From: Robiginitomaculum sp.
GTDB lineage: Bacteria; Pseudomonadota; Alphaproteobacteria; Caulobacterales; Maricaulaceae
Assembly (NCBI GenBank): GCA_002733805.1
Contig: NVXG01000005.1
Coordinates: 37,054-101,053 of the forward strand
Direction of reading: 5' to 3'
DNA: 64,000 bases
Part shown: positions 1 to 64,000 of the stretch, piece by piece
Layout of the letters: each line of letters begins with the position of its first letter
Numbering within the stretch: position 1 is the first letter of the stretch
The notes under the pieces: model-generated
Told to the model about the DNA's origin: nothing
What the model saw: the letters and a program-made list of their open reading frames with translations, nothing else
Databases searched by the model: none
Translations under genes and position numbers: made by a program

Positions 1-993
1 AGGTCTGAGGCCACAATCGGGCACATAGAAAGGGCCATTCGTAAGTTTGAGGAGGCTATGAAATATGTTTCTTTTAAGAGCTTTGATCAAAAACAAGCGA
101 TCCAGTTCAAAGATAAAATGGGTGAGACTGAGCTAGCGCTAGCGAGCATTTTATCAATACTCAGATATGTGCAGTCTTTTTTCAAATGGCTGGCTTTACA
201 ATCTGGGTACAAACGGAAAATACGACTAACGGATGTGGAGTATTTTAATCTTTCAGACAGAGACGTGCGTGCGGCCAGTACTCCTGCCGAAAAGAAATTT
301 CCAACTTTGAAAATGATTGTCAAAGTCGTTAATAATATGCCGACGAGCACAGGTCTTGAATTGCGGAATCGAGCGCTTATTGCCTTTACTGCGATAACAG
401 GCATTCGCGATGGGGCCACAATATCACTGAAGTTGAAACACTTTGATGTTTCCATGAGGCGCGTTCGACAAGACCCCAAAGAGGTGGCTACAAAAAATAG
501 AAAGCTTATCACAACATTTTTGTTCCCTCTGGATGATAGCTTGGAGCAAATTGTGTTGGACTGGGTAAGTTATCTTCGAGAAGAGGTACTGTTTGCTGAC
601 CACGACCCTTTATTTCCAAGTACAATTAGAACTTTAGACGAAAACGACTGTTTTATTGCAGGAGGGCTTTCAAAAGAGCACTGGTCAAATGCTAACTCAA
701 TAAGGAAAATATTCAAGACAGCTTTTTTGGCGGTTGATTTATCGCCCTTCACCCCACATCTTTTTCGAAACATGATTGTTTCTGAGGCATATTTACGGGG
801 GCTATCTGTTGCCCAATTCAAGGCCTGGAGCCAAAATCTGGGTCATGAGGGCGCAATGACCACACTAACCAGCTATGGAACACTCTCTTTGCATGATCAG
901 GCAGAACTTGTGCGAAAATCGGGTCAGGGTTCTAAAGACAGGCCCAAGGTTTTGGAGGAAATCATGGCGATATTGGATGCAAACAAAGAATGA
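1..993 (+). CDS. Tyrosine recombinase/phage integrase family protein, 5' end cut by window edge
   Basis: ORF 58..993 stays open in frame back to position 1 (RSEATIGHIERAIRKFEEAMKYV...). Contains TGIRDG, HLFRNM and LGHEGAMTTLTSYG, resembling the R, HxxR and (L/H)xxY recombinase motifs. Confidence 0.75.
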   Translation, partial: RSEATIGHIERAIRKFEEAMKYVSFKSFDQKQAIQFKDKMGETELALASILSILRYVQSFFKWLALQSGYKRKIRLTDVEYFNLSDRDVRAASTPAEKKFPTLKMIVKVVNNMPTSTGLELRNRALIAFTAITGIRDGATISLKLKHFDVSMRRVRQDPKEVATKNRKLITTFLFPLDDSLEQIVLDWVSYLREEVLFADHDPLFPSTIRTLDENDCFIAGGLSKEHWSNANSIRKIFKTAFLAVDLSPFTPHLFRNMIVSEAYLRGLSVAQFKAWSQNLGHEGAMTTLTSYGTLSLHDQAELVRKSGQGSKDRPKVLEEIMAILDANKE

Positions 994-1234
994 GGTGTTT
1001 AGTCTTGCGCATATTGGACACCGCACGCTTTATACCTGAGGGCAGAAACTTGGGAAACAGATCAACGCGAAAGAACGTACAAAATCGGTAAAAGTATCAA
1101 ACCTGACATTACCAAACCCACAGAATTGCTCAGAAAACGGATGGGCAGGGTAGTGGCAACAGGACCACTTCAAAGAGAGCAAAATCATTGCCAGTGAACT
1201 GAAAGGTTTGTCGGCTCATCGATACCAAAGAAGG

Positions 1235-2095
1235 CTATTTATTCCACCCTGGAATTAGTCCCTCCAAGTCAGAAATTACTGATACTTTAATGCACTTTCC
1301 AAGATTTGCCATTAGCTTCATCTTTGCAACGGACTTTATATCCGTCGGAATTGGTTCGGTCACTATTTCGCCCTCCACTGTTTGAATGTAGCCACTGTAC
1401 AAGATTCCTACTAACAAAAAACGCGTGCCCACCGACAAACCATTTGGTGTAGCAAATGCGCCTTCGTTTAGAATAAATACCGGGGAACCCGACGACCCGG
1501 GATAAACCGCAATATCAATGAGGAATTCCCGTTTTCCTTGATAATCAAAGCGATACGGCGTTGCAGTTATTCCTCTTCGAATAACAGGAAAATTGTTGTG
1601 CTCATCGGCTATACCGATTGGATAGCCGACCATGGATATGTCTTCTATCCCACTAAAATTTTCTATGGCATCTTGTGCCGGCACTTCTTGGTCTGAAAGG
1701 CACAGTATGAAGGGTCTCCAACCCTCTTTTCCCATTATATGCGCGATGACATTCGTAAGACAGATGGCAACTAGATCGACGTTTGGGTCAGGGTGACGAA
1801 GAACAGTTAGCTCAGAAATTTTACAATTTATCTGTCGTCCACTTCCTGCCTTTGGGGTCTTGTTTTGGTCTTCTGTTTCGTGGAATTTTAGACCAACAAT
1901 GTGAGCGCCCTCGATAACATGCTTGTTTGTCACAAGCACTGGAGCTTCTTTTCCTTCCTTTTTAAAACAATACAAAAAGCCAGTTCCGCTGCCGGTAAAA
2001 GTTGTACTTTCCGTCTTTGAGGTCAATATTTGAACCGTAATGTAACGGATAATTTCAGTAGGTCGGCTTATATCAATCATTTTTCTAGTTCCCAA
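1235..2095 (-). CDS. Trypsin-like serine protease
   Basis: 286 aa with chymotrypsin-fold triad motifs: VTNKHVIEGA (His), DPNVDLVAI (Asp), YPGSSGSPVF (Ser). Confidence 0.8.
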   Translation of the reverse strand: MGTRKMIDISRPTEIIRYITVQILTSKTESTTFTGSGTGFLYCFKKEGKEAPVLVTNKHVIEGAHIVGLKFHETEDQNKTPKAGSGRQINCKISELTVLRHPDPNVDLVAICLTNVIAHIMGKEGWRPFILCLSDQEVPAQDAIENFSGIEDISMVGYPIGIADEHNNFPVIRRGITATPYRFDYQGKREFLIDIAVYPGSSGSPVFILNEGAFATPNGLSVGTRFLLVGILYSGYIQTVEGEIVTEPIPTDIKSVAKMKLMANLGKCIKVSVISDLEGLIPGWNK

Positions 2096-2239
2096 TATTT
2101 GTAATTCAATGTAACTGAATTTGCGAAAATTGGAATATGATGTGCCCCTAGATTTGTAGACGCCTTGCTTGGTAAAAGTGGAAGCAAAGAGATACAGATA
2201 TGGCAGGGCGTATTCGATATATGGAAGAGTTTAAATTTG

Positions 2240-2475
2240 GAGGCTGTGTCACAGATCACAGATAAGTGGCATTCTGTAAGGTCAGTAGCGGGCAGGTTGG
2301 GTGCTAGCGCGAAGTTGCTTTACGATTGAGTGAGTCTTAAGAGAATAGATCAGACGATAACGTGAGCGCTACGGAAGCCAATGAAATCAAGCGGCTTAAG
2401 ACCGCATTCCTGCGGGGGATCGAGGAGCGTGATGTTCTAAAAAATCATGGTGTATTTCGCAAAGGACTGCGGTAA
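2240..2475 (+). pseudogene. Decayed IS3-family OrfA remnant
   Basis: Fragments HSVRSVAGRLGASAKLLYD* and ATEANEIKRLKTAFLRGIEERDVLKNHGVFRKGLR* resemble the HTH and coiled-coil (EERDILKKAAAYFA) parts of IS3 OrfA. Stops and frame changes between them. Confidence 0.55.
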
Positions 2476-2503
2476 TTATAGGCTCATATAGGAAGGAAGA
2501 CTG

Positions 2504-3232
2504 ATGAAATTTTTTATTGCAATAATTTTCTTGTCACTTGCAACACAGGCTATTGCGAAAGCTCCAGAAGAAGTCCAAACGCCACCACAGAGCTTCTTCA
2601 CAGTTGGTCAATTGCTAGTTATGTGCGATGGCGATGAAGCTGCAGGTTACGGATATTGTTCTGGATACATAAAGGGACTCCATGACTCCGCTGAGTTAGA
2701 GACCCTGATTGATTTGCTGCGAGACCCAGAATCAAAAACGACACCGCTATTTGGATGTCTGTCCGACGAAGCAACTACCACATCCGTTATGGAAAATTTT
2801 GTTAAGTGGGCCAAGAACCACCCTGAAAAGACAAACGAATTTGCAATGATCGGAATACAACAATCAGTCGCTAAACAATGGCCCTGCCCCGATATCTCTA
2901 GCCCTGCCCTGATATCTCTAGCCCTGTTCGTCATTGACGGCGATACCGTGCGTCTCGGTGAGGAGCGCATACGCCTGATCGGGATTGATACACCAGAGAT
3001 GAAAGGCCGGGCTGAATGCATCGCTGAACAGCTGCTGGCTGATCAGGCCACCAAGCGCGCCCGCGATCTGTTAGGTGGTCCGGATGTGGTTATCCATCGA
3101 ACGGGCAAGCTGGACAGGTACAAACGTTCACTGGCCACCATCACGGTTGATGGCATGGATTACGGACAGATGATGATTGATGAGGGCTTGGCGGTGAAGT
3201 GGTCAGGGCGGCGTGAGGATTGGTGTGACTAA
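2504..3232 (+). CDS. Secreted Rap1a/Tai-like domain fused to a thermonuclease (SNase-like) domain
   Basis: Signal peptide MKFFIAIIFLSLATQAIA. N-terminal VGQLLVMCDGDEAAGYGYCSGYIKGLHD resembles Rap1a/Tai. C-terminal VIDGDTVRLGEERIRLIGIDTPEMKGRAEC...DRYKRSLATITVDGMDYGQMMIDEGLA is SNase-like. Confidence 0.8.
   Translation: MKFFIAIIFLSLATQAIAKAPEEVQTPPQSFFTVGQLLVMCDGDEAAGYGYCSGYIKGLHDSAELETLIDLLRDPESKTTPLFGCLSDEATTTSVMENFVKWAKNHPEKTNEFAMIGIQQSVAKQWPCPDISSPALISLALFVIDGDTVRLGEERIRLIGIDTPEMKGRAECIAEQLLADQATKRARDLLGGPDVVIHRTGKLDRYKRSLATITVDGMDYGQMMIDEGLAVKWSGRREDWCD
2881..2926 (+). repeat. 20-bp tandem duplication at the domain junction
   Basis: gccctgccccgatatctcta (2881-2900) / gccctgccctgatatctcta (2901-2920) / gccctg. 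Confidence 0.9.
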
Positions 3233-3276
3233 ACAACTATTCCGTTTGTTTAAATTTGTTTTTCCATCTAAAAATA

Positions 3277-4542
3277 TTATCTGCCACGGCTCTTCTCATC
3301 AAATGGTACGACATTAGCGGCTTCATTACCGCCAAGCGCCGCCGCAATTGTATTGCCAATGGTGTTTGCGGCATGCTGCACCGGGTCATTGGCAAGATGG
3401 GCGTAGCGCTGGGTGGTGGAGGTTTGAGTGTGACCAAGAATTGCGCCTAGAACTGGTAAGTTAAACCCACCAGCGACACCAAAGCTGGCAAAGGTGTGGC
3501 GCAAGTCATGCAATCGAACATCCTCAAGCCCGGCCTCTTTACGCACAGCGCGCCAGACCTTGCCTATCCCCTGAAAGTATCCCCCACCAGATATGGCCGG
3601 GAAGACATAGGCACTGTCCGCTATTCTCATAACGTTAGCTAGGATGGTTGCAGCCGCCGGTGTCAGGGGAAAGGTCTTTGCACCGGTTTTTGAATCTTCA
3701 AGACGTACTAGGTTACGCTCAAAGTCGATCTCTGACCATTTTAGCGCCTCAATCTCATTACGGCGCGCCCCAGTGAGCGCCAGCAAGCGAATGATGCTCA
3801 GCCCATGGGCATTGACGCCTTGGTTCTCAGCGGCTGTCAGCGCTACGCCGAGACGTTTTAGTTCAACAGCAGACAAGAAGCGCTCACGCTTGGCTTCCTT
3901 AAATTTTTGTATCCCCCTGCAAACTGTGCTGCCATCAACACGCAATCCCCAGTGTTCAGCCTTACTCAGCATGTGAGAGACTAACGCAAGGCAACGGTTA
4001 GCCTGATATGGCGCATCTCTCATGCTTAGGTGAAAGCGTACTATTTCCGGGCGTTGAATGTCTTTTATTCTAATATGCCCTAAAGCCGGAAGCACATGAA
4101 GACGTAGTTGGCGCTTACTTTCTTCGATTGAACGAGGCTTGTTATGCGCTTCAGCATGATCCCTAATATAACGCGCACTGAACTCAGCCACGGTTTCAGA
4201 CTTGCGATCTTCTTCCAGTTCCCGCGCTGGGTCTTTTCCTGCCTTCACCCGCCCAAGCAAGGTAATGGCTTCATCCCGTGCCGCTTGGGGTGTCCATACC
4301 CCACCGCCTGATCTGGGGTGTCCATGTTGCCCAATAGTAAACCAGCGTTGGTGATTATGAATACGGTATTTCAAGACATAGCTTTTGGTGCCCGCCTTGG
4401 TGGTGCGTAACCCAAAGCCGGGCAGCTCTCTATCCCAAAGCACAGAGTCGGGCGGTGCATTGTCTACCGTGCGTTTTGTTAGCTTGGGTTTCATGGTCTT
4501 ACCTTGGTTGCAAATCGGTTCGTGCAACCACCGTGCAACCAA
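3277..4542 (-). CDS. Tyrosine-type site-specific integrase (DUF4102/P4-type arm-binding domain)
   Basis: MKPKLTKRTVDNAPPDSVLWDRELPGFGLRTTKAGTKSYVLKYR (DUF4102-like), TGARRNEIEALKWSEID, LHDLRHTFAS, LGAILGHTQTSTTQRYAHL. The likely start is the internal Met of MKPKLTKRTVDN (~4494). Confidence 0.9.
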   Translation of the reverse strand: MVARWLHEPICNQGKTMKPKLTKRTVDNAPPDSVLWDRELPGFGLRTTKAGTKSYVLKYRIHNHQRWFTIGQHGHPRSGGGVWTPQAARDEAITLLGRVKAGKDPARELEEDRKSETVAEFSARYIRDHAEAHNKPRSIEESKRQLRLHVLPALGHIRIKDIQRPEIVRFHLSMRDAPYQANRCLALVSHMLSKAEHWGLRVDGSTVCRGIQKFKEAKRERFLSAVELKRLGVALTAAENQGVNAHGLSIIRLLALTGARRNEIEALKWSEIDFERNLVRLEDSKTGAKTFPLTPAAATILANVMRIADSAYVFPAISGGGYFQGIGKVWRAVRKEAGLEDVRLHDLRHTFASFGVAGGFNLPVLGAILGHTQTSTTQRYAHLANDPVQHAANTIGNTIAAALGGNEAANVVPFDEKSRGR

Positions 4543-4642
4543 TTAAACGGAAAAGCAAGGATATCTCCAGACAATAGAAGGCACAATTAGTGAATGATAA
4601 CAGCATTCTATGCATCTTATGGACACAAGGTAAAACCTATTA

Positions 4643-4694
4643 ACTCAGACTACGAATCTGGGGGTCGGGAGTTCGAATCTTCCTCGGCGCGCCA
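4643..4694 (+). other. tRNA-Arg(ACG) 3' fragment, probable att site
   Basis: actcagaCTACGAAtctgggggtcgggagTTCGAATcttcctcggcgcgCCA: anticodon loop CTACGAA, T-loop and CCA present. No 5' half (acceptor/D-arm) upstream. Next to the integrase. Confidence 0.75.
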
Positions 4695-4817
4695 TTTTTC
4701 TGGCGCTAACACGGTGCTGGTTTCTGGTGCTAACGCGGTGCTGGCGCCCGCTACTTGAGCGCGGACTTGGTTCAAGGTTTTACCTCTCACCTACATCATT
4801 CCAACTCATCCGAACAA

Positions 4818-6540
4818 TCAGGCCCGTAACCGCTCGACTTCTTGCAGGGTGCCCAACATTTCGTGAGCGACTTCGCGTAATGCTCCGGCTGGGTCGTGCA
4901 AGCGGTTTTCGTGGGCGGCCAGTTCCATATCGCCACAGGCTTTGGCCAGCCGCACGGCACCAATATTGCCACTTAAGGATTTCATGGCGTGGGCCGCCGA
5001 GGCGATGGCCTGCAAGTTTGCATTGGTGATTTCGCTTTGTAGGCGCTGCATGGATTTGGGCGCATGCTCCACAAACATGCCCAAAACTTTGGATTTCAGG
5101 TCCGTGCCAGTCTGGGCCTGCATCTGGGCCAAGGATTGCAGCACGGCATCATCGATCAACGCAGCAATTTCTGTGGTTTCAGGTTCATATTGCTCAATGA
5201 TCTCGGCCTTGAACCCACGATCGACCAGTGAGCGGATCAATAGAGGTCCGGTGGCGCTTCCCTGTGCGGCGACCAGAACCTTTTGGGTCGGCTCTTGCGG
5301 TGCAGCTTCGAGTTCGGCCCACTGATCCCACGGGATTTCAAAGTAAAATTCGGAGCCTTCGCCCAATTCCGAGTTAATGGCGATACGACCGTCCATCGCC
5401 TCGACCAGTTTCTTGCAAATGGCCCGACCCAAACCGGTCCCGCCGTATTTGCGTGTGGTGCTTTGGTCGGCTTGTGAAAAGCTGTCAAAAATACTCTCGA
5501 GCTTGTCTTGCGCCAAGCCAATGCCGGTATCAAACACAGAAAATCGTAGCTTTGCATCATCCTGACGCGGGGTCACCATAATCGAGACATGCCCGGTCTC
5601 GGTAAATTTCAGCGCATTGTTGACCAGATTGGACAGGATCTGATTGAGGCGCACCGGATCGCCAATGATCGTATCTGGCACGCGAGGATCCACATAGGAG
5701 GCGATATCCAATCCGCTGGCTGAGGCTTTTTCCCAAAATAAATCCAGCACATTGGACAATAACTCACCCGGTGCCACGTCGATCTGTTCCATCTCCATAT
5801 GCCCGGCTTCAACCTTGGAAAAGTCCAGAATATCATTGATGATCCCAAGCAGGCTTTGCCCGGATTTCACAATCACTTCGGCATAGCGCTGGTGGCGCAC
5901 GGACAAGCGGGCTGCCGACAACAATTCAGCCATGACCAACATGCCGTTCATTGGAGTTCGAATTTCATGGCTCATGGTAGCCAGAAACTCAGACTTGGCC
6001 TGATTGGCATTTTCAGCCACCTCAACTGCCTCTGACAGTTCGACCGTGCGCTCTGCTACGTCCTGTTCCAGTCGATCACGGTGTTTGGACAGTCGTTCAT
6101 CACGCTCGTGAATATGTCCCATCATCTGGTTAAACGCATCAACCAACTTGCCGATTTCGTCTTTTGACGTGGGCTGCACAGATCGGGTGAAGTCCTGGTT
6201 GGCTTCGATATCTCTCATTGCTTTGGATAGATCACGAACTGGCCGGGTAATGCTGCCTTGCATCCAGAACGAAACCAATATGCCCAATCCTGCCGCCAAA
6301 AATTTTCCCGCCATAAACCACTTCTCGTTCAATTACGGCTGATCTGGAAAACACCCAATTCAATGCCGAGCCGCTGCTGTCTGTGCGGCTTCGGTCCGAA
6401 TCCAGTACGACGGCGGAGCCCATATTGGCAAACAAGCGCCCATCCTCATCGTAAACCGCAACCAGTTGGATGCCGGGCGTTTTGGCAATGGCAGTCAGGC
6501 CCAGAATGATGGCCAGTTTTGACGAATGGACATGGAAAAG
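4818..6540 (-). pseudogene. Hybrid histidine kinase (HAMP-HisKA-HATPase-Hpt), frameshifted and truncated
   Basis: ORF 4818..6332 has [28 protein letters not shown] and a C-terminal Hpt ([14 protein letters not shown]). Sensor part continues in another frame to ~6540 (LFHVHSSKLAIILGLTAIAKTPGIQLVAVYDEDGRLFANMG...). Receiver region looks deleted. Confidence 0.7.
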
Positions 6541-6671
6541 AAGACCCGTTTTGTGTTTGCTGTCTTGATCTAGTCTTATTTTACTTAGTATTTTCCTGTT
6601 GTTTTCGGCATTCCGTTTTTAATTCAAAATTGAGCGATTTCGGATAGATTGTATTTGATCTTGCGGTCACG

Positions 6672-7872
6672 ATGACTGCACAGGTCGAACAATTAGACGT
6701 ACCGGAATCTTCGGCAAGTACCGAAGATCAGCCGGATCCAGCCTTGCTTTGGGGAGAAAAGCAGCGGGTATTGCTGATTGATGACGATCCGATCCAGTTA
6801 CAAATTGCCAGCGCCACGTTGGGCGGTCATGAGTATGACGTAACCACGGCTGATGATGGCTGGGACGGGATCAACACCCTAAAAGAACAAGATTTTAATC
6901 TGGTTGTGGTTGATTTGGACATGCCCCGGCTGGATGGGTACGGTTTTATCGTCGAAGCGCGTAAACTGGAAAAATGCCAGCATTTACCCATCATGGTGGT
7001 ATCCGGCCGTCAGGATGTGGTGTCGATTGACCGGGCTTATGATGCTGGCGCGTCTTCATTTATGGACAAGCCGGTCAATTGGGATTTGTTTCGCCGTCAG
7101 GTTCGGTGTGTATTGCGGAACGCTGACACCCAAAATCGCCTCCGCGATATTGGCGCGAGCGCCCGCAAGGATGCCTCACTGGCGAACATCTGTTTCAAAC
7201 CGTATTGGAGCAATCCCGTACATGGCTTGGTGAAGTGGATCGGGCACGGGAATTTTCCGTGATGTCCTGAAGGGCAAACTGGACCCAACTAATTTACCCG
7301 ACGCGCTGCACGACCTAAATGGTTTGGACGCAGATGCCCGCGAAACCTTGAAAATGCGCCAGATGGACCAGGCCATATTATGCCGGGCCAGAAATTTGCG
7401 CGCCGCCAGCTTTGATGCCAGCCAAATATGGCCCGATTTGGTGGCCAGTCTTGAACAAACCGCCAAAAAACCCCATTGAATTGATGGTTAGCAAAACAGA
7501 TGCCTTTGCCACACAAATCAGCGTTGAGGGTGATTTGGAATTGTTACAATTCGCGCTGGGCAAATTGGTCTACAATGCGATCGCCGCCGCGCCGGAGGGT
7601 TCTCGAATCGAATGTGCTTCGGGAGATGCAACCCGGGGCAGTTTCATTTTGAAGTGATCGATTCCGGATTGGGATTTCGGCAAAGCGAAGCTGATAGCAT
7701 CTTGCATCCAAAAAACCATTCTTGGTCATTGCGTTCGGGAACCGGTCTGTTGGTCGCCGATAAAGTTGCACGGCTGCACGATGGGCGATTGACCTTCGCA
7801 GAGGCCAAACCCGGCGGAACCCGAGCTCAAATCATCCTGCCAAAATCCAAGATCAAGCGTGATGAAAGCTAA
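6672..7872 (+). pseudogene. Response regulator receiver followed by frameshifted kinase-like module
   Basis: ORF 6672..7262 has the receiver (VLLIDDDPIQ, VVVDLDMPRLDGYGF, KPVNWDLF). Downstream HATPase-like pieces lie in successive frames: LKGKLDPTNLPDALHD..., LQFALGKLVYNAIAAAPEGSRIE, FEVIDSGLGF...GTGLLVADKVARLHDGRL. Confidence 0.7.
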
Positions 7873-9148
7873 ATGCAGACATATCCTTCGCCGCTGGCTT
7901 GGCGCAAAAGGCGGCAATGTCGCCCTTAACTTTGCACTAATCGCACCGGTTTTGATGGCGATGATCGGCTTTGGCATTGACTATAGCACTTGGAACAACC
8001 AATCAGATCGTTTGCAAGCGGCAACCGATGCCGCTGCCATTGCGGCCGCCAGCGAGATGTATCTGGCCAATGCAAGTGTTTCCCAAGTTTCCAGCACCGC
8101 TCAGATCGTTGGAAGCGCCAATTTAGCCACGCAAATGGATGCCCACGGCAATGCGCCTGTTGGTACATTTGCCACGGAAGTGCTGGTTGATAATGGTGGG
8201 ATCAAAGTAATTGCAACACAAGAACGAATTCGCAATTTCACTGGCTTGATTCCGATGGAATTGGCTCCCTTTACCACCAGCGCCATTGCCCGCCCGATGG
8301 GCGGCGGTCGGATTTGTGCAGTCATGCTGGAGCCAGATAAATCCAAAGCGCTCTACATGACGAAGAAATCTCGTTTAACCGCAAAAGGGTGCGCGATTTA
8401 CTCCAACTCAACCAGCTCGCAAGGTTTGGTGGTGGATAGTTCGGCTAAACTGATTACTGAATTCACCTGTTCGGCTGGCGGTAAATCCGGCAAAACCTTT
8501 AATTTTGAGCCGCAACCGCAGATGGACTGCCCGCCGATCGCCGACCCGCTTCGGTATCGACCAGAACCCAAAGTTGGTGCCTGTAAATTTAACGACACGG
8601 TGATCAAAGGCAAGAAACAGACCCTTTCGCCCGGCGTGTATTGTGGTGGCTTGACCGTAAAAGACAAAGCGGATGTTACTTTAAAACCCGGTATTTACAT
8701 TATCAAGGATGGTCAGTTTAAGGTCGAAAAAGGCGGGTCAGTTACCGGCAGCTATGTTGGGTTCTTTTTTACGGGGAAGAAGTCCGTGCTTTATTTTGCA
8801 GCAGATTCCCATATCGATTTGAAGGCTCCCAAAGACGGGGAAATGGCTGGTATGTTATTTTTCGAATCCAGAGCCATGACCCCAAAAGACAAAGGAAAAG
8901 CCAAGCAATTGATTAAAAGCAATGACGCCCGAAACCTGTTGGGCACGATCTATATGCCCAAAGGCGCGCTGCATGTGGAAGGTAAAAGCCCGATCGCGGA
9001 TCGTTCTGCCTATACCATTATTGTAGTAAAATCCCTACAGATCGACGAAGGCCCCAATCTGGTCCTGAATATCGGCTACGGCGATACTGACGTGCCGGTA
9101 CCAAACGGCGTAGGCCCGGTAAACGCCAACGTGGCGCTGGTCCAGTAA
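7859..9148 (+). CDS. TadG/TadE-like pilus-assembly or Flp-associated protein
   Basis: N-terminus GNVALNFALIAPVLMAMIGFGIDYSTWNNQSDRLQAATDAAAIAAAS is typical of the TadE/G-like N-terminal region. Confidence 0.7.
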   Translation: MMKAKCRHILRRWLGAKGGNVALNFALIAPVLMAMIGFGIDYSTWNNQSDRLQAATDAAAIAAASEMYLANASVSQVSSTAQIVGSANLATQMDAHGNAPVGTFATEVLVDNGGIKVIATQERIRNFTGLIPMELAPFTTSAIARPMGGGRICAVMLEPDKSKALYMTKKSRLTAKGCAIYSNSTSSQGLVVDSSAKLITEFTCSAGGKSGKTFNFEPQPQMDCPPIADPLRYRPEPKVGACKFNDTVIKGKKQTLSPGVYCGGLTVKDKADVTLKPGIYIIKDGQFKVEKGGSVTGSYVGFFFTGKKSVLYFAADSHIDLKAPKDGEMAGMLFFESRAMTPKDKGKAKQLIKSNDARNLLGTIYMPKGALHVEGKSPIADRSAYTIIVVKSLQIDEGPNLVLNIGYGDTDVPVPNGVGPVNANVALVQ

Positions 9149-9246
9149 ATCGTCCTAATTTATGATGGTGCTGGTAGAGAGAACTAATCTCGAACCAAAC
9201 CTGTCCTCAAGTAGCGAGCGTAAGCATCGCGATAGCGCCAGAAAAA

Positions 9247-9323
<77 letters not shown>

Positions 9324-9432
9324 TAAAGGCGATATTGCCTTGGGATTTCGCCGGAACCTAGCCGAAGCTTATTGTGCAGGCAACGGGCAGTTACAGGTTT
9401 ATTTGTCTCCGTACAAGGCGCAAGGGGCAGTG

Positions 9433-10464
9433 CTAAGATGGACTGCCAGAGGTCAGGGATAAAAACACATCTTCGAGATCTGGTTCTTGCGTCTGTAAAT
9501 CCGAAATGGAAATACCGCTGGCCCGAACCTGTTCAATCAACTGCCCGACGCTTTGCGTCCCGGCCCGATACCGAATGTGCAAGGCACCGGCCTCGTCCAG
9601 CTCTGCCTGTAAATCGGACAGGCTTTGTGGGATCTGCTCCAACCTCTCTTTGGGTTGAATGGTCAGGGTTTTATGATCCATACGCTTCAGCAATTTTTCC
9701 TTGGCTTCACAGGCCACAACCTCGCCATGATTGATGATGGCAATGGTATCGCACAGCTCTTGCGCCTCTTCGAGATAATGGGTGGTTAGAATGATGGTCG
9801 CGCCGCGCGCGTTCAACTCGCGCACATAATTCCACAATTGCTTGCGAAGTTCGATGTCCACTCCGGCCGTAGGTTCATCCAGCACCAATACGGGCGGAGA
9901 ATGGACCAATGCTTTGGCCATCAACAATCGTCGCTTCATGCCGCCAGACAGGGACCGGACATAGGCGTTGGCTTTGTCGGCTAGTCCCATGGCCTCGAGG
10001 ATTTCCATGGACCGGCGTTCTTTCTTGGGTACGCCATAAAACCCGGCCTGATATTCCAGACTTTCAATCGGCGTAAAAAACGGGTCCATATTGATCTCTT
10101 GTGGCACCACGCCGATGGCGGCGCGGGCCTGACGCGGATTTTGATCAATATCCACACCCCATATTTCACCGCGCCCGCCGGTTTTCTTTACCAGTCCGGC
10201 AAAGATATTGATCAGGGTCGATTTTCCGGCTCCGTTCGGACCGAGTAATCCAAAAATCGAGCCGCGCCGAATATCCAGACTAACGCCCTTTAGCGCCCGG
10301 ATCGGTGGCAACCCTTTTTGGGCCGGATAGGTTTTTTCCATGTCAAAGGCGCGCAAGGCAAACTCAGGGAGTGTTTCGATCTTGTCTGACAATTTATCCG
10401 CCTCAACCCAAGGCCCGCATTGACCAATGGGCACAGGTGCATAACTATGTGTTTGGCAGTGCAA
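9433..10464 (-). CDS. ABC transporter ATP-binding protein
   Basis: Walker A GLLGPNGAGKST, signature LSGGMKRRLLMAKAL, Walker B VLVLDEPTAGVD. Start may be internal. Confidence 0.9.
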   Translation of the reverse strand: MHCQTHSYAPVPIGQCGPWVEADKLSDKIETLPEFALRAFDMEKTYPAQKGLPPIRALKGVSLDIRRGSIFGLLGPNGAGKSTLINIFAGLVKKTGGRGEIWGVDIDQNPRQARAAIGVVPQEINMDPFFTPIESLEYQAGFYGVPKKERRSMEILEAMGLADKANAYVRSLSGGMKRRLLMAKALVHSPPVLVLDEPTAGVDIELRKQLWNYVRELNARGATIILTTHYLEEAQELCDTIAIINHGEVVACEAKEKLLKRMDHKTLTIQPKERLEQIPQSLSDLQAELDEAGALHIRYRAGTQSVGQLIEQVRASGISISDLQTQEPDLEDVFLSLTSGSPS

Positions 10465-10488
10465 TCACAAGCAGGCGGAGCTGAAAAA

Positions 10489-10674
10489 ATGGCCAATACC
10501 GAAAACAACCCGCGCAGCGAGGCTTTGGACGTCTTTGTAGATACCGCGCGCGTTTCCTGCGATGGCGGCACATCCGGCCATCCCAAAGTGTATTATGATC
10601 TGAATGAAGATGGTGAGGCGTGGTGTTTTTACTGCTCCCGGCATTTCATCCGCCAAAGCGCAAAAGCAGATTAG
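10489..10674 (+). CDS. Zinc-finger (zf-CHCC type) domain protein
   Basis: MANTENNPRSEALDVFVDTARVSCDGGTSGHPKVYYDLNEDGEAWCFYCSRHFI: C-x(n)-H-x(n)-CxxC pattern. Confidence 0.75.
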   Translation: MANTENNPRSEALDVFVDTARVSCDGGTSGHPKVYYDLNEDGEAWCFYCSRHFIRQSAKAD

Positions 10675-10707
10675 TCACCGAATTTTACTACGGGACCGAG
10701 CTAAAAT

Positions 10708-13488
10708 ATGGCCATCACCAAACCAATGGACGAAAACAGCCACCTGATTCTGGTGGATGGTTCGGCTTATATTTTTCGCGCCTACCATGCCTTGCCGCCT
10801 TTGACCCGAAAGTCGGATGGCATCCCGGTCGGGGCAGTCGCCGGGTTTTGTAACATGCTATGGAAGCTGACGGAGGACACGCGAGACGAAGATCACGCCA
10901 CCCATTTTGCGGTTATATTTGATGCAAAAGGCAAGACATTTCGCAACGAGATTTATGACCAATACAAGGCACACCGCCCGCCCGCTCCGGAAGACTTGGT
11001 TCCGCAATTTGCCTTGGTTCGTGATGCCACCCGTGCTTTTGGCCTGCCCGCGATTGAAGAGCCGGGTTTTGAGGCGGATGATCTAATTGCCACTTACGCC
11101 TTTGAGGCAGAAAAGCGTGGTGCAACGGTAACCATTATCTCGTCGGATAAAGACCTGATGCAATTGGTTACCGACAAAACCGATATGTTGGACCCAATGA
11201 AAAACCTGCGTATTCGGGCCGAACAGGTGCGGGACAAATTTGGCGTAGGGCCGGATCGGGTCATTGACGTACAAGCCTTAGCTGGAGACAGCGCTGACAA
11301 CGTACCGGGCGTTCCGGGGATCGGCGTAAAAACCGCAGCAGCTTTGGTTGAGGAATTTGGTGATCTTGAAAGTATTTTGGCTGGTGCCCACACGATCAAA
11401 CAAAACAAACGCCGTGAAAACCTGATTGAATTTGCCGATCTGGCCCGGATCAGCTTGGAACTAGTTACGTTACGCAAAGATACCCCGATGCCCGATCCTC
11501 TGGATGATCTGGGTTGTTGCGATGTAGAATCAGAGGTTTTGCTGTCTTTCTTGCAAGATATGGAGTTTTCAACCCTGACACGCCGGGTGCAGGCGGCGTT
11601 TGCTCTGCCAGCCGACCCGACAGAATTTGAAGACACCTCTACACCGGTGATCTCGGATGAGGGATACGAATGTGTAACCGACATGAAGGTGCTGCACAGT
11701 TGGATAGACAAGGCCTATAAAGCCGGACGGGTTGCAGTGGATACCGAAACGGATCGTTTGTCGGCCACCCATTCCAAACTGGTCGGTATTTCCCTGTCTC
11801 ATGCACCGGGGTTGGCTTGTTACATTCCATTGGGACATACCGGGGCCGGGGATTTGATGTCGGTCGTACCGGCGCAACTGGGCCTGAAAGAAGCACTAGA
11901 CGCGTTGGCTCCTTTGTTACGTGATCCCAATGTGCTGAAGATCGGCCAAAATCTGAAATATGATATGGGGGTGTTTCACCGCTATGGGATTGATCTAACG
12001 CCAATTGATGACACGATGTTGTTGTCTTACGTATTGGATGGCGGCAAACACCGTCATGGTATGGACGCGTTATCAGAACGGTATTTGGGCCATGTACCTA
12101 TTCCGTTCAAACAGGTTTGCGGCGTTGGCAAATCACAAATCAGTTTTGCCCAAGTTGATCTGGAACCGGCCACTAAGTATGCGGCCGAAGATGCCGATGT
12201 CACTCTTCGTTTGTGGCAGATATTAAAACCAAGATTAGCCGCCGAGAAAATGAGCGTTGTTTATGAAACGCTGGAGCGGACCATGCCCCGGGTTTTGTCA
12301 GATATGGAACTGGCTGGAATACGGGTGGATCGGGCCGAGCTGTCGCGGCTTTCGTTGAAATTTGCACAAAAAATGGCCGAGTTTGAGGATGAAGCCAAAG
12401 CACTGGCCAAACGCTCGTTTAATCTGGCCTCGCCCAAGCAATTGGGTGAAATTCTGTTTGATGAAATGGGGCTTTCCGGTGGTAAAAAAACCAAAACTGG
12501 GGCCTGGAAAACCGATGCCAAGGTGTTGGAACAATTGTCAAATGACGGCCATGAATTGCCCAAGACCATTTTGGGCTGGCGGCAATTACAGAAACTGAAG
12601 AGCACGTATACAGATGCGTTGGGTGCGGCGGCAGACCCCGAAACCTCGCGGGTGCATACCTCTTTCATGTTGGCCTCGACCACAACGGGCCGCCTTGCGT
12701 CCAGTGATCCCAATTTGATGAATATTCCAATTCGCACCGAAGAGGGTCGCAAAATCCGCGCCGCCTTTGTGGCGGAGAAGGGTAAGTTGTTGCTCAGTGC
12801 TGACTATAGCCAGATCGAATTGCGCGTGTTGGCCCATATTGCCGAGGTGGGAACCTTGCGTCAGGCATTTGCCGATGGACTGGATATTCATGCCATGACC
12901 GCCTCCGAGATATTCGGTGTGCCGATTGAGGGTATGGACCCAGGTATCCGTCGCCAAGCCAAGGCAATTAATTTTGGAATTATCTACGGTATTTCCGCAT
13001 TCGGGTTGGCGATCCAACTTGATATTTCACGAAGCGAAGCAGCTGATTATATCAAAGCCTATTTTGCCAAATTCCCGGGCATTCGGGATTATATGGAAGC
13101 CACCAAGGCCAGTGCTCGTGAAAACGGCTATGTCAGCACCTTGTTTGGGCGAAAATGCTGGTGCCAACAGATCAATGACAAAAACCCGATGAACCGAAAT
13201 TTTGCGGAACGCCAAGCGATCAATGCACCCATTCAAGGCACAGCGGCCGACATTATGCGCCGCGCTATGATTCGAATGCCACAAGCCCTGCAAAGCTCTG
13301 GTCTGTCGGCTACCATGTTGTTGCAGGTCCATGATGAATTGGTGTTTGAAGTAAAAGAAGCTGAAGTGGATCAACTGGCCGAACTGGCCGGGAATGTTAT
13401 GCAAAATGCCTGCGCGCCGGCGCTTGAACTATGCGTGCCACTGGTGGTCGATAGTGGTGCCGGGCCAAATTGGGATGTAGCACACTAG
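10708..13488 (+). CDS. polA: DNA polymerase I
   Basis: 926 aa: 5'-nuclease N-terminus (LILVDGSAYIFRAYHALPP), 3'-5' exonuclease (VAVDTETD), polymerase motifs (LLSADYSQIELRVLAHI, RRQAKAINFGIIYGIS, LLQVHDELVFEV). Confidence 0.98.
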   Translation: MAITKPMDENSHLILVDGSAYIFRAYHALPPLTRKSDGIPVGAVAGFCNMLWKLTEDTRDEDHATHFAVIFDAKGKTFRNEIYDQYKAHRPPAPEDLVPQFALVRDATRAFGLPAIEEPGFEADDLIATYAFEAEKRGATVTIISSDKDLMQLVTDKTDMLDPMKNLRIRAEQVRDKFGVGPDRVIDVQALAGDSADNVPGVPGIGVKTAAALVEEFGDLESILAGAHTIKQNKRRENLIEFADLARISLELVTLRKDTPMPDPLDDLGCCDVESEVLLSFLQDMEFSTLTRRVQAAFALPADPTEFEDTSTPVISDEGYECVTDMKVLHSWIDKAYKAGRVAVDTETDRLSATHSKLVGISLSHAPGLACYIPLGHTGAGDLMSVVPAQLGLKEALDALAPLLRDPNVLKIGQNLKYDMGVFHRYGIDLTPIDDTMLLSYVLDGGKHRHGMDALSERYLGHVPIPFKQVCGVGKSQISFAQVDLEPATKYAAEDADVTLRLWQILKPRLAAEKMSVVYETLERTMPRVLSDMELAGIRVDRAELSRLSLKFAQKMAEFEDEAKALAKRSFNLASPKQLGEILFDEMGLSGGKKTKTGAWKTDAKVLEQLSNDGHELPKTILGWRQLQKLKSTYTDALGAAADPETSRVHTSFMLASTTTGRLASSDPNLMNIPIRTEEGRKIRAAFVAEKGKLLLSADYSQIELRVLAHIAEVGTLRQAFADGLDIHAMTASEIFGVPIEGMDPGIRRQAKAINFGIIYGISAFGLAIQLDISRSEAADYIKAYFAKFPGIRDYMEATKASARENGYVSTLFGRKCWCQQINDKNPMNRNFAERQAINAPIQGTAADIMRRAMIRMPQALQSSGLSATMLLQVHDELVFEVKEAEVDQLAELAGNVMQNACAPALELCVPLVVDSGAGPNWDVAH

Positions 13489-13509
13489 GAAAATCTCTTC
13501 CGGTTCGAG

Positions 13510-15192
13510 TTATTTTGCTAAAGTCCGGGCCTGATCCATCATGCGCCCAACGATACGGGTTGTGTTGATTGTAGCTTGGTCACCAGCTTGCAACGCCGTT
13601 CTGACTTGCTGTGACCGCAATTGTTTCAGCACACGTCGACACACATCATCCGAGCAGGTTCCTACGGTGAGAATACCGGCATCACATAGTTTCATCAGGG
13701 AGTAGGCAATCTCGATCGCTGGCTTTTTTTGTTGCTCCAACTGGTTCAACACGTCGGTATCTTGCACGACTTCAGCGCAAAGTGCGTCCAATTGAGCAAA
13801 TAATTCATCACGATCGGCTGGTGCAAAACTGCTGCTTCTGACGATGCGTTGGGCATGGGCGATTTTGGCGATGCGGGACAATGGCTTGTCCGGCCCATGC
13901 GCGAACCAGGTTCTGGTTTTATGCGCTCCGATAACCCCGCGCAAATATGAGGCGAGTTTTACCTTATTGTGATCGCCAACAATACTTTCTTCGAACTGGA
14001 CCAGTTTTCGAATTTCTTCCGATGCGTTGTTATGGCACGTGCCAAGCAAAGTTTGAATCGTTTCGTTTTCCAACAAACGGGCCGAACGCGAAGCAAAGGC
14101 TTCGGCCAGCCGGTCAATCGGCGCCAAGGCTTGGTCAACCCGGGTCATTCGCGAAGCCAATGTTCGGTTCAATTCGACCTCGCGATCAAAATCGTCTGGA
14201 AACAGCCGCCTAGGCCCGGATAATTCCCGAAATACCCGGGCGCTCAAGGCGCTTTGGGTCACCGGAAGTCGTTTCGATGAAATGGCGATGGCCAGCATTT
14301 GAGCACCATTCGTCCCGCCTTGCGGCGCATTACCGATCAGTATATCGGTAATGCGATCCAGTCGCTCGCCCAGATTTTTACCATCAACCAGTGCATCCAA
14401 GGCGTACGGCAAGGATGCCGTTTCCGAAAGAAACTCATCGAGCATTTCAATGGATACTTCAAATCCTTCGCCTTCGACCAAAGCGTCAGATACACACCCG
14501 GCCAAAAAAGAAAACTTTTCATCCCATTTTTTCATCGACATCATGGCTTGTGCCAACGCGTGACGCAGGGCAAAGCCAGGTTCGGAATGCGCCCGAGTCG
14601 CGACAAAGGTTGCGCTGTACCCTTTCTTTTGGAAGCCGGGCAGGGCGTTGCTTTTATCAAGTTTTCGCAATCGGTCGGTCGATTTGTCGGCCAGCTCGGT
14701 CAGACGTAACACAATATGTTGCACCGAACACTCCTGAGCACCGGCTTGGGCAATGGCTACTTTTTGAATGGCGTGTTGTCGGTCGAACCCAGCTGCTGCA
14801 AGGGTTTCTGCCAGATCAGGCCGGTGCAGCAATTCGATAACGCTGATACCGTTTCGTTTCAACCAAGGTCCCAATGCTCGCCCCAAAGTGCGCCGGGCAT
14901 GTAAGGTGTAAAGATCAGAAGGAGTCGAGCAAGGCGGGTCCATCCGGTTGTTTTCGCGTAATTTTCGTTGATGATTTTCCGGTCCCTTGGAAAAAATAGA
15001 AACCGAATGGAAAACATTATTGATTTCATCAAATGATTCTTTGGTCACCCGGACTGAAGTTTCCTCAGACGCGTCACGTTCGGTTTTGGCTGTTTCAAGG
15101 GCTTCTGTCCGATCTTCACAGGCCATGGTCAGGTTCCAACCGGCCTTTTTGTGTCTTTTGACAAACACTTCATAATGGATATTTGCGCTCAT
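13510..15192 (-). CDS. Hypothetical protein (560 aa)
   Basis: Long ORF convergent with polA. No family recognised. Confidence 0.7.
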   Translation of the reverse strand: MSANIHYEVFVKRHKKAGWNLTMACEDRTEALETAKTERDASEETSVRVTKESFDEINNVFHSVSIFSKGPENHQRKLRENNRMDPPCSTPSDLYTLHARRTLGRALGPWLKRNGISVIELLHRPDLAETLAAAGFDRQHAIQKVAIAQAGAQECSVQHIVLRLTELADKSTDRLRKLDKSNALPGFQKKGYSATFVATRAHSEPGFALRHALAQAMMSMKKWDEKFSFLAGCVSDALVEGEGFEVSIEMLDEFLSETASLPYALDALVDGKNLGERLDRITDILIGNAPQGGTNGAQMLAIAISSKRLPVTQSALSARVFRELSGPRRLFPDDFDREVELNRTLASRMTRVDQALAPIDRLAEAFASRSARLLENETIQTLLGTCHNNASEEIRKLVQFEESIVGDHNKVKLASYLRGVIGAHKTRTWFAHGPDKPLSRIAKIAHAQRIVRSSSFAPADRDELFAQLDALCAEVVQDTDVLNQLEQQKKPAIEIAYSLMKLCDAGILTVGTCSDDVCRRVLKQLRSQQVRTALQAGDQATINTTRIVGRMMDQARTLAK

Positions 15193-15330
15193 CGGTTGTC
15201 CCCGGCAGTTGAATTTTTGTAAAACTAACGATAAGGGCTTAAGGCCTTATGAAAGTCGCAATTGTGCCGACTTTTCGTCTTGTGCCCATGCAGTACTCAT
15301 TGGAACAGCAAAACCAGTTTGGGGATTACC

Positions 15331-16026
15331 ATGACCAATATTGCCCTTGTCGACGATGATGAGAATATTCTGACCTCAGTTTCCATGTTTCTGGAAGGCG
15401 AAGGCTTTGAGGTTCGATGTTATCATGATGGTGTTACCGCATTAGCTGCTTTAACGGATTTACCGCCTGATCTGGCCATATTCGATGTTAAAATGCCGCG
15501 AATGGATGGTATGGAATTGTTACGTCGTTGGCGGCAAACTTCGGATGTTCCGGTCATTTTTCTCACTTCCAAGGGCGATGAAATTGATGAAGCTCTGGGC
15601 CTGCACTTAGGGGCCGACGATTATATCACAAAACCTTTTTCCCAACGATTGCTGGCCGGGCGGATCAATGCCGTCTTGCGCCGCACCCAAGGCACCAGCG
15701 GCGAGCGCGAGAACAGCGATGAAAAAGTCATTGTCCGGGGCAATCTTACGCTTGATCCAAATCGACATTCCTGTGTTTGGGATGGACAGCCGGTTCGCTT
15801 GACTGTCACCGAGTTTCTCATTCTGCAAGCATTGGCCAATCGACCCGGTTACGTGAAATCCCGTGACCAGTTGATGGATGCGGCCTATGATGATCAGATC
15901 TATGTAGATGATCGAACGATTGATAGTCATATCAAGCGTTTGCGTAAGAAGTTCCGGGTGGTGGACCAACAATTTGACTCGATTGAAACCCTTTACGGCG
16001 TCGGATACCGCTACAACAACGCCTGA
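15331..16026 (+). CDS. chvI: OmpR-family response regulator, ChvI-like
   Basis: [34 protein letters not shown]...[18 protein letters not shown], winged-helix C-terminus, followed by chvG-like kinase and PTS genes. Confidence 0.85.
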
Positions 16027-17632
16027 TTCTAGAAGGACGCGGACTTGGGGTGTTTCCAGACTCTCCCGGCAAATTCTGATTGCCAATTTGGCAGGTTTGC
16101 TTGTTCTGGTGATCGGCGTGCTGGTCTTGGATGAAATGCGCGAGGGGCTGATCGACGCCCGAATTGCCAATTTGCGGGCACAGGGCGAACTGATCGCTGG
16201 CGTGCTCGAAGAAACCTCCACCGTCGGCTCCCCCATACCGCGCATGGACTCGGAGCGGGCCAGAACGGTCATGAATGGGCTGTTTCTTTCGGATGCGGCG
16301 GCGCGCGTGCAATTGTTTGATGAATACGGCGGGATGATTACCGATAGTAATATCTTGCGGGATCAGGTTCGGGTCAATCCGTTGGCCCCGGTGCGCGATG
16401 AGGCCAGTTTTCGCAAAAAACTATCAGACTGGTTGACCGCGAGTGGCCGGTTTGTGGCGAGGTTTAACCCGTTTTCTCAAAATAATTCGCAGATAATTCG
16501 AACCCGAGCTGAAGAGGTTGGCTTTGCATTACTTGGAGAAACCGTGGCTGGCGAGCGCATTGATGAAAATGGCGAGCGGGTGGTCAGCGTATCGGTCCCT
16601 GTGCAGCACGTAATTGCCGTGTTGGGGGTAGTTACGGTTGAGAGCAATGATGTCAGCGAAATCGTGGCTGCGGAAAGGCGAGCTTTGTTCCCCTTTATTA
16701 TTGTAGCCATTTTGGTCACTATGATGTCGTCGATTATGTTGACCGTTTTGATTGCCCGGCCCATTCGTTCGTTGGCCGAAGCAGCCGACCGGGTACGTCG
16801 CAGTGGCGGTCGTCAGGTTAATATCCCTGATATGTCGTCCCGACGCGACGAGATCGGCGATTTGTCGAAGTCATTGCAGAGCATGACGAGTGCGCTGTAT
16901 GAACGTCTGGGTGCCATTGAAAGTTTTGCGGCAGATGTATCCCACGAGATCAAAAACCCACTGACCTCAATTCGCAGTGCGGTAGAGACTCTGCCCAATG
17001 CCAAAAATGCAGATGCCCGGCAAAAGCTCTTGAGCATTTTGAATTCTGACGTTTCGCGACTTGATCGATTGATCACCGATATTTCTGCCTCGTCCCGGCT
17101 TGATATTGATCTGGCCCGGGCGCGGGCTGAACCGATTGATTTACCCTTGTTTATCAGGGACATCATCTCGATTTACCAAGGAACACCTGCAGCCAAAGCC
17201 GTTTCGATCCAGTTTGAGCTGGCACCTGATGCGCCGCAAATCTTGTATGGTGTGGAAGAGCCGTTAGCGCGGGTCTTGCAAAACCTGATTGATAACGCGA
17301 TTACGTTTTCACCCAAAAAGGGTAATATTACTGTTCGGTTGGGTACAAGTGGTGAGCTTGAAAATCGTACCGAATCCAATCCAATCGCCCGCATTGAGAT
17401 CGAAGACCAAGGACCGGGCATCCCACCGGATAACCTGGAGACGGTTTTTCACCGATTTTATACGGATCGCCCGAAAGGGCAGAAATTTGGTACCCATTCC
17501 GGTTTGGGTCTGGCCATTGTCCGGCAGATTGTGTCGGCTCATAAAGGGCGAATTTGGGCCGAAAATGCTGTGGACAATGTCGACAAGATCACTGGAGCTC
17601 GCTTTGTGGTCGAATTACCACTGCGGCAATGA
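15908..17632 (+). CDS. chvG: Sensor histidine kinase, ChvG-like
   Basis: [35 protein letters not shown]...[26 protein letters not shown]...[16 protein letters not shown]. The ORF start overlaps chvI; the true start is probably near 16030-16060. Confidence 0.85.
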
Positions 17633-17695
17633 CGAAAGCGCTAGCCAGCGATGAAACTTTGAGTTTAACTCCAGCATCATGATACGAGAAAAACC

Positions 17696-18100
17696 ATGAT
17701 TGGTCTGGTTGTTGTTACCCATGGTCATTTGGCCAAGGAGTTTGTTGAGGCGGTCGAACATGTGGTGGGCGGCCAGAAACAGATCGTGGCCATTTGTATT
17801 GAAGCTGACGATGATCTGGACCAGCGCAGCCGGGAAATTCGTGAGGCAGTCGAAGACGTTGGCGACGGCGATGGGGTCATTTTGCTGACTGACATGTTTG
17901 GCGGCACACCCTCAAATCTGGCACTGAAACTACTCTCGGCCGGACAGGTTGAGGTCTTGGCCGGGATCAATCTTCCAATGTTGATCAAGTTGGCTGAAGC
18001 CCGAAAAACCTTAAGTCTGGCCGAAGCCTGCGAGACCGCGTTGGAAGCGGGCCGCAAATATATGGCAATTGCTTCTGAAGTATTGGGTCGCCGGGAATGA
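17696..18100 (+). CDS. PTS mannose-type EIIA domain protein
   Basis: MIGLVVVTHGHLAKEFVEAVEHVVG...DGVILLTDMFGGTPSNLAL, EIIA-Man signatures. Confidence 0.9.
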   Translation: MIGLVVVTHGHLAKEFVEAVEHVVGGQKQIVAICIEADDDLDQRSREIREAVEDVGDGDGVILLTDMFGGTPSNLALKLLSAGQVEVLAGINLPMLIKLAEARKTLSLAEACETALEAGRKYMAIASEVLGRRE

Positions 18101-18402
18101 ACAAGTCAGATAGCGACAATTCTGTTTGCCAAAGCCAAGTGATCATTGTGAATGACAAGGGCTTGCACGCCAGAGCCGCCGCTAAATTCGTTTCGCTGGC
18201 GGCTGAATACACATCGGAAGTGTACGTTTGTTGCAATGGGGAACGAGTCAACGCTGATTCGATCATGGAACTGCTCATGCTGGCTTGTGAAAAAGGCAAG
18301 GCCGTTACCATTGAAGCAACAGGTCCAGATGCAGGCGACGCATTGGGCGCGTTGATCGAATTGATTGACGATGGGTTTGGTGAAAACCAATCGAGCCAAT
18401 AA
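18097..18402 (+). CDS. ptsH: HPr family phosphocarrier
   Basis: NDKGLHARAAAKFVSLAAEYTSEVYVCCNGERVNADSIMELLMLAC: His15 and Ser46 regions conserved. Confidence 0.9.
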   Translation: MNKSDSDNSVCQSQVIIVNDKGLHARAAAKFVSLAAEYTSEVYVCCNGERVNADSIMELLMLACEKGKAVTIEATGPDAGDALGALIELIDDGFGENQSSQ

Positions 18403-18406
18403 CCAA

Positions 18407-18426
18407 ATATAAAGATATCCTTATGT
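18407..18426. promoter_or_regulatory. SahR-type operator upstream of ahcY
   Basis: atataaagatatccttatgt, an imperfect copy of the perfect palindrome at 40459-40478. Confidence 0.65.
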
Positions 18427-18544
18427 AATGATTGCCAAGTCGGTTCTGGATTGCTATAGGCGGCCCGGAAAACCGTTCTTGGGCACCGGATGACGGCTTT
18501 TTGGTGCCATTTTTCTCTCATGCCGAAATACTTGGGAGCGTCCT

Positions 18545-19837
18545 ATGGCCGCCAATGATTATAAAGTAGCTGATATTTCTCTGGCCGATTGGGGCCGCAA
18601 GGAAATCGTGATTGCCGAGATTGAAATGCCCGGCTTGATGTCTATTCGAGCCGAATACGCGCAAAGCCAACCATTGGCTGGTGCGCGGATTATTGGCTGT
18701 CTGCACATGACCATTCAAACTGCCGTATTGATTGAAACCCTGACTGCATTGGGGGCCGAAGTTCGTTGGTCGTCTTGCAATATTTTCTCAACGCAGGATC
18801 AGGCTGCGGCGGCAATTGCTGCCACTGGTGTTCCGGTTTTTGCCTGGAAAGGTGAGACCGAAGAAGAATACGAATGGTGCATCAAGCAAACCATCACTGG
18901 TCCAGATGGCTGGAAACCAAATATGTTGTTGGATGATGGCGGTGACCTGACTCTGATTATTCACGAGAAATACCCAGAACTGATGGCCGACATCAAAGGC
19001 GTTTCCGAAGAAACCACCACCGGCGTGCATCGCCTCTATGAAATGGCCAAAGCGGGAACCCTGAAAATCCCAGCCATTAACGTCAATGATAGTGTTACCA
19101 AATCCAAATTTGATAACAAATATGGTTGCCGGGAAAGTCTGGTCGACGCCATCCGGCGTGGTACCGACGTGATGATGGCCGGTAAATTGGCCGTGGTTTG
19201 CGGTTATGGCGATGTGGGTAAAGGCTCGGCACAAAGCCTGTCTGGTTCCGGTGCGCGGGTGATCGTGACCGAGATTGATCCAATTTGTGCGTTGCAAGCT
19301 TCAATGGACGGCTTTGAAGTTCGGCGTCTGGACGATGTGGTGTCCAATGTGGATATCATTGTAACCACTACGGGTAACAAAGACATTGTCACAGCCGATC
19401 ACATGCGCGCCCTAAAAGACATGGCGATTGTTTGTAATATCGGGCATTTCGACACTGAAATCGCTGTTGCTGATATGAAGAATTACAAATGGACCAATAT
19501 CAAACCGCAAGTCGATATGATTGATCTGCCATCTGGCAACCGGATGATCCTTCTCTCCGAAGGTCGTTTGGTCAATTTGGGTAATGCGACTGGCCACCCA
19601 AGTTTTGTGATGTCGGCTAGTTTCGCCAACCAGACTTTGGCTCAGATCGAATTGTGGAACCATTCTGAAAAATATGATGTGGGTGTGTACACCTTGCCGA
19701 AGCATTTGGACGAAAAAGTGGCTCGCTTGCATTTAGCCAAATTGAGCGCAGACCTGACCATACTGACCGATGAACAAGCCGAGTATATCGGGGTTGATAA
19801 AGCCGGTCCGTTCAAAGGCGATGCCTATCGGTACTAG
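18545..19837 (+). CDS. ahcY: Adenosylhomocysteinase
   Basis: [28 protein letters not shown]...[15 protein letters not shown]...C-terminal [13 protein letters not shown]. Confidence 0.98.
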
Positions 19838-19858
19838 AAACAGCGTCACAGAATACAG

Positions 19859-19893
19859 AAAAGCGGGGTCTGAAAACAGATTTCGCTTTTTTT
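19859..19893 (+). terminator. Rho-independent terminator after ahcY
   Basis: AAAGCGGGGTCTG-AAAA-CAGATTTCGCTTT with a T tract. Confidence 0.7.
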
Positions 19894-20172
19894 GTTTCTC
19901 TGATTAAAATCAGTTATTGTAATCTCAATGAACGGTTGTTACAAAAGAACAATACGAGAACAACTTAGAAAGTAATATTCAATTGGTAAAATTCGACCGT
20001 TATGCTGAACCAAGGAAAACAATTGCCCAGGTTGAAAAAATGCTTGCGCCAAGTTTTTGAAATTGAGCTGATAGAAAGAAAATCGATGACACAACTAAGA
20101 ACTTCTTCGGCCACATTTCAAATACAACACCCTTGTGTCCACTTGATCACCCGATAAGACGGGAAGAATAAA

Positions 20173-21207
20173 ATGGTGAGATGTGTAAGTATCTTTTCTG
20201 GAGCAGGTGGCTTAGATATTGGAGCCATCCGAGCGGGTGTCAATATAAATGCTTGTATAGAGCATGATAGTGATGCTGTGAAAACATTGCGGCTAAATCA
20301 CACTCTTTTTTCTGGGGACATTCTTGAAGCCGACATTCAAGATATTGGATTTGATCAATGGCGTTCGGCTGATGAAACCATTTTGGTTGGAGGCCCACCC
20401 TGCCAACCTTTTTCAAAGAATGGATACTGGGTTAAGAACGATAATAGACTGATACAAAATGACCCTCGCAATATGCTTGGACAATATATTCGGGCGATAT
20501 TGGAGTTAAACCCAAATGGTTTTCTTTTTGAAAACGTGGAAAGTATTTTGCATCCAACGAATCTAGAAACATTTGAAAAATTTATCGATGAAGCCAAGGC
20601 GCTTGGCTATGCATGCACTGTTTTCAAAACAAACTCCGCCGATTTTGGCGTGCCCCAAAAGCGGAAACGGGTTTTTGTATTTGGTATTCGGGGTGGAAAA
20701 TCTTTGATACCATTGCCAATAGCAACACACTCTGACCCCACGAAAAAAAACTATGATGAGGCATTGTTACCGTACGTTGGAGTGAGCCGGTTTATTAAGA
20801 AATTTTCTGGCAAGAAATTTGCGGAACCGCAAGAAGATGCCAGCAATGGTACTTACTATAACGAACTTACGCATGTACCTGCGGGTAGAAATTATATGGC
20901 GCTTTCATCCTTGAAGAACTACGAAGGTCGTTCTTTCAGAGCGGGGGGGAGGTTCTGGAATTTTCTTTACAAACTGCACCCAGACCTTCCATCGATAACC
21001 ATCGCGGCACAACCTGGGCCATGGGTTGGCCCATTCCATTGGGATAGCAGAAGGCTGCGTGTTCCTGAAATAGCGGCAATTCAAATGTTTCCTGAAAACT
21101 ATAAATTTTTTGGTACACGACGCTCAATTCAAAAACAGATTGGCAATGCGGTTCCCTGTTTGCTAGGAGAAAAAATGGTCAAGCATTTAATGGAGCACCT
21201 AAAATGA
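20173..21207 (+). CDS. DNA (cytosine-5) methyltransferase
   Basis: SIFSGAGGLDIGAIRAG (motif I), GGPPCQPFSKNG (IV), FLFENVES (VI), RRSIQKQIGNAVP (X). Confidence 0.95.
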   Translation: MVRCVSIFSGAGGLDIGAIRAGVNINACIEHDSDAVKTLRLNHTLFSGDILEADIQDIGFDQWRSADETILVGGPPCQPFSKNGYWVKNDNRLIQNDPRNMLGQYIRAILELNPNGFLFENVESILHPTNLETFEKFIDEAKALGYACTVFKTNSADFGVPQKRKRVFVFGIRGGKSLIPLPIATHSDPTKKNYDEALLPYVGVSRFIKKFSGKKFAEPQEDASNGTYYNELTHVPAGRNYMALSSLKNYEGRSFRAGGRFWNFLYKLHPDLPSITIAAQPGPWVGPFHWDSRRLRVPEIAAIQMFPENYKFFGTRRSIQKQIGNAVPCLLGEKMVKHLMEHLK

Positions 21208-22217
21208 CGCTAGACCGTTCTTTATTACATCACTTTGTACGCGATGCCTTAGGGGCTTATACTGAGAACTTCAGAGGCCCTGACCGGCAAAGCCCAATTA
21301 GTTTGACACTCAATGGAACGACTTACTCTCTTCATATTTCATATATTCACGACGCTCACCGCCAAAACCCTGATGAATATCGAATTCAAATAGATCGGCA
21401 TGAATTTGATATATTGGCCGAACGTCAAGAAGCAGGGCATAGAATTGCCTTCATGGGAGTGTTCGAAGGTGGAGGTGGGTTTGTTGGGTGGGAACCTCTA
21501 TACGCATTTTCGTTGACGGCAAAAAAACGTGTTTCACTTTATTGCCGCCTTTCGCAACTTGCTGCAATCGAAACGAACCAGAGTTCCGTATACGAATTCA
21601 AATCACAAAAACTTGGTAAGCGTACTGGTGCAATAGCATTGGCACCAAACATTCTCGGCTTTTATTTGGAAAATTTGGAAAGTTTTCACGACCTAACCTC
21701 CGAAGATGCCGTGAAAATGGTGCTAACCCAAAATGAGGCTGCCTATACTGAAAATACTTTTGGGGACCTTTATGAATTTGAAGTAACCGATGGAGATAAG
21801 CGTGAAAAATTCACCTACGAACGGAAAGCTTATCCACGTGACCCGCGCTTCAAAAAGTCGGTATTGGGAGCTTACGAAAAAAGGTGTTGCATCTGTGATC
21901 GTCAGCTTGGAATTGTGCAGGCAGCCCACATAATTCCGCATTCAGAAAAAAGCTGCCCCAACTCCGTCCAAAACGGGTTGGCATTGTGCATTGAACACCA
22001 CCGCTTATATGATGATGCGTTGCTGTTACCTGCGCCCAATCGAAAACTATTTTTTAACACCGAACGAGCAGAATATCTATGCCAAACTGGGCAGGGGAGA
22101 GGACTAGATGAAATTAAGGAGTTATCACGACGAGGCTACAGCATACCAGCAGAGGCGCGCTTCCAACCATTGGACGAATATCTCCAAAGAGGGCTCGACC
22201 TGCGCTTGGCAGGTTGA
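21204..22217 (+). CDS. HNH endonuclease, putative restriction enzyme
   Basis: CCICDRQLGIVQAAHIIPHSEKSCPNSVQNGLALCIEHHRLYDDALL is an HNH motif. Overlaps the MTase gene by 4 bp. Confidence 0.85.
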   Translation: MTLDRSLLHHFVRDALGAYTENFRGPDRQSPISLTLNGTTYSLHISYIHDAHRQNPDEYRIQIDRHEFDILAERQEAGHRIAFMGVFEGGGGFVGWEPLYAFSLTAKKRVSLYCRLSQLAAIETNQSSVYEFKSQKLGKRTGAIALAPNILGFYLENLESFHDLTSEDAVKMVLTQNEAAYTENTFGDLYEFEVTDGDKREKFTYERKAYPRDPRFKKSVLGAYEKRCCICDRQLGIVQAAHIIPHSEKSCPNSVQNGLALCIEHHRLYDDALLLPAPNRKLFFNTERAEYLCQTGQGRGLDEIKELSRRGYSIPAEARFQPLDEYLQRGLDLRLAG

Positions 22218-23592
22218 TTTAGAGGCTGTTTTACAGCTTTCAGAGGAAGCTGAAAAAGAGCTGTCCTACCTATCCAATTGTGGGTCTGAACTGGCGCGCA
22301 AACAAACTGGTTCTTATTACACACCGACTGACGTATCTGCATTTTTCTGGAACGAATTTTTCTCGTTAGGCGAAATCGACACATCACAAAAAGCAACCAG
22401 TTTTATTAAAAATCATGCCTTTATTGAACCGTCTGTTGGGGCCGGGGCTATTGTGTTTTCATTGCTTTTAAAGCTTGCAAAGCTTGGTGTTGATAAATCA
22501 GCTATTACCAATATTGACTTGACTCTCATTGATATAAACGAACAGGCGCTGTCTTTTGTGGAAAAGCAATTTGCTATCTTATCAAAGAGATGGGGAACCA
22601 GCTTTCCAAATTTGAAATTAGTGCGCTCTGATTTTCAAAAGATTCGTTTTAAGAAAATTGAACGCCCATACTTCTTCTTCGGAAACCCGCCGTTCGTAAC
22701 AAATAGGAAAGGTAAATCCAGATGGAATAATTTGTTCGCCGATTTTGTTGAAACTTCCCTTAAAAATATCAATGGAGTTGGCAGTTTACAATTTATCCTT
22801 CCTCTATCAGTGGCTTTTAGCCGGGATTATTCTGATTTGCGAAAATGCATGCTGGAGCATAACCGAAATATCTCACTATCTCACTTCGATAACATACCAG
22901 ACACGCTCTTCAAGTCTGGAAAACCGGAGCATACAAACTCAAACAAGGCTAACAGCCAAAGATGCTCAATTCTCACTGTGCGACCGGCTGATACGCTGCG
23001 TATACGGTCAACATCACTAATTCGTTGGTCAAAGTATGATCGTAAAGAAATATTATCTCAATCACCTCAATATCACGAAATATCATCCTACCGATTCAAC
23101 GATCAGTTTCCCCGCCCTGAAAATAGTTTAATTCTAAAATATATAACTCAGTCATTAGGTGGCATCCAGTTAAGTAGCCTTCTATCCAACAATGGAAAAT
23201 GCAAATTGTATGTGAGTGTGGTTGCTAGAAATTACATAGGGTTTCGTGAGGGTCATGTACCTAATTCTCACCAACTATGCTTTAGCAGTAAGCGGGACTT
23301 TTACCGCGCCCTTCTTATTCTAAGTTCCGATTTGTTCTTCGATTACTGGCGAACTATTGGCGATGGTTTCCATGTAACAAAAGGAAACATTCTTAATTTT
23401 CCTTTGCATGACCATTTAGATGAAGTTGTTTTTCCCAAGTTGACCACCACACAACGAATTTGGGCGGACCGAGATAAATATAGAAAAACAAAACTTAACT
23501 CTGGAAAAATAACGTCTTCTTATGATTTTTCGAAAAGGATGCCCTCCCTTATGAAGGAATATTGGTTTCTCAAGCAAGAAACAAAATGCTGA
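22108..23592 (+). CDS. N6-adenine DNA methyltransferase (N-6_Mtase type)
   Basis: KQTGSYYTPTDVSAFFW, FIEPSVGAGAIVFSLL, FFFGNPPFVTNRKGKSRWNN (NPPF). The first ~110 bp overlap the HNH gene; start uncertain. Confidence 0.9.
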   Translation: MKLRSYHDEATAYQQRRASNHWTNISKEGSTCAWQVDLEAVLQLSEEAEKELSYLSNCGSELARKQTGSYYTPTDVSAFFWNEFFSLGEIDTSQKATSFIKNHAFIEPSVGAGAIVFSLLLKLAKLGVDKSAITNIDLTLIDINEQALSFVEKQFAILSKRWGTSFPNLKLVRSDFQKIRFKKIERPYFFFGNPPFVTNRKGKSRWNNLFADFVETSLKNINGVGSLQFILPLSVAFSRDYSDLRKCMLEHNRNISLSHFDNIPDTLFKSGKPEHTNSNKANSQRCSILTVRPADTLRIRSTSLIRWSKYDRKEILSQSPQYHEISSYRFNDQFPRPENSLILKYITQSLGGIQLSSLLSNNGKCKLYVSVVARNYIGFREGHVPNSHQLCFSSKRDFYRALLILSSDLFFDYWRTIGDGFHVTKGNILNFPLHDHLDEVVFPKLTTTQRIWADRDKYRKTKLNSGKITSSYDFSKRMPSLMKEYWFLKQETKC

Positions 23593-23741
23593 CCCAAGTA
23601 AGATCGTATAATTGAGATTGGTAACCATGATTTTAGTCGGGTAAGTTCCTGTTTTTTTTATCTACTATTCCCAAACCACTCGCCTTCAAACACCACGCTC
23701 TTGATCTCGATATCGCGCAAGCCAGTACAAATCGAAGCAAT

Positions 23742-24548
23742 TTATTTTTCATGATCAGCAATATCTGCTTCTTCGTGTGCATGTTGTTTCATCAGGTTCG
23801 CGCGGAATTTGCTTTGTACCACGTCGGTCATAATGATCACGGCTAGAATGAAGTAGAAGGTGGCTTTGCTCATGGCTTCAACCGGATGCCCGGCCAGTTT
23901 CACATGGGCCAGATGGCCGCCTTCGGTAATCAGCATGATCCCCACCACAAACAGAATGAATAGGCCCATCACCTCATACATCCGGTTGCGCTTCAAAAAC
24001 TCGGCCACATAGTCGGCGAGCAAAATCATCATGATGCCGCTGATGATTACCGCAATAGCCATAACCAGAAACACATCGGACAGAGCCATGGCTGACAAGA
24101 TACTATCGAATGAGAACACCAGATTCATGAGCACAATCCAGAACAGAACCCGGAACATGCTTTGTCCGCCACCTGCATCTGGACCATCAATGTCGTGCAC
24201 CGCCAACAAGTGCATGATTTCTTTCATGGCCGTGTAAATAATAAAGCCACCACCGACCAAGGTAATCGTCGAATGCACATTGAAACTGGCTTCGAATATG
24301 CCTTTGAAATGTGCCGAGAAAAACGGTTTTTGAAACAGCTCAACCGCTTGCATCACGACGAACAACAACACAATCCGAAACACAATGGCAATACCAATGC
24401 CAAGGCGGCGAACCAGCGCCTGTTTATCGGCTGGCGCTCGTTTGCTTTCAATGGAAATGTACAGCAGATTGTCAAAGCCAAGTACGGCCTGCAACAAGAC
24501 GAGCATGGCCAGCGTAAACAGATTTTCGACGGTAAATAGCGCTTCCAC
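23742..24548 (-). CDS. TerC family integral membrane protein
   Basis: LFTLAMLVLLQAVLGFDNLLYISIES...VLMNLVFSFDSILSAMALSDV. Confidence 0.9.
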   Translation of the reverse strand: MEALFTVENLFTLAMLVLLQAVLGFDNLLYISIESKRAPADKQALVRRLGIGIAIVFRIVLLFVVMQAVELFQKPFFSAHFKGIFEASFNVHSTITLVGGGFIIYTAMKEIMHLLAVHDIDGPDAGGGQSMFRVLFWIVLMNLVFSFDSILSAMALSDVFLVMAIAVIISGIMMILLADYVAEFLKRNRMYEVMGLFILFVVGIMLITEGGHLAHVKLAGHPVEAMSKATFYFILAVIIMTDVVQSKFRANLMKQHAHEEADIADHEK

Positions 24549-24627
24549 AACAACCCCTTTTGTATTTTTGAAAGGCTAGTGTACGCGATTCCGAATTTGG
24601 CTCAATGGTGCTGGCTTCTGGATTGCC

Positions 24628-25386
24628 TCAAAACGGCAAGGCAACCGAAATTCCGGCATCTACCGTCAAATTGATCCCCGTGATGGCAGATGCATCATTG
24701 GAAGCCAGAAACAAACAGGCCTTGGCGATGTCATTTGGCTGCACCACCCGGCCCAGAGGTGCTGCCTTATTCCAGCGGGCCACGCCTTCCGGCCAGTCGT
24801 CTGCCAAGGTTTTGCGCCAGACCAGACCCGGCGACACGGTATTGACCCGAATGCCGTCCGGGCCAAATTCCCGGGCCATATTACGAGCCAGTGCCAACAT
24901 CCCGGCTTTGGCTGCGCTATAATGGTCGATTTGTTCTTGCGCGAGACTAGCGGCTATCGAGGCGATGTTGACAATAACCCCTGCGCTCTGGTTGGCCCGC
25001 CAAGCTTTGACCGCTTCGCGAGCGCACAAAAAGGCCGAGCGCAGATTGATGGCCTGTACGTCATCCCATTGTTTTGCTTCCATGGTGAGTAGTTCAGCCA
25101 TCGGGAAGGCGCCAGCATTGTTGATCAGGATATCGGGTAGGGTTCCGTCGTTGGCCATGCGGGCAAAGACTGCTTCGACTTCGGTTTCCTGCGCCACATC
25201 AAACCCGATGCAAATGGCCTCGCCGCCTGCTGTGACAATCTGCTTACGGACCTGTTCAGCGCTTTGCTGGTTGCGGCCATAGCCTAGCAACAAGTTTGCT
25301 CCGGCCTCGGCCATTTGGGTAGCGATTACCGCACCAATGCCGCCACTGGCTCCGGTAACCAATACAGTTTTGCCAATCAGCTTCAT
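24628..25386 (-). CDS. SDR family oxidoreductase (3-oxoacyl-ACP reductase-like)
   Basis: MKLIGKTVLVTGASGGIGAVIATQMAEAG, LINNAGAF, YSAAKAGMLALARNMAREFG. Confidence 0.92.
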   Translation of the reverse strand: MKLIGKTVLVTGASGGIGAVIATQMAEAGANLLLGYGRNQQSAEQVRKQIVTAGGEAICIGFDVAQETEVEAVFARMANDGTLPDILINNAGAFPMAELLTMEAKQWDDVQAINLRSAFLCAREAVKAWRANQSAGVIVNIASIAASLAQEQIDHYSAAKAGMLALARNMAREFGPDGIRVNTVSPGLVWRKTLADDWPEGVARWNKAAPLGRVVQPNDIAKACLFLASNDASAITGINLTVDAGISVALPF

Positions 25387-25871
25387 CAAATTTCTCCGGT
25401 CAGGGTTTGGATCAGTTGTGCGTGATTCGGAAATTGCCTTTGCAAACCGGCCCGATCTGCCGGGCGATAATCTTGATCCATGTAACCCGGGGTCATGGTG
25501 GTGCCGAGCAGCGCAAACTCTCCGCCCTCCATCAGATGAGAGCCATGCCAGCAATTGGCTGGTACTTGCATTTGCACTTGTTGCCCTGCGCCAATATCTT
25601 GGCCCAGGATCAGTGTGCGACCTGATGTGCCCTTTTCAAGGATCAGCATCTCTACCGGATCACCCAGATAGAAATGATAGGTTTCGGCAATCGGTAACCA
25701 ATGCAGTTGTGAGCGCGGCTGGTCCGGAGTCAGCAAATAATAGATCACCGAATACGCAGCTCGACCGTTCGGATCGGTTGGCCCTTCATGAGTTCGCCGG
25801 AAATACCCGCCCTCGCCGGGCAGGGGGGCTAAGTCCAATAATCGGATCAAATCATCTGTCTTCATCAGCAA
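25386..25871 (-). CDS. Cupin domain protein (DUF985-like)
   Basis: DLAPLPGEGGYFRRTHEG...AYSVIYYLLTPDQPRSQLHWLPIAETYHFYLGDPVEMLIL. Confidence 0.88.
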   Translation of the reverse strand: MLMKTDDLIRLLDLAPLPGEGGYFRRTHEGPTDPNGRAAYSVIYYLLTPDQPRSQLHWLPIAETYHFYLGDPVEMLILEKGTSGRTLILGQDIGAGQQVQMQVPANCWHGSHLMEGGEFALLGTTMTPGYMDQDYRPADRAGLQRQFPNHAQLIQTLTGEI

Positions 25872-25932
25872 ATACTACAGCTAGACCAAATGCTCACAAG
25901 ACCCTAGCATTACCAAAAATTGGGAGAATTGA

Positions 25933-27483
25933 ATGTTCGCAGCTGAAAGTCTGGTCAAAACCCTGTTGGCACAAGGTGTCGAGGTCTGTTTTACCAATCC
26001 GGGTACTTCTGAAATGCATATGGTAGCGGCGCTGGACCGCAATCCGGAGATGCAAGCCGTTTTGTGTTTGTTTGAGGGTGTCGCCACGGGCGCTTCGGAT
26101 GCCTACGCCCGAATGAGTGGCAAGCCAGCTTGTACCTTGCTGCATCTGGGTCCGGGTCTGGCCAATGGCTTGGCCAATTTGCACAATGCGCGCCGCGCTC
26201 ATGCCCCCGTGGTCAATATTGTCGGCGATCATGCCCGCGACCATTTGAAACTGGATGCACCGCTGACTTCGGACATTGAAGGCTTTTGCGCCCCGGTGTC
26301 GCGCTGGACCGGCCGGGTACCGGACCCTTCGCAGGTATCGACTATGGCGATTGAAGCCGTGTGCCAAGCCTATGGGCCAGAGCCGGGCGTGGCCAGCTTG
26401 ATCTTGCCAGCCGATTGTGCGTGGTCAGATCAGGAACCGGATATTCTGCCGAAAGCCGAATTTCCTACCCGTGAAGCCATTTCCGACAATTGGTTGGCCG
26501 AAACCGCAGCCAAGCTCAAAGGAGCAAAAAACCCGATCTTGTATCTGGGCGATCTGGCCTGTCAGGAAGCCGGTTTGTACGCCGCCGGGCGGATCGCCAA
26601 ATTACTGGATTGCCGGGTGATCATGGAAACCTTTGCCAGTCGTATTTCGCGTGGCAGCAACCGGTTTTCAGCAACCCGGCTGTCTTATTTTGGCGAAGCC
26701 GCACTTGAGGACATGAAGGATTGTGATCTGTTGGTGATTGCCGGGTCCAAGCCACCCGTTTCTTTCTTTGCCTATCCAAATGTTGATTCTGAGCTAACCC
26801 CGCCGGGAGCCGAAGTGGTTCTGTTGGGTGGTGTCAAAACCGATAGCGCAGCCGGTCTGACCCAATTGGCCGACCTGATGGAATGCCCGGCCAAGCCGGA
26901 TCTGGTCGAACGGGCTACGGCCCCTGAATTGGATCGGGATCAGCCGCTAAACCCTGGGTTTGTCGGCTTGTCCATGTTGCGCCATATGCCAGATGGCTCG
27001 GTTATTTGCGACGATGCAACCACTTCTGGATTAGCGGTGTTTCCATGGATCGAGAATGGCCCGGACCATGAGTGGCTCTGCCTGACCGGTGGTGCCATTG
27101 GTTCCGGCATGCCACAAGCGGTCGGCGCGGCGATGGCTTGTCCTGACCAACAAGTGTTCGCTCTGTGCGGCGATGGTGCGGCAGCTTATACCTGTCAGGC
27201 CATGTGGACCCAAGCTCGCGAGAAGCAAAACGTCATCAATGTGGTGTTTGCCAACCATTCTTATTTGATCCTGAACTTTGAACTGGATCGGGTTGGAGCC
27301 GGAACACCGGGACCGGCCGCGCAAGCCATGTTGGACCTTTCCAATCCTAAAATGGACTGGGTGGCGTTGGGTACTGGCTTTGGCGTGCCATCGGTTTTGA
27401 CCACAACAGCGGGTGAGTTTGACGATGCTCTGGTTCATGCCTTGGCGACACCGGGTCCACATTTAATTGTTGCAGAAATCTAA
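25933..27483 (+). CDS. ThDP-dependent enzyme, acetolactate synthase large subunit-like
   Basis: MFAAESLVKTLLAQGVEVCFTNPGTSEMHMVAAL...LCGDGAAAYTCQAMWTQAREKQNVINVVFANHSY. Confidence 0.9.
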   Translation: MFAAESLVKTLLAQGVEVCFTNPGTSEMHMVAALDRNPEMQAVLCLFEGVATGASDAYARMSGKPACTLLHLGPGLANGLANLHNARRAHAPVVNIVGDHARDHLKLDAPLTSDIEGFCAPVSRWTGRVPDPSQVSTMAIEAVCQAYGPEPGVASLILPADCAWSDQEPDILPKAEFPTREAISDNWLAETAAKLKGAKNPILYLGDLACQEAGLYAAGRIAKLLDCRVIMETFASRISRGSNRFSATRLSYFGEAALEDMKDCDLLVIAGSKPPVSFFAYPNVDSELTPPGAEVVLLGGVKTDSAAGLTQLADLMECPAKPDLVERATAPELDRDQPLNPGFVGLSMLRHMPDGSVICDDATTSGLAVFPWIENGPDHEWLCLTGGAIGSGMPQAVGAAMACPDQQVFALCGDGAAAYTCQAMWTQAREKQNVINVVFANHSYLILNFELDRVGAGTPGPAAQAMLDLSNPKMDWVALGTGFGVPSVLTTTAGEFDDALVHALATPGPHLIVAEI

Positions 27484-27501
27484 GAATACAAGGGGAAATT
27501 A

Positions 27502-29106
27502 ATGGCCAGTTCGGACATGGAATTTGACTATATTATTATTGGTGCCGGTTCAGCCGGGTGTGTATTGGCTAATCGGTTATCGGCTGATCCCAAAACCAAG
27601 GTTTTGCTGTTGGAGGCGGGTCCAAAAGACACTTCGCCGATGATCCATATGCCGGCCGGGTTTATGAAGTTGTTATCCGATGAGAAGAATAATTGGATGT
27701 TCGAAACCGAGCCGGAACCCAATTTGAACAACCGCCGCATTTTTCAACCGCGCGGTATGACCTTGGGCGGTTCGTCCTCGATCAATGGCATGTTGTGGAT
27801 ACGCTGCCAGCCCCGAGATTTTGATCTGTGGTCACAGGCCGGGAACAAGGGCTGGAGCTGGGAACAGGTCTTGCCATTGTACAAGGCCATGGAAGACCAT
27901 GAACAGGGTGCCAGCGCCTTACGTGGCACCGGTGGACCCATGGCGGTGACCGATTTTACTGAAACTGATTTTGTGTCCGATAGGATCATTGATGGTGTCG
28001 TGGCGCGCGGCGTGCCGCGCCATGCGGACCTGAACGAAGAAGATCAAGAAGGGGTGGGCTATTACCAAACCTCGATCAAGGACGGGAAACGCTTTAGCGC
28101 CGCACGGGGTTATTTGGACCCGGTGAAGTCCCGACCCAATTTAACCATTTTAACCATGGCCAAAGCCGGGAAATTGACCTTTGACGGCAAAAAATGCACT
28201 GGCTTGAACTTTACCCACGGTGGAAAAGCCAAAACGGCCACAGCCCGCCGCGAAGTGATCGTTTCGGGCGGTGCGTTTAACAGCCCGCACATTTTGCAAA
28301 TATCGGGTATTGGTCCGGCCAAAATCTTGAAAGACATCGGGGTTGAGGTCGTCCACGAATTGCCGGGGGTTGGTGAAAACCTGCAAGATCATCTAAGCTG
28401 CGCCGTGTCGTGCCGCCTGTCGCAGCGTATCGGTTATAACCACCGAGTGCAGGGTCTGCCTTTGATTTGGGAGATGGTTCGGTATCTCACCACCAAGAAA
28501 GGCGCGATGGCCATTGCACCGGCTCATATAGGCGCGTTTATCAAATCAAGACCTGAGCTGGAAACCCCGGACTTGCAATTTCATTTCCTGGGTGCGTCGC
28601 TGGAAATCGAAGGCATGAAGCCACGCAAATATCCCGGCATGTTAGGCGCGGTCTATCAGATGCGCCCGGAAAGCCGGGGTTGGGTGCGCGCATCTTCGGC
28701 CGATCCAAACGAAAAACCCAAGGTTTTCTGCAATTATATGGACAGTGACGAGGATATTCGCTCCACGGTTTATGGCTTGAAGTGGATGCGTGAAATGTTT
28801 GCCGGCCAGTCGTTTGACGACTTTCGGGCCGAAGAAGACCATCCGGGACCAGACGTGCAAACCGACGCTGATTGGGAAAGCTATCTGCGGGGTCATGGCT
28901 CGACGCTGTACCACCCGGTTGGCACTTGCAAAATGGGTCAGGACAAAATGGCCGTGGTCGATGATCGCTTAAAGGTGCATGGGCTGATCGGTTTGCGGGT
29001 GGTCGATGCCTCGATCATGCCCCGATTGACCTCGGGCAACACCAATGCGCCAACCTTGATGATTGCTGAAAAAGCTTCGCAAATGATCTTGGAAGACGCT
29101 GGTTAA
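27502..29106 (+). CDS. GMC family oxidoreductase (choline/alcohol dehydrogenase-like)
   Basis: DYIIIGAGSAGCVLANRLSADPKTKVLLLEAGP, GMTLGGSSSINGMLWIR, LYHPVGTCKMG. Confidence 0.95.
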   Translation: MASSDMEFDYIIIGAGSAGCVLANRLSADPKTKVLLLEAGPKDTSPMIHMPAGFMKLLSDEKNNWMFETEPEPNLNNRRIFQPRGMTLGGSSSINGMLWIRCQPRDFDLWSQAGNKGWSWEQVLPLYKAMEDHEQGASALRGTGGPMAVTDFTETDFVSDRIIDGVVARGVPRHADLNEEDQEGVGYYQTSIKDGKRFSAARGYLDPVKSRPNLTILTMAKAGKLTFDGKKCTGLNFTHGGKAKTATARREVIVSGGAFNSPHILQISGIGPAKILKDIGVEVVHELPGVGENLQDHLSCAVSCRLSQRIGYNHRVQGLPLIWEMVRYLTTKKGAMAIAPAHIGAFIKSRPELETPDLQFHFLGASLEIEGMKPRKYPGMLGAVYQMRPESRGWVRASSADPNEKPKVFCNYMDSDEDIRSTVYGLKWMREMFAGQSFDDFRAEEDHPGPDVQTDADWESYLRGHGSTLYHPVGTCKMGQDKMAVVDDRLKVHGLIGLRVVDASIMPRLTSGNTNAPTLMIAEKASQMILEDAG

Positions 29107-29374
29107 CGGATCAGAATTGACGGTTTCAAAGAGCCGAAACCTGAGCCGATAAGCCGGGTTTCCAATCCAGTGTACGGGCGCGCCGGGGGCTGTGGACATT
29201 TGTCAGTTATCCCCCGGCTCCCATTGTGCATGTTTGTCGATGACTGTGATTTATCTGTCAGTTTTGTGTCGATGTCTGTGCCAGCAGTGCCAAGGACTGT
29301 CGATTGATTGTGCGGGCGGTCCGCTTTGTGACAATGCAAAATGACAATGCTCTGGGTAGGGGTTTGTACCGCGT

Positions 29375-29494
29375 GCCGATCCTTCGAGGCTCGGCGCTGC
29401 CTCGCACCTCAGGATGAGGAACTTTTGAAACGAACCAGACCCACACCACCCACCTCATCCTGAGGTGCGACCGTAGGGAGCCTCGAAGGATCGG
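29375..29494. repeat. Palindromic intergenic repeat, copy 1
   Basis: gccgatccttcgagg...cacctcaggatgagg / cctcatcctgaggtg...cctcgaaggatcgg, related to 36859-36975. Confidence 0.85.
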
Positions 29495-29570
29495 TAAGCG
29501 GCAATTCGTGACAACGCGGCCCTCGGCTCGAAATGTTACGCTTCAAATTTCAGACCACTCAAAACCACCC

Positions 29571-30926
29571 CTAAACCGCCACCAGTTTCACCCCAAAAAC
29601 CGTGCCCTTCTTGCTGGTTAATTTCAGGACCAAATCGCCTTGGTTGGCTCGGGCCAATTCGCGGGCGATGGCTAGGCCAAGGCCGGAGCCTTCTTTGCGG
29701 GACGAGCCGGAAAATGGGGTAAACAATTCATCTTGGATTTTTTGGGGGATGCCGGGTCCGGTATCGGTGATTTGCAATTCAATTGCCCCGTTGGTGGTGG
29801 TGACCTCGGCGATCAGTTCGCCTGCGCCTTGCATGGCTTGCGAAGCATTGCGTAGCAAATTGACCAATATCCGGTACAAATGATCTGGGTCGACCTTCAC
29901 GTCTACATTCCGCTCGACCTGATTTTGCCATTTCACCTTGCAGGTCGGCCCCATACAGGCATCAAGCCATGCGTCTTCCAGCGCCAGAAACAGCGACAGG
30001 GTTTGCGGGATCGGTTCCGGGTCCGGCGAGCGGCCATATTCCAGTGTGGTTCGGCTCAACGCCACGCCCCGATCGATGGAGCGGACCAGTCGTTCACCCA
30101 TTTTGCGGGTGCTTGGGTCATCGCTGTCCGCCAAGCGGTCTGATACCAGTTGGGCACTGGTCAGGATGTTTCGCATATCGTGATTGATTTTGGCCACAGC
30201 TTCACCCAAAGCGGCGAGCCGGGCTTTTTGGCCCAAGGCCTGTTGAACTTCGGTTTGCAGCAAGGCCAAATCCTCTTCTGCTGCCCCGATTTCATCGCGG
30301 CGGTTCGAAGGGATTGCGATCAGGGTCGGGTCTTCCGGCGATTGGCGAAATCGGGTCATAGCATTGGACAGATTTCGCATTGGTCGAACTAGCACATACA
30401 GCAATACGGCGTAAATAAAGGCTCCGGCCAGCACTGAGATAATCAATGACATCCAAAATGTACGGACGGAAAATGCAAATAATTCGTGGGCCAGATCAGC
30501 CTCCAGAACCATCACCTCCAAGAACCCGCCCTCATTGCCGGGCAGTTGATCAATCACCCGCAAGTATTTGGGTTGGCGCAGCAGTAACGAATCACAAGTA
30601 TCGACCAAAGCTTGGCCAATCGAAGGATTACGTAAATCGACCAGAGAATTATCGCCGGGTTCCAGCGGTGCCGGTAAAACAATTTCGCTGATGCCGTCCC
30701 GATTGATCCGTACCGCCTTGATCCCGGCGGTTTCGAGCATTTGTTTGGCCACATCTTCGGACACCATCATGTCTTCGGCAATTTCGACACCAATGACCAC
30801 TAGCCGAGCGGCTTGCACCCGGTCTTGTAGCCATTGCGAGCGAAAGGCTGCCGCAGAGGGTAAAAAGATGGCAATTTCAGCAAACATAACAAATAAAATG
30901 GTCAACCAAAGCAGGCGGCGACCCAA
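29571..30926 (-). CDS. Sensor histidine kinase
   Basis: Two TM segments, HAMP-like region, KINHDMRNILTSAQLVSDRL, DTGPGIP, KEGSGLGLAIARELARANQG. Confidence 0.88.
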   Translation of the reverse strand: MGRRLLWLTILFVMFAEIAIFLPSAAAFRSQWLQDRVQAARLVVIGVEIAEDMMVSEDVAKQMLETAGIKAVRINRDGISEIVLPAPLEPGDNSLVDLRNPSIGQALVDTCDSLLLRQPKYLRVIDQLPGNEGGFLEVMVLEADLAHELFAFSVRTFWMSLIISVLAGAFIYAVLLYVLVRPMRNLSNAMTRFRQSPEDPTLIAIPSNRRDEIGAAEEDLALLQTEVQQALGQKARLAALGEAVAKINHDMRNILTSAQLVSDRLADSDDPSTRKMGERLVRSIDRGVALSRTTLEYGRSPDPEPIPQTLSLFLALEDAWLDACMGPTCKVKWQNQVERNVDVKVDPDHLYRILVNLLRNASQAMQGAGELIAEVTTTNGAIELQITDTGPGIPQKIQDELFTPFSGSSRKEGSGLGLAIARELARANQGDLVLKLTSKKGTVFGVKLVAV

Positions 30927-31179
30927 CGATGTCCCACGTCGAGACGCAGGCTTGCTTGGTGCCGGTTTTTGCGCCGTTGCAGATGGTTGGTACTGGTCGA
31001 TGATAATCCCCGGTGCGATCTGATGTCCTGTTTACGCCGGGCCGGGCCTTTGGCGCAAACCAAAAGGATAAAAATAAGCAGAAAAACAGGCTAAATTCAA
31101 AGCGAAACGCTTGACTTGGCCCGCTTGGCCCCATAAAAACCGCCGCTCGAAACAAGTTCTAATTTCAAAGGCCGGTGCC

Positions 31180-31314
31180 ATGAAACGTACATTTCAACCA
31201 AGTAGAGTCGTGCGCGCACGTCGTCACGGATTTCGCTCGCGGATGGCAACCAAGTCAGGCCGTCTGGTTTTGGCCAGACGTCGGGCTCGTGGCCGCAAGG
31301 TGCTTAGCGCCTAA
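31180..31314 (+). CDS. rpmH: 50S ribosomal protein L34
   Basis: [44 protein letters not shown]. Confidence 0.98.
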
Positions 31315-31321
31315 TCAAGCC

Positions 31322-31651
31322 ATGGCGACCCACCGCCTAACAATACGAAAACAGTTTTTATACGTGGCGCGGGGTCAGCGCGCGGCGCGACCCAATGTTG
31401 TGGTGCAAGCCCGTAAGGCTGTGCCGGAACAGTCCGGTATTCGAGCCGGATTTACCGCCACCAAAAAAATCGGCAATGCTGTGACGCGCAACCGCAGCAA
31501 AAGACGGCTCCGGGCGGCGGTACATGAACTGCTGGTTCCATATGGACAACCCGGTTGGGATTATGTTTTTATCGCGCGCAAAGCTACGGCGGATGTGAGT
31601 TGGTCGGTTCTGCTTGACGACATGAAAGCAGCATTGCTAAGGCTGCGCTAA
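31322..31651 (+). CDS. rnpA: Ribonuclease P protein component
   Basis: RAGFTATKKIGNAVTRNRSKRRLRAAVHEL, directly after rpmH. Confidence 0.95.
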   Translation: MATHRLTIRKQFLYVARGQRAARPNVVVQARKAVPEQSGIRAGFTATKKIGNAVTRNRSKRRLRAAVHELLVPYGQPGWDYVFIARKATADVSWSVLLDDMKAALLRLR

Positions 31652-31715
31652 CCAAATGTAGGTCGGTCTGCTGCGCAGGCCAAAGGCCGGAACGTGCCAT
31701 AGGAAAGCCAAACGC

Positions 31716-33512
31716 ATGGAAGACCAAAAAAATCTGTTTCTGGCCATTGGATTGGCGCTGGTGGTGCTGACCATTTATCAGTTTTTGGTGGTAGAACCTG
31801 CCGCCAAACAACGCCGCGCCGCACAACAGGTCGAACAGGTGTTGGCTGAGGCAGAGGCCAAGCCGGCCGATCCGGTGGCTGAACTGATCAATCAAGTTGG
31901 CCGCCAAGCGCTGCAAGCTTCGACAAAAATAAGTATCGACTCACCGGCATTGGATGGATCAATCACTGCCTATGGCGGTCGGTTCAATGATTTGTTTCTG
32001 AAAAAATATCGCGAAGAGCTCGACCCGGACAGCCCGGAAGTTCAATTGCTTGACCCAGCACTGGATAAGGGCGGTAAATTTGCCATGTTTGGTTGGCGAG
32101 CAGCAGACGAGGGCGCCAACAACACCTTACCCGGACTGGAAACCAGCTGGCAGCTGACCAAGGGCAATGTTCTGGCCCCCGGTGCGCCGTTGGAGTTTTC
32201 CTATACCAGCAGTGAAAGCCTAGTGTTTACCCGGACCATTGAAATAGATGATTTGTATATGTTTACCGTGACCGACCGGGTGGTGAACGAAGGGGCAATG
32301 ACCCGCAGCATTCGACCCTTTGGTCAAGTGCGAAAATATGGTGATCCAACCGTTTTGCCCAAAAACGCCACTACTATGGAAAAACGCAAACTGCGCGGCA
32401 GTTTTGTCTCTCACCAAGGGGTGATTGGCGCGGTAGAGGGTGAAAACATCAAATACAATTACAAGAAAATCCGTAAAGGCGGCGGCTCGATCACCGGCAC
32501 CGGCGGCTGGATTGGCTTTACCTCGAAATATTGGCTGACTGCGGTGATTGCCCCCAATGATGAACCATTGGAAGCCAGTACAAGAATGTTCCGTTCCTCA
32601 CGCGGTGAAGACGTATTTGAAGCCAGCTTTATGGGTGCGGCGCGCGAGATCGCTCCGGGTGGCCAGACAGAAGTGCAAATGCGCCTGTTTTCTGGGGCCA
32701 AGGAAGTCAGCGTCTTGCAGGACTATCAGAATGATTTGGAAATTGCGCGCTTTGATACGGCGATTGACTGGGGTCTGTTCTGGTTCCTGACCCGGCCATA
32801 TTTCAAAGTGTTGGACTGGCTCTATGGCATTGTCGGGAATTTCGGCCTGGCCATTATGGCGCTGACCGTCATCATTAAAGCGCTCTTTTTTCCATTGGCT
32901 AACAAATCATATGAGTCGATGGCACGCATGAAAGCCTTGCAGCCCAAAATGGAAGAGCTGAAGGCGTTGCACAAAGATGATGGGCAAAAAATACAACAAG
33001 AAACCATGGCGCTGTATCAACGCGAAAAGGTTAGCCCGTTTGGTGGCTGCTTGCCGATCTTGCTGCAAATTCCGGTGTTTTTTGCGCTCTATAAGACGTT
33101 GTATATTTCACTGGAAATGCGTCATGCGCCGTTTTTTGGCTGGATACGGGATTTGTCAGAACCTGATCCAACCGCGATTGGCAATTTGTTCGGCTTGATC
33201 CCTTGGGACCCGACCGGCATTCCGGTTTTGGGCTCGGTGTTGGCAGTGGGTGTCTGGCCGCTGATCATGGGGTTGACCATGGGCGCACAGCAAATGCTCA
33301 ATCCACCGGCTCCGGACCCAGTGCAGCGGAAGATTTTTGCCTTCATGCCGGTTATTTTCACCATTATGATGGCGCCGTTTGCGGCCGGGTTGGTGATCTA
33401 CTGGTCGTGGAACAACTTCCTTTCCCTGATCCAGCAATATATCATCACCCGCAAGAACGGTGTGGAAACCCCGCTGGATAAATGGCTGGGCAAAGGTGGA
33501 GCCAAAAACTGA
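31716..33512 (+). CDS. yidC: Membrane protein insertase YidC
   Basis: MEDQKNLFLAIGLALVVLTIYQFLVV...WLYGIVGNFGLAIMALTVIIKALFFPLANKSYESMARMKALQPKMEEL. Confidence 0.98.
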   Translation: MEDQKNLFLAIGLALVVLTIYQFLVVEPAAKQRRAAQQVEQVLAEAEAKPADPVAELINQVGRQALQASTKISIDSPALDGSITAYGGRFNDLFLKKYREELDPDSPEVQLLDPALDKGGKFAMFGWRAADEGANNTLPGLETSWQLTKGNVLAPGAPLEFSYTSSESLVFTRTIEIDDLYMFTVTDRVVNEGAMTRSIRPFGQVRKYGDPTVLPKNATTMEKRKLRGSFVSHQGVIGAVEGENIKYNYKKIRKGGGSITGTGGWIGFTSKYWLTAVIAPNDEPLEASTRMFRSSRGEDVFEASFMGAAREIAPGGQTEVQMRLFSGAKEVSVLQDYQNDLEIARFDTAIDWGLFWFLTRPYFKVLDWLYGIVGNFGLAIMALTVIIKALFFPLANKSYESMARMKALQPKMEELKALHKDDGQKIQQETMALYQREKVSPFGGCLPILLQIPVFFALYKTLYISLEMRHAPFFGWIRDLSEPDPTAIGNLFGLIPWDPTGIPVLGSVLAVGVWPLIMGLTMGAQQMLNPPAPDPVQRKIFAFMPVIFTIMMAPFAAGLVIYWSWNNFLSLIQQYIITRKNGVETPLDKWLGKGGAKN

Positions 33513-34189
33513 CCGATGAAGAAAGCCAAGCCCTGAACGAGAAGAAGCGCGAAACAGCACGATTGTTGTTTGCCCGTGAGTGCCGCTTTGTCATGGGCGC
33601 GGTGGACCTGAAACACCTGCCACCGCCAGACCTACCCGAAGTGGCCTTTGCTGGGCGCTCCAATGTGGGCAAGTCCACCTTGCTAAATGCAATCACTGGA
33701 CGCAAGGCGCTAGCCCGGGCTTCCAACACACCGGGGCGCACCCGCGAGCTAAATTTTTTCAATCTGGACGACCGCTTGATGCTGGTTGATCTGCCGGGCT
33801 ACGGCTATGCGCGGACCTCGCGCGATGTGGTGGAACGCTGGACCAAATTGACCCGGGCCTACCTGAAAGGTCGGGCCAACTTAACCCGGTGTTTTTTGCT
33901 GATTGATGGCCGCCATGGGATCAAGCCCAATGATCTGGCCATTATGGACGAATTTGATGAGGCCGCCGTGGTCTATCAACTGGTCCTGACCAAATTTGAC
34001 AAAGTGAAACAAGGCGAGAGATCCAAAGTTTTGGAAAAAACACGCGCCGCCATTGCCAAACGACCGGCAGCTCACCCAGAGATATTGGGCGTTAGCTCGC
34101 ACAAGGGTGATGGCATTGCTGATTTACGTCTGGCCATGTTGGACCTAGCCTTGGTTGAGCCGCGCAAATCTGAGGAGAGCAGCGAGTAA
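33482..34189 (+). CDS. engB: Ribosome biogenesis GTP-binding protein YihA/YsxC
   Basis: EVAFAGRSNVGKSTLLNAITGRKALARASNTPGRTRELNFF, LVDLPGYGYA. Start possibly internal. Confidence 0.96.
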   Translation: MAGQRWSQKLTDEESQALNEKKRETARLLFARECRFVMGAVDLKHLPPPDLPEVAFAGRSNVGKSTLLNAITGRKALARASNTPGRTRELNFFNLDDRLMLVDLPGYGYARTSRDVVERWTKLTRAYLKGRANLTRCFLLIDGRHGIKPNDLAIMDEFDEAAVVYQLVLTKFDKVKQGERSKVLEKTRAAIAKRPAAHPEILGVSSHKGDGIADLRLAMLDLALVEPRKSEESSE

Positions 34190-35220
34190 TGGTCCGGTTG
34201 TCGGCATTGTTACTGATTGTGCTGAGCTTCGGATTATACCTGTTTGGGGCCGGTTCTGTCCGTGCAGCGGGACAGGAACTTTGCAATGAAACCAGCTATA
34301 TCTTGTATTCCGCCATTGCGTTTCCCGAACATGGCGAACTGATTTCCGAAGGCTGGAACCGGTTGCGCCCCGGTGAGTGCCGCACGGTATTGCCCGCGCC
34401 CATTCCGCCCGGAGATTATTATGTTTTTGCCCATTCATCGCCGTCGCATCGCGGCGGGATACGCCAATGGAGTGGCCCAACCCCGCTTTGCGTTGATATT
34501 GGTCATTTTTCAGTGGCGGCCATGGCCAATTGCCAAAACCTGGGTCTGGAAGCGCGCAGTTTTCATGTGATTGATGGCAACCCACCAGATGGCAGGCGCA
34601 CGATCTTTACCGAAACCGGGGAGTTTGGAACCCGGGCTGGGTTGGCCGGGTTGCAGCGCCTATTGGGCGATAATGGTTTGAATGTAAGCAGAGTGGATGG
34701 CTATGCCGGGCGGCGTACCCAGATTGCGGTGCGTAGTTATCTCAAACAGATGAGAGTGGCCGAGCGCCCCAGCGATGCCAGTTTGATGGATATGCTGGAA
34801 AAGACCGGAGCCAAGGCAATTCGCGCCACCGGGTTGGAGGTCTGTAATCAGGCGGATGAACGCATCTGGACGGCCTACGCCCACCGGCGGGGCAATCAAT
34901 GGGAAAGTCGTGGTTGGTGGTCCTTGGCCAGTGGCGCTTGCATGCAATTGATCAATCAGCCCATTTCCAAACGCGACAAATACTACATTTATGCCGGCCT
35001 GGAGCAACCTGGTGGCGAAACAGGCTTGGTGAATGCCAAAGAGACTTTTTGTATTTCACAGGTTAAGTTCTCAATATTTGGTCGTCATGATTGTGGCATT
35101 AGGGGGTATCTGGAAACCCCGTTTGCCAAGGTTGAGATGAGCAAGGAGAAATTGACCAAAGTGATTTTTACAGCAGAAGATTTTGGGGCAAACAAAACCT
35201 CCGGGTTGGTGGTGCAATGA
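34189..35220 (+). CDS. Secreted protein with two DUF1036-like domains around a peptidoglycan-binding-like segment
   Basis: LCNETSYILYSAIAFPEHGELISEGWNRLRPGECRTVL and VCNQADERIWTAYAHRRGNQWESRGWWSLASGACMQLI are two copies of one pattern; LQRLLGDNGLNVSRVDGYAGRRTQIAVRSYLKQMRV lies between. Confidence 0.75.
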   Translation: MVRLSALLLIVLSFGLYLFGAGSVRAAGQELCNETSYILYSAIAFPEHGELISEGWNRLRPGECRTVLPAPIPPGDYYVFAHSSPSHRGGIRQWSGPTPLCVDIGHFSVAAMANCQNLGLEARSFHVIDGNPPDGRRTIFTETGEFGTRAGLAGLQRLLGDNGLNVSRVDGYAGRRTQIAVRSYLKQMRVAERPSDASLMDMLEKTGAKAIRATGLEVCNQADERIWTAYAHRRGNQWESRGWWSLASGACMQLINQPISKRDKYYIYAGLEQPGGETGLVNAKETFCISQVKFSIFGRHDCGIRGYLETPFAKVEMSKEKLTKVIFTAEDFGANKTSGLVVQ

Positions 35221-35915
35221 TCCGCCGGTTGCAAGCCAGCCGCAATTGGGTGTTTGATCTGGACAATACCTTGTACCCGGCCGAGTGCGATCTGTTCGCG
35301 CAGATCGACCAACGCATGACCAAGTTTGTGTCTGAATATCTGCAAATGCATCCGGAAAAAGCCCGCAAGCTCCAAAAAAAGTATTATCTGGAACACGGCA
35401 CCACGTTGAACGGTTTGATGGAAAATCACCGGATCGAGCCAGAAGAATTCCTTGAGTTTGTCCACGATATTGACCATTCGGTCTTGCCGCACAGCCCTGA
35501 TCTGCGCCGGGCCATCGAGGCGCTGCCGGGCCGCAAAATGGTATTCACCAACGGCTCCAATGGTCATGCAACTTCGGTTTTAGCGGCCCTAGGGCTACAG
35601 GATATTTTTGACGGCATTGTCGACATCGAAGCCACTGGATTTATACCCAAACCGTCCCAACCGGCCTATGACCATCTGGTGAAACACTTTGATCTTGTGC
35701 CCGATCAGTCGGTATTATTCGAAGACCTGTCGCGTAATTTATTGCCAGCCCATGACATGGGATTTGTGACCGTTTTGGTTTATTCGAACAAGGACTGGAG
35801 CCATGAACCCGAAGCGGCCCGTCCGGCCAGCTCTAGCGCTACAGAACAACACGTACATTTCTCTACCGATAACCTAACCGAATTCCTGGTCAATTTGAGC
35901 GGAGAGCCGTCATGA
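35217..35915 (+). CDS. HAD family pyrimidine 5'-nucleotidase-like hydrolase
   Basis: [51 protein letters not shown]. Confidence 0.9.
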
Positions 35916-36724
35916 ACCAACAACAGGCTAAATCCATTATCGAAGCGGCATCTGCTGGTGAGGCCATTGATGAGGCGGTGGTTCGAGAAGCGGTGGATGC
36001 AGCCTTTGGTTGGCTTGACGATGGCTCGGCGCGGGTGGCTGAACCTCTGCCCAGCGGGGAGTGGCAGGTCAATGTCTGGCTGAAACAAGCCGTGTTGCTG
36101 AGCTTTGGCCTGTTCCCGTCGGCATTGGTTGAGCGCGGTGATCTGGGCAATAATTTTGACAAAATGCCGCGCAAAACCGAAGGCTGGACCGAAGCAGACT
36201 TTGCCAATGCAGGGTTTCGCATGGTGCCGCCGGCCAATGTGCGGCGCGGGGCATTTATTGGCCGCGACGTGGTTTTGATGCCGTCTTTTGTCAATGTCGG
36301 AGCCTATGTCGGCAATGGCACCATGATCGACACCTGGGCCTCGGTTGGCTCATGCGCGCAAGTCGGGGCCAATTGCCATATCTCGGCTGGTGCCGGGATC
36401 GGCGGCGTGCTGGAGCCGCTACAGGCCAATCCGGTGATCATCGAGGACAATTGCTTTATCGGGGCGCGCTCCGAAGTGGTCGAAGGCATGTTTATCGGCG
36501 AAGGCTCAGTGCTGGCCATGGGCGTGTTCATCACCAAAAGCACCAAAATTGTCGATCGGGCGACCGGCGAGATCAGCTATGGCCGGGTGCCACCATACTC
36601 TGTCGTGGTGCCGGGCGCGTTGCCCGACCCCAAAGGCGGACCGTCATTGGCCTGTGCCGTGATCATCAAAACCGTCGACGCTCAAACCCGCGCCAAAACC
36701 GCCATCAATGATCTGTTGCGGTAG
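35912..36724 (+). CDS. dapD: 2,3,4,5-tetrahydropyridine-2,6-dicarboxylate N-succinyltransferase
   Basis: Hexapeptide-repeat enzyme: [42 protein letters not shown]...[32 protein letters not shown]. Confidence 0.97.
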
Positions 36725-36754
36725 TTTATTCGGATAGCCGCCTTCGCGGTTCCC

Positions 36755-36840
36755 GGATTTAGTCCGGGGTCCAGACCAACTAGATGCAAATGGCAATCAG
36801 CAAAGCTGGACCCCGGCTCGAAGGCCGGGGACCGGGGTGG
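36755..36840. repeat. Inverted intergenic repeat (ccggggtccag / ctggaccccgg)
   Basis: Arms visible in the dapD-DUF885 spacer; related string at ~38820-38842. Confidence 0.6.
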
Positions 36841-36858
36841 GGTGTGTCCATGCCGCTT

Positions 36859-36975
36859 GCCGATGCTTCGAGGCCGCTTCGCGGCACCTCAGCATGAGGT
36901 GGTTTTTGAAACGAACCCAACCCACACCTCCCACCTCATGCTGAGGTGCGACCAAAGGGAGCCTCGAAGCATCGG
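36859..36975. repeat. Palindromic intergenic repeat, copy 2
   Basis: gccgatgcttcgagg...cacctcagcatgagg / cctcatgctgaggtg...cctcgaagcatcggc, with a spacer nearly identical to copy 1. Confidence 0.85.
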
Positions 36976-37071
36976 CGAGCGTCGAGAACCGGTTTGTCAA
37001 TTGCTGAAGTACTGTGTTACTGCTTGAACAACAAAACAGGGCCACATTGGCTGCGGTTCAGGGGAACTCAC

Positions 37072-38805
37072 ATGACAATCAAAAATCTTTTATTGGCTAC
37101 GTCAATTGCTGCGCTCGCCGTGTTGGGCGGTTGCGCGCCTGCTGATGAAAACGCATCGGCTCCGGAGCAAATTCAGCCCACGACCCAGTGGAGCACTTTT
37201 CGTGCGGCATTTTTGGACGAGTATTTTCAGGTGAACCCGACCTTTGCGGTGTATCAAGGCAAACACGAATTTGACAGTCAATTGCCCGATTGGAGCAAAC
37301 CGGGTCTCAATTATCAGATCAAAAGCCGCCAGCAAGCCATTGCAGACGCCTAAGCCTTGAACGACACAAACTGGAGCGAAGCCGACAAGTTTGAACGGAA
37401 TTATTTAATTGCCACCTTACAAGGTGAATTGTTCTGGTTGGTCGAGGCCGATCAAATGCACAAAAACCCAAGATATTATCTGGGGGCGCTTGATCCGAAT
37501 GTGTATATCGCACGGCCCTATGCCGATGCTGAAACCCGGATGAAAGCGTTTATTACCTATGCGAAAAACGTACCCTTGGCCGCCGCGCAGATCGAAGCCA
37601 ATTTACAATTGCCACTGCCGGAAACCTTCCTGAAATTAGGCCAAGCCGGATTTGGTGGCTTTGCCAACTATTATTCGGGCGATGCCAAACTGGCATTTGC
37701 CGATGTAGACAATGAGCAATTGCAAGCTGAGTTTGACCAAGTAGCTGCCGCTGCGGCCACCGCCATGCAAAAGCTGTCTGATCATATAGGCTCAGTACCC
37801 GCCACGGCGGACGGCTTTGCGCTGGGCGCTACGAACTTTTCCCAAATGGTGGCCAGCACCGAAGGGGTGGACATTCCGTTGGAAGAACTAAAAGCCATTG
37901 GGTTGGCTGATCTGCAGCGCAACCAGCAGGCATTGGCCAATGCCTGTGCTGATTTTGCGCCAGATGCGTCGATCGTTGATTGCATGGCCAAAATGGCGGC
38001 GAACAAGCCAACCAATGGCCCGGTGCAAGAAGCCCGCGATCAATTGCCGCCTTTGCGCGAATTTTTGGTGACCGAGGATTTGGTCAGCATTCCAGGAACC
38101 GAATTGGCGCTGGTCGAAGAATCGCCGCCCTATAATCGCCAGAACTCGGCCTATATCGACATTCCCGGCCCGTATGAAACCGGCCTGCCTTCGGTGTATT
38201 ATATCTCGCCGCCCGACCCGAGCTGGGACGAGGCGACCCGCGCCGCCTATATTCCCGGTAAAATGGACCTGTTGGGCACGTCGATCCATGAAGTATGGCC
38301 CGGTCATTTCTTAAACTTCCTGCATGCCAATCGGGCCGGTTCAATCTTTGGCAAATTGTTTGTCGGCTATGCCTTCGCCGAAGGGTGGGCGCACTATAGC
38401 GAAGAAATGATGTTTGAGGCTGGATTGCACGCCGGAAACCCGGAAGCTAAAATCGGCCAACTGGCCAATGCCTTGCTGCGAAACTGTCGGTATTTGTCGG
38501 CTATTGGCTTGCATGCGGAAGGCATGAGCGTCGAGCAGAGCTATCAGATGTTCCGCAATGAATGTTATCAAGATGTCGGTAATGCGCGCCAACAAGCGGC
38601 ACGCGGCACCTATGATCCGGCCTACTTGAATTACACCATGGGCAAATTGATGATCCGCAAATTGCGCGAAGACTGGACAGCAACCCGCGGCGGACGGGCC
38701 GCTTGGAAAGCCTTTCACGATGAGTTTTTGTCCTATGGTGGTCCGCCCATTCCCATGGTGCGGCAATCCATGATGAATGAGGCCGAGGCTAAGGCCAAGT
38801 TCTAG
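37072..38805 (+). pseudogene. DUF885 family lipoprotein/peptidase interrupted by one in-frame TAA (37351-37353)
   Basis: 37072..37353 and 37357..38805 are in the same frame. N-terminus LLATSIAALAVLGGCAP is a lipobox; HEVWPGHFLNFLHANR and AFAEGWAHYSEEMM are in the second part. Confidence 0.8.
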
Positions 38806-38860
38806 GCGGCGGTCCCGGTCCCCGCCCCAGAGCCGGGGTCCAGTTCTTTTATGTTACGAT

Positions 38861-38960
38861 CCCCTCATCCCGACCTTCTCCCCACGGGAGAAGGGGCGCA
38901 GCTGGAATGCTCGGGGCAATAGTACTCCTTCTCCCGTCCGGGAGAGGCTTGGGGTGAGGG
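38861..38960. repeat. Inverted repeat between DUF885 and mlaC-like genes
   Basis: cccctcatcccgaccttctccccacgggagaagg ... ccttctcccgtccgggagaggcttggggtgagggg. Confidence 0.7.
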
Positions 38961-38992
38961 GCAACCATCAAATTCAATTACCGCAGTGCGGG

Positions 38993-39601
38993 TTATGGCT
39001 TTGCGGTCTTAGCCCGCAACATATCGGCAGCGGATGCAACCTTACCGCCATGATTGGCGATGTAAGCGGTGATTTCGCTGCGTTGTTGTACGGCTAGCCA
39101 AATGCCGAAGGCTTCCAGATCAATCACTTTGGAAACGCCGTCTTTGGTCCGAACCCGCCAGCGTACTTTTAAGGGTTTATCCAGCGCCCCGCCTGAAATG
39201 GTGGTGCTGACCACGGCATCGCCCGGCTTGCGGTCGACCGACCCGGTTACCAGAAACGTCTCGCCGCCATAGCGGGTTAGGCTGTCTTGGTAAATGCCTT
39301 TGGCATAATCAGTAAAGGCGCTCTGAAAATCGGCATAAACAGCGGCATCCAAATTCCGGGCGTATTTGCCCAAGGAGAAGCGCGATACTTTGCGAATATC
39401 GACAATCTGGTCAATGAACTGGCCAAATTGTTCGCTGCGTTGAGTTTCGCTTAAGCCGGTATTGCTTAAAATATCCAACCCGGCACCGGCTTGCTCACGC
39501 ACAAAGTCTTCTTCGGCTGGTCCGGCAAAGGCACTAGGTGCGACCAGCAGCAGAGCGCTGACCATCAGGGTGCGCGGGATCAATTTGCTAAAAATACTCA
39601 T
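38993..39601 (-). CDS. MlaC/Ttg2D-like phospholipid-binding protein
   Basis: Signal peptide; FGQFIDQIVDIRKVSRFSLGKYARNLDAAVYADFQSAFTDYAKGIYQDSLTRYGGETFLVTGS. Paired with MlaA. Confidence 0.85.
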   Translation of the reverse strand: MSIFSKLIPRTLMVSALLLVAPSAFAGPAEEDFVREQAGAGLDILSNTGLSETQRSEQFGQFIDQIVDIRKVSRFSLGKYARNLDAAVYADFQSAFTDYAKGIYQDSLTRYGGETFLVTGSVDRKPGDAVVSTTISGGALDKPLKVRWRVRTKDGVSKVIDLEAFGIWLAVQQRSEITAYIANHGGKVASAADMLRAKTAKP

Positions 39602-39614
39602 GTTTCATGAACCT

Positions 39615-40343
39615 TTATTCGTCATCAAATTCGTCAAAGTCGGGCAGATCATCGACATCGAGCTCTCCGTCGCGAATGGCATCGGCTCGCGATTGCTCAT
39701 ACAAGGAGCGATAGGCCGCATATAGATCGAGTGAATTTTCTTCTAAATTGTCGATCAGTCCGATGGCATTGGTGCGTACGTCCACTCCATTCACCGTAAA
39801 CCGGGTCAGTTGTACGATCGTTTCACCGCGATACCGGACCACGGCAAATGGATGGCTGAACACATCAACCACCAATCCGGCAGTATCGCGCACATTGGAT
39901 GGTCCTAAAAATGGCAGGACGACATAGGTGCCATTGCCCGCACCCCACACGGCCAATGTCTGGCCGAAATCTTCGGTACGTAGCGGAATGCCCATACCTG
40001 TGGCTGGGTCAAATAATCCGGCGATCCCAATGGTCGAATTGACCACAAATCGCAACAAGGTCTGGGCCGCGCCACCGGGTTTTCCCTGCAAAACATTGTT
40101 CATCAGGTCAGTCGGGGCGCGTAAATTATCCAGTACATTGTGCACGCCATCGCGAATGGGTTTTGGCGTTACATCGCGATATCCTTTGACGAATGGTTCG
40201 ATGAGTGCCGTATCCACCGAAGCATTGGCATCAAACATGGCATGGTTATACCCGGCCAAAGGATCATCTGGCGAGGCGGTGGCACAAGCGGTGAGACCTG
40301 AGCCAACTATAAGAAAACAAACGGAAAAAAACTTATAAAACAC
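39615..40343 (-). CDS. MlaA/VacJ family lipoprotein
   Basis: Lipobox GLTAC; DPLAGYNHAMFDANASVDTALIEPFVKGYRDVTPKPIRDGVHNVLDNLRAPTDLMNNVLQGK. Confidence 0.93.
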   Translation of the reverse strand: MFYKFFSVCFLIVGSGLTACATASPDDPLAGYNHAMFDANASVDTALIEPFVKGYRDVTPKPIRDGVHNVLDNLRAPTDLMNNVLQGKPGGAAQTLLRFVVNSTIGIAGLFDPATGMGIPLRTEDFGQTLAVWGAGNGTYVVLPFLGPSNVRDTAGLVVDVFSHPFAVVRYRGETIVQLTRFTVNGVDVRTNAIGLIDNLEENSLDLYAAYRSLYEQSRADAIRDGELDVDDLPDFDEFDDE

Positions 40344-40458
40344 GGGGGAAATACCTCTGAACGGGCGATTATTGTCTGCATTTGGAATGCAGACATTGGC
40401 ATTTTATAAGTATTTTTCAAGTTTATCCGGGACATTTCACGAAAAATTGTTGATAGAG

Positions 40459-40478
40459 ATATAAAGATATCTTTATAT
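40459..40478. promoter_or_regulatory. SahR-type operator upstream of sahR-metF-metH
   Basis: Perfect 20-bp palindrome atataaagatatctttatat, ~30 bp before the regulator start. Confidence 0.8.
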
Positions 40479-40508
40479 AGGGGCGGGAAGCGAAAGGAAA
40501 AACTACTC

Positions 40509-41462
40509 ATGGACCATATTGTTCGGGCAATGCGGGCAATCGCCGAACCGACACGGATGCGTATTTTATGCGTGTTGGGTCGAGGCGAGTTGACGGTAAG
40601 CGAGCTGACCCGAATTTTGGGTCAAAGCCAGCCCCGGGTGTCGCGCCATGTGGGGTTGTTGGTTGATGCTGGATGTATTGAACGGTTGCCTGAAGGGACC
40701 TGGGTATTTTTGCGGTTGGTCTCCGACAATGCGATTTCCGATCTGGTTGGTGCGGCCATTGCGGCAGTTCCGTCCGATGACCGGACCATTGGTCGCGATG
40801 CAGAACGGCTTGAACTGGTCAGTGCCGAACGGGCAACCAATGCGGCCCGTTATTTTCGCGAATCCGCCGCCGACTGGGATCAAATTCGGTCCTTGTATCT
40901 GGCCGAAGATGCAGTGGAGCAAGCCTTGCTGGCGGCGATTGGTGAGGGTCCGTTTGAGCGGATGTTGGATATTGGTACCGGTTCGGGCCGTATATTGGAG
41001 ATTTTAAGCGGGCGTATTGCGCAGGGGTTGGGCATTGATCTCAGCCATGAAATGCTCAATCTGGCTCGTTCGAAACTGCAAGGCAAATCCAATTGCAAAG
41101 TACAACAGGCCGATTTGTTCTCACTCCCAGTGGCGGCAACAAGTCAGGATCTGGTGACGTTGCATCTGGTGTTGCACCATTTGGCCAACCCGGAAGCGGC
41201 TCTGATCGAGGCGAGCCGGGTATTAAGGCCGGGGGGTACTTTGGCTCTGGTTGATTTTGCACCGCATCAATACGAATTTTTGCGTGATAAACACGCGCAC
41301 CGCCGTCTCGGGTTTACCAATCAGGAAATTGACGGATGGCTGCAGAGCGCCGGACTAATCGTCAGTAATTGTCAGGCGCTTGCGCCAGCTGATCGACCCG
41401 AGGGCCAGCCATCACTGACCGTCAAAGTCTGGACAGCGAAGCACAAAGGAGAGGCGGCATGA
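40509..41462 (+). CDS. sahR: ArsR-type HTH fused to SAM methyltransferase domain, SahR-like
   Basis: RAIAEPTRMRILCVLGRGELTVSELTRILGQSQPRVSRHVGLL plus MLDIGTGSGRILEIL. Overlaps metF. Confidence 0.85.
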   Translation: MDHIVRAMRAIAEPTRMRILCVLGRGELTVSELTRILGQSQPRVSRHVGLLVDAGCIERLPEGTWVFLRLVSDNAISDLVGAAIAAVPSDDRTIGRDAERLELVSAERATNAARYFRESAADWDQIRSLYLAEDAVEQALLAAIGEGPFERMLDIGTGSGRILEILSGRIAQGLGIDLSHEMLNLARSKLQGKSNCKVQQADLFSLPVAATSQDLVTLHLVLHHLANPEAALIEASRVLRPGGTLALVDFAPHQYEFLRDKHAHRRLGFTNQEIDGWLQSAGLIVSNCQALAPADRPEGQPSLTVKVWTAKHKGEAA

Positions 41463-42361
41463 CCCAAGCTATTGCCCGGGGAAATTCTGGAAACCTTCGG
41501 CCCATCGAAGTGTCCTTTGAGTTTTTCCCACCCAAAAATCAGGCCATGGAAGATCGGCTATGGCAATCGGTGCGAAAACTTGCCCCCTTGCGGCCCAATT
41601 TTATGTCGGTGACCTATGGTGCGGGCGGCTCCACCCGGGATCGCACTCGCAAAACCGTAGTGCAAATGGCTCAGGAAACTGGCATCGAGGTGGCGGCTCA
41701 CCTGACCTGTGTTGAAGCCAGCGCCAAAGAAATTGACGATGTGGTCAAAACTTACAAATCGGCCGGTATCAACCATATTGTAGCACTTCGTGGCGATCCC
41801 ACTTCGGGCATTGATGGAAAATATCAACCGACAGCCGACGGATATTCGTATGCGTCGGATCTAGTGGCTGCCTTGAAGAAATCACCAGATACCATTGTCA
41901 GTGTGGCTGCGTATCCGGAGCGCCATCCTGAATCGTCCAATTGGCAGGTCGAGATGGACAATTTGAAACGCAAAGTCGATGCCGGGGCCGATCAGGCCAT
42001 TACCCAGTTTGGGTTTGAACCGGGGCAAATGATTGATTTTCTGGATCGGGTGCGCGGAGCTGGGATCAACATCCCGATTGTGCCGGGCATTATGTTGCAA
42101 CCTAATTTTGACGGGCTGGTTCGCATGTCAAAAATGTGCGGGGCCAGCATCCCGAAATGGATGTTCAATTTGTTTGAGGGAACCAAGGATGATCTGGTCA
42201 CCCGTCAATTACTGACCGCTAATATAGCCGCCGAATACTGCACGGCTTTGCAGGCGGCTGGATTTCGTCGCTTTCATTTCTATACCCTGAACAATGCCGA
42301 TTTTGCCTATGCAACCTGCCGGGTGTTGGGCTTAAAACCGCACACCGGAGATGCCAAATGA
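41459..42361 (+). CDS. metF: Methylenetetrahydrofolate reductase
   Basis: VSFEFFPPKNQAMEDRLWQSV...MSVTYGAGGSTRDRTRKTV...HIVALRGDP. Confidence 0.96.
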   Translation: MTQAIARGNSGNLRPIEVSFEFFPPKNQAMEDRLWQSVRKLAPLRPNFMSVTYGAGGSTRDRTRKTVVQMAQETGIEVAAHLTCVEASAKEIDDVVKTYKSAGINHIVALRGDPTSGIDGKYQPTADGYSYASDLVAALKKSPDTIVSVAAYPERHPESSNWQVEMDNLKRKVDAGADQAITQFGFEPGQMIDFLDRVRGAGINIPIVPGIMLQPNFDGLVRMSKMCGASIPKWMFNLFEGTKDDLVTRQLLTANIAAEYCTALQAAGFRRFHFYTLNNADFAYATCRVLGLKPHTGDAK

Positions 42362-43419
42362 ACCATCAACAAAGACTGGCCGCGTTTGAGGCAAAACTGC
42401 AATCCGGGATCGGGGTGATCGACGGGGCAATGGGTACATCGATCCAACTGCTTAAATTGCAGGAAGAGGATTTTCGCGGGACGCGGCTGGTGGATTGGCC
42501 CTCGTCAATAAAAGGCAATAATGATCTGCTGAACCTAACCAAACCAGAAGCAATCCGTCAGATCCACCAGGATTTTCTGGCGGCTGGAGCTGACCTGATC
42601 GAAACCAATACGTTCAATGCAACCAGCATCAGCCAAGCGGATTATGGCTTGCAGGAACTCGCCCCGGAAATCGCCGCAGCCGGTGCCAAGCTGGCTCGCG
42701 AAGTGGCCGACCAATGGGAAGCGGACCATCCGGATCGCCCGGCGCTGGTTGGTGGAGCGATGGGCCCGTTGAGCAAAACCTTGTCCTTGTCGCCACGGGT
42801 CGAAGATCCCGGATTTCGCGAAGTAGACTTTGAGCAAGTCCGCACCGCCTATTTTGATCAGGCCAAAGCGATGATCGAAAATGTCGATTTTCTGATTATT
42901 GAAACGGTGTTTGACACCTTGAACGCCAAAGCGGCCATTGTCGCGGTGCAGGATGTCATGACCCAAACCGGGATGGTCCGGCCGGTGATCATTTCCGGCA
43001 CCATCACCGATGGATCGGGGCGCACCCTGTCGGGACAAACCACCGAAGCATTTTGGATTTCCATTGCCCATGCCAAGCCTTGGGCGGTCGGCCTAAACTG
43101 TGCGTTGGGGGCCAAGGAAATGCGCCCGCACATTGCCGATCTATCGCGGATCGCCAATTGCCGGATCATTGCCTTTCCCAATGCCGGATTGCCCAATGCG
43201 TTTGGCGAGTATGACGAAACGCCGCAAACCACCAGCGATCACTTGAGTGAATGGGCCAGAGGCGGTCTGGTCAATCTGGTCGGCGGATGTTGTGGCACCA
43301 CCGATCATCATGTGGCAGCGATCGTAAGTGCGGTGGAGGGGCTGGTGCCGCGCCCTATCCCCAAATCAAATCCAGCCTTGCGATTGTCCGGGCTTGAACC
43401 ATTCGTGTTGGGAGCCTGA
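42358..43419 (+). CDS. metH: Methionine synthase, homocysteine-binding half
   Basis: IGVIDGAMGTSIQLLKLQEEDFRG...GLNCALGAKEMRPHI...NLVGGCCGTTDHHVAAI. Confidence 0.93.
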   Translation: MNHQQRLAAFEAKLQSGIGVIDGAMGTSIQLLKLQEEDFRGTRLVDWPSSIKGNNDLLNLTKPEAIRQIHQDFLAAGADLIETNTFNATSISQADYGLQELAPEIAAAGAKLAREVADQWEADHPDRPALVGGAMGPLSKTLSLSPRVEDPGFREVDFEQVRTAYFDQAKAMIENVDFLIIETVFDTLNAKAAIVAVQDVMTQTGMVRPVIISGTITDGSGRTLSGQTTEAFWISIAHAKPWAVGLNCALGAKEMRPHIADLSRIANCRIIAFPNAGLPNAFGEYDETPQTTSDHLSEWARGGLVNLVGGCCGTTDHHVAAIVSAVEGLVPRPIPKSNPALRLSGLEPFVLGA

Positions 43420-43422
43420 ACC

Positions 43423-43995
43423 ATGGGAAAAGTTTTTGAACAACTCGACGAGCCACTGATTAGCTTCATCAAAGCGCAGAAGCTGTTTTTCGTGGCCAGC
43501 GCGCCCTTGGCAGCTAATGGCCATGTCAATCTGTCGCCCAAGGGCTATGACAGCTTAGCGGTGATTGACCCAATGACCGTTGCTTGGGTCGATCTGGGCG
43601 GTTCCGGCATCGAGACCTTGGCACATACTCGCGAAAATGGGCGCATGACCTTGATGTTTTGCGCCTTTGAAGGCCCGGCCAATATCTTGCGACTGTATGG
43701 CACCGCCAAAGTAACCCGGTTTGATGAGCCCGGATTTGACGATTTGCTGGCCTTGTTCCCGGCGCATAAAAGAGCGCGCAACATTTTTGTATTGCAGATC
43801 GATCGGATCGCTGATGCCTGCGGTTGGGGCGTGCCATTTTTTGATTTTGTCTCGGAACGCGAGCAGTTGCGGCGCTATACGGATCGCGAAGATCGAAGTG
43901 CCGATGATTGGGCCGAGCGTTATCATGAGCGAAATGCCACCAGCATAGACGGACTCCCCGGCATTTCCCGCCAACCCGGAACCAAAACACCATGA
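43423..43995 (+). CDS. Pyridoxamine 5'-phosphate oxidase family protein
   Basis: [83 protein letters not shown]. Confidence 0.85.
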
Positions 43996-46646
43996 GCCAG
44001 ACCACTGCAAGATTTATTAATATTGGCGAACGGACCAATGTTTCCGGCTCGGCAAAATTCAAACGCCTGATCGTTAGAGAAGACTATGAGGCGGCATTGG
44101 CCGTCGCGCGCGAACAAGTCGAAAGCGGCGCACAAATCATCGACATCAATATGGATGATGGCTTGCTGGACGGGGAAATGGCCATGACCAAATTCCTCAA
44201 CCTGATCGCCGCAGAGCCAGATATTTCCCGAGTGCCGATCATGATCGACAGCTCGCGCTGGGATGTCCTTTATGCCGGCTTGCAATGCATTCAGGGCAAG
44301 GGCGTGGTCAATTCCATTTCGATGAAAGAGGGCGAGGCGGAGTTTCTGGAAAAATCCCGGATTATCCGCCAATTCGGCGCGGCGGCCGTGGTGATGGCGT
44401 TTGACGAAACTGGGCAGGCAGATACGGAAGACCGCAAGGTCGAGATCTGCACCCGGGCCTATCATTTACTGGTCGAGGACGGGTTTCCACCCGAAGACAT
44501 TATCTTTGATCCCAACATTTTTGCGGTGGCGACCGGCCTGCCGGAACATGACAATTATGGCCTTGATTTCATCAATGCCATCCGACGGATCAAGCAAGAC
44601 CTGCCCCATGCCCGGGTGTCGGGTGGCCTATCCAATTTGTCGTTTTCGTTTCGGGGCAATGAACCGGTGCGCCGCGCCATGCACTCGGTCTTTTTGTTCC
44701 ACGCGATCAAAGCCGGGCTGGACATGGCGATCGTAAACGCCGGGCAACTCGATATTTATGACGACATCGATCCAGAACTACGTAAAGCAGCCGAAGACGT
44801 TATTTTAAACCGCAATGCAGAGGCTTCCGAAGCCCTGCTGGAACTGGCCGAGAAATATCGGGGTGGCGCGGTTACTGGCACAGCCAGTCGCCGGGATTTA
44901 TCATGGCGCAAGGCAAAAGTGGGCGAACGCCTGAAACATGCTTTGGTTCGGGGCATTACCGAATTTATTGTCGAAGACACTGAAGAAGCCCGCCGGGCCA
45001 GTGAAAAGCCATTACACGTGATCGAAGGTCCGTTGATGGATGGCATGAACGCGGTCGGCGATCTGTTCGGTGCCGGGAAAATGTTCCTGCCGCAAGTGGT
45101 TAAATCAGCTCGCGTGATGAAAGCTGCCGTAGCGCATTTGTTACCTTATCTGGAAAAAGAAAAGCAACTGGCCGGGTTGGCTGACATGTCGAACGGCAAA
45201 ATATTGATGGCTACCGTCAAGGGCGATGTTCACGATATTGGCAAAAATATTGTCGGTGTGGTGCTGCAATGTAACGGCTATGACATTATTGATCTGGGCG
45301 TAATGGTTCCGTGTGAAACCATTTTAAAAACCGCCATCGAGGAAAATGTCGATGCCATTGGACTGTCAGGTCTGATCACCCCATCGCTGGAAGAAATGAT
45401 CCATATTGCCAGTGAAATGCAGCGCGGCGGTTGGGATAAACCCTTGCTGATCGGCGGTGCCACCACCTCACCGACCCATACAGCGGTCAAGATTGAACCG
45501 GCCTATTCCGGCGGCTCGACAACCTATGTCTCCGATGCCAGCCGGGCCGTGGGCGTAGTGCGTACCTTGCTCAGCGACACCGACCGGGTGCCGTTTGAAA
45601 AACAAACCCGCGAAGACTATGCTCGCATTCGCCAATCGCATAAACGCGGCCATAGCGCCAAGCCGCGTATCCGGTTGGAAGCAGCCCGATCCCGCGCCAT
45701 GAAAATCAACTGGGCGGGTTATACGCCGCCGCGTCCAAAAACCAATCAGGCACTGGTGTTTGACAATTGGCGTCTTGAAGACCTAGTTCCATTTATTGAT
45801 TGGACGCCGTTTTTTGCCTCATGGGATATCAAGGGGCGATATCCGCAAATTCTGGACAACCCGATAGTTGGGGCAGAAGCTAGACAATTACTGGCCGATG
45901 GCAAAAAAATGTTGGAGCAATTGGTGGCCGAGCGGTGGTTGCAGCCCCGTGCTGTGATTGATTTTTGGCCAGCCAATTCGGTTGGTGATGATATTGTGCT
46001 CTGGGCTGACGAGGCGAGAGACGAACAGCGTGCCGTGTTCCATACCTTGCGCCAGCAAATGCCCAAAGATACCGGCAAGCCCAATTTTGCCCTGTCGGAT
46101 TTTGTGGCACCACAAGAGACCGGCCTGCACGACTGGATCGGTGGGTTTGTGGTCAGTGCCGGTCATGGCGAGGGTGAACGAGCTGAGCGGTTCCGCAAGG
46201 CCAATGATGACTACAGTTCGATCATGTTAAAATCGCTGGCTGACCGGCTGGCCGAGGCCTTGGCCGAAGCCTTACACGCCAAGGTGCGTCGCGAGTTGTG
46301 GGGCTATGCCAATCAGGAACATTTGACCAATGTCGAAATGATCCAAGAAAAATACCACGGCATCCGCCCAGCTCCGGGCTACCCATCGCAACCGGATCAT
46401 ACAGAAAAGCGCACATTATTTGAACTGCTGGATGCCCAAAACCGGATCGGTGTGGCGCTGACCGAAAGCTGTGCCATGACGCCGCCTGCCAGTGTTTCCG
46501 GTTTGTATTTCTCTCATCCAGAATCGGTTTATTTTGCGGTTGGGAAAATCGAAAAAGATCAAGTTGAAGACTATGCCAAGCGCAAAAATATCGAGCTGGC
46601 CGAGGCCGAAAGATGGCTGGCTCCGATCCTGTCTTACAATCGTTGA
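43992..46646 (+). CDS. metH: Methionine synthase, pterin/B12/activation half
   Basis: [58 protein letters not shown]; activation domain [17 protein letters not shown]. Confidence 0.95.
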
Positions 46647-46696
46647 TCGCGCTTGCTATCGCCGCCCAAGCACATTAGCTTGCGCGCGGATCACAA

Positions 46697-46786
46697 GGAG
46701 AGGTGCCAGAGTGGTCGAATGGGGCGGTCTCGAAAACCGTTGAGCGTTTGCGCGTTCCCAGGGTTCGAATCCCTGTCTCTCCGCCA
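46697..46786 (+). tRNA. tRNA-Ser (anticodon CGA)
   Basis: GGAGAGGTGCCAGAGTGGTCGAATGGGGCGGTCTCGAAAACCG...GGGTTCGAATCCCTGTCTCTCCGCCA: anticodon loop CTCGAAA, long variable arm, CCA. Confidence 0.97.
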
Positions 46787-47266
46787 CAACCCCCTATAAG
46801 CAGTTGTATATTAAAACAAATTTGCAGCTCTGCATTTCCTTCCCCACGTTCATCCCCACTTTGTATTTTTGCCATAGATTACATCTTGGTACTTGGCGTA
46901 AATCGTTGGATAAAGGAAGTGACGGGACGCTCGGCATAATTTTGTCCACAAATTATTATACCCCTTCCTGAGTGTCCGGAGTTTTGAATTTCCGACGGTG
47001 TTTTTGACACAGATAAATTACAAAGCCAGATAATAGAATTGATTACTTGCTAGCGTCATTTTAGCTCCAAATGCCCAAAATGGAGTTAAATTACCTCGAG
47101 CATGAAAATAATAAAAATTATTTTTGTCTATATTACAATTGCTTATAGAAATAAATGAATAAAATTGGATAAAATATCCCCAATTAGGCCATTTCAAGAA
47201 AAATGGGGACTAAATACTCTGTGAAATGCCATGAATGAGCATGCGCATCATTAGAGGAAATCATAG

Positions 47267-47443
47267 ATGAAAGACAGATTCATAAGAGAAGCTGAATGCA
47301 AAAACATTACTGGATTATCTAGAAGTACACGCTGGCGAATGGAAAAAACACAAGCCTTTCCTAAAAAGTACAAATTGTCCCAAGGTGCCGTTGCGTACAA
47401 ACTATCTGAAATAGAAAACTGGATGGAGACACGTTCGAACTGA
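47267..47443 (+). CDS. AlpA-like small HTH regulator/excisionase
   Basis: MKDRFIREAECKNITGLSRSTRWRMEKTQAFPKKYKLSQGAVAYKLSEIENWMETRSN, 58 aa, too short for the supplied ORF track. Confidence 0.8.
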   Translation: MKDRFIREAECKNITGLSRSTRWRMEKTQAFPKKYKLSQGAVAYKLSEIENWMETRSN

Positions 47444-47730
47444 CCAATAATTACGAACGACACCAGTCAAAACAGCATAATGCAAAATCTTTTTTTGCGA
47501 CCAATTTTGGAAATCAAATCGCTTACCGGCCAATGACAAGCTGACAAATCAGCTAACTTATCATGTCCCTAACTTTTCACTTAGCAGTGCACAAGCCCTG
47601 GGCGAAGGAAATCCTCGTCCAACTCTAAGGTGAAAACCTCATGCAAAAAACTCCAGCTCTTTTGAGAAGGAGATGTTTAGTTGTGTCTAATTAGTAAGAA
47701 TATGAAAAAATAGTTTGGAAGAAATTTAAT

Positions 47731-48504
47731 ATGGCAAAAGAATTATCACCATACCAATATCAAAAGTATCATGACGATTCATTTTTTGATAAAATTCTCA
47801 AATACAAAAATATAAGTGGATTTAGTAATACACGGTTAAAGGATTACATAGAGCAGAATAGCTTTTTTATAACCATGACTTTTGATAAAGACCGTATTGG
47901 GAAACGGATAAGCCGACAATACGATACAACATTTCCTATAGGTTCTATCCAGCTTCAAAACTTCCATCTTCTCTACAATAGTATTTGTCGGTATTTATTT
48001 GGCCAGAATTATTTGAGGAAATCAAAACCAAGACCATTTGCTCTTGCGGGGTTGGATGCAAATGGGACCAAGTATGATTCACATAACTCGGTCGAAGATG
48101 AATTTGAAAACCTTCACATTCACGCCACTGTTATTATTCCACCTGATTATGTAGAAAAATTTAGAGAATATATCAATTCGGAGAAATTTCAGGAACTAAG
48201 AAATGCGAGTCTTGATATCGACAACATCAAGATCGATTTAGTAAAATTAAGCGGCAATCAAACTGATACAGAAGCATTAAAAAAAATAATCTCATACTCA
48301 ACAAAATTAATGCGCAAGAATTACAAAAAATTAGCACACAGTAATTCCAAAATTGGTGCAATAGAAGAATGTTTCTATCTTTACCCAGAGCAAATGTTCT
48401 TGAGTAAAGAAATAATAGAACTGAGGCCAAAACTAAAAGCAATGCGTTGGGTCGTTAATCCAAATAGAATGTCAAAATGCGAAGATACATTGCATTTATT
48501 TTGA
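47731..48504 (+). CDS. Putative HUH-endonuclease-like (Rep/relaxase-type) protein
   Basis: FFITMTFDKDR (motif 1-like), ENLHIHATVIIP (HxH, motif 2), KKIISYSTKLMRKNYKK (YxxK, motif 3). Confidence 0.5.
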   Translation: MAKELSPYQYQKYHDDSFFDKILKYKNISGFSNTRLKDYIEQNSFFITMTFDKDRIGKRISRQYDTTFPIGSIQLQNFHLLYNSICRYLFGQNYLRKSKPRPFALAGLDANGTKYDSHNSVEDEFENLHIHATVIIPPDYVEKFREYINSEKFQELRNASLDIDNIKIDLVKLSGNQTDTEALKKIISYSTKLMRKNYKKLAHSNSKIGAIEECFYLYPEQMFLSKEIIELRPKLKAMRWVVNPNRMSKCEDTLHLF

Positions 48505-48771
48505 ACGATGTTTTTATCCATTTCTCACATCGACTGTACCAATTTATTGAATTAATTGGAGCTGGATTTCCAATGAATAAGGCGCAAATAGATATCAATT
48601 CCTATAAAGTCCCATAATGCAGAAATCGATTTATTTTAATTGCATGCGTTGGAAAGAAGTCACATCGAAGACAACTTCCTCAGTAAGAAACCGAAAATTG
48701 ATTGAGTTCTTTTATAAATGGGAATTGATTGATCTCCAATTGACCATCTCATTACTGTACGAATGGAAGCA

Positions 48772-49744
48772 ATGATGAAGTATGACATAATCGGCGACGT
48801 ACACGGCATGGCAGACGGACTGAAGTGTTTGCTTGGGTAAGGGTATTTTGAGAAGAACGGCGTGTATGGCCATCCTGAAGGCCGTAAGGTGGTATTTGTT
48901 GGTGATTTAATCGATAGAGGCCTGCAAAATTTTGAAGTCGTGAGAATAGCGAAATCTATGACCGAAGCTGGGCAAGCAATAACAGTTATGGGAAATCATG
49001 AATTCAATGCAATCTGTTTTAGAACACGCGATGGTAATGGGGAGTTTCTACGCAAACACACTTCAAAAAACATTGAACAGCATCACGCCTTTTTATATGA
49101 AGTTGCAATGCAAGAAAATGCTCAAGCTGAATGGCAAGCTGCAATTGATTGGTTCAAAACACTTCCAATATTTATTGAAACCGAAAACCTTCGTATTGTT
49201 CATGCATGTTGGGATCAAAAATCCATTGATATTCTCAAGCCGAAATTGGGTGTGAACAACACCTTACCTGAAAAGTTGTACGTCGATGCCTCTACAAAAG
49301 GCGACCCCATATTTGGGGCAATTGAAACTCTTTTGAAGGGTGACGAAAAGGAATTGCCAGACGGCATCACCTTTGTGGCCATTCTAGAAGTGCCGCCAGA
49401 CTTCGCTGGTGGCTCCCCGAAACAGCCACCTATCTAGTGCTATTATGCTTCAGGGAACGCAAGAAGAAATAGAAGGAATTGAAACCCAATTAAGAAGCAA
49501 AAAACTAGTTGGCCCCATCCCAGTATCTGACCGGGTATTATACACCGGCAACAAGCCAGTATTTATGGGGAATTATTGGTTGCATGGATCAAAAAAAATG
49601 AAAAAAGAAAAGCCGATTATTCAAACTGAAAAAATATGTTGTGTAGATTACAGCGCTGGCAAGGGGCAAAAACTTTGTGCGTACCGGTGGTCAGGCGAAC
49701 AAACCCTGTCTGATGACAAGTGGGAGTGGGTATATGTCACCTAA
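48772..49744 (+). pseudogene. Metallophosphoesterase interrupted by TAA and a frameshift
   Basis: MMKYDIIGDVHGMADGLKCLLG*GYFEKNGVYGHPEGRKVVFVGDLIDRGLQNFEVVRIA...VMGNHEFNA; C-terminal half continues in another frame (49409..49744). Confidence 0.8.
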
Positions 49745-50000
49745 GTCCCTACTCGATGATTCAACTCTTTAGCCCAGACAGAACCGTGCGCAAATTGTTC
49801 AAACCAGTTCCCGAGTTTTTGATAATCTCTTCTACAAGTTCGTCCGGCTCTGGCAGATTATCGAGGTCGGATAATTGCGTTTCTGTCTCATCTTTCTCTC
49901 CGTGAGACCAAGATGAATAAAAACCCTCCCTTAGCACAGTCCTAAACCAGACCCATACGCGCTGCCGGGGAACAAACCAAATGACATCAATAAAATCTTT

Positions 50001-50718
50001 GGGGCTGTCCCAGATAATTAGTTCAAATACGTCTTAACCCATTGCTTTAGTTGTTTCAATTGGTTTGTTGGGTTACTGTTGTTAAAATGCCACTCACATT
50101 CCTTCAAAAACAGCTCGAAATGTGCCCTTGGGACACCGTTAAATTTACGCATGTGGCGCTTGGCCTGATTCCAAAAGTTCTCAATGCCATTGATGTGATT
50201 ATGCCGGTCGGCGAACAGTTTGGAATGGTTGATCCGCAAGTGTTTGAACTCGGATACATCCAACACGTTGTAGCCGCGCCAGCAGTCAGAATAGACGATA
50301 CTGTCCGGCACCACTTTGCGCTCTATGATCGGATATAAAGTCGCGGAAGAAGCATCAGGGATGATCTTCGTGTAAACCTTGCCACCACGTTTTAATAGGC
50401 CAAATATCGGGACTTTGCCCGCAGCACCCCGTCCTCGCTTGGCTTTTCTCTTACCACCAAAGTAACTCTCGTCGACTTCGATCTCACCAGCAAATACCTC
50501 GTCCGATTCTTGTTCCAGTTCATACGCAATAACCTCACGCAATCGCAGGAAATAATAGTCCGCAGTCTTGCGATTGACCCCGCACAGAGATGCAGCACAT
50601 CTGGCCGTCGTTCCCGCAACAAAATGCTCGATCAACCGTCTTTGTTTATACTGGCTTAATCGTGACTTTCTCATACTGTCCCAGATAACACCCAATCGGC
50701 GTTATCTGGGACAGCCCC
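50001..50718 (-). mobile_element. IS1595-family insertion sequence
   Basis: 17-bp terminal inverted repeats GGGGCTGTCCCAGATAA (50001-50017) and TTATCTGGGACAGCCCC (50702-50718) around a transposase ORF. Confidence 0.9.
50018..50671 (-). CDS. IS1595-family transposase
   Basis: MRKSRLSQYKQRRLIEHFVAGTTARCAASLCGVNRKTADYYFLRLRE...EIEVDESYFGGKRKAKRGRGAAGKVPIFGLLKR...NHINGIENFWNQAKRHMRKFNG. Confidence 0.92.
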   Translation of the reverse strand, partial: RKSRLSQYKQRRLIEHFVAGTTARCAASLCGVNRKTADYYFLRLREVIAYELEQESDEVFAGEIEVDESYFGGKRKAKRGRGAAGKVPIFGLLKRGGKVYTKIIPDASSATLYPIIERKVVPDSIVYSDCWRGYNVLDVSEFKHLRINHSKLFADRHNHINGIENFWNQAKRHMRKFNGVPRAHFELFLKECEWHFNNSNPTNQLKQLKQWVKTYLN

Positions 50719-50979
50719 TAAAAGAAAATTGACATAGATGAAGCTCTAAAAAACATTGAATAGTTTATTACTTTGGTGCAACCTAAAATAATGCTTTAAC
50801 AAATTGAAATACGCCATGAATTCGTTGTGTACGGAGCATGGTGGATCACGATTAAAAAATAGGATGATGTGGCGTTCCAATTTCTAAATTGCCCAAAATC
50901 TAGGGCTGTGATAAATGCGGAAAATAGGCGATTACGAATAGATGGCTTTGCAAAGCCAAAAACTGGGGGAGTTAATTTA

Positions 50980-52119
50980 GTGACGAAAAGAATTGCATTC
51001 TTGACAGGCACACGTGCCGATTTTGGCAAGATAAAGTCCCTGATTAACATTCTGGAAGATGACTCCCAATTTGACGTGCATATTTTTGTTACCGGCATGC
51101 ATATGAACCCTAAATTCGGATTGACTGTCGATGAGGTAATCAAATGCAAATTTTCGAACATTTTTCAATTTATCAATCATAGGGATGTGGACCGGATGGA
51201 CCATATTCTTGCCAAAACGGTTGCTGGTTTTTCTGATTATGTCGCCAGTATCAAACCAGATATGATTGTGATCCATGGTGATCGCCCCGAAGCCCTTGCC
51301 GGGGCCATTGTCGGTAGTTTTAACAATATATATGTTGCTCATATTGAAGGCGGCGAGCTGTCCGGGACTATTGACGACTCAATTCGCCATGCTGTTTCCA
51401 AGCTTTCTCATATTCATTTCGTCGCCAACGAAAGCGCAAAATCGCGCCTGCTGCAACTTGGGGAGGGCGAAGCAACTGTCTTTATCATCGGCTCCCCCGA
51501 TCTTGATCTGATGGATCCAAAGAATTTGCCAAGTCTGGGTGCTGCAAAACAACGATATGATATCCCGTTTGATGAATTTTCCATCAGTATGTTTCACCCT
51601 GTAACGACCGAACATCACGACATGGAAAAACACGCTGTAAACTATGTCGAAGCACTTAAGGCATCTGGGCAGAACTATGTCGTCATTTACCCTAATAATG
51701 ACTTGGGCAGCGAGTTCATCCTTAGCCAAATCGAGAGACTGCGCGGACTAGAGCGTTTTCGAATTTTTCCTTCCTTGCGTATCGACCATTTTCTTACATT
51801 GCTCAGATACAGTAAATTCATTATCGGTAATTCCAGTGCCGGCATTCGGGAGGCTCCGTTTTATAATGTGCCAACCATAGATGTGGGAACCAGACAGCAA
51901 AATCGCAGCAGCGGTTCTTCTGTCAAAAAAAGCTCTTATCAACCGGATGATATCCTATCAGCCATTGACGAGGTGAGCGATTGGAAATTGTCCTTGCATG
52001 AAGACGAGAAAATGCATTTTGGTGTCGGTGGCAGCGACAAGAAATTTTATTCTGTGCTGAAGAAGGAAAAACTGTTCGAGCTCGAAAAACAAAAACAATT
52101 TCAAGAGTTTGGGTTATGA
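50980..52119 (+). CDS. UDP-N-acetylglucosamine 2-epimerase (hydrolysing), NeuC-like
   Basis: TKRIAFLTGTRADFGKIKSLINIL...VIHGDRPEALAGAIVGSFNNIYVAHIEGGELSGTIDDSIRHAVSKLSHIHFVANE. GTG start at 50980. Confidence 0.88.
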   Translation: MTKRIAFLTGTRADFGKIKSLINILEDDSQFDVHIFVTGMHMNPKFGLTVDEVIKCKFSNIFQFINHRDVDRMDHILAKTVAGFSDYVASIKPDMIVIHGDRPEALAGAIVGSFNNIYVAHIEGGELSGTIDDSIRHAVSKLSHIHFVANESAKSRLLQLGEGEATVFIIGSPDLDLMDPKNLPSLGAAKQRYDIPFDEFSISMFHPVTTEHHDMEKHAVNYVEALKASGQNYVVIYPNNDLGSEFILSQIERLRGLERFRIFPSLRIDHFLTLLRYSKFIIGNSSAGIREAPFYNVPTIDVGTRQQNRSSGSSVKKSSYQPDDILSAIDEVSDWKLSLHEDEKMHFGVGGSDKKFYSVLKKEKLFELEKQKQFQEFGL

Positions 52120-52871
52120 AAAAATTACGGCTGATCGCGCGTATTGACGTCAAAAACGAATACGCGATTAAAGGCATACAATTAGAGGGTTTGCGTAAAG
52201 TCGGGGACCCAAACAAGTTGGCGTCCAAGTATTACCAAAGTGGCATTGACGAAATTATTTTTATGGATGCGGTTGCGGCGTATTATGACAGGAACAGCCT
52301 GAGTGATATTATCGACAGGGCCACAAAAGATATTTTTGTCCCCATTACAGTAGGGGGCGGAATTCGGACAATTGAAGATATCCGTACAGCCCTAAAGGCT
52401 GGCGCTGATAAAGTTGCCATTAATACGCAGGCGATCAAGAGACTCGAATTTGTCGAGGAGGCATCAAAGGTTTTTGGTAGCCAGTGCGTAGTCGCTTCAA
52501 TTACTGCCAAACGGGTCGGTGATGGTACATACCTAGCCTATTACGATAACGGCCGTGAAGAGACTGACAGGGACGTTGTGGGCTGGGCAAAGACATTGCA
52601 AGAAGGTGGTGCCGGGGAAATCATGCTGACCTCCATTGATATGGAAGGCACGCGCAAAGGATTTGACATTGATCTTGTCAGGATGATCAAAGAAGCCGTG
52701 TCCATTCCTGTAATTGCAGGAGGCGGGGCAGGTAAAAATGGACACCTGTCTGAATTGGTCGGGCAAACCGGTGTCGATGCGGTTGCGGTGGCGTCAATGT
52801 TACACTACGACTTGGCGTCGGTAGGTGAGTTAAAGAGCCATCTTGGTAATCGTGGGTTCATAACAAGATGA
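52116..52871 (+). CDS. HisF-like protein of a surface polysaccharide locus
   Basis: RLIARIDVKNEYAIKGIQLEGLRKVGDPNKLASKYYQSGIDEIIFMDAV...VGGGIRTIEDI; VASITAKR replaces AIDAKR. Confidence 0.9.
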   Translation: MKKLRLIARIDVKNEYAIKGIQLEGLRKVGDPNKLASKYYQSGIDEIIFMDAVAAYYDRNSLSDIIDRATKDIFVPITVGGGIRTIEDIRTALKAGADKVAINTQAIKRLEFVEEASKVFGSQCVVASITAKRVGDGTYLAYYDNGREETDRDVVGWAKTLQEGGAGEIMLTSIDMEGTRKGFDIDLVRMIKEAVSIPVIAGGGAGKNGHLSELVGQTGVDAVAVASMLHYDLASVGELKSHLGNRGFITR

Positions 52872-53509
52872 CGGTTTCGGTCGGTGTTGTTGATTATGGA
52901 ATAGGCAATGTTAAGAGCATTATTGGCGCGCTGGATAAAGTAGGTGCGCAAGTAATCCTTACTGATAACCCTGAACAATTATTGCAATCCGATGCAATGA
53001 TTTTGCCTGGAGTAGGTGCTTTTGGCCATGCCATGCAACAATTAAAAGAGCGCAATCTGGACCAAGTTATCCGAGAATTTACGGACAGCAAGCGCCAGTT
53101 TTTAGGAATTTGTGTTGGTATGCAATTGCTCTTTACAACTGGTGAGGAATTTGGCGAACATGCAGGGTTGGGGATTATTCCCGGGACTGTTTCCAAGATC
53201 TCTCTAAAATCTGAATCCACCGCTCCGTTGCCGCATATCTCTTGGAACGAACTCTATGCTGGTGATAACCAAAACTGGGCTGGGAGTATTCTAGAAGGTC
53301 TGGGCAGTGGAGAAAACGTCTATTTTGTTCACAGCTATGTTGGGACGCCAGATTGTTCGCAAGATATCCTCGCTGTAACTGAATATGATGGGTTACATCT
53401 TTGCGCTGCAGTTCAACATGAAAACATAACTGGGTGCCAGTTTCATCCCGAGAAGAGTGGCGAAACTGGCCTTAAAATCATCGATAATTTTATTAAAAAG
53501 AGCCGATAA
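52868..53509 (+). CDS. HisH-like glutamine amidotransferase
   Basis: VVDYGIGNVKSIIGALDKVGAQVILTDNPEQL, FLGICVGMQLLF (nucleophile), CQFHPEKSGETG. Confidence 0.93.
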   Translation: MTVSVGVVDYGIGNVKSIIGALDKVGAQVILTDNPEQLLQSDAMILPGVGAFGHAMQQLKERNLDQVIREFTDSKRQFLGICVGMQLLFTTGEEFGEHAGLGIIPGTVSKISLKSESTAPLPHISWNELYAGDNQNWAGSILEGLGSGENVYFVHSYVGTPDCSQDILAVTEYDGLHLCAAVQHENITGCQFHPEKSGETGLKIIDNFIKKSR

Positions 53510-53511
53510 AA

Positions 53512-54741
53512 ATGAATAACCCTTCACATACGTATTATGGTCTCCCCAACGAAGTTCTGTTCTGTAAAAAGTGCGTTATTTCAAATCAACGACCAAATTC
53601 TACAATTGAGTTTAAAAACCGCAAGGATGAAACCAAAAAGGTCATAAACTTCAATGATGAAGGGGTCTGTTCTGCTTGTGAGTATCACGCGGAAAAGGAT
53701 GTTGTTATTGACTGGCAGGCCCGTGATGGGGACCTTCGGGCTCTTTTGGCGAAGTTTAAGCGCACCGATGGCGGGTATGATGTAATTGTTCCGGGCAGTG
53801 GTGGTAAAGACAGCGCGTTTACCGCTCATGTGCTGAAATACAAATACGGCATGAACCCGCTGACTGTGACATGGGCTCCGCACCTTTATACGCCGATTGG
53901 TTTTGAAAATTTTGCAGATTGGATGCACGTTGGTGGTCTGGATAATATTCTTTATACGCCGAACGGAAAATTGCATCGGCTTATGACCAAAAATGCCTTT
54001 CATAACCTGCTGCATCCCTTTCAACCCTTTATCATTGGGCAGCGCATTATTGGTCCGATGATGGCAAAACGTTTTGGGGTGAAATTGGTGATCTATGGGG
54101 AAAACCAGGCTGAGTATGGCAATGCCATCAATGAAAATGTCAAACCGGTTATGAGTGATGAATTCTTCTCAACCGCCGATCCCCTTGATATGCGTTTTGG
54201 TGACATAGATATGCGGAGCTATATCAAAGATTCTGGTTTTGAACTGGGCGATTTTGCGCCCTATATTCCGCCCAAGCGCGAAGAAATCATTTCAGCCGGG
54301 GTCGAGGTTCACTATCTGGGCTATTATCTTAAATGGGATCCGCAAGAGTGTTATTACTATGCCGTAGAGAACACCGGATTTAAGGGCAACACCTCGAGAA
54401 CAGAGGGGAGCTACTCAAAATATAGCTCGATCGATGATAAAATTGATCCATTCCACTATTACACAACCTTGATCAAATTTGGAATTGGCCGAGCCACTTA
54501 CGATTCTGCTCAAGAGGTGCGCAATGATAAAATCACACGCGACGAAGCAGCCTATCTCGTTAAAAAATATGATACTGAATTTCCCAAGAAATACTTTAAA
54601 GAATTTCTTGGCTATATTGATACGACAGAAGATAAATTTTGGAAAACAATCGAAAAATTCCGCTCTCCGCATCTGTGGCGTAAAGTCGATGGTGAATGGA
54701 AATTACGCCACACGGTCACCGTTGATGGTGCAGATGACTGA
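53512..54741 (+). CDS. N-acetyl sugar amidotransferase, WbpG-like
   Basis: FCKKCVISNQRPNSTIEF...VCSACEYHAEKDVVIDWQARDGDLRALLAKFK...YDVIVPGSGGKDSAFTAHVLKYKYGMNPLTVTWAPH (PP-loop). Confidence 0.92.
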   Translation: MNNPSHTYYGLPNEVLFCKKCVISNQRPNSTIEFKNRKDETKKVINFNDEGVCSACEYHAEKDVVIDWQARDGDLRALLAKFKRTDGGYDVIVPGSGGKDSAFTAHVLKYKYGMNPLTVTWAPHLYTPIGFENFADWMHVGGLDNILYTPNGKLHRLMTKNAFHNLLHPFQPFIIGQRIIGPMMAKRFGVKLVIYGENQAEYGNAINENVKPVMSDEFFSTADPLDMRFGDIDMRSYIKDSGFELGDFAPYIPPKREEIISAGVEVHYLGYYLKWDPQECYYYAVENTGFKGNTSRTEGSYSKYSSIDDKIDPFHYYTTLIKFGIGRATYDSAQEVRNDKITRDEAAYLVKKYDTEFPKKYFKEFLGYIDTTEDKFWKTIEKFRSPHLWRKVDGEWKLRHTVTVDGADD

Positions 54742-54759
54742 GACTCAGATTGCAATAAA

Positions 54760-55920
54760 ATGAAACAGCTCGATTTCCTCCACGTCGCTAGCTTCAATGG
54801 TAATGTCGGTGACAACGCCAATCATAATGGTTCTTTGCGATTGTTGATGCAAAACCTTGGTGCCCAATTGCAGGTTAAACAACTCGAAATTCGAAAATCT
54901 TACAATAATTACACACTTGAGGATGGCTGGAGTTTTGATGAAAAATTTGCTGATGAAGTTAACGCCCATGATCTGACCTTTGTGGGCGGCGGGAATTACT
55001 TTGAGCTTTGGTTGAGTGGTTCCCAAACGGGCACGACAATTGATATATCCATGGCCGTCTTGGAGAAAATTAAAAGCCCGACTGTCTTTTATGGCTTGGG
55101 CTGCGACATTGCGATGGGCGTAGAGCAAGAAGCAATCGATAAATTTGAGCGCTTTCTTGATTATCTGGACAAGCGGCAGAATTTTATGGTTTTCCTGAGA
55201 AATGACGGCAGCCAACAGACATTACGTGATCTCTATGGTACTAAATTTGACCATTTTGTCAGATGTGTTCCTGATGGCGGTTTCTTTGTCGATGCAACCC
55301 AGAAAAGTGATCCAGATTTTATCGTTCCGGGGAAGAAAAATATTGTTGTCAATTTATCTGGCGACATGATGGACACACGCTTTCCTGACTCTTCTAATAT
55401 GTCATATGCTGACTTTATTTCACAGATAGGGATTGTTCTTGAAACACTGATTGATCGGCAAAATGCGAATATAATTTTCATCCCTCACATGTATAAAGAC
55501 ATCAGCTGCATTTATGACTGCATGGAGAACATTAATGATTTCAAAAATCGCTACAATGTTCGTGTCGCCCCTTTACTGACCGGGGTGGGGAGTGAAAATA
55601 CGATTTTTTCTCTGTATAAACACGCAGATCTTGCAATGGGAATGAGGTTTCATGCCAATGTCTGTCCGGTTGGCTTAAATACGCCAGCGATCGGCCTGTC
55701 CTCCTACAAACAAGTCAAAGAACTTTATAGGGAGCTCGAACTGGAAAGTTCATGCATTGAGGTAAATAAAGGGAACTTCAAAGACACACTGATTGAGTTG
55801 GCCACGGAGTATCTCACGGCCCCCCTTGATATTAAAAGAAAATTGAAAAGACAAAAAACCAAACTTTCTGCCTGGATTATCAGAGAACATAAGAAAATAG
55901 ACGAAATATTGTTGGGGTAA
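54760..55920 (+). CDS. Polysaccharide pyruvyl transferase family protein
   Basis: DLTFVGGGNYFELWLSGSQTGTTIDISMAVLEKIKSPTVFYGLGCDI...ADLAMGMRFHANVCPVGLNTPAIGLSSYKQVKELYRELELE. Confidence 0.8.
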   Translation: MKQLDFLHVASFNGNVGDNANHNGSLRLLMQNLGAQLQVKQLEIRKSYNNYTLEDGWSFDEKFADEVNAHDLTFVGGGNYFELWLSGSQTGTTIDISMAVLEKIKSPTVFYGLGCDIAMGVEQEAIDKFERFLDYLDKRQNFMVFLRNDGSQQTLRDLYGTKFDHFVRCVPDGGFFVDATQKSDPDFIVPGKKNIVVNLSGDMMDTRFPDSSNMSYADFISQIGIVLETLIDRQNANIIFIPHMYKDISCIYDCMENINDFKNRYNVRVAPLLTGVGSENTIFSLYKHADLAMGMRFHANVCPVGLNTPAIGLSSYKQVKELYRELELESSCIEVNKGNFKDTLIELATEYLTAPLDIKRKLKRQKTKLSAWIIREHKKIDEILLG

Positions 55921-55930
55921 ACTGGAGACA

Positions 55931-57190
55931 ATGGTATCTAGGAAAAAAATTCTTTTTGTAACTTATGGTGGAGGTCACGCAAATATAGTTGATCTTATCG
56001 CCGAAGAAATACTTGCTAGAGGTGATCTCGATTTCAAAATTCTTGCCCTTACATCAGCTTTGGATCAACTAACACCAAGTTATCCAGATGGAAGTGTATC
56101 GGGGATTTCAGAATACTCTTTTTTATTCAATGATTGCATCGAAGAGGTGCATTCAATCGGCAAAACCATGCTTGCATCCAATTACAATCCTAAATTTTCA
56201 AAGGAAGAATCCATTTGGTATTTGGGATTGTCTATGTACGACTTAATCCAGACGCATGGCCGAGAGCGCGCGTATGCTGATTATAAAAAATTTGGCAGAA
56301 AATGCTTTAAACCGGTTGATACAATTTCCAAAATTCTAAAATTTGAAAAACCAGATGTTCTGTTTACGACCACGTCTCCCCGGTTTGAAGAGGCGTCTAT
56401 TCTGGCCGCCAGCTTACTAGGCATACCTACGGTCCAGTTGCTTGATTTGTTTGGCGATGTTTCTCCGCGGCCAAGTGCGGATCATATTGTGGTTATGAAT
56501 AAAAATGTAGAAGAGCAGTTGAGAAGTCGCGGGATCACAAAGCCAAAAATTAAAATATTTGGTCAGCCCGCAATTGAAAAAACAGTGCGGAGCATCCAGT
56601 CATGTGATCGAGATGCGCTTCGTAAATCCCTCAAAATTCAACCTCAAGAAAAAGTACTACTCTTTGCATCACAAAGACTTGTTGCATGTAACGAAAATCT
56701 CGAAATTATTTCCAATATTCCCTATAACCTTATCTACGATAAGCTGTTTCCAATCTTCCGTGAAATGCACGAACGATATGGAATCATATTCCTCCTTAGA
56801 ACCCATCCCAACGAAGACCTTTGCGAATACTCTGACTATCTGAAGGATTTTAAATTTATAAAGCACGTAAATGGAACTTTGAACCTTGAGGAGAGCCTAT
56901 CCATCTCAGATATTCTTCTTACCAAAACTTCTACGGTCGGCGTGGAAGCAGCGGCGGCAGGCATGACTGTTTTAACGTATATGCACGACTATGACATCGG
57001 CTATTCCGTTCCAAATTATAAGGTTGCTCCATATATATTTTCTAATGGTTTTCGTGAATTAACAACAAATCTTCATGCGGTAATCCCGAGTATTGGCGCT
57101 CGCATAGCCTCGCCCAGACATTTCATTGAGTCTGATTGTGTTGGCAAAACGGTTTCTTTGCTAACAGAATTGGCACAAAATGGAATTTAG
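55931..57190 (+). CDS. Putative GT-B-fold glycosyl/phosphoglycosyl transferase
   Basis: KKILFVTYGGGHANIVDLIAEEILARG...KPDVLFTTTSPRFEEASILAASLLGIPTVQLLDLFGD...ILLTKTSTVGVEAAAAGMTVLTYM. Confidence 0.55.
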   Translation: MVSRKKILFVTYGGGHANIVDLIAEEILARGDLDFKILALTSALDQLTPSYPDGSVSGISEYSFLFNDCIEEVHSIGKTMLASNYNPKFSKEESIWYLGLSMYDLIQTHGRERAYADYKKFGRKCFKPVDTISKILKFEKPDVLFTTTSPRFEEASILAASLLGIPTVQLLDLFGDVSPRPSADHIVVMNKNVEEQLRSRGITKPKIKIFGQPAIEKTVRSIQSCDRDALRKSLKIQPQEKVLLFASQRLVACNENLEIISNIPYNLIYDKLFPIFREMHERYGIIFLLRTHPNEDLCEYSDYLKDFKFIKHVNGTLNLEESLSISDILLTKTSTVGVEAAAAGMTVLTYMHDYDIGYSVPNYKVAPYIFSNGFRELTTNLHAVIPSIGARIASPRHFIESDCVGKTVSLLTELAQNGI

Positions 57191-57271
57191 TTTATGGTCA
57201 TTGGGTGCAAGTTTGCTGTACAAAAAAAGTCCTCTTTATACCTAAACGAAATTGGGCCACTGGAGTTTCTT

Positions 57272-58411
57272 ATGCGGGTTCTTACTGTTCGTTCTGCTCT
57301 TACTGATATGGGACCGGGCACCCAGCCCTTGACAATTGCCCGCGAGCTTAAGCGTCAAGGGCATCACGTAGCCTTTGCGTCTAGCGGTGGGAAATTTTTA
57401 CCTGAAGTCGAAAAGGCTGGCTTTAAGGTGCATCGGGTGCCTGAACTGGCACACGATTCTCACGATCCTCTCAGTGTATTAAAAGCTATAAAATCGCTTG
57501 CAAAGGTTATTGGCAAAGAACGGCCAGACGTACTCCACGGACACAATGCTGCCGCCACAATCACCGCATTTTCTGGTGGTATTTTGAAAGGAAGGCGCAT
57601 TCCATGCGTTACTAGCGTGCGCGGAGTTGAGGAACGTGATACGCACCAATGGCGCAATCGAATTTGGCGGGCCACACCTGGAAAACTTCTTGGCGTTTGC
57701 GAGAAAACACGAGAACGGCTTCTCAGTTTTGGCGTTCCAGATAAGAAAATACTTGTGACGTATAATGGTGTTGACGCAACACGGTTCGATCCTCGGCATT
57801 TGAATTCGGTTGCCACGCGCAAAATGTTTAAACTTGAAGGAAAAATGGTGGTTGGCACTGTTGGCGCCATTACAGGTTCGGATGGACGAGAGGGTGTTAG
57901 TAAAGGTCAACACAACCTCGTCAAAGCTGTTGGGATGCTAAAGAACAAACATCCGAATCTCTCAATCTTGCTTGTTGGCGATGGGCCAACGCGACACCGA
58001 GTGGAAGCTGCAGTTAAAGAAGCTGGCATTGAGGACAGAGTAATATTTGCTGGTCGGCGATTTGATGTCCCGGAAATGCTGATGGGCATGGATATTTATT
58101 GCCTAGCTTCAATATATGGAGAATTCTTTCCCAACTCGATCATTGAAGCCATGTGCATGGGCCTGCCCTGGATCGGCAGCGATATTGCCGGTTTGAGCGA
58201 ACTGACGGCAGATGGAAAGGCTGGCTGGGTAACACCTATTGATGATGTTGGTGCTTTAGCCAAAAACCTTGACCGCCTGGTAAGCGATGATGGATTGCGA
58301 AGAAAAATGGGCAAAAATGCCCGGCAGGAAGTTATGGAGCATTTTACCATTGAAAAAGTTGCAGGCCGAATTCTTAATGCCTACCGAGAAGCCGGTGTGA
58401 CCGCAAATTGA
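57272..58411 (+). CDS. Glycosyltransferase family 4 protein
   Basis: MRVLTVRSALTDMGPGTQPLTIARELKRQGHHVAFASSGGKFLPEVEKAGFKVHRVP...FFPNSIIEAMCMGLPWIGSDIAGLSEL. Confidence 0.9.
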   Translation: MRVLTVRSALTDMGPGTQPLTIARELKRQGHHVAFASSGGKFLPEVEKAGFKVHRVPELAHDSHDPLSVLKAIKSLAKVIGKERPDVLHGHNAAATITAFSGGILKGRRIPCVTSVRGVEERDTHQWRNRIWRATPGKLLGVCEKTRERLLSFGVPDKKILVTYNGVDATRFDPRHLNSVATRKMFKLEGKMVVGTVGAITGSDGREGVSKGQHNLVKAVGMLKNKHPNLSILLVGDGPTRHRVEAAVKEAGIEDRVIFAGRRFDVPEMLMGMDIYCLASIYGEFFPNSIIEAMCMGLPWIGSDIAGLSELTADGKAGWVTPIDDVGALAKNLDRLVSDDGLRRKMGKNARQEVMEHFTIEKVAGRILNAYREAGVTAN

Positions 58412-58540
58412 GCGATCCTGGCAAAATGATTGCGTAAGTAAAAAAAAAGTAGGTAATATCTTTTCCAGTTGCCAACGTTGTCTTGATGGAGCTGGAGATA
58501 ACTACAAAATGATAAGCGAGTTTAGTCAGTTGGGGAAATT

Positions 58541-59281
58541 ATGCGACGTTTGATATCAAGCATATTTGAGAAATTTGGATACAAAATTATTCGTGAGAAA
58601 AAAGGTGAATTTTCTCCGGAATTTTTAGAAGAATATACTAAAATAAGCGATCTGACTATGGTTGACAGGTCTGGCGCGCTCGCTGTTTGGGATGCGGTTG
58701 ATCATGTGGTTAATCGCTCTATCGAAGGTGATTTGGTGGAGTGCGGTATTTGGCGAGGGGGCATCTCAATATTGATGGCCCGTCGACTGGCCACGCTTGG
58801 GAGCAAAACCCGTAAACTGTGGTTGTTTGATACGTTCGAGGGCATGTCGGAACCAACGGAAGTTGATATGGACAAGCATGGTGTGGCTGCGTCGGATCAA
58901 CTATCTCAAGCCAGTAAAACCGATGAAGAAAATAATGTTTGGGCATATGCCTCGGATGAAGCTGTCGCTAGTAATTTTCGAAAGTCGGGAGTCGATCCAT
59001 CCATTTGCAATTTTGTAAAAGGAAAAGTCGAAGATACAATCCCCAAGAACATGCCAAAAAAAATATCAATCTTGCGTCTAGATACGGATTGGTATGAGTC
59101 AACCAAACACGAACTTGAATATTTATACCCCAAATTGAGCACTGGCGGCGTTTTGCTGATTGATGATTATCAATATTGGGGGGGCTGCCATCAAGCGGTT
59201 GAGGAATATTTTTCTGATAAGAGCCAACGTCCGTTTTTTGCAACGCTGGCAAATGGCAGCCTTGTGAGTATCAAGATATAA
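58541..59281 (+). CDS. TylF/MycF-like O-methyltransferase
   Basis: EGDLVECGIWRGGISILMARRLATLGSKTRKLWLFDTFEGMSEPTEVD...ISILRLDTDWYESTKHELEYLYPKLSTGGVLLIDDYQYWGGCHQAVEEYF. Confidence 0.9.
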   Translation: MRRLISSIFEKFGYKIIREKKGEFSPEFLEEYTKISDLTMVDRSGALAVWDAVDHVVNRSIEGDLVECGIWRGGISILMARRLATLGSKTRKLWLFDTFEGMSEPTEVDMDKHGVAASDQLSQASKTDEENNVWAYASDEAVASNFRKSGVDPSICNFVKGKVEDTIPKNMPKKISILRLDTDWYESTKHELEYLYPKLSTGGVLLIDDYQYWGGCHQAVEEYFSDKSQRPFFATLANGSLVSIKI

Positions 59282-59342
59282 AGAATGTTTTTCTGATAAG
59301 TGATCGAAAAACTGCAAACTCATAAAAAAACATCATGGGATA

Positions 59343-60989
59343 ATGCAAGCTAAACCTAAAAATAAATCTACTAACCCTTCGGAGGAGGCCCATAGGAATT
59401 CAAAGAGGATTTTGCTTACAATAGGCGTGTCGTTCGCTGGGAAGCTCTTTGGCTTTCTCAGGATACAGCAGACTGCGGCTCTGTTGGGCGCAAGTTATTA
59501 CGCTGACGCGTTAGTGCTGTCTTTTCAGGTGTTGTGGCTCGTTGAGATCGTATTAATAAGCTCTGCAGTAGTGCCCAGTCTTGTTGTGCATTTCTATAAA
59601 CAAGAAACAGAAAAAGGGGAATATGCTGCAACCGTTCTATTTGCGCATGTAACCTTAATTTCTTGCATTATCGCCACTGTCTACGGTCTGGTGATTTTGT
59701 TTTATGCAAAGCAGATTGCTGTAATGATCGCTCCGGGGTTGCACCCGCAATCTATACAACTGTTTCAGGAGCTTATGTTAACTGGCGCTGCAATCCCCCT
59801 TGCTTTGGCTATTTCCCATTTTGCGAGCTTGCTAAACCGTTTGTTTGACAACGGTATTTGGTATTCCATTCCTCAAATTATTACCAATTTAGCTGGGTTA
59901 ACCGGACTTCTCACCGGGTATTATTTCTTTGGTCTTACGGGCGCTGCTTTGGCCATGATTGTTGGTCTTTTAGTCTCTGCCATCATTATGATTCTGGTGC
60001 AATTATACGTACTGCCAACTCATGTCAGAGCTAGGTTTTTCTCAAATATCAAGCAGTATTTTCCTGAAGTATTTAGTTTTTCCGGGCGCAAGACGTTTTG
60101 GGCTGCGGTTATGGCTTTGGTTGGTACAGCGTTCATTCAAGAAGCATATATCTATGTGGATATGGCGTTTGCTTCAATGGCCCGGGCCGAGGGGGGGGTC
60201 GGTATTTTGGGGTATGCCAGCAGACTGGCAACTTTGACCAACATGCTTGTGGTGGCATCAGCGTTTGTCATTCTGGAGCCGATTTGGGCCCGCTCATTTG
60301 CCGCGCGTGGTTCAGTTGCCGTGCATGATACGATTGCCACAGATGTTTTGTCTATCTTGTGTATTTTATCCATACCGTCTGCACTATTGATTTTTTATGG
60401 CGAGATGATCGCCAGTATTGTTTATGGTGGAAAAAACTGGAACCCAGAAGACCTCAAACTCTTGGGAAAATTAGTCAGCGCTTATGGTGGAGCCGTCGTC
60501 GGGTTTGGTCTGTCATTAATGTTGGCTCGTATTTTGAATATTCTTGGCTTTCCTTTCTGGATCGCTGTGGTTAATGGCATTTGCCTACCCATCAAAATTA
60601 TCATCAGCTATTTTATGGTTGCGCGATACGGTCTTGTCGGGCTTGCCTTATCGACGACATTTATCGTGTTTTTGCAAAGCACTGGATACAGCATTGTTGC
60701 TTTGCGCACCGGGGGGCGGCAACTCTTTCAACTCTCAAATTTGAGTGCTTTGATGGTTTTTTACGCCAGTATTTTTCTGGCGACTTGGGCCGCTTCCCAA
60801 TGGGTGCCGCAGTCGCTTGTTTCTGTAGTTTTGGTTGCATGCGGGTTGTCCACTTGGGGGATTTTCATCGGCTGGTTGTTGAAACTTTCATTTGTGTCAT
60901 CACTATTTAATATGTTGAGCAATCTTAATTTTGAATCGAATATTTCATCAAAAAATAAAACGAAAAATGGGAATGACAGCGACAACTAA
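59343..60989 (+). CDS. MurJ/MVF-like polysaccharide flippase
   Basis: ~14 hydrophobic segments; FAGKLFGFLRIQQTAALLGASYYADALVLSFQVLWLVEIVLISSAVVPSLVVHFYKQ. Confidence 0.8.
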   Translation: MQAKPKNKSTNPSEEAHRNSKRILLTIGVSFAGKLFGFLRIQQTAALLGASYYADALVLSFQVLWLVEIVLISSAVVPSLVVHFYKQETEKGEYAATVLFAHVTLISCIIATVYGLVILFYAKQIAVMIAPGLHPQSIQLFQELMLTGAAIPLALAISHFASLLNRLFDNGIWYSIPQIITNLAGLTGLLTGYYFFGLTGAALAMIVGLLVSAIIMILVQLYVLPTHVRARFFSNIKQYFPEVFSFSGRKTFWAAVMALVGTAFIQEAYIYVDMAFASMARAEGGVGILGYASRLATLTNMLVVASAFVILEPIWARSFAARGSVAVHDTIATDVLSILCILSIPSALLIFYGEMIASIVYGGKNWNPEDLKLLGKLVSAYGGAVVGFGLSLMLARILNILGFPFWIAVVNGICLPIKIIISYFMVARYGLVGLALSTTFIVFLQSTGYSIVALRTGGRQLFQLSNLSALMVFYASIFLATWAASQWVPQSLVSVVLVACGLSTWGIFIGWLLKLSFVSSLFNMLSNLNFESNISSKNKTKNGNDSDN

Positions 60990-61002
60990 AAAGGCAAGGT
61001 CG

Positions 61003-61650
61003 CTACAAACTATTACGTTTTGATACTTTTGTTACGGTGAGAAATAAAAGCTTGAAATACAAACCTGTGTTGCGACGACTAACCCATCGTAAGTCTTGCT
61101 CAGTTCTGGCTTTCATGGAATCAACGCTTGGATCAATTTGCGCGAGCCCGGTAATTCCGGGGCGCAAAACGTGGCGATCAATCCATTCTTGGGGTTGGTA
61201 TTCAACTTCTTGTACTGCGACATCAGGTCGAACGCCAACCAAGGACATGTCTCCGATCAACACATTTAATAACTGAGGTAATTCATCAAGGTGCATGGGC
61301 CGAAGAAATCGGCCAACCCGGGTTATTCGAGGATCGTTCTTTGATGTGGTCTCGAACTCTGCGCGTTGTTCAGAAAGACTTTGTCCCGAGTCATTTTGTA
61401 TATCTCCAGAAGACCTGTTTTTCGCTTCCGTCATGGTTCGAAATTTTTTCATTTTAAATGGTTTTTGTTTCTGACCAATTCGATTTTGCATAAATAAAAT
61501 GGCCCCCCGATCTTCCAGCCAAATGAGCCCCGCAATAAATATAAAAACCGGAAGGGCAAGCAACAGACCAATCAGGCTAAAAAAGATATCAAACGCCCGG
61601 TTAAGCGTATCCTGAAATCTGTATGCTGGAATATTTGCTGAATGTTTCAT
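61003..61650 (-). CDS. Sugar transferase (polyprenyl glycosylphosphotransferase type)
   Basis: NRAFDIFFSLIGLLLALPVFIFIAGLIWLEDRGAILFMQNRIGQKQKPFKMKKFRTM...FLRPMHLDELPQLLNVLIGDMSLVGVRPDV. Confidence 0.93.
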   Translation of the reverse strand: MKHSANIPAYRFQDTLNRAFDIFFSLIGLLLALPVFIFIAGLIWLEDRGAILFMQNRIGQKQKPFKMKKFRTMTEAKNRSSGDIQNDSGQSLSEQRAEFETTSKNDPRITRVGRFLRPMHLDELPQLLNVLIGDMSLVGVRPDVAVQEVEYQPQEWIDRHVLRPGITGLAQIDPSVDSMKARTEQDLRWVSRRNTGLYFKLLFLTVTKVSKRNSL

Positions 61651-62660
61651 GTATGTATCTTGTAATAGGATTTATACCAGGAAATGAACTTTTCGATTCC
61701 CTCTTCGATCGAAACCTTGGGGCGAAAGTCAACCAACTCAATGAGATCATCAATATTGGCGCAGGTTCGCTGTACGTCCCCAGGCTGCATTGGAAGAAAA
61801 TTTTTCTTGGCTTCTACGCCCAATGATTTTTCAATGCATTCAATAAAGTACATCAGCTCTACCGATTGGTTGTTTCCGATATTATAAAGTTGATAGGGCG
61901 CATTGGAGGTGGCTGGATCCGGGTTGTTTCCATCCCAGGAAGGATTGGGCTGTGCAGTGCGGTCAAGTGTGCGAACTACGCCCTCAACAATATCATCAAT
62001 ATAGGTGAAGTCACGCTGGTGATTACCGTGATTGTAAATATCAATTGGTTCACCCGCCAGAATTTTCTTGGCAAACAAAATCGGCGACATATCAGGTCGG
62101 CCCCAAGGTCCATAAACAGTGAAAAAACGCAATCCGGTTACGGGTAATCCAAAAAGATGTGCATAAGTATGCGCCATGATCTCATTAGATTTTTTGGTCG
62201 CGGCGTAAATGCTCAGAGGATGATTGGTCGACTCATGAACATTATATGGAACATTGGTGTTTGCACCGTAAACAGAGCTGGAAGAAGCAAAAACCAAGTG
62301 TTCTACATTATTGTAGCGACAGCCTTCCAAAATATTTAGGAACCCCATCACATTACTGTCGATATAAGAATACGGATCCTGCAGCGAATACCGAACTCCT
62401 GCTTGCGCAGCAAGATTGACAACCCGATTTGGCTTATATTTTCTGAACAGGCCTACAATAGCATCCCGGTCTTTAAGATCGACAGGGTGGAAATGAAAGT
62501 TTGGATTGTCGTCAATTCGTTCAAGTCTGGCCTTTTTCAAACCGACATCATAATAATCATTCAGATTATCAATGCCGACGACATCTTCTCCCCGGTTTAA
62601 CAAAACTTCCGTTAGTTTGGCCCCAATAAACCCAGCCGCTCCGGTAACGATAATTTTCAT
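61647..62660 (-). CDS. NAD-dependent epimerase (UDP-glucuronate 4-epimerase-like)
   Basis: MKIIVTGAAGFIGAKLTEVLLNRGEDVVGIDNLNDYYDVGLKKARLERI...LSIYAATKKSNEIMAHTYAHLFGLPVTGLRFFTVYGPWGRPDM. Confidence 0.92.
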   Translation of the reverse strand: MKIIVTGAAGFIGAKLTEVLLNRGEDVVGIDNLNDYYDVGLKKARLERIDDNPNFHFHPVDLKDRDAIVGLFRKYKPNRVVNLAAQAGVRYSLQDPYSYIDSNVMGFLNILEGCRYNNVEHLVFASSSSVYGANTNVPYNVHESTNHPLSIYAATKKSNEIMAHTYAHLFGLPVTGLRFFTVYGPWGRPDMSPILFAKKILAGEPIDIYNHGNHQRDFTYIDDIVEGVVRTLDRTAQPNPSWDGNNPDPATSNAPYQLYNIGNNQSVELMYFIECIEKSLGVEAKKNFLPMQPGDVQRTCANIDDLIELVDFRPKVSIEEGIEKFISWYKSYYKIHT

Positions 62661-62904
62661 ACTAGCTCTCTTTAGAGTTCAAAATTTTATCCGCTGTTTC
62701 TATAAAGTTTGAAGTGCCCCTAGTTGTCCATCATCAGAACATTTGTCATTTGAGGTGGCTTACTGGATCTGAGTATTTGGCCTCATCTGGTTGATTGATA
62801 ATATGCCACTTGCCTTTGATGATGCAAGCGGCGCTGTTCGATAGTTTTACGTTTGATCCTTTCTCTTTGTTTAAGATGGTTTGTGCTGTCTAACGTCAGC
62901 ACCT

Positions 62905-64000
62905 ATGGGACAGAAATCGCAGACAAGACAGACGGGTGCCGCCAAGGCGATCAAAGATATCCGCCGGGCAACCCGCAAGCAATATTCGGCAGAAGAAAAG
63001 ATCCGTATTGTGTTGGACGGATTGTGTGGTGAAGAAAGCATTGCCGAGCTGTGCCGCATGAAGGCATCGCCCAGAGTATTTATTATAAATGGTCGAAGGA
63101 ATGCCTTGAGGCTGGCAAACGCCGGCTTGCAGATGATACGGCTCGTGCGGCTTCAACGGGTGAGGTCATAGCCCTTCGCCGAGAAGCCCGTGAGTTGAAA
63201 GAGGCCGTAGCCGAACAGACCTTAAAGTTTGAAATCATCCGCCTTGTGGAGCAATGGCATCGGCCCGTCAAACGAACCTTGGATAAACTGGGCGTACCCA
63301 GAACCGCGTTTTATCGCGGGGTTGCCCTCTATCAGATTGGAGGCGTTGGAAGATCAATCACCAAGGCTCTCCCGAGTCTGGAACCATATTCCTGATGACA
63401 TGCGCCAGCGCATCGTGGACCTGGCACTAGATGTTCCGGAACTATCTCCCCGGGAACTGGCTGTACGCTTCGCTGACACAGAAAATATTTTATCTCAGAG
63501 ACTTTCGTCTATCGGCTGCTTAAATCCCTTGATCTGATTACCAGCCCGGCATTTATCGTCATCAAGGCTGCTGATGAGTTCAGAGACAAGACAACGGCTA
63601 TTAATCAACTGTGGCAGGCCGACTTTACCTATCTGAAGGTCATCGGCTGGGGATGGATGTACTTATCGATGATCCTTGATGATTACTCGCGCTATATCAT
63701 TGCCTGGAAACTGTGCACGACCATGGAGATGAGCGATGTTACAGACACGCTGGACCGCGCCTTACAGGCATCTGGTTGTGACCAGGCCCATGTTGTGCAC
63801 AAGCCGAGACTGCTATCGGACAACGGATCCAGCTACGTCTCTGGCGAACTGGTCGAATGGCTGGTCGACAAGAAAACGGGCCACGTCAGGGGGGCACCGT
63901 ATCACCCGCAAACACAGGGTAAGATTGAGCGATGGCATCAGACTCTGAAGAATCGCAGCTTACTAGAAAATTACTGCTTCCCAGCAGACTTGGAAATGCA
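62905..64000 (+). pseudogene. IS3-family transposase, frameshifted, cut by window edge
   Basis: KQYSAEEKIRIVLDGLCGEESIAELCR (OrfA), EGIAQSIYYKWSKECLEAGKRRLADDTARAA, and integrase core NQLWQADFTYLKVIGWGWMYLSMILDDYSRYIIAWKL...SDNGSSYVSGELVEW...GAPYHPQTQGKIERWHQTLKNRSLLENY in different frames. Confidence 0.85.

What the first reader, a model, noticed from the sequence alone, without database searches (positions are those of the whole stretch)
2504..3232. Rap1a/Tai-like domain fused to thermonuclease by a 20-bp frame-shifting duplication
The domain junction sits exactly on an imperfect 20-bp tandem duplication (2881-2920). Removing one copy makes the upstream frame read WPCPDISSPVRH followed by TGA, so the duplication shifts the first ORF into the SNase frame. 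The nuclease domain then inherits the upstream signal peptide. This looks like recent birth of a fused secreted nuclease by slippage. Rap1a/Tai proteins are known as T6SS immunity proteins in Serratia, so pairing with a nuclease is intriguing.
Basis: partly seen in the sequence, partly recalled or inferred. Interest (0 to 1): 0.65.

Follow-up and report, generated by a model that had tools for sequence, protein, structure and literature searches.

The report
Island-borne fused Rap1a–thermonuclease gene
On a small mobile DNA island in a bacterium, a gene for a Rap1a-type protein exported from the cytoplasm and a gene for a small DNA-cutting enzyme have been joined into one reading frame at a 20-base repeat, giving a fused protein that I found nowhere else, while the same two genes sit side by side, unfused, in three other bacteria.

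Summary
ORF 2504-3232 (+) encodes a complete Rap1a domain and an SNase domain with its catalytic residues intact. The domain border coincides with a 20-bp tandem duplication (2881-2900/2901-2920, 19/20 identical, plus six bases of a third copy), the only such duplication in the 101-kb contig. Deleting one copy ends the Rap1a frame at WPCPDISSPVRH*, as stated. The junction lies directly after the last conserved Rap1a cysteine, near which the aligned homologues stop, and at the leader of a small secreted SNase, whose start codon is gone. No fusion homologue was found in the genomes, plasmids, phages or viral contigs searched. New here: (1) the gene is cargo of a 7.1-kb island in tRNA-Arg(ACG), with perfect 51-bp att repeats and a phage-defence candidate (PDC-S45); (2) unfused Rap1a and SNase genes are direct co-directional neighbours in 3 of 85 other Rap1a loci (about 0.08 expected), so the pairing is not random. 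Not supported: T6SS immunity (no VipB or Tae4 found in this genome), 'recent' (the copies already differ), and a functional two-ORF single-copy ancestor (its SNase frame would lack ATG/GTG/TTG). Most likely product: an exported two-domain nuclease. Activity and the Rap1a domain's role are untested.

The parts
2504..3232 (+). Fused gene: signal peptide - Rap1a domain - short linker - SNase domain (242 aa)
   Evidence: ORF; Pfam PF18602 at residues 33-128 and PF00565 at 155-232; AlphaFold models with Foldseek matches to Serratia Rap1a 3zfi/4bi8 and staphylococcal nuclease
2504..2560 (+). Signal-peptide-like N-terminus MKFFIAIIFLSLATQAIAK
   Evidence: sequence; no predictor was run; Rap1a homologues in alignment A1 also begin with hydrophobic leaders
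2600..2887 (+). Rap1a domain, residues 33-128, with conserved Cys41, 52, 85 and 128
   Evidence: Cys85/Cys128 take the positions of the Serratia Rap1a disulfide Cys78-Cys122 (PMC3852654)
2881..2926 (+). 20-bp tandem duplication (2.3 copies) at the domain junction; stands where the Rap1a stop and SNase start would be expected
2903..2929 (+). Stretch encoding PALISLALF, resembling the short hydrophobic leader of small SNases (MILEFFLAASLITVIDGDT; IPAAFFAVLLVIDGDT)
2930..3229 (+). SNase domain with D147, R157, D162, T163, E165 and R208 (staphylococcal D21, R35, D40, T41, E43, R87)
3277..4542 (-). Tyrosine integrase of the island, convergent with the fused gene
   Evidence: Pfam PF00589 E 4.5e-23, Arm-DNA-bind_3; same-genus homologue 78% identical in G130
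4646..4696 (+). attR: 51-bp 3' fragment of tRNA-Arg(ACG), identical to the 3' part of the intact tRNA at contig 34576-34626 (outside the window, window -2477 to -2427)
1235..2095 (-). Trypsin-like protease, phage-defence candidate PDC-S45; co-cargo of the island
   Evidence: PADLOC PDC-S45 E 6.2e-91; phrog_7688 E 5.3e-60; Trypsin_2
58..993 (+). Second tyrosine recombinase (an upstream in-frame start lies at window -89)
   Evidence: PF00589 E 2.4e-9; ORF extent

Best explanation
The gene is an in-frame fusion of a Rap1a-family gene and a small exported thermonuclease gene, carried on a tRNA-Arg genomic island. The Rap1a stop codon and the SNase start codon have been replaced by a junction containing a 20-bp tandem duplication. 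The product is most likely exported by Sec through the Rap1a signal peptide. It would fold as a disulfide-held Rap1a helical bundle (Cys85-Cys128), followed by about 12 flexible residues and an SNase OB-fold whose catalytic residues are all present. It would act as a nuclease in the periplasm or outside the cell, with the Rap1a half acting in cis as dimeriser or modulator. Shown: ORF, domains, repeat, island, absence of fusion relatives in the sets searched, recurrent Rap1a-SNase neighbourhood. Inferred: export, activity, role of the Rap1a half, and that a pre-existing neighbour pair was the precursor.
For: Both domains score above Pfam cut-offs in one ORF. AlphaFold on alignment A5 gives high confidence for both domains and the lowest confidence at 132-138. 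Foldseek matches Serratia Rap1a (prob 1.00, TM 0.76) and staphylococcal nuclease. Active-site residues are kept. All Rap1a homologues in alignment A1 end within about 12 residues after [F/W/Y]PC, and small SNases have a short leader just before VIDGDT, so each half is complete to its natural edge. Rap1a and SNase are direct co-directional neighbours in G202 (SNase GTG inside the Rap1a FPC codons), G696 and G1011 (3-bp gap, SNase first): 3 of 85 loci against 0.08 expected. Island: intact tRNA-Arg plus 51-bp att repeat plus integrase.
Against: No close relative of either half exists in the data (best Rap1a 27% identity in G462; closest SNases about 43-53%), so selection on the fused form cannot be measured. 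The single-copy precursor would leave the SNase without a standard start codon, so one duplication does not convert two working genes into this one. The neighbour pairs are rare, unfused, and in one case in the reverse order. The genome is a 115-contig draft with 4.6% estimated contamination, and no reads were available.
Confidence: 0.6

Rival explanations
1. Recombination scar: illegitimate recombination joined two island modules of different origin (left cargo with Rap1a, right SNase plus integrase) inside the ends of two genes, and the 20-bp duplication arose in the same repair event. There was no ancestral Rap1a-SNase pair in this lineage.
For: The best change point of composition within the ORF is at 2924 (LR 18.0, above all 500 codon shuffles, maximum 17.1), and the best GC change point of the whole island is at 2879 (43% left, 52% right). 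The GCCCTG motif recurs at the joint. No standard SNase start exists in the one-copy form.
Against: The same low-GC Rap1a / high-GC SNase contrast is present in the G202, G696 and G1011 pairs (53/69, 55/60, 49/60%), so the step may be a property of the two families. Landing exactly on both natural gene edges by chance is less likely than starting from neighbours.
Confidence: 0.35
2. The fused ORF is a non-functional by-product: a decaying cargo gene of a mobile island that happens to be open.
For: The fusion was seen once only, its position is on a mobile island, and the normal gene boundary has been lost. The G696 neighbour Rap1a reading frame itself looks disrupted.
Against: No stop or frameshift in 242 codons; all four Rap1a cysteines and all SNase catalytic residues kept; a good Shine-Dalgarno sequence and a signal-like N-terminus.
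Confidence: 0.2
3. Assembly artefact: the true sequence has one repeat copy, or reads from two strains were joined at a short repeat.
For: The draft has 115 contigs and 4.6% estimated contamination, and strain mixing could affect a short repeat.
Against: The two copies differ at one site, which is not how a simple duplicated-read error looks. The 46-bp array is shorter than a usual short read, and the contig is 101 kb long with clean att structure around it.
Confidence: 0.08
4. T6SS effector-immunity arrangement: the Rap1a half is immunity, the nuclease half an effector, as in Serratia Ssp1/Rap1a.
For: Fold match to Serratia Rap1a. Rap1a is a periplasmic immunity protein there (PMC3533786, PMC3852654).
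Against: No VipB (TssC) or Tae4 homologue was found in this 94.7%-complete genome, nor in G696 or G1011. Rap1a neutralises a peptidoglycan amidase, not a DNase. Rap1a-domain proteins also occur in phages and on plasmids. A Sec signal peptide is not the T6SS route for the nuclease.
Confidence: 0.04

Closest known systems
Rap1a/Tai4 periplasmic immunity family (PF18602; Serratia marcescens Rap1a, PDB 3zfi, 4bi8)
   Same: Domain score above the gathering cut-off, same helical fold (Foldseek prob 1.00, TM 0.76), signal peptide, and the Cys pair of the structural disulfide
   Different: About 14% identity; no T6SS or Tae4 found in the genome; fused to a nuclease instead of standing alone next to an amidase effector
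Thermonuclease / SNase family (PF00565), small secreted alphaproteobacterial and phage type
   Same: OB-fold, all catalytic residues, C-terminal W-x-G-R-R-x-D-W-C-like end, up to about 50% identity to the closest examples
   Different: Lacks its own start and leader; exported, if at all, by the Rap1a signal peptide
Unfused Rap1a-SNase neighbour genes of G202, G696 and G1011 (found here)
   Same: Same two families, same strand, adjacent or overlapping
   Different: Separate reading frames; order reversed in G1011; no repeat
tRNA-integrated genomic islands with tyrosine integrase
   Same: Intact tRNA-Arg on one side, 51-bp 3' fragment on the other, integrase next to the fragment
   Different: Very small (7.1 kb) and carrying this fusion plus a PDC-S45 defence candidate

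Membership tests
Rap1a (PF18602) | Profile match above the curated gathering score | tested here: met
   52.4 bits against 27.7
Rap1a (PF18602) | Rap1a fold with the Cys78-Cys122-type disulfide pair and N-terminal signal peptide | tested here: met
   Foldseek 3zfi/4bi8 prob 1.00; invariant C85 and C128. The bond itself was not observed, and the signal peptide was judged by eye.
T6SS immunity protein (Tai4/Rap1a in the functional sense) | Cognate Tae4-type effector and a T6SS in the genome | tested here: not met
   No PF05943 or PF14113 match in the 94.7%-complete genome
T6SS immunity protein (Tai4/Rap1a in the functional sense) | Binds and blocks its effector | not testable with these tools
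   needs protein
SNase / thermonuclease (PF00565) | Profile match above the gathering score | tested here: met
   43.6 bits in the whole protein and 45.4 bits for the half alone, against 21
SNase / thermonuclease (PF00565) | Catalytic residues D21, R35, D40, T41, E43, R87 | tested here: met
   D147, R157, D162, T163, E165, R208 by alignment
SNase / thermonuclease (PF00565) | Ca2+-dependent nuclease activity | not testable with these tools
   needs an assay
tRNA-integrated genomic island | Intact tRNA at one end, direct repeat of its 3' end at the other, integrase inside | tested here: met
tRNA-integrated genomic island | Empty site in a close relative | not tested

The most novel reading that the evidence does not exclude
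Rap1a-fold proteins in some mobile elements are partners (inhibitors, chaperones or scaffolds) of exported SNase nucleases, not of T6SS amidases. The fused gene is the covalent form of that pair: a self-regulated exported nuclease that cuts incoming DNA at the cell envelope as part of an island with defence cargo.
Probability: 0.22. Interest if true: 0.68.

Novelty: new variant of a known kind. Interest (0 to 1): 0.42.

Why it matters
It documents a domain combination not found in the sets searched, with its birth scar still readable, and shows that Rap1a genes and secreted nuclease genes are neighbours more often than chance allows. If the pairing is functional, the family name 'immunity protein' would be too narrow, and the partner of many orphan Rap1a proteins outside T6SS genomes would become testable.

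Tried and rejected
Repeat as an integrase core or multi-copy element: the junction sequence occurs once in the genome, and the att core is the tRNA 3' end instead. H49-H54 plasmid hits spanning both domains looked like fusions but are RepA plus SNase. SNase as a fixed neighbour of this integrase type: the 78%-identical integrase of G130 has no SNase next to it, and none of the other SNase loci has a near integrase of this type except viral L025. Viral-contig scans with three Rap1a proteins and with an unknown island protein gave no relatives, and a diverse Rap1a alignment was too variable to scan with. A first AlphaFold run without SNase rows modelled the nuclease half badly; the second alignment fixed this. 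A mixed alignment with many SNases misaligned the Rap1a rows and was not used for Rap1a. Papers: none linking Rap1a with thermonuclease in the library.

Full report
OBSERVATION. The open reading frame 2504-3232 (+) has 242 codons and begins with ATG after AGGAAGGAAG. Pfam finds Rap1a (PF18602) over residues 33-128 with 52.4 bits (cut-off 27.7) and SNase (PF00565) over residues 155-232 with 43.6 bits (cut-off 21). A direct repeat 2881-2900/2901-2920, 19 of 20 bases identical, lies at the border. TRF extends the array to 2881-2926 and gives it the highest score in the window. It is the only tandem duplication of period 12-60 and at least 95% identity in the 101-kb contig. Deleting one copy turns the Rap1a frame into WPCPDISSPVRH*. 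The sequence around the junction occurs once in the genome.

WHAT THE JUNCTION REMOVED. In an alignment of 21 Rap1a homologues from other genomes every protein ends within about twelve residues after [F/W/Y]PC, most within three. The window's P127-C128 are exactly these residues, and the repeat starts at that codon pair. On the other side, small SNases of the same type carry a short hydrophobic leader directly before VIDGDT, for example MILEFFLAASLI-TVIDGDTV in G374 and (M)IPAAFFAVLL-VIDGDTV in Dinoroseobacter phage R4C; the window reads SPALISLALF-VIDGDTV. Both halves are therefore complete to their natural edges; only the stop of the first and the start of the second are gone. In the single-copy version the SNase frame has no ATG, GTG or TTG after its upstream stop, so a lone duplication does not turn two working genes into this fusion unless the SNase used a rare start. 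The two repeat copies already differ at one base, which is silent in copy 1 (CCC/CCT, Pro129), so 'recent' is not shown.

INTEGRITY OF THE PRODUCT. All four conserved Rap1a cysteines are kept. In Serratia Rap1a a disulfide joins Cys78 in the alpha2-alpha3 loop to Cys122 near the C-terminus (PMC3852654); Cys85 and Cys128 occupy the same places in the model. The SNase residues equivalent to D21, R35, D40, T41, E43 and R87 are D147, R157, D162, T163, E165 and R208. AlphaFold with alignment A5 gives mean pLDDT 81.6, below 50 only at residues 132-134 and 136-138 and moderate in the leader; pTM 0.52 means that the relative placement of the domains is not determined. Foldseek finds Serratia Rap1a first for the model built on Rap1a rows (3zfi and 4bi8, prob 1.00) and staphylococcal nuclease first for the A5 model.

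CONTEXT. The contig left of the window holds an intact tRNA-Arg(ACG) (contig 34548-34624), and window 4646-4696 repeats 51 bases covering its 3' part perfectly. Next to that fragment lies a tyrosine integrase (3277-4542, -). The element is thus a 7.1-kb island (contig 34576-41698, window -2477 to 4645). It also carries a second tyrosine recombinase, two HTH proteins and a trypsin-like protease (1235-2095, -) that matches PADLOC's phage-defence candidate PDC-S45 at E 6e-91. The closest SNase by score in the class sample, in G374, lies about 1 kb from the same tRNA-Arg(acg), beside what look by eye like the same flanking peptidase and gamma-glutamyltransferase-like genes, which suggests a shared integration hotspot.

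RELATIVES. Among 137 genomes of the family, 385 of the class, 881 plasmid records, 18 phage records and the IMG/VR and GTDB scans, every significant match covered one half only, or the SNase half with a short extension into the linker. No fusion was found. But unfused Rap1a and SNase genes are direct co-directional neighbours in three genomes. In G202 the SNase GTG start overlaps the Rap1a FPC codons. In G696 the SNase follows the Rap1a domain, whose own 5' end looks frame-disrupted. In G1011 the SNase ends 3 bp before the Rap1a start. That is 3 of 85 inspected Rap1a loci; at 58 SNases per 182 Mb in a set of 34 genomes, 0.08 would be expected within 1.5 kb (Poisson P about 8e-5). Seven further plasmid and phage Rap1a loci had none. 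The loci are not all independent and the tally was made after the first case was seen, so the figure is indicative.

ORIGIN. Two scenarios remain. In one, neighbouring or overlapping genes, as in G202, were fused by the duplication plus at least one further change. In the other, recombination joined two island modules and left the duplication. Composition changes most sharply at 2924 within the ORF and at 2879 within the whole island, which favours a junction of modules, but the same contrast between Rap1a and SNase occurs in the three neighbour pairs, which weakens it. I lean slightly to fused neighbours. The confidence of 0.35 given to the recombination rival is about origin; it shares the product and most of the function with the best explanation.

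FUNCTION. The simplest reading is a Sec-exported nuclease with the Rap1a domain attached in place of the SNase leader. A T6SS role is unlikely: neither VipB (TssC) nor Tae4 was found in this 94.7%-complete genome, nor in G696 or G1011; G202 has both, but far from its pair. Rap1a-domain proteins also occur in phages. Whether Rap1a modulates the nuclease, in cis here and in trans in the neighbour pairs, is an inference that the proposed assays would settle.

VERDICT. Observation confirmed; interpretation partly supported; a new variant (domain fusion) of known families, of moderate interest, with a recurrent gene pairing that may matter more than the fusion itself.

Noticed in passing
1235-2095 (-): Trypsin-like protease strongly matching PADLOC PDC-S45 (E 6e-91) and phrog_7688, an untested phage-defence candidate next to the fused gene.
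   Followed up: partly
window -2477 to 4696: Complete small (7.1 kb) island in tRNA-Arg(ACG) with 51-bp perfect att repeats and two tyrosine recombinases.
   Followed up: yes
4697-4744: 24-bp tandem repeat (two copies, 91%) directly behind the attR end of the island.
   Followed up: no
L130 (G374) 10344-12894: The closest SNase by score in the class sample sits near the same tRNA-Arg(acg) with what look like the same flanking peptidase and gamma-glutamyltransferase-like genes: a possible shared integration hotspot.
   Followed up: partly
L172 664-1767; L127 minus strand about 10180-10977; L074 minus strand about 966-1800: Unfused SNase and Rap1a genes as direct neighbours in three other genomes, in both orders.
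   Followed up: partly
L193 595-936: Dinoroseobacter phage R4C encodes a small SNase overlapping the end of its integrase gene, annotated as hypothetical protein.
   Followed up: no
L201 1483-1809; L202 1444-1839; BFVD entries X2KQV6, A0A7D5JCW4: Rap1a-domain proteins encoded by phages, where no T6SS is expected.
   Followed up: no
L126 16040-17047 (window -2013 to -1006): 335-aa island protein without a Pfam family; weak match to phrog_13283 (E 2.7e-6).
   Followed up: no
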